In this document: piece by piece, positions 1 to 32,072 of the stretch
Layout of the letters: each line of letters begins with the position of its first letter
Position numbering within the stretch: the stretch's first letter is position 1
Source: a virus
DNA length: 32,072 bases
Virus record (IMG/VR): IMGVR_UViG_3300031715_000021
Span: 1 to 32,072 of that record
Reading direction: 5' to 3' (one strand)
Notes under the pieces: model-generated
Databases searched by the model: none
What the model saw: the letters and a program-made list of their open reading frames with translations, nothing else
Told to the model about the DNA's origin: nothing
Position numbers and translations under genes: made by a program

Positions 1-67
1 AGGCGCGCGCGCATCGCGGCGAACGCGGGCGAGCGCCAGAATTCCTCGTTCGGTCGAAACCAGCCCA

Positions 68-232
68 TTAAGCCGCCGCCTTTTTCTTCCGCTTCACTGC
101 ACGTCCCTCCTCCGCTTTCGCCTTCGCCCAGCGCGCATTAACCGCGTTGCGGGCCGACTCGCTCCGCTCCTCCTTCGTCAGCGCCTTCGCGCGCGCCTTC
201 CCGCCCATTCGTGCGAACTCAGCCACATCCAT
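68..232 (-). CDS. Small basic protein (54 aa), NUMOD3-like motif, possible regulator
   Basis: The first ATG after the divergent promoter gives 54 aa, with a GGKARAKALTKEERSESAR core at residues 9-27 and a Lys/Arg-rich tail. This short helical motif recurs in the 68-aa protein at 5796 and in the repeat region of the homing endonuclease at 24117, so a DNA-binding role is plausible but unproven. The open frame continues upstream to 361, but that part lies across the divergent promoter and the start of the next gene and is not believed. The -10 (240-245) ends 7 bases before the ATG with no Shine-Dalgarno, which implies a leaderless message. Its place opposite the left operon, with dyad arms in both promoter spacers, would suit an autoregulator. 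No enzyme domain is recognised. Confidence 0.6.
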   Translation of the reverse strand: MDVAEFARMGGKARAKALTKEERSESARNAVNARWAKAKAEEGRAVKRKKKAAA

Positions 233-239
233 ATTTTCA

Positions 240-268
240 ACTATACACGTGCTTGCACCTATTGACAA
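240..268 (-). promoter_or_regulatory. Divergent sigma70-type promoter for the 54-aa gene
   Basis: On the minus strand: TTGTCA (268-263), 17-base spacer, TATAGT (245-240). The -35 overlaps the -35 of the plus-strand promoter by five bases, so the two promoters probably exclude each other. Only 7 bases separate the -10 from the ATG at 232. Confidence 0.7.
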
Positions 269-285
269 GTTACTTGCTAGCACGT
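247..285. repeat. Dyad (operator-like) centred on the shared -35
   Basis: The arms ACGTGCTTGCA (247-257) and TGCTAGCACGT (275-285) are reverse complements at 10 of 11 positions. The centre is near 266, inside the overlapping -35 boxes, and each arm lies in the spacer or -10 of one promoter. A dimeric regulator bound here could control both directions. Confidence 0.55.
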
Positions 286-290
286 ATACT
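262..290 (+). promoter_or_regulatory. Sigma70-type promoter of the left plus-strand operon
   Basis: TTGACA (262-267), 17-base spacer, TATACT (285-290): a perfect -35 and a near-perfect -10. Transcription would start near 297, giving a leader of about 38 bases with a strong Shine-Dalgarno (GGGAGGAGAA, 321-330) before the ATG at 335. Confidence 0.8.
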
Positions 291-334
291 CTGAGCAGGG
301 GATCGGGACCGACCCCCACCGGGAGGAGAAGCCC

Positions 335-733
335 ATGTACGAAAACGAAAGCTGGAATCAATTACCGGAAGACTGGACGCGCGAAGAGCGCTCGCTCGAC
401 GCGCATCTCGAGCGCCAGGAGGCGAAGGCGCGCCGCGAGTTGGCCGAGGGCCTGACCGAGCTGCGCGAATTCACCGGCCACGCGCACGTCGCCGCCCCGG
501 TGGCGAGCGCCCTGAACGGCTGGCTGGCCGCGATGAGCGCAAAAGGCGACTGGGGCTACGCGCCGCTCACGCCGGGCTCGGAAGTCGTGGCGGCCGATCC
601 GCTGAGCGCCGCGCCGCGCAAGCCCGCCGCGCTTTATCTCAGCAAAGGCGTCGCGCCCCGCGGCTACGCCGTCATCATGCCGGGCATCGCCGTTCGGACT
701 GGCTCGCGCCGGAAGAATCGGAGGGCCGCGTAA
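335..733 (+). CDS. Hypothetical protein, first gene of left operon
   Basis: 132 aa. It begins at an ATG with a strong Shine-Dalgarno directly downstream of the sigma70 promoter. The first third (about residues 15-45) is highly charged and probably helical. The middle is Ala-rich, and the C-terminus is basic. No family is recognised. It ends in TAA, followed after one base by the next ATG. As the first gene of an early-type operon that ends in a recombinase, it may be a host-takeover or regulatory protein, but nothing in the sequence shows this. Confidence 0.75.
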   Translation: MYENESWNQLPEDWTREERSLDAHLERQEAKARRELAEGLTELREFTGHAHVAAPVASALNGWLAAMSAKGDWGYAPLTPGSEVVAADPLSAAPRKPAALYLSKGVAPRGYAVIMPGIAVRTGSRRKNRRAA

Positions 734-734
734 C

Positions 735-995
735 ATGGCGACCTCAACCTCCCAGAGAAATGCCCATCGGGCAATAATCCACGTGGCCCGTATGATGCCC
801 GCTGTCACCGCACGATACGCCAAACACGGCAACCCAGCCGTCCGCCGCGCCGCGGAACATATGAGCTACATCCACGGCATGGCGGACCAGGAGACCGCTC
901 GACAGCACGCCTCAGCCAACGACGCGCTGTGCTACATGCCGTTCGCGCAGATCGAAGAGTGCCTGGTACTGGCTGGCTATGCGGGGGGGCAATAA
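735..995 (+). CDS. Hypothetical protein (86 aa)
   Basis: The ATG lies one base after the previous stop (TAACATGGCGACCTC), and the same 15-base junction recurs at the start of the next gene (993-1007). The 86-aa product is His/Ala-rich and probably helical throughout, with no recognised domain. An opposite-strand frame across the same bases is treated as a shadow because this frame fits the continuous operon spacing. Confidence 0.65.
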   Translation: MATSTSQRNAHRAIIHVARMMPAVTARYAKHGNPAVRRAAEHMSYIHGMADQETARQHASANDALCYMPFAQIEECLVLAGYAGGQ

Positions 996-996
996 C

Positions 997-1653
997 ATGG
1001 CGACCTCGCCCACTCAGATCCGCCCGCCCGCGATCCGGCCCAAGCCGGGCGTCACGCTTCGCGTTGCGCTGCAAGCGACTACCGGGCGCACTATCCCGTG
1101 GAAATTCCCCGACCCGAACACCGGCGCTATGGAGCAGGTGGTGTTCGAAGCCATGGACGGCGCTTCGCTCTACCTGTTCAGCGAGGACGCGAGCGCCTTA
1201 GAGCACGCGCTCCTCGAACTGGGTATTCGCGCGGGTGAGGATTTCTTCCTCACTCAGGTCAAGTTTGCGCGCGGCGGCGGCAGTTGCCTGCGCGTCAGCC
1301 GCATCAGCGACCCCCAGCCTTCGCGCGGCTCGCGAGCTGAGCCGCCGCAGCGCTCTGTAGCGGGCGATCAGGAGGCGCGTCTGGCGCAATCCGTCGCGCT
1401 TGCTCGCCGCGATCCCCAGGCGGCGCGCGAGGCGTTTCGCGAGGCGGCGGCGCCCGCCAGACAGCCAAACAGCCAGCCCGCCGTCGAACCGCACAACGCC
1501 GCGATCCTCGGCGCGTACAAAACCGCCATCGACGTGCTGCTCGGCGCGCAGGCTTACGCCAACGGGCTCGGGCTCATGCTCGACGTCCACTGCGAGGACG
1601 TCAGGTGCCTTGCTGCAACTTTGATTATTCAGGGAGAGGGCAGGCGAGTATGA
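997..1653 (+). CDS. Hypothetical phage protein (218 aa)
   Basis: The ATG at 997 is preferred to an upstream GTG because it repeats the TAAC-ATG junction of the preceding gene. The N-terminal 100 residues look like a compact alpha/beta domain, residues 105-165 are a low-complexity linker, and the last 50 form a separate segment (KTAIDVLLGAQAYANGLG, then EDVRCLAATLIIQ). A terminal helper helix of this sort occurs in uncharacterised phage proteins near replication genes. A single-stranded-DNA-related role is possible but unsupported. It ends with an ATGA overlap into the next gene. Confidence 0.65.
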   Translation: MATSPTQIRPPAIRPKPGVTLRVALQATTGRTIPWKFPDPNTGAMEQVVFEAMDGASLYLFSEDASALEHALLELGIRAGEDFFLTQVKFARGGGSCLRVSRISDPQPSRGSRAEPPQRSVAGDQEARLAQSVALARRDPQAAREAFREAAAPARQPNSQPAVEPHNAAILGAYKTAIDVLLGAQAYANGLGLMLDVHCEDVRCLAATLIIQGEGRRV

Positions 1654-1850
1654 GCTTTATCTGGGAATTCGACGATTTCGCGGCGCGATCTTCTCCTCCT
1701 GCCGCGGAGCACAAGCCGGGCCGTCCAACCTCGGGGGAGGGGGCGGTTCGGCTTTGGCGCGACCGCCTGCGCCTGCTGAACGCGCGCACCGCGCACCTGC
1801 TGTTTCGCGACGCGCCGCTGCTGCTCTGGCTGGCAAGGAGGGTGCTGTGA
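1650..1850 (+). CDS. Hypothetical small protein (66 aa)
   Basis: It starts in the ATGA overlap with the upstream gene. N-terminal MSFIWEFDDF is acidic and aromatic. A Pro/Gly linker follows, then an Arg/Leu-rich amphipathic helix (about residues 32-66). No family is recognised. The evidence is the unbroken chain of 4-base overlaps on both sides. Confidence 0.55.
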   Translation: MSFIWEFDDFAARSSPPAAEHKPGRPTSGEGAVRLWRDRLRLLNARTAHLLFRDAPLLLWLARRVL

Positions 1851-2089
1851 GTAAAGCCGACACCCTTATTGTTCGCGCGAGGCTGATCGGGCCGGCGGAA
1901 AAGTCCAAGCGCGGTACGAACCAAAGCGAAGAACTGGAGCTAGCTCTGGCATTCGCGAAAGGCGAAGTGAGACGGTCCCAAGTCGCAGCAGTGCTTGAGA
2001 TTGGGGGCTCGTCTGTGGACGGGTGGGCAAAATCCGTGCTGTTCCGCGCGGCCCGACACGGTGATCTGGTCATCAAGGGGGCCTTATGA
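1847..2089 (+). CDS. Small protein with a possible helix-turn-helix
   Basis: The GTG at 1847 overlaps the upstream TGA and has AAGGAGG at 1835-1841, so it is preferred to the longer open frame starting at 1754. The 80-aa product contains SEELELALAFAKGEVRRSQV followed by a short helix, which resembles small phage DNA-binding proteins with a sequence-specific helix. Recognition is by pattern only. It is co-transcribed in the left operon. Confidence 0.6.
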   Translation: MSKADTLIVRARLIGPAEKSKRGTNQSEELELALAFAKGEVRRSQVAAVLEIGGSSVDGWAKSVLFRAARHGDLVIKGAL

Positions 2090-2277
2090 TTTGCGCATTC
2101 TGCGGCGAGCGCCCCGCATACTTCGTGCCGAGCGGGCCGGATGCCGGCCGCGTCGCCTGCCCCGACTGCGCCGCCATCTGCTCGATTTGCGGCGAGCGTC
2201 ACGCGAGCGAGCCCTGCGCGGGGCGGCTCGCGCAGGACGTTGCGGATGCGATGGCGCAGCCAGCGGGGAGGGCGTGA
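2086..2277 (+). CDS. Small zinc-knuckle protein (63 aa)
   Basis: It starts in an ATGA overlap. Three CxxC pairs are visible in the first half (CAFC, CPDC, CSIC) plus a later Cys (EPCAG). This is enough for one or two structural zinc sites, as in rubredoxin-like phage knuckles. The function is unknown. It is one of several Cys-pair mini-proteins in this genome. Confidence 0.7.
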   Translation: MICAFCGERPAYFVPSGPDAGRVACPDCAAICSICGERHASEPCAGRLAQDVADAMAQPAGRA

Positions 2278-2435
2278 TGACGCCGCTCGACTGGTTCATG
2301 ATCGTCGTCGGGCTTTACGGCGCGGTGCTCTTCGCGATCGGCGTCGGCGTCTTCGCCGAAAGCCGCATCGCGGCGTGGCGCAGCGCGCGCGAGCGCCGGC
2401 GCGTCATTCGCGCCGCGAGCTGGGAGCGCAAATGA
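2277..2435 (+). CDS. Single-pass membrane protein (52 aa)
   Basis: The ATG at 2277 overlaps the previous stop (TGATGA). The product has a short N-terminus, one hydrophobic helix (about residues 6-24, WFMIVVGLYGAVLFAIGVGV), and a strongly basic C-terminal tail, which predicts an inner-membrane protein with its tail in the cytoplasm. It could act in superinfection exclusion or as a moron, but no family is recognised. Confidence 0.6.
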   Translation: MTPLDWFMIVVGLYGAVLFAIGVGVFAESRIAAWRSARERRRVIRAASWERK

Positions 2436-2602
2436 CCAGGGAGTTTCGGCTCTCACTCGCGCAGATGACGGATGCCGACCTGGCGGCACTGCAACGCTCT
2501 GTGTGCGAGGAGATTGCACGGCGCCGCGAGATCCGGGAGCGCAAACAGGACCGGGAAGCGACCCCGGCGGCGGACGCCGCGCACCAGCGAGGACGGGGCT
2601 GA
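2432..2602 (+). CDS. Small charged helical protein (56 aa)
   Basis: It starts in an ATGA overlap. Residues 8-40 form a charged helix (LAQMTDADLAALQRSV, then an Arg/Glu-rich stretch) that may be a coiled coil. No known family is recognised. It is supported by exact spacing in the operon. Confidence 0.55.
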   Translation: MTREFRLSLAQMTDADLAALQRSVCEEIARRREIRERKQDREATPAADAAHQRGRG

Positions 2603-2686
2603 ATGCGCGAGGCGTGGCGCATCGCGAAAGCTCTGGCGCGCGTCTGGGGGCGCGCGCTCTGGCGCGCCCTGTGGGGCTGGCGATGA
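2603..2686 (+). CDS. Trp/Arg-rich micropeptide (27 aa)
   Basis: The frame starts one base after the preceding TGA and ends in an ATGA overlap with the next gene, filling the gap exactly. The peptide is amphipathic and cationic, with five Trp and seven Arg (for example ALWRALWGWR at its end). It could be membrane-active or only a coupling leader. It is too short for homology. Confidence 0.4.
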   Translation: MREAWRIAKALARVWGRALWRALWGWR

Positions 2687-2916
2687 TTCTGGGATCGTAT
2701 GAGCGCCTTCCAGTCGGCAGTACTGTGCTGATCGAGCATTGGACCATGGATAGCCGCGATGGCGACCAGATGCGTCATCCGTTTCGCGTTTTGCGCGAGG
2801 CGACCGAGGATGAATGGCGGCAGTGGGTGATTTCGCAGGGGCTTGACCCTCGCGATACCGATCCGCGGCGCGATGCGCTGGGGCCGTTTTTCTACGAAGT
2901 ATTACCTACGGATTGA
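2683..2916 (+). CDS. Hypothetical protein (77 aa)
   Basis: It starts in an ATGA overlap. It looks like a small beta-rich domain: GSYERLPVGSTVLIEHWTM, then a 'PFRVLREAT' strand and an acidic 'EDEWRQW' helix. No family is recognised. Its TGA stop (2914-2916) is the first three bases of a sigma-28-like promoter element. Confidence 0.6.
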   Translation: MILGSYERLPVGSTVLIEHWTMDSRDGDQMRHPFRVLREATEDEWRQWVISQGLDPRDTDPRRDALGPFFYEVLPTD

Positions 2917-2942
2917 TCCAATGCCGCGCCCGCGCCGACTAA
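2914..2942 (+). promoter_or_regulatory. Sigma-28-like promoter copy D, upstream of recombinase
   Basis: TGATCCAA (2914-2921), N12, GCCGACTAA (2934-2942). The geometry is the same as the three copies at 10955, 13310 and 13807, though the upstream half is conserved only in TGATC. The recombinase ATG (2948) begins 5 bases after the downstream half. This is the weakest of the four. Confidence 0.5.
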
Positions 2943-2947
2943 CCAGC

Positions 2948-3586
2948 ATGCCCGCCAAAACCACTACCGCCGCGATTTACGCGCGCGTTTCCACTAAGGA
3001 CAAAGGCCAGGACGTCGAGAACCAGCTCGCGCAGCTTCGCAAGTACGCCGAGGCGCAGAGCTGGGGCGTGCGCGAATTCATCGACCACGAAACGGGCAAG
3101 CACGCGGATCGCGCCGCGTTCAAGGCGCTGTTCGAAGCCGCGTCGCGCCGCGAAGTCAACGTCGTGCTGGTCTGGGCGCTGGATCGCTTCACGCGCGAAG
3201 GCGTGGCCGAGACCTTCGTGCACATCAAGACGCTGCTCGGCTATGGCGCGCAGTTCGAGAGTCTCACGGAGCCGCACTTTCGCACCACGGGCCCGGCGGG
3301 CGAACTCATGATCGCCATCGCGGCGTGGATCGCGAAGCAGGAGCGCCTGCGCATCAGCGAGCGCACGAAAGCGGGGCTCGCCATCGCGAAAGCGAAGGGC
3401 GTGCAGCTCGGGCGGCGCTGGAAAGTCTTCCCGCGCTGGCGTGCCGTCGAGATGCGAAAAGAGGGCATCAGTTGGCGCGCGATCGCCAGGGAACTGGGCA
3501 TCGGACAGAGCACCATTCGCAGCGCTCTTAACCGGAAAGACTCGGGTGTGCATCAAATAGGCGGCAAAAACGGGCGAAAACGGTAG
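2948..3586 (+). CDS. Small serine recombinase (resolvase/invertase family)
   Basis: 212 aa from the ATG at 2948. An ATG at 2921 would add nine residues but lies inside the putative promoter. YARVST (11-16) carries the nucleophile Ser15, LDRFTR (79-84) holds conserved catalytic-core residues, and the long E-helix (about 128-155) and Arg-rich region follow. A C-terminal helix-turn-helix at about 163-195 (SWRAIARELGIGQSTIRSAL) binds DNA. This is a full-length resolvase/invertase type, not a large serine integrase. In this genome it could resolve multimers, invert a segment or act as an integrase. The two 18-bp sites just downstream are candidate targets or operators. Confidence 0.9.
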   Translation: MPAKTTTAAIYARVSTKDKGQDVENQLAQLRKYAEAQSWGVREFIDHETGKHADRAAFKALFEAASRREVNVVLVWALDRFTREGVAETFVHIKTLLGYGAQFESLTEPHFRTTGPAGELMIAIAAWIAKQERLRISERTKAGLAIAKAKGVQLGRRWKVFPRWRAVEMRKEGISWRAIARELGIGQSTIRSALNRKDSGVHQIGGKNGRKR

Positions 3587-3648
3587 GCAAACACCACACG
3601 AAATCAGGCGTTTTTGGGGTGCGCCATTCGACCCTCAAATGCACAGCG

Positions 3649-3672
3649 GACCATGTTTTTATGTGGTCTTTT
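3649..3672 (+). terminator. Possible weak terminator after the recombinase
   Basis: GACCATG (3649-3655) can pair with TGTGGTC (3662-3668), with two G-T wobbles and a 6-base loop, followed by TTTT (3669-3672). The stem is weak. The same bases form the first 18-bp site, so this may not be a terminator. Confidence 0.25.
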
Positions 3673-3709
3673 GGGGGTTTTTGATGGGTTTACCACACTT
3701 TTGTATGGT
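3650..3709. repeat. Two inverted 18-bp sites, ACCACA-N7-ATGGT
   Basis: Site 1 (3650-3667) reads ACCACA-N7-ATGGT on the minus strand, and site 2 (3692-3709) reads the same on the plus strand. Each is also an imperfect dyad. Their centres are 42 bp apart, close to four helical turns. A lone half-site ACCACAC occurs at 3593-3599. They are candidate operators or recombinase-binding sites. Confidence 0.5.
3681..3709 (+). promoter_or_regulatory. Candidate promoter for the secreted-protein gene
   Basis: TTGATG (3681-3686), 17-base spacer, TATGGT (3704-3709). Its spacer and -10 coincide with the second 18-bp site, which would allow repression. A long leader then leads to GGGAGGGGGG and the ATG at 3773. 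Confidence 0.4.
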
Positions 3710-3772
3710 TGGACTGGTTCGCCGGCGCGCATTCCCCGCCACGCAACCCCACACTGGGAGGGGGGTTAAAAC

Positions 3773-4141
3773 ATGACGACGCTCAACAAGCTGGCGCTTG
3801 TCGCGATTCTGGCCGTCGCGGCCGGCGCGCAGACGCCCTGCGTCACGCAGGCGTTTTACGATTCCTACCTGCTCGCGACGACGGAAAAGACCAACGCGCT
3901 GAACGGCCAGATCACGGCGCTGCAGGCTCAGGTGGCCAGCCTGCAGGCGGCGGCTGCGCCGTTCGCTCCCATCGCGGCGTGCGCGAGCTGCATAGCGGCG
4001 CTCACCGCGGCGACGCCCACCACGATTGTGGTGGCCAACTGGGCGACGGGCGCGGTGACGGATCCGCCGGCGCTGCCGGGCACAGCGGTGGCGGGGACGT
4101 GGGAGTGGCAGTTCGTGGTGATGACGCAGACCGCGCCTTAA
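3773..4141 (+). CDS. Secreted or periplasmic coiled-coil protein
   Basis: 122 aa. An N-terminal signal peptide (MTTLNKLALVAILAVAAGAQ) has a probable cleavage site after about residue 19. A short coiled coil (about 39-58, LNGQITALQAQVASLQAA) follows, then an Ala/Thr-rich region with a CASC pair and a C-terminal beta-like segment ending in WEWQFVVMTQ. It has its own candidate promoter and sits alone between the left operon and the minus-strand cluster, so a moron-type envelope function (exclusion or host modification) is plausible but unproven. It overlaps the converging gene by 4 bases. Confidence 0.7.
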   Translation: MTTLNKLALVAILAVAAGAQTPCVTQAFYDSYLLATTEKTNALNGQITALQAQVASLQAAAAPFAPIAACASCIAALTAATPTTIVVANWATGAVTDPPALPGTAVAGTWEWQFVVMTQTAP

Positions 4142-4272
4142 CGCGCGGCCGCGGCCGCCTGCGCGAGCACGGCGTTCAGCGTCGCGGCGCGATGGAAGGC
4201 CTCGGCCAGGACGCCCGCACCGGCGAAATACAGGATAACGGCAGCCAGCGAAAGCGAAAGCAGGATACGCAT
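4138..4272 (-). CDS. Small single-pass membrane protein (44 aa)
   Basis: ATG at 4272, stop at 4138. The sequence is an N-terminal hydrophobic helix (MRILLSLSLAAVILYFAGAG) and a short Ala-rich tail, read either as a membrane anchor or as an uncleaved signal. It is last in the minus-strand cluster and converges on the secreted protein with stop codons overlapping. No family can be assigned at this length. Confidence 0.4.
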   Translation of the reverse strand: MRILLSLSLAAVILYFAGAGVLAEAFHRAATLNAVLAQAAAAAR

Positions 4273-4319
4273 GCGACCAGTGTGCGGCGGATCGGGGCGC
4301 GGCTCAATACTGCAGTTGG

Positions 4320-4673
4320 TTACGCGGCGTCATCCGGAGGCCGCAGCCGGAACATCGTCACGCCGTCCTCGCGCTTGATCTCGAGGTTTTGCTCGATCCA
4401 TGCGCGGATCCGGGCGTCGATGCCGGTTGGATCGGCGGCGATGCGGGCGTCAATGTCAGCGCGAAGATCGTCGGCCAGACTCATCGGCTTATCGTTAGCC
4501 TCATCCAGACGGAAGCCTTGTAGTTGTATTCGGCGACGCCCGCCTTTGTCTTTGCGGATGCGGAAGTTAAAACGGTGGATCAGCCCGCAATCACAGCACT
4601 GCATCAGATAACCGCGCCGTACAGGCGTGACCCACTCGCCCGCGGCGACTGGCCTCAGCCGTATCGATGCCAC
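4320..4673 (-). CDS. Conserved phage protein with Cys pair
   Basis: 117 aa from a GTG at 4673. The N-terminal half has the motif WVTPVRRGYLMQCCDCGLIH, which I associate with an uncharacterised family common in tailed phages; the closely spaced Cys residues suggest metal binding. The C-terminal half is helical (IDARIRAWIEQNLEI). The start lies one base after the stop of the 34-aa gene (TAAC-GTG), so the two are probably translated together. Confidence 0.7.
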   Translation of the reverse strand: MASIRLRPVAAGEWVTPVRRGYLMQCCDCGLIHRFNFRIRKDKGGRRRIQLQGFRLDEANDKPMSLADDLRADIDARIAADPTGIDARIRAWIEQNLEIKREDGVTMFRLRPPDDAA

Positions 4674-4674
4674 G

Positions 4675-4779
4675 TTAGCGCCTGAGCGGCCGGTTCAGCA
4701 CACGCAGCCGCAGGCGCTCCTTGGCTTCGCGGCGTTGCCGCCGTTTACGCTCGCGCCGCGCTGCCTTGCCCTGCGCCAT
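4675..4779 (-). CDS. Arg-rich micropeptide (34 aa), possible RNA-binding
   Basis: ATG at 4779, TAA at 4675-4677, immediately before the next GTG. The sequence is dominated by Arg/Lys (MAQGKAARRERKRRQRREAK), 17 of 34 residues being basic. The N-terminal helix resembles the arginine-rich boxB-binding motif of lambdoid N proteins in composition and pattern. The length is far below N proteins and no boxB was identified, so RNA binding is only a suggestion. Confidence 0.4.
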   Translation of the reverse strand: MAQGKAARRERKRRQRREAKERLRLRVLNRPLRR

Positions 4780-4791
4780 CGCGGTGGCGGG

Positions 4792-5100
4792 TTAATAGAC
4801 GCCGCCGTGCGTGATCGCGGCGTTCGCGAGCATGCCTGCCATGCGCAGATGATGGATCGCCAGAGTGCGATCCCCGGACGGGGGAATTTGTTCGATCAGC
4901 GTCGTGCAGGCCGACACGAGCCCGGCGCGCACGGCTGAGCCGCGATTGATCTGCGTCGCGTTCCACTCGGGATGACCGGCGGCGAAGGCGTTCAGCAGCG
5001 CTGGCTGCTCGCTCCCCTGAACCTTGGTCGCGGTATGAAAATTGATCCCCTTACCCGTGGTGCGGGCGGGTTTGCTGCGGGCGCGTGCAGGTGTGCTCAT
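4792..5100 (-). CDS. Acb2/Tad1 hairpin-like protein, candidate anti-CBASS sponge
   Basis: 102 aa from the ATG at 5100, preferred to 5136 because the promoter -10 lies 7 bases upstream. Residues 50-72 form one helix (NRGSAVRAGLVSACTTLIEQ). The turn and second helix at 73-96 (PPSGDRTLAIHHLRMAGM, then LANAAI) match the pattern P-x-S-R-E-x-S-LA-x-T-x-L-E-x-A-x-M-W-A-N-A-A-I that I recall for phage Acb2/Tad1 hairpin proteins. Family members bind cyclic di- and trinucleotides and block CBASS signalling. The usual Trp after Met is Leu here, and the N-terminal 50 residues are an extra basic extension. The match is by recollection, not by search. Confidence 0.55.
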   Translation of the reverse strand: MSTPARARSKPARTTGKGINFHTATKVQGSEQPALLNAFAAGHPEWNATQINRGSAVRAGLVSACTTLIEQIPPSGDRTLAIHHLRMAGMLANAAITHGGVY

Positions 5101-5107
5101 GCAGGCG

Positions 5108-5136
5108 AGTATGTCGCACCGCGAGCGCAAGCGCAA
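5108..5136 (-). promoter_or_regulatory. Promoter of the Acb2-like gene (leaderless)
   Basis: On the minus strand: TTGCGC (5136-5131), 17-base spacer, CATACT (5113-5108), then 7 bases to the ATG at 5100. The 13-mer TGCGACATACTCG is shared with the promoter of the next upstream gene. Confidence 0.6.
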
Positions 5137-5142
5137 GGTTTT

Positions 5143-5373
5143 TCAGCCGGCGTGCGAACCGGCGCCGTGCGTCTCGGGCTCGGTCAACTGCGCCACGCGG
5201 TTCGACTCCATGGTGGCCCAGCCGCTGAGCTGGCGGAAGTAATTCTGCTGATCGAGGAGCGCGGGCAGGCTGTTGACCTCCTCCGTGATCTTGTGCTGCG
5301 TGCTCACCAGACCATTGCGAACGGCGACTGGTGTAGCGCGGGCGAAGGTGTACGGCGTGGCGTTGTACTTCAT
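5143..5373 (-). CDS. Small helical-hairpin protein, possible relative of the Acb2-like gene
   Basis: 76 aa from the ATG at 5373, set by its promoter. Two helices are predicted: residues 15-36 (VAVRNGLVSTQHKITEEV) and about 43-62 (NYFRQLSGWATMESNRVAQL), joined by LPALLDQQ. AVR-x-GLVS matches the start of the first hairpin helix in the neighbouring Acb2-like protein, and the two promoters are nearly identical. It lacks the signature DR-x-LA and MxxANAAI, so if related it has diverged. Confidence 0.5.
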   Translation of the reverse strand: MKYNATPYTFARATPVAVRNGLVSTQHKITEEVNSLPALLDQQNYFRQLSGWATMESNRVAQLTEPETHGAGSHAG

Positions 5374-5484
5374 GGGGCCGAGTATGTCGCATGCGGCGCG
5401 AGTTGGCAAGCGCCTTCGGCGTGGCGTTGTACTTCATGGGGCCGAGTATGTCGCATGCGGCGCGAGTTGGCAAGCGCCTTCGGC
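5353..5484. repeat. 64-bp tandem duplication of promoter and gene start
   Basis: The sequence at 5353-5420 recurs without a mismatch at 5417-5484, a period of 64 bases with slightly more than two copies. Each unit holds the promoter, ATG and first seven codons of the 76-aa gene. Because 64 is not a multiple of three, the upstream ATG (5437) opens a different frame that is not expected to be a real protein. The duplication looks recent. Confidence 0.95.
5381..5409 (-). promoter_or_regulatory. Promoter of the 76-aa gene (leaderless), duplicated
   Basis: On the minus strand: TTGCCA (5409-5404), 17-base spacer, CATACT (5386-5381), then 7 bases to the ATG at 5373. A second identical promoter lies 64 bp upstream (TTGCCA 5473-5468, CATACT 5450-5445). 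Confidence 0.65.
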
Positions 5485-5513
5485 TTTCGCAGGGGGGGAT
5501 CGGGTGCGAGTCG

Positions 5514-5585
5514 GTCAGTCAGTCGGCTCATTTTTGCGACGCGCGTTCCGTTCCCCCTGGAACCCCCTCTGACAGACTGACTGAC
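5514..5585. repeat. Inverted 11-bp GTCA repeats
   Basis: GTCAGTCAGTC at 5514-5524 and GACTGACTGAC at 5575-5585 are perfect reverse complements separated by 50 bases. Each is internally a tandem GTCA/GACT repeat, so several registers of pairing are possible. Confidence 0.75.
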
Positions 5586-5632
5586 TCTGTTGTCTGTCTG
5601 GTTTGAAGTCAATAAGGATGCGCGCGCCGAAA

Positions 5633-5712
5633 AGTTCCCGATACGTGCGGAACTGAGTTCCCGATGCGTCCGGAACTCGCGCCGCGTTCGAGTTCCGCAG
5701 GCGTCGGGAATT
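5633..5712. repeat. Three 22-bp dyad sites (iterons or operators)
   Basis: Sites at 5633-5654 and 5656-5677 each have perfect arms AGTTCC and GGAACT around a 10-base centre and start 23 bp apart. A third at 5691-5712 is the same site in reverse orientation with one arm changed to GGAATT. Conserved bases extend into CCGA and GCGG. They lie 85-165 bp upstream of the next gene. Confidence 0.75.
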
Positions 5713-5760
5713 CCTTTCGCCGCGTGTTCGCCAGCCAGATCAACGGTGCAAAAAAAACGC

Positions 5761-5789
5761 TGGACACGGGCCGCGATCCTGGGTACCGT
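5761..5789 (+). promoter_or_regulatory. Weak candidate promoter for the 68-aa gene
   Basis: TGGACA (5761-5766), 17-base spacer, TACCGT (5784-5789), then 6 bases to the ATG at 5796. The spacing matches the leaderless promoters elsewhere, but the -10 is poor. Confidence 0.3.
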
Positions 5790-5795
5790 ACATGC

Positions 5796-6002
5796 ATGAA
5801 TCCGACTCGGCCGAAGCGCAAAAGCAAACCAGGACCAGCCAAAGGCACTGTCAGCCCCACGCGTGGCCTGAGCGTGCCGAATCGCGCGCGCGGCGGATAT
5901 GCCCGCGCCGCCAGTCTCACCGCCGAGCGGCTGAGCGAGATCGGGCGTGCCGCACGCGCGGCGCGCACAAGGCAGACGCAGCGGGCGAGAAAAGCCGCAT
6001 GA
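5796..6002 (+). CDS. Small basic protein with NUMOD3-like motif (68 aa)
   Basis: The start at the ATG at 5796 is chosen because the longer frame from 5664 runs through the dyad repeats. The first half is basic and Pro-rich (RPKRKSKPGPAKG). The second half has GGYARAASLTAERLSEIGRA followed by an Arg-rich helix, the same pattern as the 54-aa protein at 68-232. It lies just downstream of the three 22-bp dyads, so it is a candidate binder of them. Function unproven. Confidence 0.6.
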   Translation: MNPTRPKRKSKPGPAKGTVSPTRGLSVPNRARGGYARAASLTAERLSEIGRAARAARTRQTQRARKAA

Positions 6003-6170
6003 GCACGCGAGCGACAGAACCGTCTGGAGTTTGCGGCGGGCGCCGCGCTTTTCGATGCGAACGGGCAGCGCTCATTCGCCCACCCCCGGCGCTCCGGTAG
6101 AATTGCGCAATCAGCTCTGAACCTGAGACGGGCGACGAGCCGACTGCGCTGAAAACGTACAACGCCGGGG

Positions 6171-6200
6171 TTATACGCGGCATGAGCAGACCGCGTATAA
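6171..6200. repeat. Perfect 10-bp inverted repeat upstream of replication gene
   Basis: TTATACGCGG (6171-6180) and CCGCGTATAA (6191-6200) are exact reverse complements with a 10-base centre. The stretch 6003-6278 holds no convincing gene. A possible promoter, CTGAAA (6149-6154), 17 bases, TATACG (6172-6177), overlaps the left arm, so the dyad is well placed as an operator for the replication gene. Confidence 0.7.
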
Positions 6201-6278
6201 AGCCATTTTGCGGCAGATCCGGCGCTGTTTTCAAGTACTGCTGGCGAAGTTATCCGAACGCTGGGAGACACAGTACGC

Positions 6279-7475
6279 ATGGGCGCAGCCGGAGCAGCAG
6301 CAGCAAAATCCAGAAAGCCAGCCTCATCCGAAGCGCAGATGGCTTTCGCGTTTCACCCCACCAAATTCGACGAACTGACGAACGCCCCGCTCAATGCGTG
6401 GGCGCCGATGCCGCTGAGCGTGGCTACACTGCTCGGGCGCGGCATCGTATCGGGAGGCGCGCAGCTCACCGTCCTGCTCTACCTGATCGACCGCACCTGG
6501 GGCGATCCGCGGCGCGTACCGTGGGTACGGCTGGCCGTGGCCGACATCGCGCGCGAGACGCTGCTGAGCGATTCGCGCATCGAGGAATCGCTCTGGGACC
6601 TGCTCGATCGCGGGCTGATCTCGGCGCTGAAGGGCGACCTGAAATTCGCGCGCGGCGTCAAGCCGCGGGGCTGGGAAGCGAAGAAAGGCGCCCTCTCATA
6701 TCAGTGCGATCCGGCGTTCTGGGAGCTGGCGCCGAAGTACGAGCCGCAGGCCGCGTCGCCGCCCGGTCCAGACGACGATGAGGACGAGGAACCGGACGAT
6801 TCCGATGACGAAGTATCGGATAATTCCGATACGGAGCGCCACGTCGTGCTGCGCGCCGGGCGGGAACAGACGTTTGCGCTGCGCGTGGCGCCGGATCGTG
6901 CGGTAGACTTCATTTGTCGAAGCGAACGGCCGAAGCCCGTTCGTTTCCATCTGAGTGCCGATCCGGCGGGGGGTGTCGTCCGCATTTCCTTCCCTCGCCC
7001 GCAGGACGCCAACCTGCGGCGAGTTCCGCAGGCGTTAGGCTCTCCAAAAGCCAAGTCGTTGAATCCATTAGAGGGCGAAATCGCGAATTGCGTCGCCGCC
7101 CTGCTCAAAACCCATTTCGACCTCCCGCCCGATCCTCGTCTCGCCCAGCGAGTCCTCCGTGAACTGGGCGATGCGCCCGCTGGCGATTATGCCGCGTTCG
7201 CCGCTCGCGCGATCGCCAGCATGAGGCGCAGAGGCAAACCCGTGGAAGAAGGCATCTTGGTGGCGGCTGCGCGCCAGTTTCTTCAGCGCTGGACGGCTGC
7301 CGCGCCCGAACGTGGCGGCCTCCAGCGCCTGGAGGCGCGGGCGCGGGCGGCGGGGTTCGACGAGGCAACGATAGCGGGATGGAAGGAGGCTGGCTGGCAG
7401 CCCGGCCCGCGCTGTCCGCAGTCGCGCACCCTGCAGATGCTCATAAACGAAAGCGCCAAAGGAGCCGGCGCATGA
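6279..7475 (+). CDS. Phage replication initiation protein (lambda O-like)
   Basis: 398 aa from the ATG at 6279, with GGGAG about 12 bases upstream. An N-terminal winged-helix segment at about 45-115 (QLTVLLYLIDRTWG, then VADIARETLLSDSRIEESLW) matches the DNA-binding domain of phage replication proteins, which bind iterons at the origin and recruit helicase. An unusually acidic linker follows (165-187, DDDEDEEPDDSDDEVS), then a basic, helical C-terminal region. The DNA of the acidic linker carries a 20-bp palindrome, as origins sometimes lie within O genes. Small genes overlap downstream; no helicase or DnaC-like loader was recognised, so the host helicase may be used. Confidence 0.7.
   Translation: MGAAGAAAAKSRKPASSEAQMAFAFHPTKFDELTNAPLNAWAPMPLSVATLLGRGIVSGGAQLTVLLYLIDRTWGDPRRVPWVRLAVADIARETLLSDSRIEESLWDLLDRGLISALKGDLKFARGVKPRGWEAKKGALSYQCDPAFWELAPKYEPQAASPPGPDDDEDEEPDDSDDEVSDNSDTERHVVLRAGREQTFALRVAPDRAVDFICRSERPKPVRFHLSADPAGGVVRISFPRPQDANLRRVPQALGSPKAKSLNPLEGEIANCVAALLKTHFDLPPDPRLAQRVLRELGDAPAGDYAAFAARAIASMRRRGKPVEEGILVAAARQFLQRWTAAAPERGGLQRLEARARAAGFDEATIAGWKEAGWQPGPRCPQSRTLQMLINESAKGAGA
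6801..6832. repeat. Palindrome cluster within the replication gene, candidate origin
   Basis: GTATCGGA (6813-6820) and TCCGATAC (6825-6832) are perfect reverse complements around TAAT, with a further TCCGAT at 6801-6806. The codons encode repeated Ser-Asp, so part of the symmetry is a coding effect. Confidence 0.4.
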
Positions 7476-7756
7476 CCTACGAGGTGTGGGGGGCGGTCGG
7501 GGCTCTGATCCGCAAGGAGATCGAGCTTTATATGCGGCTCAATGCCGAGATCGACGCTGAGGAGTTGGCAGACTGTATTCGTTCGGCGATCTACGAGCAG
7601 GTGCGTCCGCGTCCCGTTGCGAAACGCCTCCGCGCTCGGGTCATCAAAAACGCGCGGGCTCACGCGTTCGACACCCCGGAAAGCGTCGAGGACAAGATGC
7701 GAGCCGCCATGGAATTCGGGCGGCGCTTCGAAGCGCTCGGGAGGACTGAGCCATGA
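7472..7756 (+). CDS. Hypothetical protein (94 aa)
   Basis: It starts in an ATGA overlap with the replication gene. It is helical: residues 10-42 (ALIRKEIELYMRLNAEIDAE) and a basic stretch RPVAKRLRARVIKNARAHAF. No family is recognised. The position just after the initiator would suit a replication accessory role, but it is too small for a DnaC/lambda-P-like loader. Confidence 0.65.
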   Translation: MTYEVWGAVGALIRKEIELYMRLNAEIDAEELADCIRSAIYEQVRPRPVAKRLRARVIKNARAHAFDTPESVEDKMRAAMEFGRRFEALGRTEP

Positions 7757-8001
7757 CCTCCGCGCTGCTGGCCGCCGCCATGCTGGCGGCGCACGAAGAG
7801 CGCTGCCCGCAGTGCCGGGCCGCGAAGCTGGCGGCAGAGCAGCATTTAACTGAGTATTTCGACGGCTTGGGGCACATCATTTCGGCACAACGCTGCTGGG
7901 AGTTCGAGCGCCTGCTGGACGATCTGCGCCGCGCCGTCGAGCGCGAAGGCGGGCGCGTCGGGCCGGAGATCATGGCGCGGGAAGCGAGGCGCGAGGCATG
8001 A
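7753..8001 (+). CDS. Hypothetical protein with CxxC (82 aa)
   Basis: It starts in an ATGA overlap. One CPQC pair at about residues 18-21 and a later single Cys are seen, and the rest is helical (WEFERLLDDLRRAVERE). No family is recognised. Confidence 0.6.
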   Translation: MTSALLAAAMLAAHEERCPQCRAAKLAAEQHLTEYFDGLGHIISAQRCWEFERLLDDLRRAVEREGGRVGPEIMAREARREA

Positions 8002-8234
8002 GCCTAAATCGCAGGCAGCGATTGAGTGCTCGCGGCGAGCCGCGCTGCATCGTTTGCGGCTGTACTGAGAACGACGCCTGTCAGGGCGGCTGTAGCTGGG
8101 TTACCGGCGAAGTTTGTTCCGTGTGCGCGAGTGCCGTTATCTCGATCATTACCTGGATGCGCCGCGCGCGGAGAATCAGCCGCGCGGCGCTCTGGCGCGA
8201 AGTGGAGCGCGAAGCCGTGCGAGGTGCGTCATGA
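7998..8234 (+). CDS. Phage zinc-binding protein, CxxC knuckle
   Basis: 78 aa, ATGA overlap. The Cys-rich motif CIVCGCTENDACQGGCSWV followed by CSVC (about residues 17-43) is one I recognise as frequent in uncharacterised phage proteins and is expected to hold zinc. A hydrophobic helix (VISIITWM) and a basic tail follow. The molecular role is unknown. Confidence 0.75.
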   Translation: MSLNRRQRLSARGEPRCIVCGCTENDACQGGCSWVTGEVCSVCASAVISIITWMRRARRISRAALWREVEREAVRGAS

Positions 8235-8473
8235 CTCTTCGCGACCGCGTCGTTCGCGTTTCGCTGCGCTCGGACGCCGATGGCGTCCTCGAGGAGCGCG
8301 GCACGATCGAGCGCGAGCATTGCGTGCCGGGCAGCGACATCGCCTTCGGCTACACGGTGCTCTGGGACGCGCTGCCGCCGCGCTTCCCCAAGCCGCGCGC
8401 GCAGTACGTGGGCCCGGCGCGCGTGCGCGGCGTGGAGGAGTGGGCGATGGCGAAGAAAGGGGGGGCGGCATGA
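8231..8473 (+). CDS. Hypothetical protein (80 aa)
   Basis: It starts in an ATGA overlap. It looks like a small beta-rich domain (RDRVVRVSLRSDADGVLEER, and later AFGYTVLWDALPPRFPKPRA). No recognised family. It ends in an ATGA overlap with the next gene. Confidence 0.6.
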   Translation: MTLRDRVVRVSLRSDADGVLEERGTIEREHCVPGSDIAFGYTVLWDALPPRFPKPRAQYVGPARVRGVEEWAMAKKGGAA

Positions 8474-8778
8474 AACAAGTTCAGCGACCTACCCAGTTGG
8501 CGGATCACGGGGAAGAAGTCCCTGCCGTCTCGGATGCAAAGACGTTCGGAGCGTCGGGCAGCGGCACCGCAGGCTCAATTTGCATCGACAAGGGTCACTC
8601 CGACGCGCACGGCCCGGATGCGGGTGGAAATCCGGCAGAGCAGGGCGCGCCTGCGGCGGCAGTGGAATCCTGCCGGTCTGTTCCCTTGGCTATTCGACGC
8701 CTCCTGGACGAAGCACGGAGCGCGCAGCGCACGGCAGAGCGTTATGATCGCGGGCACTTCCGACACAACAGGTCGTAA
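8470..8778 (+). CDS. Hypothetical, low-complexity protein (102 aa)
   Basis: The ATG at 8470 overlaps the upstream stop, and the TAA at 8776-8778 is followed after one base by the HNH ATG, the same TAAC-ATG junction used at 731 and 993. Composition is Gly/Ala/Asp-rich until residue 70; a short helix follows. A competing frame upstream of the HNH gene is open over the same bases, so this assignment rests on junction spacing. Confidence 0.45.
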   Translation: MKQVQRPTQLADHGEEVPAVSDAKTFGASGSGTAGSICIDKGHSDAHGPDAGGNPAEQGAPAAAVESCRSVPLAIRRLLDEARSAQRTAERYDRGHFRHNRS

Positions 8779-8779
8779 C

Positions 8780-9388
8780 ATGCCCATCCGTCCCGAAAAC
8801 CGGCACTTCTACCAGAACGCTGGCTTTCACGCGCTGCGCAATTTACTGCGCACGCGCGCGGGCGACCGCTGCGAGCGCTGTAAAGTGCCCAACGGCCAGC
8901 GCGTCTTTTTCGCCAATCCCGGCGCGTGTAAGTTGAGCGCCGACGCCCTCTGGTACAGCGACTCCGCGCGCTGGTGGTATACGGCGAGCGGCGAGATTCT
9001 GACGCGCGAGTTACTAAGTGAGGCTAACTCGCTGCTGCAGTATGGTCCCAACCTGTCATTCGGGCGCTGGATCGACGTGGTCTGCGGCGTTTCGCATCTC
9101 GATCACGACCCGCGCCATCAGGACGCGGAGCGCTGCGCGTGGCTGTGCGCGCGCTGCCACCTGGCGCACGACGCCGCCGACAATCAGGCGCGCAAACGCA
9201 GATACGCCGCTCGCGCCGCCGGGCAGGCCTGGCTCAGCGACGAGCTGCGCGCCGGGGCGGGACCGGAGATCGCGGCCGCGGAGCCCGCATATCTCGTCGC
9301 GATGGGCGCGAACGACGGCGCGCTCGAAGCCGAGCTGGAAAAGATCGAGCGGCGGCCGCCGGGCCGCGCCGAGGAGGAGCGGCCATGA
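8780..9388 (+). CDS. HNH endonuclease
   Basis: 202 aa. CERC (31-34) and CARC (123-126) form the zinc pair; HLDHD (106-110) and CARCHLAH (123-130) provide the HNH catalytic and metal-binding residues. HNH enzymes in phages nick or cut DNA, assisting packaging or acting as homing nucleases. This one is stand-alone, away from the terminase, among small replication-region genes. The start is the ATG at 8780 rather than the longer frame from 8534, because of the junction with the upstream stop. The C-terminal 60 residues are acidic and helical. Confidence 0.75.
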   Translation: MPIRPENRHFYQNAGFHALRNLLRTRAGDRCERCKVPNGQRVFFANPGACKLSADALWYSDSARWWYTASGEILTRELLSEANSLLQYGPNLSFGRWIDVVCGVSHLDHDPRHQDAERCAWLCARCHLAHDAADNQARKRRYAARAAGQAWLSDELRAGAGPEIAAAEPAYLVAMGANDGALEAELEKIERRPPGRAEEERP

Positions 9389-9392
9389 ACGA

Positions 9393-9560
9393 GTGGGCGC
9401 GCAGCGCGAGCTTGTGACGATCCGCCAGAAGCTCAGGGACGTCGCGGCATGTCTCGAAGGCTATAGCTGCAAGGCGTCGGTCCTTCGCGAGATGGATGTG
9501 CGGCTCATGGAAGTGCAGACCGACGTGATTGCGCACTTTGCACCGGAGTCCGAGCCATGA
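9393..9560 (+). CDS. Small helical protein (55 aa), start uncertain
   Basis: The frame gives QRELVTIRQKLRDVAACLEG and later REMDVRLMEVQTDVIAHFAP, clearly helical and protein-like. The best in-frame start is a GTG at 9393, behind GAGGAGGAG at 9371-9379. A nearer ATG at 9385, in the usual ATGA overlap, would be in another frame and stops after 10 codons. Either the GTG is used or there is a frameshift here. Confidence 0.5.
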   Translation: MGAQRELVTIRQKLRDVAACLEGYSCKASVLREMDVRLMEVQTDVIAHFAPESEP

Positions 9561-9901
9561 GCGCTCTCGGCGCGAAGCCCGAGGCGGCGCTGCCGCCGCC
9601 GCCCGCGCGCGATCCGCGGTTGCGCGAACTGGATATTCTGGCGCTGCGCCAGGAGATCCGCGAGCTGCGCGATGGCAGCAGCCAGGAGGCTCGCTGGCGC
9701 ACCGCTGAAGAGCGGGCGGCAAGGATCACGCTGCTGGCGCGCCGGTTAAACAGGCTGGTCGCGCGTTCTCAAAGGGAGCGCTATCGCGAATGGATGCGAG
9801 CCAGCAAGTATTATGTCGAGCCGCCGTGGCGCGCGCGCCGCGCCGCCTATCTGGCGCGCGCCGGGCGCTTCGATGATCTGCGCCGGGAGGGGTACCAGTG
9901 A
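9557..9901 (+). CDS. Hypothetical Arg-rich helical protein (114 aa)
   Basis: It starts in an ATGA overlap. A Pro-rich N-terminus is followed by a long charged helix (LRELDILALRQEIRELRDG) and a very basic C-terminal half with RARRAAYLARAGRFDDLRRE. Probably nucleic-acid associated, but no family is recognised. Last gene before the regulatory gap ahead of the sigma factor. Confidence 0.6.
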   Translation: MSALGAKPEAALPPPPARDPRLRELDILALRQEIRELRDGSSQEARWRTAEERAARITLLARRLNRLVARSQRERYREWMRASKYYVEPPWRARRAAYLARAGRFDDLRREGYQ

Positions 9902-9903
9902 TC

Positions 9904-10063
9904 TCGGAATTAATTCCGACGCGGCGGATTTAATCCAATTCGCTCCAATTCTTTCCGAGCCGTCACGCGCGCGCCTCCGCGCCCCGCCGCGCGCGGCAAA
10001 CAAAGGCGCAAACGCCACAGTTCCGGCAAAACTGTAGCTTTTTCCACACATGCGGGGTATATG
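9904..10063 (+). promoter_or_regulatory. Control region of the sigma-factor gene
   Basis: The 170-base gap contains a perfect 16-bp palindrome TCGGAATTAATTCCGA (9904-9919), a dyad ACAGTT/AACTGT with a 7-base loop (10017-10035), and TATATG (10058-10063), a possible -10 ending 8 bases before the ATG at 10072. No good -35 is present 17 bases upstream (TAGCTT), so activation may be needed. Confidence 0.4.
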
Positions 10064-10071
10064 TTTGGCTG

Positions 10072-10644
10072 ATGCCATCGAAACCTACGCGCATCGATGC
10101 CGGCGGCCATCGCGAGCGCTTTCTTGCCGGGCGCGACGAGCTGGTCGCCGGCCATCTCGAGCTGGTCCGCCAGATCGCGCGGCGGCTGCATGCCGCGCTG
10201 CCGCCCTGCTTCGAACTGGACGATCTGATCGCCGAAGGGGAGCGCGCGCTGGTCGCCGCCGCCACCCGGTATAAGCCCGAGGCGCATGGCGGCGCGCCGT
10301 TCAGCGCGTTTGCGCGTAAGGCGATTCGCGGCGCGATGCTCGACTCGGTCGGCGACAAACAGTGGCGCGAGAACATGCACGTGCAACTGGACGCGGAAGC
10401 GCTGCCCAACCGGCCCGTACCCGAGCCCGTGGCGGGTATCGATCATGACCGCCTGATGGAGCGCGTCGGGGAAGCCATCGCACGCCTGCCGCCGCGCAAA
10501 GCCGAGGTGCTGCGGCTGTACTATGCCGCCGACGAGCCGGGGCTGCGCGTCGTGGCGCGACGGCTGAATACGTCCTACGGCACGGTCTGGCAACTGCACA
10601 GCGAGGCGGTAGCGGAGTTGCGGACCATACTCAAAGCTGGGTGA
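10072..10644 (+). CDS. Phage sigma-28-like (FliA/WhiG-type) sigma factor
   Basis: 190 aa. Region 2 at about 24-95: LVRQIARRLH, then FELDDLIAEGERALVAAATRY, then FSAFARKAIRGAMLDSVGD, with the core -10 binding helix. Region 4 at 127-187: RLPPRKAEVLRLYYAADE and a helix-turn-helix ending TVWQLHSEAVAELR. The QLHSEA signature is typical of FliA and its relatives. The linker (96-126) is too short for a full region 3, and the protein is shorter than FliA (about 240 aa). It directs host RNA polymerase to its own promoters; four candidate promoters with sigma-28 geometry occur in this window. The next gene follows within 5 bases. Confidence 0.85.
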   Translation: MPSKPTRIDAGGHRERFLAGRDELVAGHLELVRQIARRLHAALPPCFELDDLIAEGERALVAAATRYKPEAHGGAPFSAFARKAIRGAMLDSVGDKQWRENMHVQLDAEALPNRPVPEPVAGIDHDRLMERVGEAIARLPPRKAEVLRLYYAADEPGLRVVARRLNTSYGTVWQLHSEAVAELRTILKAG

Positions 10645-10648
10645 TACC

Positions 10649-10957
10649 GTGGCGGAGCGCGGAGAGGCAGTGCCGCGTCCGCTGCCCGTCCTGCCTCCGG
10701 GCCCGTGGCGTTCGAGCGGGCGCGTCCTCGATTACGAGCGCTGGACGGAGCGCGAGCGCTGGCTGGAACTGGACCGCCTGATCGAAGTCTGGGACGCGCG
10801 CGAGCGCGCCGGCTGGGCGGCACGGCAGGCGCTTTGCCGGGCGCGGCGGCTCGCGAAAGGGCGCAAGAGCGAGTGGTTTCTCTGCATCGAGGCGGCTGAG
10901 CGCATCCGTAAAGCGATGGAGCGAGCGGCGGACGCGCTGCGTGACCGTTCGCCCTGA
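10649..10957 (+). CDS. Hypothetical protein downstream of the sigma factor (102 aa)
   Basis: GTG start at 10649, five bases after the sigma-factor stop. The product is helical and Trp/Arg/Glu-rich (YERWTERERWLELDRLIEVW), with a basic centre. An anti-sigma or co-factor role would fit the position, but nothing in the sequence proves it. Its TGA stop (10955-10957) is also the first three bases of a sigma-28-like promoter. Confidence 0.65.
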   Translation: MAERGEAVPRPLPVLPPGPWRSSGRVLDYERWTERERWLELDRLIEVWDARERAGWAARQALCRARRLAKGRKSEWFLCIEAAERIRKAMERAADALRDRSP

Positions 10958-10983
10958 TCGTTTCCGCGCGCCCGGCCGACTAT
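10955..10983 (+). promoter_or_regulatory. Sigma-28-like promoter copy A
   Basis: TGATCGTT (10955-10962), N12, GCCGACTAT (10975-10983). With the following T included the upstream half reads GATCGTTT and the gap is 11, close to the FliA consensus TAAAGTTT-N11-GCCGATAA. Six bases later the GTG of the next gene (10990) begins. Confidence 0.8.
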
Positions 10984-10989
10984 TCCGGC

Positions 10990-11415
10990 GTGACCCCCGC
11001 CCGTCAGGCACAGTCCAAAGCAGCGGCTGCCGAGGCCGCAAGTATACTTGCGGCTCAGGTGGACGAGCTGGGCGCGCTCGAAGCCGAGCTCGCCCCGTTA
11101 AAGCCGCGCATTGCGCGCGCCGAGGCGCTCAGAAGCGCACTGCGAGCCCGTTTTGAGGGATCGCCCGCCGACGCCGCCTGCGAGGCGCGTGGCAGGCGTT
11201 TTATCGCCGCGCTGGGGCCGAAAGCCACGGAGCGCACGGTCGACGTGGCGGCGCTCGGCAAATCCATTGGCCTGAAGGCCTTATGCACCCTCGCCAAAGT
11301 CACGCTCAAGGCCGCGACGGCCTATGGTGAGGCATTCGGACACGGGGTCAAGATCGACAGCGCGCCGACCGGCGCGCGCCCGCTGAAGCTCTTCGAGCTG
11401 GGAAAGGCCGCATGA
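10990..11415 (+). CDS. Hypothetical helical protein (141 aa)
   Basis: The GTG at 10990 is 6 bases after the promoter, with no Shine-Dalgarno. An N-terminal coiled coil (residues 5-50, QSKAAAAEAASILAAQVDEL and LEAELAPLKPRIARAEALRS) precedes a C-terminal globular part of about 80 aa. Length and coiled coil suggest a structural or Gam-like/host-nuclease-inhibitor-like protein, but no motif confirms this. It is the first gene served by the proposed sigma-28-like promoter A. Confidence 0.65.
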   Translation: MTPARQAQSKAAAAEAASILAAQVDELGALEAELAPLKPRIARAEALRSALRARFEGSPADAACEARGRRFIAALGPKATERTVDVAALGKSIGLKALCTLAKVTLKAATAYGEAFGHGVKIDSAPTGARPLKLFELGKAA

Positions 11416-11627
11416 GCAAAGCCGACGCCCGCCAGAAGCGCCTCGCCGAAACGCTGGAACTGAAGTTCAACCGGCCCGGCTGCCCGCGCTCCGGCATCAA
11501 GCCCGCGCGCCGCAAGCTGAAGCTCCGAGGTTCGTACCTGTGCAAATGCGGCCGGCGCATCAGCGCGAATAAGCGCCAGTGTTTCGCCTGCCAGCAGCAG
11601 CCGGCGCCGGAGGCAGTCGCCGCATGA
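11412..11627 (+). CDS. Small zinc-ribbon-like protein (71 aa)
   Basis: ATGA overlap. The C-terminal half has CKC and CFAC separated by 14 residues (YLCKCGRRISANKRQCFACQ), a compact metal-binding knuckle; the N-terminus is basic. No family is recognised. Confidence 0.65.
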   Translation: MSKADARQKRLAETLELKFNRPGCPRSGIKPARRKLKLRGSYLCKCGRRISANKRQCFACQQQPAPEAVAA

Positions 11628-11839
11628 AGCGCCTCGCTCTGCTCGCCTCGCTCGCCTTCGCGCTTTCGTCCTGCGACGCGCGGCCCGCGTTCGCCGTCGG
11701 CATCACGCAGATCGCGGCCGGAACCACCATAGCCGTCAACGTGATGGAGATCAAACAGAACATCCATCGCGTGAAAACGGCGGCGAAGGCCGTCAAACAC
11801 GCCGCCGTCAAAGTGGCGAAGAAAGCGAGCGGGAAGTGA
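11624..11839 (+). CDS. Small lipoprotein, possible outer spanin
   Basis: 71 aa, ATGA overlap. The N-terminal signal MKRLALLASLAFALSSCDAR has an L-S-S-C lipobox, so the mature protein would be membrane-anchored through Cys17. The rest has a hydrophobic stretch and a strongly basic Lys/Ala/His C-terminus. Its position just ahead of small membrane proteins and a lysozyme-like enzyme makes an outer-spanin role possible; the inner spanin could be one of the membrane/coiled-coil proteins nearby. Basic C-termini are not typical of spanins. Confidence 0.55.
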   Translation: MKRLALLASLAFALSSCDARPAFAVGITQIAAGTTIAVNVMEIKQNIHRVKTAAKAVKHAAVKVAKKASGK

Positions 11840-11919
11840 GCCGCGAAACCAGGCTCGTGATCTGGCTGGTGCTCTTCACGCTGTTCGCGGTCTTTACCGC
11901 CTGGGTGATGCCGAAATGA
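11836..11919 (+). CDS. Single transmembrane micropeptide (27 aa)
   Basis: GTG start in a GTGA overlap; the stop overlaps the next ATG. It is almost a pure membrane helix (LVIWLVLFTLFAVFTAWV) with RETR ahead and PK after. It could be a small holin, antiholin or pinholin. The evidence is the exact tiling between its neighbours. Confidence 0.5.
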   Translation: MSRETRLVIWLVLFTLFAVFTAWVMPK

Positions 11920-12179
11920 TCGGCGAAGGCGTCGGCAAGGACGCGGCGCTGGTGGCGGCGGCGGAAGCCGAAAAAATAACGCGGGAAATAACGCAAACGG
12001 CTGAGAAGTCCTTAGCTGTCATCGCGGCGAAACTCGACTCGCTCGAAGCGCTGGTGCGCGAAACGCTGGTGCCCGCAATCGCGGACGGCGTGACCCAGAT
12101 TCTGCAGAATTTCAGTCGCCTCGACGAGCTGAACATCACCCTCAAAGCCCCCATGAAACTCAAAGGACCAACCGAATGA
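11916..12179 (+). CDS. Hypothetical helical protein (87 aa)
   Basis: ATGA overlap. It has an Ala/Glu-rich amphipathic coiled coil from about 8 to 70 (REITQTAEKSLAVIAAKLDS). The shape would suit a spanin or tape-like scaffold, but no membrane anchor is seen. No family. Confidence 0.6.
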   Translation: MIGEGVGKDAALVAAAEAEKITREITQTAEKSLAVIAAKLDSLEALVRETLVPAIADGVTQILQNFSRLDELNITLKAPMKLKGPTE

Positions 12180-12574
12180 CACTTATCGCAGCGTTCAAAA
12201 CAGCGTGGCTCGATTTCAAGGCGGGTTTGACGAAGGTCGACACCTACCTGCAGGCGAAGGAGCCCGGCATCCAGACCAGCGTCCAGACCGGCGTGGCCAT
12301 CGCCGAGGCGCTTCTGCCCGCGGCAGCTCCCATACTGACCTCGGCCGACAACATCGAAGTGGCCGCCATGGCCGAGCTGACGGCGGCAGTGCACTCCGGC
12401 GCCGCGATTGTGAACGCCTCGACCGGCGCCGCGGCAGTGACGCTTTCGGCGGGCCTTTACAGCTCCGTGAAAGCGCTGGCCGCGACGCTCGGCACGCATC
12501 CGGCAGTTGCCGCGGCCACGGTACCGGTACTGTCCGCGCCGCTTGGCTCGAATTCCGTAAAAACCATCGGATGA
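12176..12574 (+). CDS. Ala-rich hydrophobic protein (132 aa)
   Basis: ATGA overlap. The sequence is dominated by Ala, Val, Thr and Ser, with long moderately hydrophobic helices (VAIAEALLPAAAPILTSADN; AAMAELTAAVHSGAAIVNAS). A membrane or virion-core role is possible, but the helices are less hydrophobic than true transmembrane segments. No family is recognised. Confidence 0.6.
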   Translation: MTLIAAFKTAWLDFKAGLTKVDTYLQAKEPGIQTSVQTGVAIAEALLPAAAPILTSADNIEVAAMAELTAAVHSGAAIVNASTGAAAVTLSAGLYSSVKALAATLGTHPAVAAATVPVLSAPLGSNSVKTIG

Positions 12575-12945
12575 CGCGGGTGGCGTTCCTGATCGCCGCG
12601 CGCGAGGGTTTCTTCACGCCGGGCACGCAGCCGGCGCGCAAGGACAACCCCGGCGATCTGCGCCACGCGCCGCATGGGTCGCACGCGGGCGAAGGCGCGG
12701 ACGATATCGCCATCGAGGACTCGCTCGTCGATGGCTGGGCGGACGAAGAGCGGCAGTTGCGGCTCTATGCGGCGCGCGGGCTGACGCTCGGCGACGCGAT
12801 TTATGAGTGGGCTCCGCCGAGCGATGGCAACGACACGGCTGGGTATCTGGCTTTCGTGATCGCGGGGCTGAATGCGCCGCCATATAACGCGAACGTGAAC
12901 GCCGCGACGCCGCTGAGCGAAGTGCTGGAAATCGAGGAAACGTGA
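12571..12945 (+). CDS. Lysozyme-like/transglycosylase-type peptidoglycan hydrolase
   Basis: 124 aa, ATGA overlap. The N-terminal segment LIAAREGFFTPGTQPARKDN followed by PGDLR matches the phage family with E-G-x-x-x-P-G-T...N-N-P-G-D/N-L-R. Glu12 is the likely catalytic acid. Later GWADEERQLRLYAARGLTLG and WAPPSDGNDTAGYLAFV complete the fold. Such proteins cut peptidoglycan during lysis or entry. Its place between small membrane proteins and a two-helix holin-like protein supports a lysis role. Confidence 0.7.
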   Translation: MTRVAFLIAAREGFFTPGTQPARKDNPGDLRHAPHGSHAGEGADDIAIEDSLVDGWADEERQLRLYAARGLTLGDAIYEWAPPSDGNDTAGYLAFVIAGLNAPPYNANVNAATPLSEVLEIEET

Positions 12946-13136
12946 TGCAACCGCACCAACAACGAGTAGTTGACGAGCGCGCCGAACTGGCCGACAAGGC
13001 TGTCAAGCTGGCGGGTTTCCTGACAGGGGCAATCTTCGCGTCTTTACCTCAAGAGGAACGCGCGCGGCTGGGGAAGCAACTCTACATTATGCGGGACTAT
13101 CTCGACATCCTCGATGAACGGATCAAGGCATTTTGA
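12945..13136 (+). CDS. Small conserved phage protein (63 aa)
   Basis: The ATG at 12945 overlaps the previous stop; a GTG at 12942 is an alternative. The helical sequence QQRVVDERAELADKAVKLAG, then IFASLPQEERARLGKQ, matches a small family found in many phages whose function is not known. It is probably a dimeric coiled-coil accessory protein. Confidence 0.65.
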   Translation: MQPHQQRVVDERAELADKAVKLAGFLTGAIFASLPQEERARLGKQLYIMRDYLDILDERIKAF

Positions 13137-13312
13137 ACCCGCGGCGCGACTGGAAGACGACGCTCGCCGCGATCCCGCTGCTCGGGCTCTTCGTGCTGCT
13201 CGGCCTGAAGGCCGTCACGACGCAGGAAGCCCTGATGATTCTGGCAGGCGCGGGCGCTTACCTCGCGACCGTCGCCTGCGATTCGAAATCCCCGCCAACC
13301 GCGCCGTCCTGA
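13133..13312 (+). CDS. Two-helix membrane protein, candidate holin
   Basis: The TTG start at 13133 overlaps the previous TGA (TTGA). Two hydrophobic helices are seen in 59 aa: LAAIPLLGLFVLLGLKAV and ALMILAGAGAYLATVAC, with a short loop and a charged N-terminus (PRRDWK), as in class II holins. Adjacent to the lysozyme-like gene. Its TGA stop is the first part of the sigma-28-like promoter B. Confidence 0.6.
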   Translation: MNPRRDWKTTLAAIPLLGLFVLLGLKAVTTQEALMILAGAGAYLATVACDSKSPPTAPS

Positions 13313-13338
13313 TCGTTCCCGCCGCGCGCGCCGACTAT
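13310..13338 (+). promoter_or_regulatory. Sigma-28-like promoter copy B
   Basis: TGATCGTT (13310-13317), N12, GCCGACTAT (13330-13338). Both halves are identical to copies A and C while the spacer differs. The next start codon (GTG 13344) begins 5 bases downstream. Confidence 0.8.
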
Positions 13339-13343
13339 CCCGC

Positions 13344-13634
13344 GTGGACCCGACTATCATCGCGGCGATCCCCGGCGCGATTGTGGCGATTGCGGCGCTG
13401 GCGGTTTTCTTTGTGCGGTCGACGGCGGAAAAGTCGGTAGTGGAAGGCGTTCGCCTCACCAACGGCAAGCTGGATACGCTGAACGCGGAGATTGCCGGGC
13501 TGCGCGGCGACATGGGTGTCGCGCGCGAGCGGCTGGCGGGCGAAGTGGGCAAGCTGGATATCCGGCTGACGCATCTGGAGCGCGTGAGCGGGCGGCAAAC
13601 CTTCCCGTTCCGCGACACAGCCGAGTCTTCGTGA
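13344..13634 (+). CDS. Membrane-anchored coiled-coil protein (96 aa)
   Basis: GTG at 13344, 5 bases after the promoter and without Shine-Dalgarno. One N-terminal transmembrane helix (TIIAAIPGAIVAIAALAVFF), then a coiled coil (about 38-82: LDTLNAEIAGLRGDMGVARE). This resembles XhlA-type haemolysin/holin accessory proteins or an inner spanin. Because it has its own promoter copy, lysis timing could be separated from the upstream genes. Confidence 0.65.
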   Translation: MDPTIIAAIPGAIVAIAALAVFFVRSTAEKSVVEGVRLTNGKLDTLNAEIAGLRGDMGVARERLAGEVGKLDIRLTHLERVSGRQTFPFRDTAESS

Positions 13635-13641
13635 GCGAAAC

Positions 13642-13809
13642 ATGTCGGATGCGGAGGGCGCGGCGCGCGCGGCCAGGATCGACCGGCTGGCCGAGCTGTT
13701 GTATATGCATCTCGCTCAGCTCCCGCCCAAGGCGCGGGCCGAGCGCATGCGCGCGATTCAGCGCATTGCGGATCGCGTGACGCGCGAGGCGCTGGAAGCG
13801 GCCGCCTGA
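13642..13809 (+). CDS. Small helical protein (55 aa)
   Basis: The ATG at 13642 is 7 bases after the previous stop. It is all helical (ARIDRLAELLYMHLAQLPPK, then AERMRAIQRIADRVTREALE), giving a possible helical hairpin about the PPK turn. Its TGA stop is the first part of promoter C. No family. Confidence 0.6.
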   Translation: MSDAEGAARAARIDRLAELLYMHLAQLPPKARAERMRAIQRIADRVTREALEAAA

Positions 13810-13835
13810 TCGTTTTGCGGGCCCGCGCCGACTAT
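13807..13835 (+). promoter_or_regulatory. Sigma-28-like promoter copy C
   Basis: TGATCGTT (13807-13814), N12, GCCGACTAT (13827-13835), then 11 bases to the GTG at 13847. It precedes the antiterminator gene, the first gene of the long run that includes terminase and head genes. Confidence 0.8.
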
Positions 13836-13846
13836 ATCGAACGAGG

Positions 13847-14452
13847 GTGCCGGAACGCGTGACGCTGGCGAATGTGACTCCATCAGGCGGTAGCACGTCC
13901 GATCCCTTCAGTCGGCGCGATGCGCTGCCCCCGGACGCGCTCGCCTGGTACGCGCTCCGGACCCGGCATCAGCGCGAGTTTCGCGTCCGCGAGCAGCTCG
14001 CGGATTTCCAGCTTGAGCATTTTTTGCCGGTGTATGCCGCGACGGTGCGCTGGTCCGATCGCGAGAAGCAGATCGAGCGCCTGTTCTTTCCCGGTTACAT
14101 CTTTGCGCGCTGCCCTGAGCGCCTGGCGCGCCGTGCGCCGCTGTTCCTTGATTTCGTGATGGAAACGCTGAGCCTCGACGGTGCTCCTCTGGTGATCCCG
14201 CCCGAGCAGATCGACGCGCTGAAACGCGCCATCGCATCGCGCCTCGCCGTCGAATGCTGCCCGTATGTGGCAGGTTCGATGGTGCGCGTTAAATCGGGAC
14301 CGCTGGCGGGCATCACGGGCGTGGTTCAGCGCATCGCGGGCGAAACGCGCATCACCATCGGCATCGAATTTCTGCGCCGCGCGATCTCGGTGCAGATCGA
14401 CGCGGCGGATCTGGAAGCGGCTGATCTCGAACCGGCGGACCATAAGGCATGA
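13847..14452 (+). CDS. NusG/RfaH-like (UpxY-type) transcription antiterminator
   Basis: 201 aa from a GTG at 13847. Residues 33-115 are a NusG N-terminal domain: AWYALRTRHQREFRVREQL, then RLFFPGYIFARCP, the usual F-P-G-Y-x-F element that binds RNA polymerase. A KOW-like segment follows at about 143-178 (SMVRVKSGPLAGITGVVQRI). Such proteins travel with RNA polymerase and suppress termination or pausing over long operons. Encoded here behind promoter C and ahead of the terminase, head and tail genes, it could allow late transcription through many kilobases. The N-terminal 30 residues are an extra Ser/Pro-rich extension. Confidence 0.8.
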   Translation: MPERVTLANVTPSGGSTSDPFSRRDALPPDALAWYALRTRHQREFRVREQLADFQLEHFLPVYAATVRWSDREKQIERLFFPGYIFARCPERLARRAPLFLDFVMETLSLDGAPLVIPPEQIDALKRAIASRLAVECCPYVAGSMVRVKSGPLAGITGVVQRIAGETRITIGIEFLRRAISVQIDAADLEAADLEPADHKA

Positions 14453-14778
14453 AGTACGCACCGGGTCACGGGCCGTCGATTTCGCTCGGCGAGGCGCTGG
14501 TCGAACGCCATCTGCGCGGCGCGCTGCCGCCAGCCCGCACGACGCTCACGCCGCGCGAGGAACAGGTACTGGCGCTGCTGTACGGGCCGCTGCCGAACAA
14601 AGCGATCGGGCAGGAGCTTGGCATCACAGAGGGAACGGTAAAGGTCTATATAAGCCGGATGCTGCCCAAGCTGGGCGTGAGCAGCCGTCACGATCTGATG
14701 GTGGCGGATCGGCGGAAGCTGCTCGCCGTGATCGAAGGGCTGCGCGTCGAAGCGCATGGAGTGACTGGTGCCGACTGA
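14449..14778 (+). CDS. LuxR/GerE-type HTH regulator (109 aa)
   Basis: ATGA overlap with the antiterminator. Residues 32-85 are a GerE-type helix-turn-helix: TTLTPREEQVLALLYGPLPN, KAIGQELGITEGTVKVYISR, MLPKLGVSSRHDLM, including the conserved LTPREE and G-T-V-K-V. There is no receiver or ligand domain, so it is a bare DNA-binding domain with a 30-residue N-terminal segment. Coupled translation with the antiterminator suggests both act in late control. Confidence 0.8.
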   Translation: MKYAPGHGPSISLGEALVERHLRGALPPARTTLTPREEQVLALLYGPLPNKAIGQELGITEGTVKVYISRMLPKLGVSSRHDLMVADRRKLLAVIEGLRVEAHGVTGAD

Positions 14779-14944
14779 GACAATCCCGCTGCGCGAGCAG
14801 CTCATCGCCGCACGCCTCGCCGCCAGGCAAACCGGCGTGCCGCTGCGCACCGTGCTCTGGAAGCTGCTGCGCGGCCAGCCCGCGAACGTGACGCGCCATA
14901 TCGCGCGCGCCCACGGCGCGGTGGAAGTGGCAGCGAAGCCGTGA
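14768..14944 (+). CDS. Small helical protein (58 aa)
   Basis: GTG at 14768, overlapping the LuxR-type gene by 11 bases in another frame. Sequence EQLIAARLAARQTGVPLRTV and LLRGQPANVTRHIARAHGA could hold a small helix-turn-helix. No family is recognised. The 11-base overlap is longer than usual here, so confidence is reduced. Confidence 0.5.
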   Translation: MPTETIPLREQLIAARLAARQTGVPLRTVLWKLLRGQPANVTRHIARAHGAVEVAAKP

Positions 14945-15051
14945 TCTTCCTCGGCTGGCTCACCATGGTGCTGCCCGGCAAGGTCGTTTATTGGCAGGCG
15001 ACGACGCAGATCGAAAACGCGACGCTCACATATCCGTGCTGCATGAATTGA
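14941..15051 (+). CDS. Small hydrophobic peptide (36 aa)
   Basis: GTG at 14941 in a GTGA overlap. The N-terminus is hydrophobic (IFLGWLTMVLPGKVVYWQA) and the peptide ends CCMN. It may be membrane-associated. The evidence is tiling only. Confidence 0.4.
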   Translation: MIFLGWLTMVLPGKVVYWQATTQIENATLTYPCCMN

Positions 15052-15052
15052 A

Positions 15053-15166
15053 ATGATTCACACCGGCCTTTGCACTCGCTGCCGCAAGCAGCGGACGCTC
15101 TACGAATGGATTCTGAACATGTACCTCTGTCTCGCCTGCCAGAAAGCCGTGGGTGAGTCCGAATGA
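15053..15166 (+). CDS. Zinc-knuckle micropeptide (37 aa)
   Basis: ATG two bases after the preceding stop; it ends with an ATGA overlap. Two CxxC pairs (CTRC at 7-10, CLAC at 26-29) spaced for one zinc site (LCTRCRKQRTLYEWILNMYL). It resembles a minimal treble-clef knuckle. No function is known. Confidence 0.55.
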   Translation: MIHTGLCTRCRKQRTLYEWILNMYLCLACQKAVGESE

Positions 15167-15393
15167 AGAACCCGCTCAGCCTCCGCGATATTGGCGCGCC
15201 CGAGCCGCACTCGACCGGCCTGTCGCATGGCGGCGATCTCGAGTGGGCGCTGCACGGCGGCAAGCGCCAGACGATCTACTCGATTCCGGCGCAAACGCGC
15301 GCCGAAGCCGAAGCCGCGAACGCGAACGAAGAAAAGCCGCGCCCCTTCGCGCACATCATGCTGCCCGCCTGGGCGCGCGAGAAGGCCGCATGA
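15163..15393 (+). CDS. Hypothetical protein (76 aa)
   Basis: ATGA overlap. The first half has the look of a small fold (LRDIGAPEPHSTGLSHGGDL), then a helix rich in Ala/Glu. No family is recognised. Confidence 0.6.
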   Translation: MKNPLSLRDIGAPEPHSTGLSHGGDLEWALHGGKRQTIYSIPAQTRAEAEAANANEEKPRPFAHIMLPAWAREKAA

Positions 15394-15557
15394 AGTGGCC
15401 TAACCAGTTCTTCGGCTCCGGCTACAACAGCAGCATCTGGTGCAACCTGTTCCATCGCCTCTGGTGGACCGTGCCCGTTTATCATTTGATGCGTCCGGTG
15501 GTCACCCGGCGCTGCAAACGGTGCGGTTACTTCTGGCGCGTGAACCCAATCGCATGA
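15390..15557 (+). CDS. Small Cys-pair protein (55 aa)
   Basis: ATGA overlap. Aromatic-rich N-terminus (WCNLFHRLWWTVPVYHLM) and a terminal knuckle-like RRCKRCGYFWRVNP. It may be a membrane-proximal or zinc-binding peptide; only one CxxC is present. Confidence 0.55.
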   Translation: MKWPNQFFGSGYNSSIWCNLFHRLWWTVPVYHLMRPVVTRRCKRCGYFWRVNPIA

Positions 15558-15742
15558 AAGGCGACCCGCGCAAACGCTCGGCCGAAGGCCGCCGCCTGCG
15601 AGCGCTGGCGGCGCGCATTCCGGACAGCGCGGCGTTTTACGACTTTCTGGCAACAGTTCCGGAAGCGCTGCGCGATCAGGTTAAGGCCAAGTTAGTCGAT
15701 CACCTAAATTTCCGCCTGCGCAAGAACCATGACGCCTCTTAG
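15554..15742 (+). CDS. Small helical protein (62 aa)
   Basis: ATGA overlap. It is basic and helical (KRSAEGRRLRALAARIPDSA, then FLATVPEALRDQVKAKLVDH). It overlaps the next gene by 14 bases. No recognised family. Confidence 0.6.
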   Translation: MKGDPRKRSAEGRRLRALAARIPDSAAFYDFLATVPEALRDQVKAKLVDHLNFRLRKNHDAS

Positions 15743-16640
15743 CAGCCTGCCCGGCGTTGACGCCACGGGCAAAACCGACACGACCGCCGCGATTCAGGCG
15801 GCCCTGAACGCGCGCAATGGCGCGCCGACAGATTTTCTGGTCGATGGCACGTTTCTGGTGAACCCTGCGGGCCTCTGGCTGCCCGCAGGCGCGAATCTGC
15901 TGACGGCGCGCGACGGAGCGGGCGTCTTTCGCGCCATGCCCGCCAGCTATCCCAACGCGCTGCTGACGGCCTTCGGGCGCGCGGGCTTCTACGTCGGCGG
16001 CATCGCGTTCGATTTCACCGCGGCTACGGGCGTCACGAACGGCGCTTCGGTCATCGCCTGCCTCGATTGCTCGGACTTTGAGATTGAGGCGTGCACGCTC
16101 TCCGGCCAGTGGCGCTTCGGCATTGCGCTGAATCGCATCACGGCGGCGCGCATCCGGCGCAACAAGATCGGCCTCACGAAACCCAACGGCACGGACGGCA
16201 ACGAGGCAATCCTCATAGTGGACGGGCCGGGCAATTCGAACATCCGGATTGAGGGCAACGTCTGCACGAACTCGGGCATGGACCTGTGCCTCTCCGACAG
16301 CGAGATCAACGGCAACACCGTCAGTGGCTGGATGTTCGGCGCGGGCATCACGACCAGCCAGAGCCCTTACTGCTACCGGCTCGGCATCTCGGGTAACCGG
16401 CTGAGCGGCGGCGTCGGCACCGACGTTAACAACACGGTCGTCGAAGGCATCGAAAACTGGGCTCCGCATACTCGCATGGATCGCAACTTCATCTGGGACT
16501 GCGCGGGCGCGGCCATCGCCAACGCGGGCGCGAACTGCGTGATCGCGCACAACATCTGCGTCAACAACGCGGGCGGCGCGCCGCAGAACGTGGCGGGTTA
16601 CGGCGCGGGCACGCTGTACGACTGCAACGTCGTCGCATGA
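15729..16640 (+). CDS. Right-handed beta-helix protein, tailspike/pectate-lyase-like
   Basis: 303 aa. The start has DATGKTDTTAAIQAALNA, typical of the cap of pectate-lyase-fold tailspikes. From residue 80 repeats of about 22 residues with N-x-I/V ladders follow (FEIEACTLSG, ARIRRNKIG, IRIEGNVCTN, LGISGNRLSG, CVIAHNICVN), the coils of a parallel beta-helix. Such proteins bind or cut surface polysaccharide. It lacks the long trimer-forming C-terminal domain of typical tailspikes and lies upstream of the terminase, far from the tail genes, so a secreted or virion-associated enzyme is also possible. Confidence 0.7.
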   Translation: MTPLSSLPGVDATGKTDTTAAIQAALNARNGAPTDFLVDGTFLVNPAGLWLPAGANLLTARDGAGVFRAMPASYPNALLTAFGRAGFYVGGIAFDFTAATGVTNGASVIACLDCSDFEIEACTLSGQWRFGIALNRITAARIRRNKIGLTKPNGTDGNEAILIVDGPGNSNIRIEGNVCTNSGMDLCLSDSEINGNTVSGWMFGAGITTSQSPYCYRLGISGNRLSGGVGTDVNNTVVEGIENWAPHTRMDRNFIWDCAGAAIANAGANCVIAHNICVNNAGGAPQNVAGYGAGTLYDCNVVA

Positions 16641-16768
16641 AGCGCCTGCGACGCGCCGCGTGGATCGCCTTCGCGGCGCTGGCATGGCTCGCCTTCGCCG
16701 CGTGGCTGGTGGCTGAACTGGGGCTGACGTTCGCGCTCGCGCCGCGCTGGTGGCGAAGGATACCGTGA
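16637..16768 (+). CDS. Single-pass membrane protein (43 aa)
   Basis: ATGA overlap. A basic N-terminus (MKRLRRAAW) precedes one or two hydrophobic helices (IAFAALAWLAFAAWLVAEL, GLTFALAP), ending WWRRIP. It ends exactly in a GTGA overlap with the terminase small subunit. Function unknown. Confidence 0.5.
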   Translation: MKRLRRAAWIAFAALAWLAFAAWLVAELGLTFALAPRWWRRIP

Positions 16769-17361
16769 AGGCAAAGAGACCGGCGAAGACGCCGAAGAAG
16801 TCGCAGCGCCGGATACTGTCCAAAAAGGGCGCGTTTCTGAAAGCCTTTATCGCGTGCGCGGATCTGACGCGCGCGGCGGCGGCCTGCAAGATCGACCGCT
16901 GTAACCATTACGAGTGGCTCAGGAAAGACAAGCGCTACGCGAAGGCCTTCGCCGTCGCGCGCGAACAGGCGGCGCAAACGCTGGAAGACGACGCCGTGCA
17001 TTGGGCGCGCCGGGGCCTGTTCGAGCAGTACACGTATCAGGGGCGTCCGCAGTTCGCGCAGCGCATTCGCATTCTCGGCAAGCTGCCCGACGGGCGCGAA
17101 ATCTATCAGGACGAGTACACACCCGCCGAGCTGCGGGCGTTTGAGATTCAATCGACGCGCGTGATCGAGGAAGACGATCCGAGCCGCCCGCTGGGCCAGT
17201 TCCGGCGCAGCGAGGGCCTCATGGGGCGGCTGCTGAAAGCGTTTATGCCCGCGCGCTATGCGGAACGCTCGGTCGCGGAAGTCAGCGGCAAGGACGGCGG
17301 CGCAATCGACGCGCAGCTCACCGTGACCTTCGTGCAACCCAAAGAGCCGAAGGCCGCGTGA
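16765..17361 (+). CDS. terS: Terminase small subunit
   Basis: 198 aa from the GTG at 16765 (a GTG at 16750 is an alternative). An N-terminal basic stretch is followed by a helix-turn-helix at about 33-62 (DLTRAAAACKIDRCNHYEWL), as in small terminases that recognise the packaging site. The C-terminal part has LLKAFMPARYAERSVAEVSG, a motif I recognise from small terminases of this type. It overlaps the large subunit by 4 bases, the usual arrangement. Confidence 0.85.
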   Translation: MKAKRPAKTPKKSQRRILSKKGAFLKAFIACADLTRAAAACKIDRCNHYEWLRKDKRYAKAFAVAREQAAQTLEDDAVHWARRGLFEQYTYQGRPQFAQRIRILGKLPDGREIYQDEYTPAELRAFEIQSTRVIEEDDPSRPLGQFRRSEGLMGRLLKAFMPARYAERSVAEVSGKDGGAIDAQLTVTFVQPKEPKAA

Positions 17362-18626
17362 CCAACATCGATTTTCCGATCGCGCTCGGGTTTCTGTTCG
17401 AGCCGCATCGCTACAAGGTCGCTTACGGCGGCCGCGGCGGCAGCAAGAGCTGGGCGTTCGCGCGCGCCATCCTGATCGAAGGCGCGAAACGCCCGCTGCG
17501 CGTGCTCTGCGCGCGCGAGACGCAGAAGTCGATTGCCGACAGCGTGCATAAGCTGCTGGCGGACCAGGTGGACGCGCTGGGCTTCAGCGATCGCTACGAG
17601 GTTCAGAAGTCCTCGATCATCGGCAAAAACGGCACCGAGATTTTCTTTGCCGGGCTGAAGCACAACATCAACAACATTCGCAGCGTCGAATCCTGCGATA
17701 TCGTCTGGGTCGAGGAAGCGCAGGCCGTCAGCAAAGAAAGCTGGCGCGTGCTCATTCCGACCATCCGAAAAGACGGCTCGGAGATCTGGATCAGCTTCAA
17801 CCCGGAGCTGGAAACCGACGACACCTATAAGCGCTTCGTGCTCGATCCGCCGCCGGGCGCTCGCGTCGCGGCGATCACGTTTCGCGATAACCCGCGCTTT
17901 CCCGAAGTGCTCCGTATCGAGATGGAGCACCTGCGCGCCAGGGACCGGCGCGAGTATGAGCACGTCTGGGAAGGCAAGTGCCGCTCGGCGATGGAAGGCG
18001 CGATTTACGCCGAGGAGATCAAGCAGGCCGAGGAAGAAGGGCGCATCACAAGCGTGGCCTGCGACCGCACGCGCCCGGTAGACACGTTCTGGGATCTGGG
18101 CTTCGGGGACGCGACGGCGATCTGGCTGGCGCAGGCGCTCGAAAACGGCCAGTATCACGTCGTCGACTACATCGAAAATCACGCCAAGACGCTCGAATGG
18201 TACCTGATCCAGCTTCAGACCAAGGGGCATCTCTACGGCACGGACTGGATACCGTGGGACGGGCTGAAGCCGCAGCGCATGGGCTCGGGGCGCAGCATCG
18301 AGGACCTGATGCGCGCGGCGGGCCGCAATGTGCGCATGGTGACCATGCTGCCCGTGCACGAAGGCATCAACGCGGCGCGCACGATCTTTCCGCAATGCCG
18401 CTTCGACGCGATCAAATGCGCGGACGGGCTGCAGGGGCTCAGACATTATCAGTGGGGGCTGCCGGGCGCGAACGGCGTCATTCGGCGCGAGCCGCTGCAC
18501 AACTGGGCGAGCCATCCGGCGGACGCGTTTCGCTATCTGGCCACGGCGCTCAAAATGCCGCAGATCGAGGCGCGGCGCGCGAGCGAGGCGCGCGAAGACG
18601 CGGGCGAGAACGCCTGGATGGCCTAG
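17358..18626 (+). CDS. terL: Terminase large subunit
   Basis: 422 aa from a GTG in a GTGA overlap. N-terminal ATPase: Walker A GGRGGSKS (24-31), Walker B IVWVEEA (115-121), coupling motif ISFNP (145-149). C-terminal RNase H-like nuclease: DLGFGDAT (246-253) carries the first metal-binding Asp, and NWASHPADAFRYLA near the end the last conserved Asp. It forms the motor that translocates DNA into the portal and cuts the concatemer. The length is usual for the Terminase_3/PBSX-like group. Confidence 0.93.
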   Translation: MTNIDFPIALGFLFEPHRYKVAYGGRGGSKSWAFARAILIEGAKRPLRVLCARETQKSIADSVHKLLADQVDALGFSDRYEVQKSSIIGKNGTEIFFAGLKHNINNIRSVESCDIVWVEEAQAVSKESWRVLIPTIRKDGSEIWISFNPELETDDTYKRFVLDPPPGARVAAITFRDNPRFPEVLRIEMEHLRARDRREYEHVWEGKCRSAMEGAIYAEEIKQAEEEGRITSVACDRTRPVDTFWDLGFGDATAIWLAQALENGQYHVVDYIENHAKTLEWYLIQLQTKGHLYGTDWIPWDGLKPQRMGSGRSIEDLMRAAGRNVRMVTMLPVHEGINAARTIFPQCRFDAIKCADGLQGLRHYQWGLPGANGVIRREPLHNWASHPADAFRYLATALKMPQIEARRASEAREDAGENAWMA

Positions 18627-18997
18627 CGCGCGAGCTTTAAATCGAGATCGCGCGCAAGATCGGGCGTGACTGTGACAGCAAACAGATCTACCCCGCGCTC
18701 CCATTCTCTGAGGGGAATGTGCCTTACCGGCCGCGGCACATAGATGGTGTCGCCTATCTTCATCAGCACGTTTTGCCGCTCCAGCTCTCGGAAGTAACTC
18801 TGGATCGCGTCGCCGGAATGATACGGCGAGCCGTCAAACCAGCGCAGACAGCCATCCCACTTCAAATAGCGCCAGTACCCCGGTTTCGGAATGCTGATCG
18901 TCTTCGCGCCGGGCACCCAGAGCGCGCGCTCCGGATCGAGCGCGAACGCGGCGGCGGCAGCCGCCAGCGAACCGAGGAAAGCGCGACGCGTGTGCAT
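18623..18997 (-). CDS. Tat-signal protein, reverse-oriented in the late operon
   Basis: 124 aa. MHTRRAFLGSLAAAAAAFAL is a twin-arginine signal peptide (RRAFLG), followed by DPERALWVPGAKTISIP, a motif recalled from uncharacterised proteins of podovirus-like phages found between terminase and portal. The rest is a beta-rich domain. It is likely exported folded to the periplasm. It overlaps the terL stop by 4 bases tail to tail and has its own candidate promoter, like a moron. Confidence 0.75.
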   Translation of the reverse strand: MHTRRAFLGSLAAAAAAFALDPERALWVPGAKTISIPKPGYWRYLKWDGCLRWFDGSPYHSGDAIQSYFRELERQNVLMKIGDTIYVPRPVRHIPLREWERGVDLFAVTVTPDLARDLDLKLAR

Positions 18998-19003
18998 GCT
19001 CCC

Positions 19004-19031
19004 AGTTTATGTTTACGGACGAATTCGCAAA
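19004..19031 (-). promoter_or_regulatory. Candidate promoter of the Tat-signal gene
   Basis: On the minus strand: TTTGCG (19031-19026), 16-base spacer, TAAACT (19009-19004), then 6 bases to the ATG at 18997. GGGAG lies too close to the ATG for a normal Shine-Dalgarno. Confidence 0.35.
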
Positions 19032-19087
19032 CGGCGTCGCCGATGACGAAGACGACGAGCCCGACTACGACGGACTGAAAAGGACTC

Positions 19088-19378
19088 ATGGCAAAACTCA
19101 CCACCAAAATGCGCGACGCGATCCCGGCGTCCAAGTTCGGCATGCCCGGCGAACGCAAGTACCCGATGCCGGATAAATCGCACGCCGCGAACGCGAAGAG
19201 CCGCGCCTCCGGGGCCGAAGCGAAAGGCCAGATCAGCGCCGCGACGAAATCGAAGATCGACGCGAAAGCCGATCGCGTGCTCGGCGTGAACCCGGCGAAA
19301 GCGGGGTCGAAGCAGAGCGCCGACGGCGTGACGCATAACCCGCTGTTCACCACGCGCGGGCCGGTTTGCTCGAAGTAA
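19088..19378 (+). CDS. Conserved phage structural-region protein, DUF6582-like
   Basis: 96 aa, with AAAAGGACT before the ATG. N-terminal MAKLTTKMRDAIPASKFGMP followed by GERKYPMPDKSHAANAKSRA matches a small conserved family found near portal genes in many phages. The molecular role is unknown. The C-terminal half is basic, and its end is Ser/Thr-rich. Confidence 0.75.
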   Translation: MAKLTTKMRDAIPASKFGMPGERKYPMPDKSHAANAKSRASGAEAKGQISAATKSKIDAKADRVLGVNPAKAGSKQSADGVTHNPLFTTRGPVCSK

Positions 19379-19407
19379 CGCGCGCCTGACCGCGCCCAAA
19401 GGACACC

Positions 19408-19752
19408 ATGGCATCTCCCACACTCTACGGGCGCGTGCGCCTCTCGGGCTACGCCCAGATCAAGCCGCAGGCCGTCCCGCAGTCCACGACGATCATCGCG
19501 CCCTCCGACGCGCTGCTGCTCTGCCTGAGCATCACGAACACCACGGCGGGCGCGGTCACCTTCACGCTGAGCGATCGCCAGGCGTCGGCCATCGATTTCA
19601 TGACCGCCGTATCGATCCCCGCCAATACCACCGTGCTGGTCGTGATGGCGGACGAGGACGATCCGAGCGGCGCGCAAATCTGGCTGCCGGGCGGCTTCAC
19701 CGTCGCCGCGGGCGGCTCGGGCCTGAATTACTGGGCGGCCTGGAAGCAATAA
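19408..19752 (+). CDS. Small beta-rich structural protein (114 aa)
   Basis: AAAGGACACC precedes the ATG. The sequence has alternating beta strands (TTIIAPSDALLLCLSITNTT, FTLSDRQAS, VLVVMADEDD), like a jelly-roll or head-decoration protein. It sits directly before the portal gene. The decoration or head-fibre role is inferred from fold pattern and position. Confidence 0.65.
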   Translation: MASPTLYGRVRLSGYAQIKPQAVPQSTTIIAPSDALLLCLSITNTTAGAVTFTLSDRQASAIDFMTAVSIPANTTVLVVMADEDDPSGAQIWLPGGFTVAAGGSGLNYWAAWKQ

Positions 19753-19756
19753 CGGC

Positions 19757-21817
19757 GTGAAACCGCGCCTCAATCGCCCCGCCGAGCAGCCCGGCGCGGA
19801 GTTTTTCACCACGCTGCGCGAGCGATTCCTGTTCGGCCTGCAGGTCGACACCAATCGCGCGCCGGCGCAGGAAGACGTGCGCTTCGCCTCGGGCGGACGC
19901 AATCAGTGGGATCAGGCAGTAGTCCGCGCGCGCAAAAAGCGCCCGATTCTGACCGAGAACCGCCTGGGGCCCAGCATCGCGCAGATTGTCAACGACGGGC
20001 GCCAGAACAAGCCCTCTATCCTCTGCACGCCCATGGATCAGGGCACGGAGGAGACGGCCGAGTACTATCAGGGGCGCATCCGCCAGATTGAGTACGAATG
20101 CGACGCCGACGTCGCCTACGATACCGCGCGCAAAGCGCAGATCACCTGCGGGCGCGGCTTCTATCGCGTCCTGATGCGCCAGCGCGGCGACGACGATCAG
20201 AACCAGTACGTCGACATCTCGCCCATCGAGAACCAGTTCAGCGTGGTCTGGGATCCGAGCGCGAAGCGCTACGACCTGCAGGACGCCGACTGGATTTTCG
20301 TGGTGCAGGTCATCTCGAAAGACCGGCACGAGCGCGATTACGGGAAGGACACCGTCGCCTCTATCAGCGGGTTTTTCCTCGAAGGCGACAACCCCGCGCC
20401 CGGCTGGATGGGCCTCGGCAGCGATTCGCAGATGGTGCAGGTCGCCGACTACTACTATCGCGACTATGACGATCTGACCGAAGAGGGTTCGCCCAAGGTC
20501 AAAATCTGCGCCACAAACGGCGTGGAAGTCCTGGACGAGACGGAGTGGATCGCGCCCGAAACCGGCATCCCGGTACTGCCGCAGTGGGGCGAGCGCATGA
20601 TCGTCGACGACGAAATGGTGATCGGGTCGCTCGTGCGCGACGCCAAGGATCCCCAGCGCCTGGTGAACCTCTACGTCTCGAACATCGCCGAAGAAATCGG
20701 CCGCATGCCGAAGCAGCCCTATATGGCGGCGGAGGGCCAGATCGCGGGGCGCGAGTCGGAGTGGGAAACCATCAACGACGTCCAGCGCGCGGTCATTCAG
20801 TACAAGCCGCAGGCGATTAACGGCACGGTAGTCGGGCCGCCGCAGCGCCAGGTCGCGGAGCCGCCCATTCAGGCGCTCGTCGCAGGCTACCTGCAGGCCA
20901 TCGACGCCATTAAAGCCGCCATGGGCATCTTCGATGCCTCGCTCGGCGCCGGGCCCGGCGACACGGCGGGCGTCGCCATCGCGCAGCGCCGCACGGAATC
21001 GGACATCGCGAATTTCCATTACTCGGATAACGAGGCGCGCACGCGCAAACGCCTCGGTCGCATCCTGCTGGAAATTCTGCCGCTGATGGACGGCGACCAG
21101 CCTGGCGAAAAGCCCGTGCGCGACGAAGCCGGCAAGGTCAAGCTGGTGCGCATCAACGAGCCTTTCCCCGACAAAAAGACGGGGAAAATGGTGCATCACA
21201 AGCTCGACGTCGGCCGCTATCAGATCGCGGTCTCGACGGGGCCGAGCTATACCTCGCAGCGCGAACAGGAAAACGAACGCATCGGCGAAACGCTGAAGGC
21301 ATCGCCCGAGCTGATCTGGGTGATTGGCGATATCTACTTCGAGACCTCGGACGGGCCGGGCGCGAAGCCCATGGCCGAGCGCATGAAAAAGGCGATTCAG
21401 ATGAAATCGCCGGGCCTGATCGATCCCGACGCGACCGATCCCGGGCAGGCGCTGCAGGCCGTGCGCCACGCCGCGCAGGGGCTTCAGCAGCAAAACCAGC
21501 TCCTCATTCAGGAAGTGCACCGGCAGGCGCAGGTTATCGAGGCGAAAGTCGTCGAAGCCGACGCGCAGTTCAAAAAGGCCGCGCTCGATTCCTGGACCAA
21601 GCTCAAAGTCGCGGAGATCAATAATCTGCTGAAGCAGGGCATCGCGGACGCGGATCGCGTGGCGTCGACCGAGGAGCGGCTGTTCGGCGCCGCGCACGAC
21701 GTCGGCATGGAAGCCATGCAGCACGCGCACGCCGTCATCCAGAGTCAGCAGGGGCAGGATCAGAATCTCGAAGCGCAGGCGCAGGCCGCCGCGCAGCCCG
21801 AACCAGTTCAGCAGTAA
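19757..21817 (+). CDS. Portal protein (P22 gp1-like)
   Basis: 686 aa from a GTG at 19757. Motifs fit the P22 portal family: an N-terminal FLFGLQVDTNRAPAQEDVRF, RPILTENRLGPSIAQIVNDG, RQNKPSILCTPMDQGTEETA, and a C-terminal long helical region (about 565-686) rich in Gln/Ala with LQQQNQLLIQEVHRQAQVIE, corresponding to the barrel. Slightly shorter than P22 (725 aa). It forms the dodecameric ring through which DNA enters and to which the tail binds. Confidence 0.9.
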   Translation: MKPRLNRPAEQPGAEFFTTLRERFLFGLQVDTNRAPAQEDVRFASGGRNQWDQAVVRARKKRPILTENRLGPSIAQIVNDGRQNKPSILCTPMDQGTEETAEYYQGRIRQIEYECDADVAYDTARKAQITCGRGFYRVLMRQRGDDDQNQYVDISPIENQFSVVWDPSAKRYDLQDADWIFVVQVISKDRHERDYGKDTVASISGFFLEGDNPAPGWMGLGSDSQMVQVADYYYRDYDDLTEEGSPKVKICATNGVEVLDETEWIAPETGIPVLPQWGERMIVDDEMVIGSLVRDAKDPQRLVNLYVSNIAEEIGRMPKQPYMAAEGQIAGRESEWETINDVQRAVIQYKPQAINGTVVGPPQRQVAEPPIQALVAGYLQAIDAIKAAMGIFDASLGAGPGDTAGVAIAQRRTESDIANFHYSDNEARTRKRLGRILLEILPLMDGDQPGEKPVRDEAGKVKLVRINEPFPDKKTGKMVHHKLDVGRYQIAVSTGPSYTSQREQENERIGETLKASPELIWVIGDIYFETSDGPGAKPMAERMKKAIQMKSPGLIDPDATDPGQALQAVRHAAQGLQQQNQLLIQEVHRQAQVIEAKVVEADAQFKKAALDSWTKLKVAEINNLLKQGIADADRVASTEERLFGAAHDVGMEAMQHAHAVIQSQQGQDQNLEAQAQAAAQPEPVQQ

Positions 21818-21865
21818 CCCGGCGTCACGGCCCGCTTTATAGACCGCGCGAAGGACAAACCCAAC

Positions 21866-22867
21866 ATGGCAGACATCGCAGTGGAAGCCCCTCGGGGCGA
21901 TCACTCACTCGCGGATCTGCGGACGATGCTCAGGGGCGATACAGCCCCGGCAGCGCCCGCCGCGGCCGCGCCGAAAGCAGAAGCAGCACCCGCAGCGGCC
22001 GAACCGGCCGCCGAACCCGCACCGGCCTCGGAACCGGAGTCCACGCAGGAAGCAAACGAAGGGCAGGAACGCGGCGCCGACGGCAAATTCAAGCCGAAAG
22101 CGGCCGCGGCGGCCGCCGAACCGGACGAAGCCGTTCCGGCGGGCGTGCAGAAGCGAATCGACAAGGCAGTACGCGCGCAGCGGGAAGCCGAGCGCCGGGC
22201 AACGGAAGCGGAAGCGAAACTGGCAAATCAGGGGCCGCGCCCTGGCGAGGCTGTAAAGCCCGCGAATAACGCGCCGCCAGCGGCAGCCACGCCCAAACCG
22301 GATCCGGCGAAACCGGAGACGTATAAGGCGTTCGGTACGACCTATGAGGCATACCTCGAAGCTCTGACCGAATGGAAAGTCGATCAGCGCCGCTCGAAAG
22401 ACGCCGCCGAAGCGGAAACCGAGCGGCGCGCCACGGCGCAGCGCACGGCGACCGAATCGCATAATGCGCGCGTCGAAAAAGCCAAAGCCGATCCGGAACG
22501 CTCGGACTGGGATGAAGTGATGGCAGCCGGGCAGAACGTGCCCATCTCGCAGGCGCTGCTCGATTTCATCCGCACGTCGGAGCACGGGCCGGAAACCGCT
22601 TACTACCTGCTGAAGAACCCGGATCAGATGAACGCGCTGCTCAAGCTCGCGCCCATCCTCCAGGTGGCCGAGGCGGGCGCGATCGCCAAAGCCCAGTTTG
22701 CCAAACCTGCCGAACCTGTTCCTCCCGCGCCGGCGAAAAAGCCGCTGCCCAAACCCGCCGCCGCGGTGGGTGGAGCGGCGGGCGCCAAGCAAGCCGATCT
22801 GAACGACCCGAAGCTACCGTTCGCGGAGTTCAAGCGGCTCGCCAACGCCGAGCTGAAGCGCGGATAA
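21866..22867 (+). CDS. Scaffolding protein (P22 gp8-like)
   Basis: 333 aa with AAGGACAAACCC before the ATG. An Ala/Glu/Pro-rich N-terminal part (to about 90) is followed by a long charged coiled coil (95-125 and 170-210) and a basic C-terminus with GLANAELKRG-like sequence; the last residues (FKRLANAELKRG) would bind coat, as in P22. It is positioned between portal and coat, as expected. Scaffold is lost or recycled during head maturation. Confidence 0.8.
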   Translation: MADIAVEAPRGDHSLADLRTMLRGDTAPAAPAAAAPKAEAAPAAAEPAAEPAPASEPESTQEANEGQERGADGKFKPKAAAAAAEPDEAVPAGVQKRIDKAVRAQREAERRATEAEAKLANQGPRPGEAVKPANNAPPAAATPKPDPAKPETYKAFGTTYEAYLEALTEWKVDQRRSKDAAEAETERRATAQRTATESHNARVEKAKADPERSDWDEVMAAGQNVPISQALLDFIRTSEHGPETAYYLLKNPDQMNALLKLAPILQVAEAGAIAKAQFAKPAEPVPPAPAKKPLPKPAAAVGGAAGAKQADLNDPKLPFAEFKRLANAELKRG

Positions 22868-22891
22868 CCAAAAACCTCGAAAGGGTGACCA

Positions 22892-24130
22892 GTGCCTAAT
22901 AACGTTCTACTCACCCCCCAGATCCTCGTCCGGTTGATCCTGATGAATCTGGGTGGGTACCTCGCCGTGGCTCGCAATATGACGAAGCAGTACGCTTCGG
23001 AATTCGCGAAACCCGGCGCCAAAGTCGGCGACACCGTGAGCGTGCGCAAGCCGCAGCGCTTCGTGCCCTCCGTCGGCCTGCTCTATCAGCCGCAGGCTTT
23101 GAGCAACGTCAAAACCACGATCACGGTCAACGACGTGACCGGCGTTCACTACGAATGGGACTCGGTGGAAAAAACCCTGTCTCTGCAGGACGCCAACGAA
23201 ATGTACGGCAAGCCGGCCGCGATCGCGATGGCGCACAACGTCAACGCGCGCGCCGCGCAGTTCGCCGCGCAGAACACTTTCAACGCGGTCGGCACGCCCG
23301 GCACCACGCCGACGCTGCTCGATACGTACCTCAGCGCGGGCGACAAAATCGTCGAGCTTGGCTTGCCTCCGGAAGAGCTGCTGACCTGCATCGTGAATCG
23401 CAAAATGAGCAGCCAGTTCGTCGTGGGGCAGAAAACGCTCTTCAACCCGGCGGGCGCCATCGGCGGCACGATCAAAGACGGCGGCATCGCCGAAGGCGTC
23501 GATAACCTGCTCGGTTACAAGTGGGTTCGCGACCAGACCATCTATACCCAGCTCGGCGGCGCACAGGGCGGAACGCCCCAGGTGAGCGGCGCGGGCCAGG
23601 GAACCTCGAACGGCAACAACGACACCATGTCGTTGAACGTCAAAAACCTCTCCTCGACCGTCTGGAACGTCGGGGACCGCTTCACTATTGCGGGCATCTA
23701 CAGCGTGCATCCGCAGACTCGCCAGTCTACCGGCGACCTGCAGCAGTTCGTTGTGCTCGCGCCGTTCAGCGCAGCCTCCACCGGCAGCGTCACGATCGCC
23801 CCCGGCATCACGCCGAGCGGGCAGTATCAGAACGTCACCGCGTCGCCCGCCGACGCCACCGCCATCACTTTGCTCGGTGCGGCCTCGTTCAGCAGCCCGC
23901 AGGGCCTGCTGATGCATAAGAACTCTTATGCCTTCGTCTCGATCCCGCTCGACACGCCCAAAGGACCCGGCGTCATCTCTTCGCACGAAGAGGAAGATCC
24001 GGAAACCGGCCTGCGTGCGTCTTTCGTGAGCTTCTTCGACGGCGTGCACCGCGTCGAAGGCAATCGCCTGGACATGCTGGACGGCTTTGGCGTGCTCTAT
24101 CGCGAAATGTGTTGTGTTATTGCGTCATGA
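22892..24130 (+). CDS. Major capsid protein (P22 gp5-like coat)
   Basis: 412 aa from a GTG (GACCAGTGCC context) just after AAAGGGTGACC. The N-terminus NNVLLTPQILVRLILMNLGG and the KPGAKVGDTVSVRKPQRFVP segment match P22-type coat proteins (430 aa in P22), which adopt the HK97 fold with an inserted I-domain. The I-domain region is probably the glycine/asparagine-rich stretch around 215-300. The stop overlaps the converging endonuclease gene by 14 bases. Confidence 0.9.
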   Translation: MPNNVLLTPQILVRLILMNLGGYLAVARNMTKQYASEFAKPGAKVGDTVSVRKPQRFVPSVGLLYQPQALSNVKTTITVNDVTGVHYEWDSVEKTLSLQDANEMYGKPAAIAMAHNVNARAAQFAAQNTFNAVGTPGTTPTLLDTYLSAGDKIVELGLPPEELLTCIVNRKMSSQFVVGQKTLFNPAGAIGGTIKDGGIAEGVDNLLGYKWVRDQTIYTQLGGAQGGTPQVSGAGQGTSNGNNDTMSLNVKNLSSTVWNVGDRFTIAGIYSVHPQTRQSTGDLQQFVVLAPFSAASTGSVTIAPGITPSGQYQNVTASPADATAITLLGAASFSSPQGLLMHKNSYAFVSIPLDTPKGPGVISSHEEEDPETGLRASFVSFFDGVHRVEGNRLDMLDGFGVLYREMCCVIAS

Positions 24131-24824
24131 TTTGAGCTAGGCGAGAGCGCCGCGCCGCCTGACCTTTTTTCATGGCGGCGCTGTGCTCCTCAAAAGTCCG
24201 CTTAGAAATCATGTTCCTGAATGCCTGGTCCCTCGCGCTGCGCTGCTCGGGCGTTAGGCCTGCCTGCAAGGCAAGCCCCGCCCGGCGCGTTGCCTCTTTG
24301 CGTCTCGCTGGTGAGTAATTCGCTTTCGCTAACTGCGCGCTTTTCCGGCGCTGTTCGCCAGTCCGGACCGCATTCACCTTGTCGATGTTCGCCCGGCGCT
24401 GTTCGGGTGTAAGGCTCATCCTGCTTTGTCGTGCCGCTTCACTCCGCGCTTCGGGAGTGCGGCTTGCCATTGCCTTTATGGCCTTCGCTCGGCGCAGTTC
24501 GGGCGTCATCATGCCGGGCGGCGGCCCATCGCCGCCGTCGGTTCCATTTACAAGATCGCAGCCCTGGGCGCGATAGAACGCGATCCAGTGACGTTCGGCG
24601 TCCTTGAACGCGGTCCCTGTCCCTGAGTCGATGACATCGATCAGAGGATCGAGACCGATGCTCACTAATGACAGGACCCATTGGTGGGCGCGCGTGCGGT
24701 GAAGAGCGACCGAATAGTAAATGTGGGCATACAGGCGCGCTTCGGGCGTTCGCGAAGTCCAGCCGACGTACTTCACGGCGCGGGTGCGCGGATTCTTCAG
24801 GACGTAGATAACCCAATCAGGCAA
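24117..24824 (-). CDS. GIY-YIG homing endonuclease with NUMOD3-like repeats
   Basis: 235 aa from a TTG at 24824; no ATG fits, so the exact start is uncertain. N-terminal GIY-YIG-like nuclease (VIYVLKNPRTRAVKYVGWTS, where the VIYVL and KYVGWT parts correspond to GIY and YVG). From about 105, repeats such as TPEARSEAARQSRMSLTPEQ match NUMOD3-type DNA-binding modules. It is free-standing, on the opposite strand, and overlaps the coat gene end, so it probably recognises a site in or near the coat gene of uninfected relatives and spreads by gene conversion. Confidence 0.85.
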   Translation of the reverse strand: MPDWVIYVLKNPRTRAVKYVGWTSRTPEARLYAHIYYSVALHRTRAHQWVLSLVSIGLDPLIDVIDSGTGTAFKDAERHWIAFYRAQGCDLVNGTDGGDGPPPGMMTPELRRAKAIKAMASRTPEARSEAARQSRMSLTPEQRRANIDKVNAVRTGEQRRKSAQLAKANYSPARRKEATRRAGLALQAGLTPEQRSARDQAFRNMISKRTFEEHSAAMKKGQAARRSRLAQIMTQ

Positions 24825-24908
24825 GCTCCAGAATGCGCGCAGGCGGCGCTTCTTACAAGGTTCAAAAACAGTTACCAGGTACTACTCGACATTCGACAAA
24901 GGACATCC

Positions 24909-25658
24909 ATGAAAACTCTTCTCGCTCTCGCTTTCGCGGCCTGTATCGCAGTGAGCCCCGGCCAGGCTCAGCTCAACACGCTCACGGCGACGACTTTGTC
25001 GTCCGCCATGGCCTCGACCGACAAGACGATCTACGTCACCTCGGCCACCGGCATCAACGCGCCCAACCTGCAGAACAACACGGTTGGCTCGCAGCTCTTC
25101 ATCGTGGCGCCCGGCCAGCCGCGCGGTCTCGTCGCGCTGGTGACCAGCGTCAGCTCGACCGCGATCGGCATTCGCGTCAGCTCGGCGGGAGGCGCTAACG
25201 GCGGGTATCCCTCCGGTTCTATGGTGCTGATCGGGCAGCCGAACTACTTCTTCGACAAGGACCCGGACGGCGGATGTGTCACCGCAAGCACCTTCGTGAC
25301 GCCTTACGTCAACGTGCAGACCGGCCAGCAATGGCTCTGCTCGACCATCACGCTTAGCTGGGTGCCCGGCTGGCAGAACATGCTGGTAGGCGCCGAAGCT
25401 CAGGTCACGGCGCTGGTAGCGTCGGTCGCGGGAGCGACGGCTATCAACAGCCCCCTCCAGCACATCAACGGGACCAATGCAATTACCAGCTTCACGTTCC
25501 CCGCAGGGTGGAATCAGGGCTCGTTCTGCATCATCCCCGATGCGGCGTTCACCACGACCGCGACCAATAACATCGGCAAAGCCTCAACCGCGGTCGCCGC
25601 GAAGACGCTGTGTTACACGTACGACGCCACCAACTCGGTTTACGACCCGAGTTATTAA
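24909..25658 (+). CDS. Secreted or virion-associated beta-rich protein with signal peptide
   Basis: 249 aa from the ATG at 24909 with AAAGGACATCC upstream. N-terminal signal peptide (MKTLLALAFAACIAVSPGQA). The mature part is Thr/Ser/Ala-rich and beta-like, with Gly/Asn turns (TTLSSAMASTDKTIYVTSAT). It is placed between coat and small tail-region genes. Head fibre or decoration proteins are usually not exported, so a host-surface role is also possible. Confidence 0.6.
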   Translation: MKTLLALAFAACIAVSPGQAQLNTLTATTLSSAMASTDKTIYVTSATGINAPNLQNNTVGSQLFIVAPGQPRGLVALVTSVSSTAIGIRVSSAGGANGGYPSGSMVLIGQPNYFFDKDPDGGCVTASTFVTPYVNVQTGQQWLCSTITLSWVPGWQNMLVGAEAQVTALVASVAGATAINSPLQHINGTNAITSFTFPAGWNQGSFCIIPDAAFTTTATNNIGKASTAVAAKTLCYTYDATNSVYDPSY

Positions 25659-25670
25659 CCCCCGCAAAAC

Positions 25671-25702
25671 GCCGGGCGGAACGCGACTGCGCGCCGCCCG
25701 GC
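25671..25702 (+). other. Strong GC stem-loop between genes
   Basis: GCCGGGCGG (25671-25679) pairs perfectly with CCGCCCGGC (25694-25702) around a 14-base loop. No T-run follows, so it is unlikely to be an intrinsic terminator; it may protect or attenuate the mRNA. Confidence 0.55.
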
Positions 25703-25738
25703 CATTCCCACTCGAACACATCAGGAGCACTCTACACC

Positions 25739-25957
25739 ATGGCCGAATACGTCCACCAGCCCTATCCGAGCGTGCGTTACCACCGCTCCGGCACGACCAC
25801 GCTCGTGCACTCCGACGAGCATCACGACGAGCTGCTCGCGAGCGATCCCGGCAACTGGGCCGAATCGCCCGACGCGTTTGATCGAGCCACCGCGCCCGCG
25901 ATCGCCGCGCCGGAAGCCGAAGCCGCGCCCAAAGTGAAAACCGCTCGCAAGCGCTAA
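25739..25957 (+). CDS. Small phage protein (72 aa)
   Basis: ATG with AGGAGC upstream. N-terminal YVHQPYPSVRYHRSGTTTLV then HDELLASDPGNWAESP resembles a small conserved head-proximal phage protein family in which a YPxxRYHR segment is typical. The C-terminus is Ala/Lys-rich. The role is unknown. Confidence 0.65.
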   Translation: MAEYVHQPYPSVRYHRSGTTTLVHSDEHHDELLASDPGNWAESPDAFDRATAPAIAAPEAEAAPKVKTARKR

Positions 25958-26320
25958 ATGGCCAACGAACTCACTCTGAGCGCGTCGCTCGCGTTCCTCA
26001 AAGGTCTGAGCGCCGCGAGCGCCTCGCAGCTCGCCCAGCAGTTCAGCGTCGCCGGCGTGAACTTCACACAGGAAACGCAGTCGATCTCGCATACCGCCGT
26101 GGTTGCGCTGAACCTCGGCGGCATCACCACGCCCGGCTACATCTTCATCCAGAACCTCGACGCGACCAACTTCGTGAAGATTTACGACTCCACCGGCGGC
26201 AACGCCTGCATCAAGCTGAAGCCGCTCGAATTCGCGCTCTTTCGCTGCGCGACCACGACGCCGTCGGCCGAAGCCGACACAGCGGCCTGCATCGTTCAGT
26301 TCCTCATGATCGAAAACTAA
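25958..26320 (+). CDS. Beta-rich structural protein (120 aa)
   Basis: It starts immediately after the previous stop. Beta-type sequence with TTPGYIFIQNLDATNFVKIY and LKPLEFALFRCATTTPSAEA, like a small decoration or tail-attachment domain. No precise family is recognised, but its pattern resembles the beta-sandwich of the small protein at 19408. Confidence 0.6.
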   Translation: MANELTLSASLAFLKGLSAASASQLAQQFSVAGVNFTQETQSISHTAVVALNLGGITTPGYIFIQNLDATNFVKIYDSTGGNACIKLKPLEFALFRCATTTPSAEADTAACIVQFLMIEN

Positions 26321-27304
26321 ATGGTCTCGATCACAGTAGGGCAATTCATCGCCGACGTCGCCGAGGAGCTGGAGGTAACGGACTCGACGCAGCCCGTCGC
26401 CGCCAACGGCACGGGCGGCTCGCTCACGCCCTACGAGCAGGCGTCGATGATCCGCCGGCTGCAGCGCCTCATCGACTCCTCGAACGTGCAGCGCCCGCAG
26501 ATCTTCGCCGAGCGCATGGACCTGCTGACGCTGACCGCGAACACGCAGGTTTACCTGATCGGCATCGACCCCAACGGCGTGAACACGGCCAACTTCCCGA
26601 TTCCGCGGCCGACGAAGATAGATCGCGCCAACCTCCTTCTTTCGCCTACCGTGCGCATTCCGGTGGACATCTTGTCGTTTAAGCAGTGGGCGGCGATTCG
26701 CTACCAGCAGATCGCCTCGCCGCCGCGCGGCATTTATTACGACAACGGCTTCGGCGGCGCTTTCGAAGGCGCGGGCCTCGTGAACACCAACGGCACGGCC
26801 GTGACGTGGGTATCGGGCGCGTTTTTCAGTCAGCAGATGGTGGGGCAGCCCTTTTCCATCCTCGATATCAGCTACCCCGTGATCGCCGTCGCCAATAACG
26901 GCACGGCGCTGACGCTGGCGGCGCCCGGCGCGGGCGTGCAGGTCGCGGTGCCATGGAGCGGCGCGCAGACCGGCTTCTCGCAGCTCTACTGCTATCCGAT
27001 CCCCGATCAGCCGTATGGGCTCGAACTCTATTCGATGAGCCAGAACGGCAACGTCGCGCAGGTCTCCGATTACATCAACTACCCGCCTGGCTACGCCGAT
27101 TTCTGGCTCTACTCCATGGTGGTGCGCTGCTCGCGCATGTTCGGGCGCGCGGCTTCGCCCGAGCATATCGAGCTGCTGCGCAAGGCAACCGAGACCATTG
27201 GCAGCGCGAACTGCGTCTCGCCCGAGATCAGCAGCGACGTCGCGCTCGTGCCGAACGATTCGGGACTTTACAACTGGCTCAGCGGGACCTCCGATCTGGA
27301 TTGA
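26321..27304 (+). CDS. Tail accessory factor (P22 gp4-like) with inserted beta-module
   Basis: 327 aa. The N-terminus TVGQFIADVAEELEV and a mid RLQRLIDSSNVQRPQIFAER segment fit the head-completion/tail accessory factor that binds under the portal in P22. Residues 152-212 hold an inserted module (NGTAVTWVSGAFFSQQMVGQ, later NNGTALTLAAPGAGVQV) which recurs twice in the next protein. The C-terminal part has GYADFWLYSMVVRCSRM. P22 gp4 is about 166 aa, so this is a much longer variant. Confidence 0.7.
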   Translation: MVSITVGQFIADVAEELEVTDSTQPVAANGTGGSLTPYEQASMIRRLQRLIDSSNVQRPQIFAERMDLLTLTANTQVYLIGIDPNGVNTANFPIPRPTKIDRANLLLSPTVRIPVDILSFKQWAAIRYQQIASPPRGIYYDNGFGGAFEGAGLVNTNGTAVTWVSGAFFSQQMVGQPFSILDISYPVIAVANNGTALTLAAPGAGVQVAVPWSGAQTGFSQLYCYPIPDQPYGLELYSMSQNGNVAQVSDYINYPPGYADFWLYSMVVRCSRMFGRAASPEHIELLRKATETIGSANCVSPEISSDVALVPNDSGLYNWLSGTSDLD

Positions 27305-27307
27305 TGC

Positions 27308-29200
27308 ATGAGCATCTTCGAGGGCTTCATCGGCGAAAGCTACACGGCGCGCTCGCTCGCTTTCGACGCGCAGCGCTCGATGAACCTGTATTACGAAGCC
27401 GATCAGTCGGGCAAGGGGAAATCGAACGCGGCGCTGCTCGGGACGCCCGGCCTCGCGCTGCTGCAAACGCTGCCGACGTCGCCCGTGCGCGGCATCTGGA
27501 CCGGGCTCATCGATAACCTGCCCGGCGGCAGCGGCAGCGACCTTTGCGCGGCCGTCGCGGGATCGAAGCTCTACTGGGTCTATCAGAACGGGACCGTCAC
27601 CACGGCGGGAACCGCCGTCACCTGGCTGAGCGGGACGCAGTTCTCGACGACGACGAGCGCGGGCTTCATTGCGGCGGGCTCGAAGATCGTGATCGGCGGC
27701 ACGACTTACACCGTCTCCAGCGTCACGAACGCTACCTCGCTGACGCTGACCGGCAGCGCGGGCAATCAGACCGCCGTCCCGTTCGCGGCTTACACGCAGC
27801 TCGGCGACGTGGGGACGGATACGGCAAACTCGCCCTGCCAGTTCCAGGTAAATGGCACCCAGCTCCTCGTGTCGAGCGCGGGCTTTCTGTGGGTCTGGAA
27901 TAACGTCACGCTGCAGCAGGCGTTCTTTAACGACGGGACCGGCACGGTCGACACCGTGAACGCGGGCGGCGGCACCGCCGTGACGTGGGACTCGGGCAGC
28001 ACTTTCGACGCTTCGCAGGTGGGCAGCTACATCCTGATCGCGGGGACGGCTTATCTGATTTCGGCGTTCGTCGACGAGCTGCATATCACGCTGTCGACCA
28101 ACGCAGGCACGCAGGCCGGCGCGACGTTCTATGTCCTTACCGGGGCCGGAGCGACGCCGGTTTACGTCCAGGCGGCGCAGACGACGTTTCTCGATACTTA
28201 CTTCGTCGCGCTGCCGCCGGGCTCGAAGCTCTATTACATTTCGGCCATTAACGACGGGTTGAACTGGAATCCGCTGGACTTCGGCCTAAAGGCGGCGTTT
28301 CCCGACAATATCGCCGCCATTCTGGCCGATCATGAGGAACTCTGGATCTGGGGCTCGGAGGCGACCGAAGTCGATCAGGACACCGGCGGATCGGCGACGT
28401 CGAGCTTCCCGTTTCAGCGCAACCCCGGCGGCATCATCACGCAGGGCTGCCGCGCGCCGTTCACGGTTTGCAGCGTGGCGAACGGCGTCTTCTGGGTCGG
28501 CGGCACGGTGCAGGGCAATCCGATAGCCTGGTTCGCCATGGGCTTCAGCCCGCAGCGCGTTTCGACGCACGCGATCGAGGCGGCCTGGGGCGAATACGCC
28601 ACGATCACCGACGCGCTGGCTTACGTGACCGTGCGAGATGGACATCAGATCGTCTCTATCCACTTCCCGACCGCCGATGCCACCTGGGAATGGGACGCGA
28701 CCGCGGGGACGTGGAACGAAAGCGGCTGGTGGGACGGCAAGACTTACGACGCAAACTATTTCCCGCTGATGCATCGCAGCCGCGCGGCGTATCACGGCTA
28801 TGTTTTCGGCATCCATCTCACGGGCGACTGGCAGACCGGGGCTCTCTATCGGCAGTCGCTCGACGTCTTCACCGATGCGGGCGCCGCGATCGCGCGCATT
28901 CGGACGGCGCCGCATTTGAGCAACGAGGAGTTGTGGACCTTCTACGCGCGGTTCAGGCTCGCCATGCAGGGCGGCCCGAAACCGACGCTGCAATGGTCGG
29001 ACGATCTCGGGCAGACGTGGAACACGCCGCGCGCCATGAGCCCGCGGCGCATCAGCTCGACGTCCGACAGCGCCTCGCAGGTCAGCGAATGCCGGCGCAT
29101 GGGGCGCGCGCGCGATCGCGTGTACGGCACGGTCATCACCGACCCGCTCCAGATTGCCATGACCGGCGCATACCTTGACACCGAAGGCGGCGGCGGTTGA
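27308..29200 (+). CDS. Packaged DNA stabilisation/tail hub protein (P22 gp10-like)
   Basis: 630 aa. N-terminal GFIGESYTARSLAFDAQRSM is a conserved start, GLFIDN-like and GSKLYW turns follow, and WTFYARFRLAMQGGPKPTLQ, then WSDDLGQTWN near the C-terminus, match the P22 gp10 tail-stabilising family (472 aa in P22). The excess length comes largely from two inserted modules at about 95-158 and 214-276 (GTAVTWLSG, GTAVTWDSG). gp10 closes the portal-tail channel after packaging. Confidence 0.8.
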   Translation: MSIFEGFIGESYTARSLAFDAQRSMNLYYEADQSGKGKSNAALLGTPGLALLQTLPTSPVRGIWTGLIDNLPGGSGSDLCAAVAGSKLYWVYQNGTVTTAGTAVTWLSGTQFSTTTSAGFIAAGSKIVIGGTTYTVSSVTNATSLTLTGSAGNQTAVPFAAYTQLGDVGTDTANSPCQFQVNGTQLLVSSAGFLWVWNNVTLQQAFFNDGTGTVDTVNAGGGTAVTWDSGSTFDASQVGSYILIAGTAYLISAFVDELHITLSTNAGTQAGATFYVLTGAGATPVYVQAAQTTFLDTYFVALPPGSKLYYISAINDGLNWNPLDFGLKAAFPDNIAAILADHEELWIWGSEATEVDQDTGGSATSSFPFQRNPGGIITQGCRAPFTVCSVANGVFWVGGTVQGNPIAWFAMGFSPQRVSTHAIEAAWGEYATITDALAYVTVRDGHQIVSIHFPTADATWEWDATAGTWNESGWWDGKTYDANYFPLMHRSRAAYHGYVFGIHLTGDWQTGALYRQSLDVFTDAGAAIARIRTAPHLSNEELWTFYARFRLAMQGGPKPTLQWSDDLGQTWNTPRAMSPRRISSTSDSASQVSECRRMGRARDRVYGTVITDPLQIAMTGAYLDTEGGGG

Positions 29201-29586
29201 GCACCACCGGCACTCCCATCGTCAACGTTCCGGCGCGCACGCCGATGTACAACGACGCGAAAGGCCAGCCCGTAGACGGCGGGACGCTTTCGCGCACCTG
29301 GTTCCTGTTCTTTGAAGGACTGCGCAGCGCGGGCTCGGGCGGCGGCGGCGCGCAGCTTCAGATCGAAATTCCCGCCGGCCTGATGAATGGCACAAACGTG
29401 ACCTTTGTGCTTTCGAAGAAGGTCGGCAGCTCGCCTCTGCCGTGGCTGGCGCTTTTCCTGAACGGCGTTTATCAGGAGCCCAGTAACCCCGATTACGTGC
29501 TGGCGGCCGACAGCATCACGATCACCATGACGGTGCCGCCCAAAGCTAACGATTACGCGCTCTTCGCGCTGTATCTGGTCGCATGA
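29197..29586 (+). CDS. Fibre-like tail protein (129 aa)
   Basis: TTG start in a TTGA overlap. A short N-terminal anchor region is followed by RTWFLFFEGLRSAGSGGGGA and a C-terminal beta domain (GTNVTFVLSKKVGSSPLPWL, then PDYVLAADSITITMT), typical of small fibre or receptor-binding domains. It overlaps the next gene by 4 bases. Confidence 0.65.
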   Translation: MSTTGTPIVNVPARTPMYNDAKGQPVDGGTLSRTWFLFFEGLRSAGSGGGGAQLQIEIPAGLMNGTNVTFVLSKKVGSSPLPWLALFLNGVYQEPSNPDYVLAADSITITMTVPPKANDYALFALYLVA

Positions 29587-31136
29587 GCTGGACGAATCGC
29601 ATCAACGCGCACGGCTACGACGGCATCAACACGTGGGACTCGTTCAGCGGCACCACGGGCGCGAGCGGCGTGCTCACGGCGCAGAACGCGCTCGAAGGTC
29701 TCGGCGGCGCCCTGGTCTCGCTCGAAACCGGCCTGAACCCGGCGTTTGTGCAGGCGGCTTCGAAGACATCGGCCACTACGGGCGTCGATGTTTCGAGCGT
29801 CTCGCTCGCCTATACGAGCAACAACGTGGCGGGCAACTGCCTGATCCTGGCGTTCGGGTGCATCACCTTTTTCGGCGGCCAGTTCAAGCCCTTCCTCGGC
29901 GACATGACGGTCACCGACACGCAGGGCAATAACTGGATTCCGGTGTGCCTTGGCGACAACGAGGCGTACTGGCGCATCATCTGGATGTGCTGCCCGTGCG
30001 CGGGCGGCGCGAACACCGTCACCATCGCGACGTCGCTCACCGGCAGTAACGCTTTCGTCAGCTACGCGCTGGCGATCCACGAATACAGCGGCATCGCTCC
30101 GGTCTCGACCAGTCCGAACGGCTGGCTCGCGAACACCGCATTTCCGCTGGGCTGGGAAATCTATCTTCCCCTGCTCGGCGTGACGGCCATCGTCACGGGT
30201 ATCGGCTCGTTTCCGCATCAAACAGGCGCGACCATGCCAGGTCCGGGCGCCTGGCCCATGGCGACCGGGGAAACGCCGGTTACCGATAACGACATCACGT
30301 GGTCGTACGGCACGCGCCCGGCGCCCATCCAGACGCTCGAAGGCGCGACCGATCTGCACACCACGGGCAGCGTGAGCCTCACGGTACCGGACGGCAACGC
30401 GTTCCTGTTTCTGCTCTCCTACATCGACGCCTATGAAGTCGTGGGCGCGACAGGCGGCGGGACGCCGACGTTTCCCTACACGCCGCCGCCGGGCAGCCCG
30501 CCGCCGGTTACGGGGCTGCCGCCGACGTTTCCGAAGACCCAGCGCGGCAATATCGATTACGACCAGATCCGCGCTATCGCGCGCACCGGCGACGGCCAGC
30601 AGCTCGTGACGTTTGGCGGCGGGTCGCGCACGGCGGGCGATGCGCTGGTCTGGGACGCCAAAGGCAACGCCGTGGACGGCGGCGGCGCGACGCTTTCGAA
30701 TCCCATGTCGGCCGAGGGCGACATGATCTATGGCGGCGCGGGCGGCGTGCCCACGCGCCTCGCGGCGAGCACGGCGGGCAATCTGCTGCAAACCAATGGC
30801 GCGGGCGTGCCGCCCACCTGGGTAAGCTCGGCGGCGTCTTACCTCGGGCCCTCGGTTCAGAATAATTACAATTCTTCCGGCCGCGCGCTGGGCACGGTTT
30901 ACCAGAACAACACGGGGAAAGCCATGTGGGTCGGCGTCACGGCTTACAACAGCTCCGCCGTGGTGGACATCGCCGCGTTCACCGATGCTTCGAACCCGCC
31001 CACGACCGACGTGTTCGACGTGAAGCTCTATGTCGCCCCGAAGCCCAACGGCGTTTTCTTTGTGGTGCTGCCCGGTAATTACTACCAGGTGACCAGCGCC
31101 GGCTCGACTCTCAACACGTGGACCGAATGGTACTGA
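29583..31136 (+). CDS. Tail fibre / receptor-binding protein (517 aa)
   Basis: ATGA overlap. N-terminal virion-anchoring part (about 1-180), a Gly/Pro-rich hinge (TPPPGSPPPVTGLPPTFPKT, about 298-317), then a repeat typical of tail fibres (MSAEGDMIYGGAGGVPTRLA). The C-terminal domain (about 420-517) has beta strands and resembles the ends of the next protein in pattern (YLGPSVQN and NNTGKAMWVGV versus YLGATTQT and NTGSTVLYAIV), so the two share a receptor-binding-type end domain. Confidence 0.75.
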   Translation: MSWTNRINAHGYDGINTWDSFSGTTGASGVLTAQNALEGLGGALVSLETGLNPAFVQAASKTSATTGVDVSSVSLAYTSNNVAGNCLILAFGCITFFGGQFKPFLGDMTVTDTQGNNWIPVCLGDNEAYWRIIWMCCPCAGGANTVTIATSLTGSNAFVSYALAIHEYSGIAPVSTSPNGWLANTAFPLGWEIYLPLLGVTAIVTGIGSFPHQTGATMPGPGAWPMATGETPVTDNDITWSYGTRPAPIQTLEGATDLHTTGSVSLTVPDGNAFLFLLSYIDAYEVVGATGGGTPTFPYTPPPGSPPPVTGLPPTFPKTQRGNIDYDQIRAIARTGDGQQLVTFGGGSRTAGDALVWDAKGNAVDGGGATLSNPMSAEGDMIYGGAGGVPTRLAASTAGNLLQTNGAGVPPTWVSSAASYLGPSVQNNYNSSGRALGTVYQNNTGKAMWVGVTAYNSSAVVDIAAFTDASNPPTTDVFDVKLYVAPKPNGVFFVVLPGNYYQVTSAGSTLNTWTEWY

Positions 31137-31140
31137 CTCT

Positions 31141-31896
31141 ATGAACACCAAAACGCTCGCGGGCGGCGTCGCGCTCATTGCGCTGATCCTCGCCGGGCTG
31201 TCCGCGCAGATCCAGCAGATCCCGCCCGCAACGGGCGGCGGGGCGCCCTCGGGCGCCGCCGGCGGCGATCTTTCGGGCGCCTATCCCAATCCCGGAGTGG
31301 CGCAGATCAACGGCGCCGCGGTGCCGACGTCGGCCGCGCTGCTGGGAACCAACGGCTCGAAGCAGCTTGTCGCGGTCACTACGCCGCTCGCGGCATCGCT
31401 CGGCGGCACGGGCGTGGCGAATACGGCCACGCTGACGCTGGGATCGAGCAACCAGAACTGGGCCTCGCTCGGCACCGGCATCGTCAAAAACACGACTACC
31501 ACCGGCGCGCTGAGCGATGCGGCGGCGGCGGATATTTATGGCCTGTTCTCGGGGAGCTGCGGGAGCACCACTTACCTGAGTGGCTCGGGCGCCTGCTCGA
31601 CGCCGCCGGGTACTTACCTCGGCGCGACGACGCAGACCTTTCCGACGCGGGCGCTGAACACGATTTACCACAACACCGGCAGCACGGTGCTTTACGCCAT
31701 TGTGACTTCCTGCAGCGCCGCCAACTATCTCGAAAGTCAGGTAGACACGGCCAGCACTCCTATCGTGCAGCAGGGCCAGCAGGCCACCGTAGTGAGCAAC
31801 TGCGGCACTCTCGCGATCGTCGTTCCGCCCGGCTATTACTATCGCGTCCTGATGGGCGCCGGAGGCGCGGTCGCGATCTGGGCGGAGCTTTCGTGA
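31141..31896 (+). CDS. Fibre-like protein with signal-like N-terminus (251 aa)
   Basis: The N-terminal hydrophobic segment TLAGGVALIALILAGLSAQI looks like a signal or anchor, then comes a Gly/Ala hinge, the repeat segment GGDLSGAYPNPGVAQINGAA, and a C-terminal beta domain (YLGATTQT to WAELS) similar to the previous gene. The repeat segment is duplicated exactly in the next gene. This is a member of a local fibre gene family that probably varies by recombination. Confidence 0.65.
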   Translation: MNTKTLAGGVALIALILAGLSAQIQQIPPATGGGAPSGAAGGDLSGAYPNPGVAQINGAAVPTSAALLGTNGSKQLVAVTTPLAASLGGTGVANTATLTLGSSNQNWASLGTGIVKNTTTTGALSDAAAADIYGLFSGSCGSTTYLSGSGACSTPPGTYLGATTQTFPTRALNTIYHNTGSTVLYAIVTSCSAANYLESQVDTASTPIVQQGQQATVVSNCGTLAIVVPPGYYYRVLMGAGGAVAIWAELS

Positions 31897-32072
31897 GGCG
31901 CGCGCTGGCGGGCGCTTTCTGCGCCGTTGCACTCCTCATCGGGCTCTATGCGGCCGGGCCTACCGGGCCGGCGGGCGGCGATCTTTCGGGCGCCTATCCC
32001 AATCCCGGAGTGGCGCAGATCAACGGCGCCGCGGTGCCGACGTCGGCCGCGCTGCTGGGAACCAACGGCTCG
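31261..32072. repeat. Pair of 99-bp identical direct repeats
   Basis: 31261-31359 is identical over 99 bp to 31974-32072, offset 713 bp, and the second copy touches the window edge. It codes the same GGDLSGAYPNPGV segment in both genes. The duplication is recent or kept identical by recombination. Confidence 0.95.
31893..32072 (+). CDS. Partial fibre-like protein, runs off the window
   Basis: GTG start in a GTGA overlap; 60 codons are visible and the frame stays open. A hydrophobic N-terminus (ALAGAFCAVALLIGLYAAG) is followed by PTGPAGGDLSGAYPNPGV and the duplicated segment. It is a paralogue of the preceding gene with a different N-terminus. Confidence 0.65.
   Translation, partial: MRRALAGAFCAVALLIGLYAAGPTGPAGGDLSGAYPNPGVAQINGAAVPTSAALLGTNGS

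Follow-up and report, generated by a model that had tools for sequence, protein, structure and literature searches.

The protein examined here is a distant relative of the Acb2 and Tad1 proteins, with which other phages sequester signal molecules of bacterial immunity. The Acb2 protomer has a short helix in addition to two long ones that run antiparallel (PMC10419184), and Tad1 possesses an N-terminal beta-sheet domain (reviewed in PMC12043709). Two groups of verified Acb2 proteins, T4 Vs.4 (PDB 7uq2) and the PaMx33/41-type p26 (PDB 8h2j/8ixz), are found by the Pfam model PF24729 (Acb2_Tad1_hairpin) at 71 and 66 bits, respectively. A further subfamily of PF24729, phrog_1454 or FTYH-MTAN, includes gp101 of Tunturiibacter phage Tunturi_1, QCW07669.1 of Lactococcus phage CHPC971 and the IMG/VR loci L005-L040; relatives in this subfamily, to which our protein is closest, score 52-96 bits. 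In all three groups the PF24729 match starts one residue before a Tyr (Y8 in T4, Y11 in the PaMx type, the Tyr of FTYH in the subfamily). The superfamily is widespread among phages; a single scan gave 413 pattern matches and confirmed 392 relatives. We also observed that several Paenibacillus phage hairpin proteins matching PF24729 carry the GenBank label 'phosphomannomutase', which recurs from record to record and appears to be a misannotation (for example L131 392-595, that is KT361656.1 43447-43650, with a PF24729 score of 95.7 bits).

The window, by which we mean the whole 32,072-nucleotide stretch of IMG/VR virus record IMGVR_UViG_3300031715_000021, is a phage contig whose plus strand carries late genes, a terminase gene among them. 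A short minus-strand cluster of 76-aa, 102-aa, 34-aa and 117-aa ORFs lies within positions 5480 to 4320 (Table 1), adjoined by a serine recombinase gene (2945-3586, plus strand; PF00239, 121 bits). The 102-aa ORF has an intact frame from its ATG at 5100 to a stop that ends at 4792; an earlier note on this DNA had placed the gene correctly, leaving the strand, which is minus, unstated, and had given residues 73-96 (PPSGDRTLAIHHLRMAGMLANAAI, composed of PPSGDRTLAIHHLRMAGM at residues 73-90 and LANAAI at 91-96) exactly as they are. Elsewhere in the window we identified a phage-encoded sigma-70-type factor (10072-10644, plus strand; PF04542 and PF04545 above cutoff) and a NusG-domain protein (13847-14452, plus strand; PF02357, 44.8 bits); with the latter, the phage has, ahead of its late genes, a factor for transcription elongation or antitermination, which it carries together with the sigma factor. 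Inside the structural region, a 235-aa ORF (24117-24824, minus strand) contains VIYVLKNPRTRAVKYVGWT, which looks like a GIY-YIG homing endonuclease, and had no Pfam match at E <= 0.001.

Table 1. Features of the minus-strand cluster and of the 102-aa protein (positions in the window).
Feature	Position	Strand	Evidence
102-aa Acb2/Tad1-hairpin homologue	4792..5100	-	ORF, PF24729, phrog_1454, leave-one-out family HMM, 36 IMG/VR relatives
N-terminal extension, residues 1-30, basic (6 K/R), predicted unstructured	5011..5100	-	AlphaFold2, alignment
Short N-terminal helix (predicted), residues 31-38	4987..5010	-	AlphaFold2 model
A41-G42 at the family Tyr-His position (T4 Acb2 Y8, PaMx33-type Y11)	4975..4980	-	Family columns 14, 15
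First long hairpin helix (predicted), residues 48-71	4888..4959	-	AlphaFold2, pLDDT 95-98
R58, at the K26 position of verified Acb2	4927..4929	-	Arg in 84/84 relatives; kept
Second long helix (predicted) with DRTLAIHHLRMAGMLANAAI signature, residues 76-97	4810..4875	-	AlphaFold2; PF24729 residues 66-97
Promoter-like element running into the start codon (GCGACATACT, 7 nt, ATG)	5098..5135	-	Consensus resemblance only
76-aa ORF, upstream neighbour	5143..5373	-	Same promoter-like element as the 102-aa gene
Exact 64-bp tandem duplication, two copies, with promoter-like element and first codons of the 76-aa ORF	5353..5480	-
117-aa protein with YLMQCCDCGLIH motif, downstream neighbour	4320..4673	-	IMG/VR relatives

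When the 102-aa protein was compared with PF24729, residues 66-97 were matched at 21.6 bits (E 2.5e-4), so that the HMM search suggested by the earlier note gave a significant match which, for this protein alone, falls below the curated gathering score of 27 bits. The phrog_1454 profile matched it at E 3.8e-5. An HMM built from 24 phage relatives, with the query excluded, scored it at 45 bits (E 2.8e-13, computed among the 558 ORFs of the window, the next best of which reached 5.2 bits), while the best of 2000 shuffles of its sequence reached 6.9 bits. The resemblance to the hairpin family is thus far beyond chance. A weak tblastn lead from the protein pointed to Tunturiibacter and Lactococcus phage proteins that are themselves PF24729 members at 45-55 bits, and an alignment seeded with these recovered 36 IMG/VR relatives; the IMG/VR search seeded with the 102-aa protein alone found no relative, and alignment-based seeds were required. 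That search yielded no close relative by which purifying selection on this sequence could be demonstrated. PF24729 is matched by all 25 aligned sequences, the query included (at E <= 0.001 for the 24 relatives, with 45-96 bits for those scored individually), and no second Pfam family recurs among them. PADLOC and NCBIfam searches with the protein matched nothing. Judged by its sequence, the 102-aa protein is a divergent homologue within a known and very widespread phage hairpin superfamily.

The likeness is closest to the phrog_1454 subfamily, whose members have the same hairpin, can be aligned with the 102-aa protein from the N-terminal helix to the C-terminus at 25-36% identity and have in common with it a pattern of F, P, R, P, D, R, M and ANA. 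It differs from them in having no Tyr-His, in a two-residue insertion before helix 1, in its basic 30-residue extension and in helix 2, where M-L stands in place of E..V-M-T. With the verified Acb2 proteins it shares the Pfam hairpin model, the predicted order of elements and a basic residue at the K26 position, but it has neither a Tyr at the Y8/Y11 position nor an Arg four residues past the helix-2 Met, and the direct profile similarity is weak. The helix-2 signature also aligns with that of Tad1 (PDB 7uav, 8kbb-8kbh), whose N-terminal beta-sheet domain is not predicted here.

Since direct profile-profile comparison is weak, the link from the 102-aa protein to verified Acb2 is transitive. 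When the subfamily was compared by hhalign with the two verified Acb2 groups only, the probability was 7% (P 0.005), too weak to decide, and we therefore took bridging routes through Pfam and through a broader profile, A7. A direct phmmer search of the protein against the PDB gave no match. The subfamily profile (A2) found Acb2 homolog 43 (PDB 9ptq) as its best match among all PDB sequences at a non-significant E of 0.067. Profile A7, in which Paenibacillus, Gordonia and Mycobacterium phage members were added to the subfamily and the 102-aa protein makes up one of the 14 rows, found the same structure at E 6.7e-5, followed by seven Tad1 and Vs.4 chains (E 0.7-1.1) that are individually insignificant and all in the same C-terminal register. 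Among solved structures the family profile thus has its best match in Acb2 homolog 43, which aligns end to end; like the 102-aa protein, this homolog has a residue other than Tyr at the pocket column, in its case Thr, whereas the two proteins differ at residues elsewhere.

The AlphaFold2 model of the 102-aa protein, made with a 24-sequence alignment, contains a confident two-helix hairpin (pLDDT block means 95-98) and no predicted beta strands, and its layout of a short N-terminal helix followed by a hairpin, with no further domain, is that of the Acb2 protomer. The same three helices are predicted for a canonical relative, L017 (mean pLDDT 96), with the N-terminal helix at residues 7-16. In a Foldseek search of viral models (BFVD), most of the named best matches were Acb2/Tad1-hairpin proteins (probability about 1, E 0.01 and weaker). 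No Acb2 chain appeared among the best 50 matches listed when the model was compared with the PDB, and L017, used as a control, reached T4 Vs.4 with no more than a weak match (rank 3, E 2.4); we consider this comparison uninformative, because small helical hairpins hold little fold information. The Acb2/Tad1 hairpin homology proposed in the earlier note is therefore upheld by sequence profiles, by the transitive link to solved structures and by the confident predicted hairpin, and of the outcomes that it had named as speaking against the proposal, those that concern sequence and fold (the lack of a profile match and a fold without the two-helix hairpin) were not observed. Its description of a 50-residue basic N-terminal extension has to be shortened: an extension is present (pLDDT block means 79/62/51) and it is about 30 residues long, since residues 34-72 align with the family N-terminal helix and first hairpin helix. 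It is missing in most relatives and in this sense not typical, as had been said, although some are extended too, such as 107-aa Lactococcus phage proteins.

The most conspicuous departure from the family lies at columns 14 and 15, where 82 of the 84 sampled relatives have Tyr and 82 of the 84 have His. At these positions the 102-aa protein has Ala41 and Gly42. The pocket Tyr is invariant in both verified Acb2 groups. K26 (PaMx33-type), a basic position 15 residues after the Tyr, is likewise invariant in verified Acb2 proteins and is presumably a basic pocket residue, as its invariance would suggest; R58 takes its place here. Altogether, the protein departs from the family at 10 of 22 near-invariant positions (in family numbering Tyr14 to Ala41, His15 to Gly42, Y25G, A36C, A47G, R54H, E58M, V60G, T62L and A68T), the most of any sequence compared (the next have 9 and 7), while F12, R29, P44, D48, R57, M61 and A63-N64-A65 are kept. 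Across 85 distinct relatives, the protein retains F, P, R (R58), P, D, A, R, M, A-N-A and I. The relatives were collected with patterns that covered the C-terminal motif, so that conserved members are over-represented in the sample and the C-terminal conservation is inflated. A few residues on from A41, the loop preceding helix 1 contains an insertion of two residues (EW). The earlier note had remarked that the usual Trp is Leu; Trp is usual in only part of the superfamily, and in the closest subfamily the residue is Thr in 79 of 85 sequences and Trp in 2 of 85.

What, then, might such a protein do? As in its characterised homologues, the hairpin would mediate assembly into an oligomer, hexameric in Acb2, whose protomers form pockets between them, and the protein would sequester a nucleotide-derived immune signal and keep the host defence effector inactive. 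We lean, if by a little, towards a sponge for nucleotide signals whose ligand preference has been altered. Most likely, to go by the residues, cyclic-dinucleotide binding in the usual mode is absent and the ligand preference has changed, because Tyr-His is replaced by Ala-Gly with R58 kept and the helix-2 face is altered (R54H, E58M, V60G and T62L). Possible ligands would be a trinucleotide, an ADPR-type signal, or a dinucleotide gripped by another aromatic such as W46. The earlier note had likewise suggested a divergent member with a different ligand preference, and this is the part of it that fits best, for the stronger reason that Tyr and His are lost rather than for the Trp to Leu change. 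Its heading of an Acb2-type anti-CBASS protein finds no support in its present form, given the loss of the cyclic-dinucleotide Tyr and the many family-invariant positions that are changed. A narrower version holds that the protein has specifically lost cyclic-dinucleotide binding and kept another pocket, thus neutralising trinucleotide or ADPR-type signals while avoiding guards; guard systems such as Panoptes penalise a phage when its Acb2 takes up cyclic dinucleotides made as decoys (PMC12657218). We regard this version as very improbable.

A rather unlikely but serious alternative is that the fold and the oligomer survive in a hairpin homologue that no longer binds nucleotides and has been repurposed or is decaying. 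The extent of the change, which is the highest among the sequences compared and affects both Tyr-His and the charged face of helix 2, would agree with this, as would the failure of the IMG/VR search to give close relatives. However, the frame is intact and the near-invariant residues listed above as kept remain, which points to selective rather than uniform loss; moreover, the sample against which the changes were counted is skewed to conserved members, and the pocket column holds Thr in the solved Acb2 homolog 43, so that loss of the Tyr does not exclude a protein from the superfamily. We find it more doubtful still that the protein is a functional Acb2 in which W46 or H43, near the two-residue insertion, replaces the stacking of the Tyr on cyclic dinucleotides. 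The position of the EW insertion and the retention of R58 would allow it, but the Tyr is conserved in both verified groups and in nearly all relatives, and in T4 Acb2 the Y8A substitution disrupts the binding of cyclic dinucleotides and leaves the protein inactive in the Panoptes assay (PMC12657218). Finally, although the opposite strand of this GC-rich DNA is full of long overlapping ORFs and the ATG has no Shine-Dalgarno ahead of it, a spurious ORF with a chance resemblance is hardly conceivable and essentially refuted by homology, in view of the leave-one-out match that no shuffle approached, the compact minus-strand cluster and the conservation of the 117-aa neighbour.

The earlier note had credited the gene with its own promoter, and there is indeed a promoter-like element, with the GCGACATACT core at 5117-5108, 7 nt ahead of the ATG; the match is to a consensus only, and its CATACT -10-like hexamer, 7 nt ahead of the ATG, is common to the upstream 76-aa gene. 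The promoter scan returned two identical TTGCCA-17-CATACT sites (5473-5445 and 5409-5381), which result from the exact duplication of a 64-bp segment. No obvious Shine-Dalgarno was seen ahead of the 102-aa and 76-aa genes, while several other genes of the window have a purine-rich RBS, and the arrangement GCGACATACT-7nt-ATG before two consecutive genes of this kind suggests leaderless transcripts. No Rfam elements were found in 4200-6000. The 76-aa ORF and the 102-aa protein have AVRxGLVS in common, and we rejected the idea that they are paralogues, since the similarity is not significant against shuffles (the local score was reached by 176 of 3000 and the semi-global score by 944 of 3000). 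The 117-aa protein has no family match apart from IMG/VR relatives that share YLMQCCDCGLIH, a motif found in at least 42 loci with residues 13-45 as the common part. A conserved pairing of this neighbour with the hairpin gene was also rejected, as a hairpin homologue occurs in none of the 42 loci.

Canonical anti-CBASS Acb2 would be too strong a name for the 102-aa protein, and it should be annotated as an 'Acb2/Tad1-hairpin-like protein' and not as 'Acb2'. If the protein binds nothing, it is a caution against labelling every PF24729-like hairpin as anti-CBASS, as is now happening in phage annotation. If it does bind a signal, this would show that loss of the pocket Tyr can shift the preference of the hairpin scaffold away from cyclic dinucleotides, and the 102-aa protein would be a natural separation-of-function variant.
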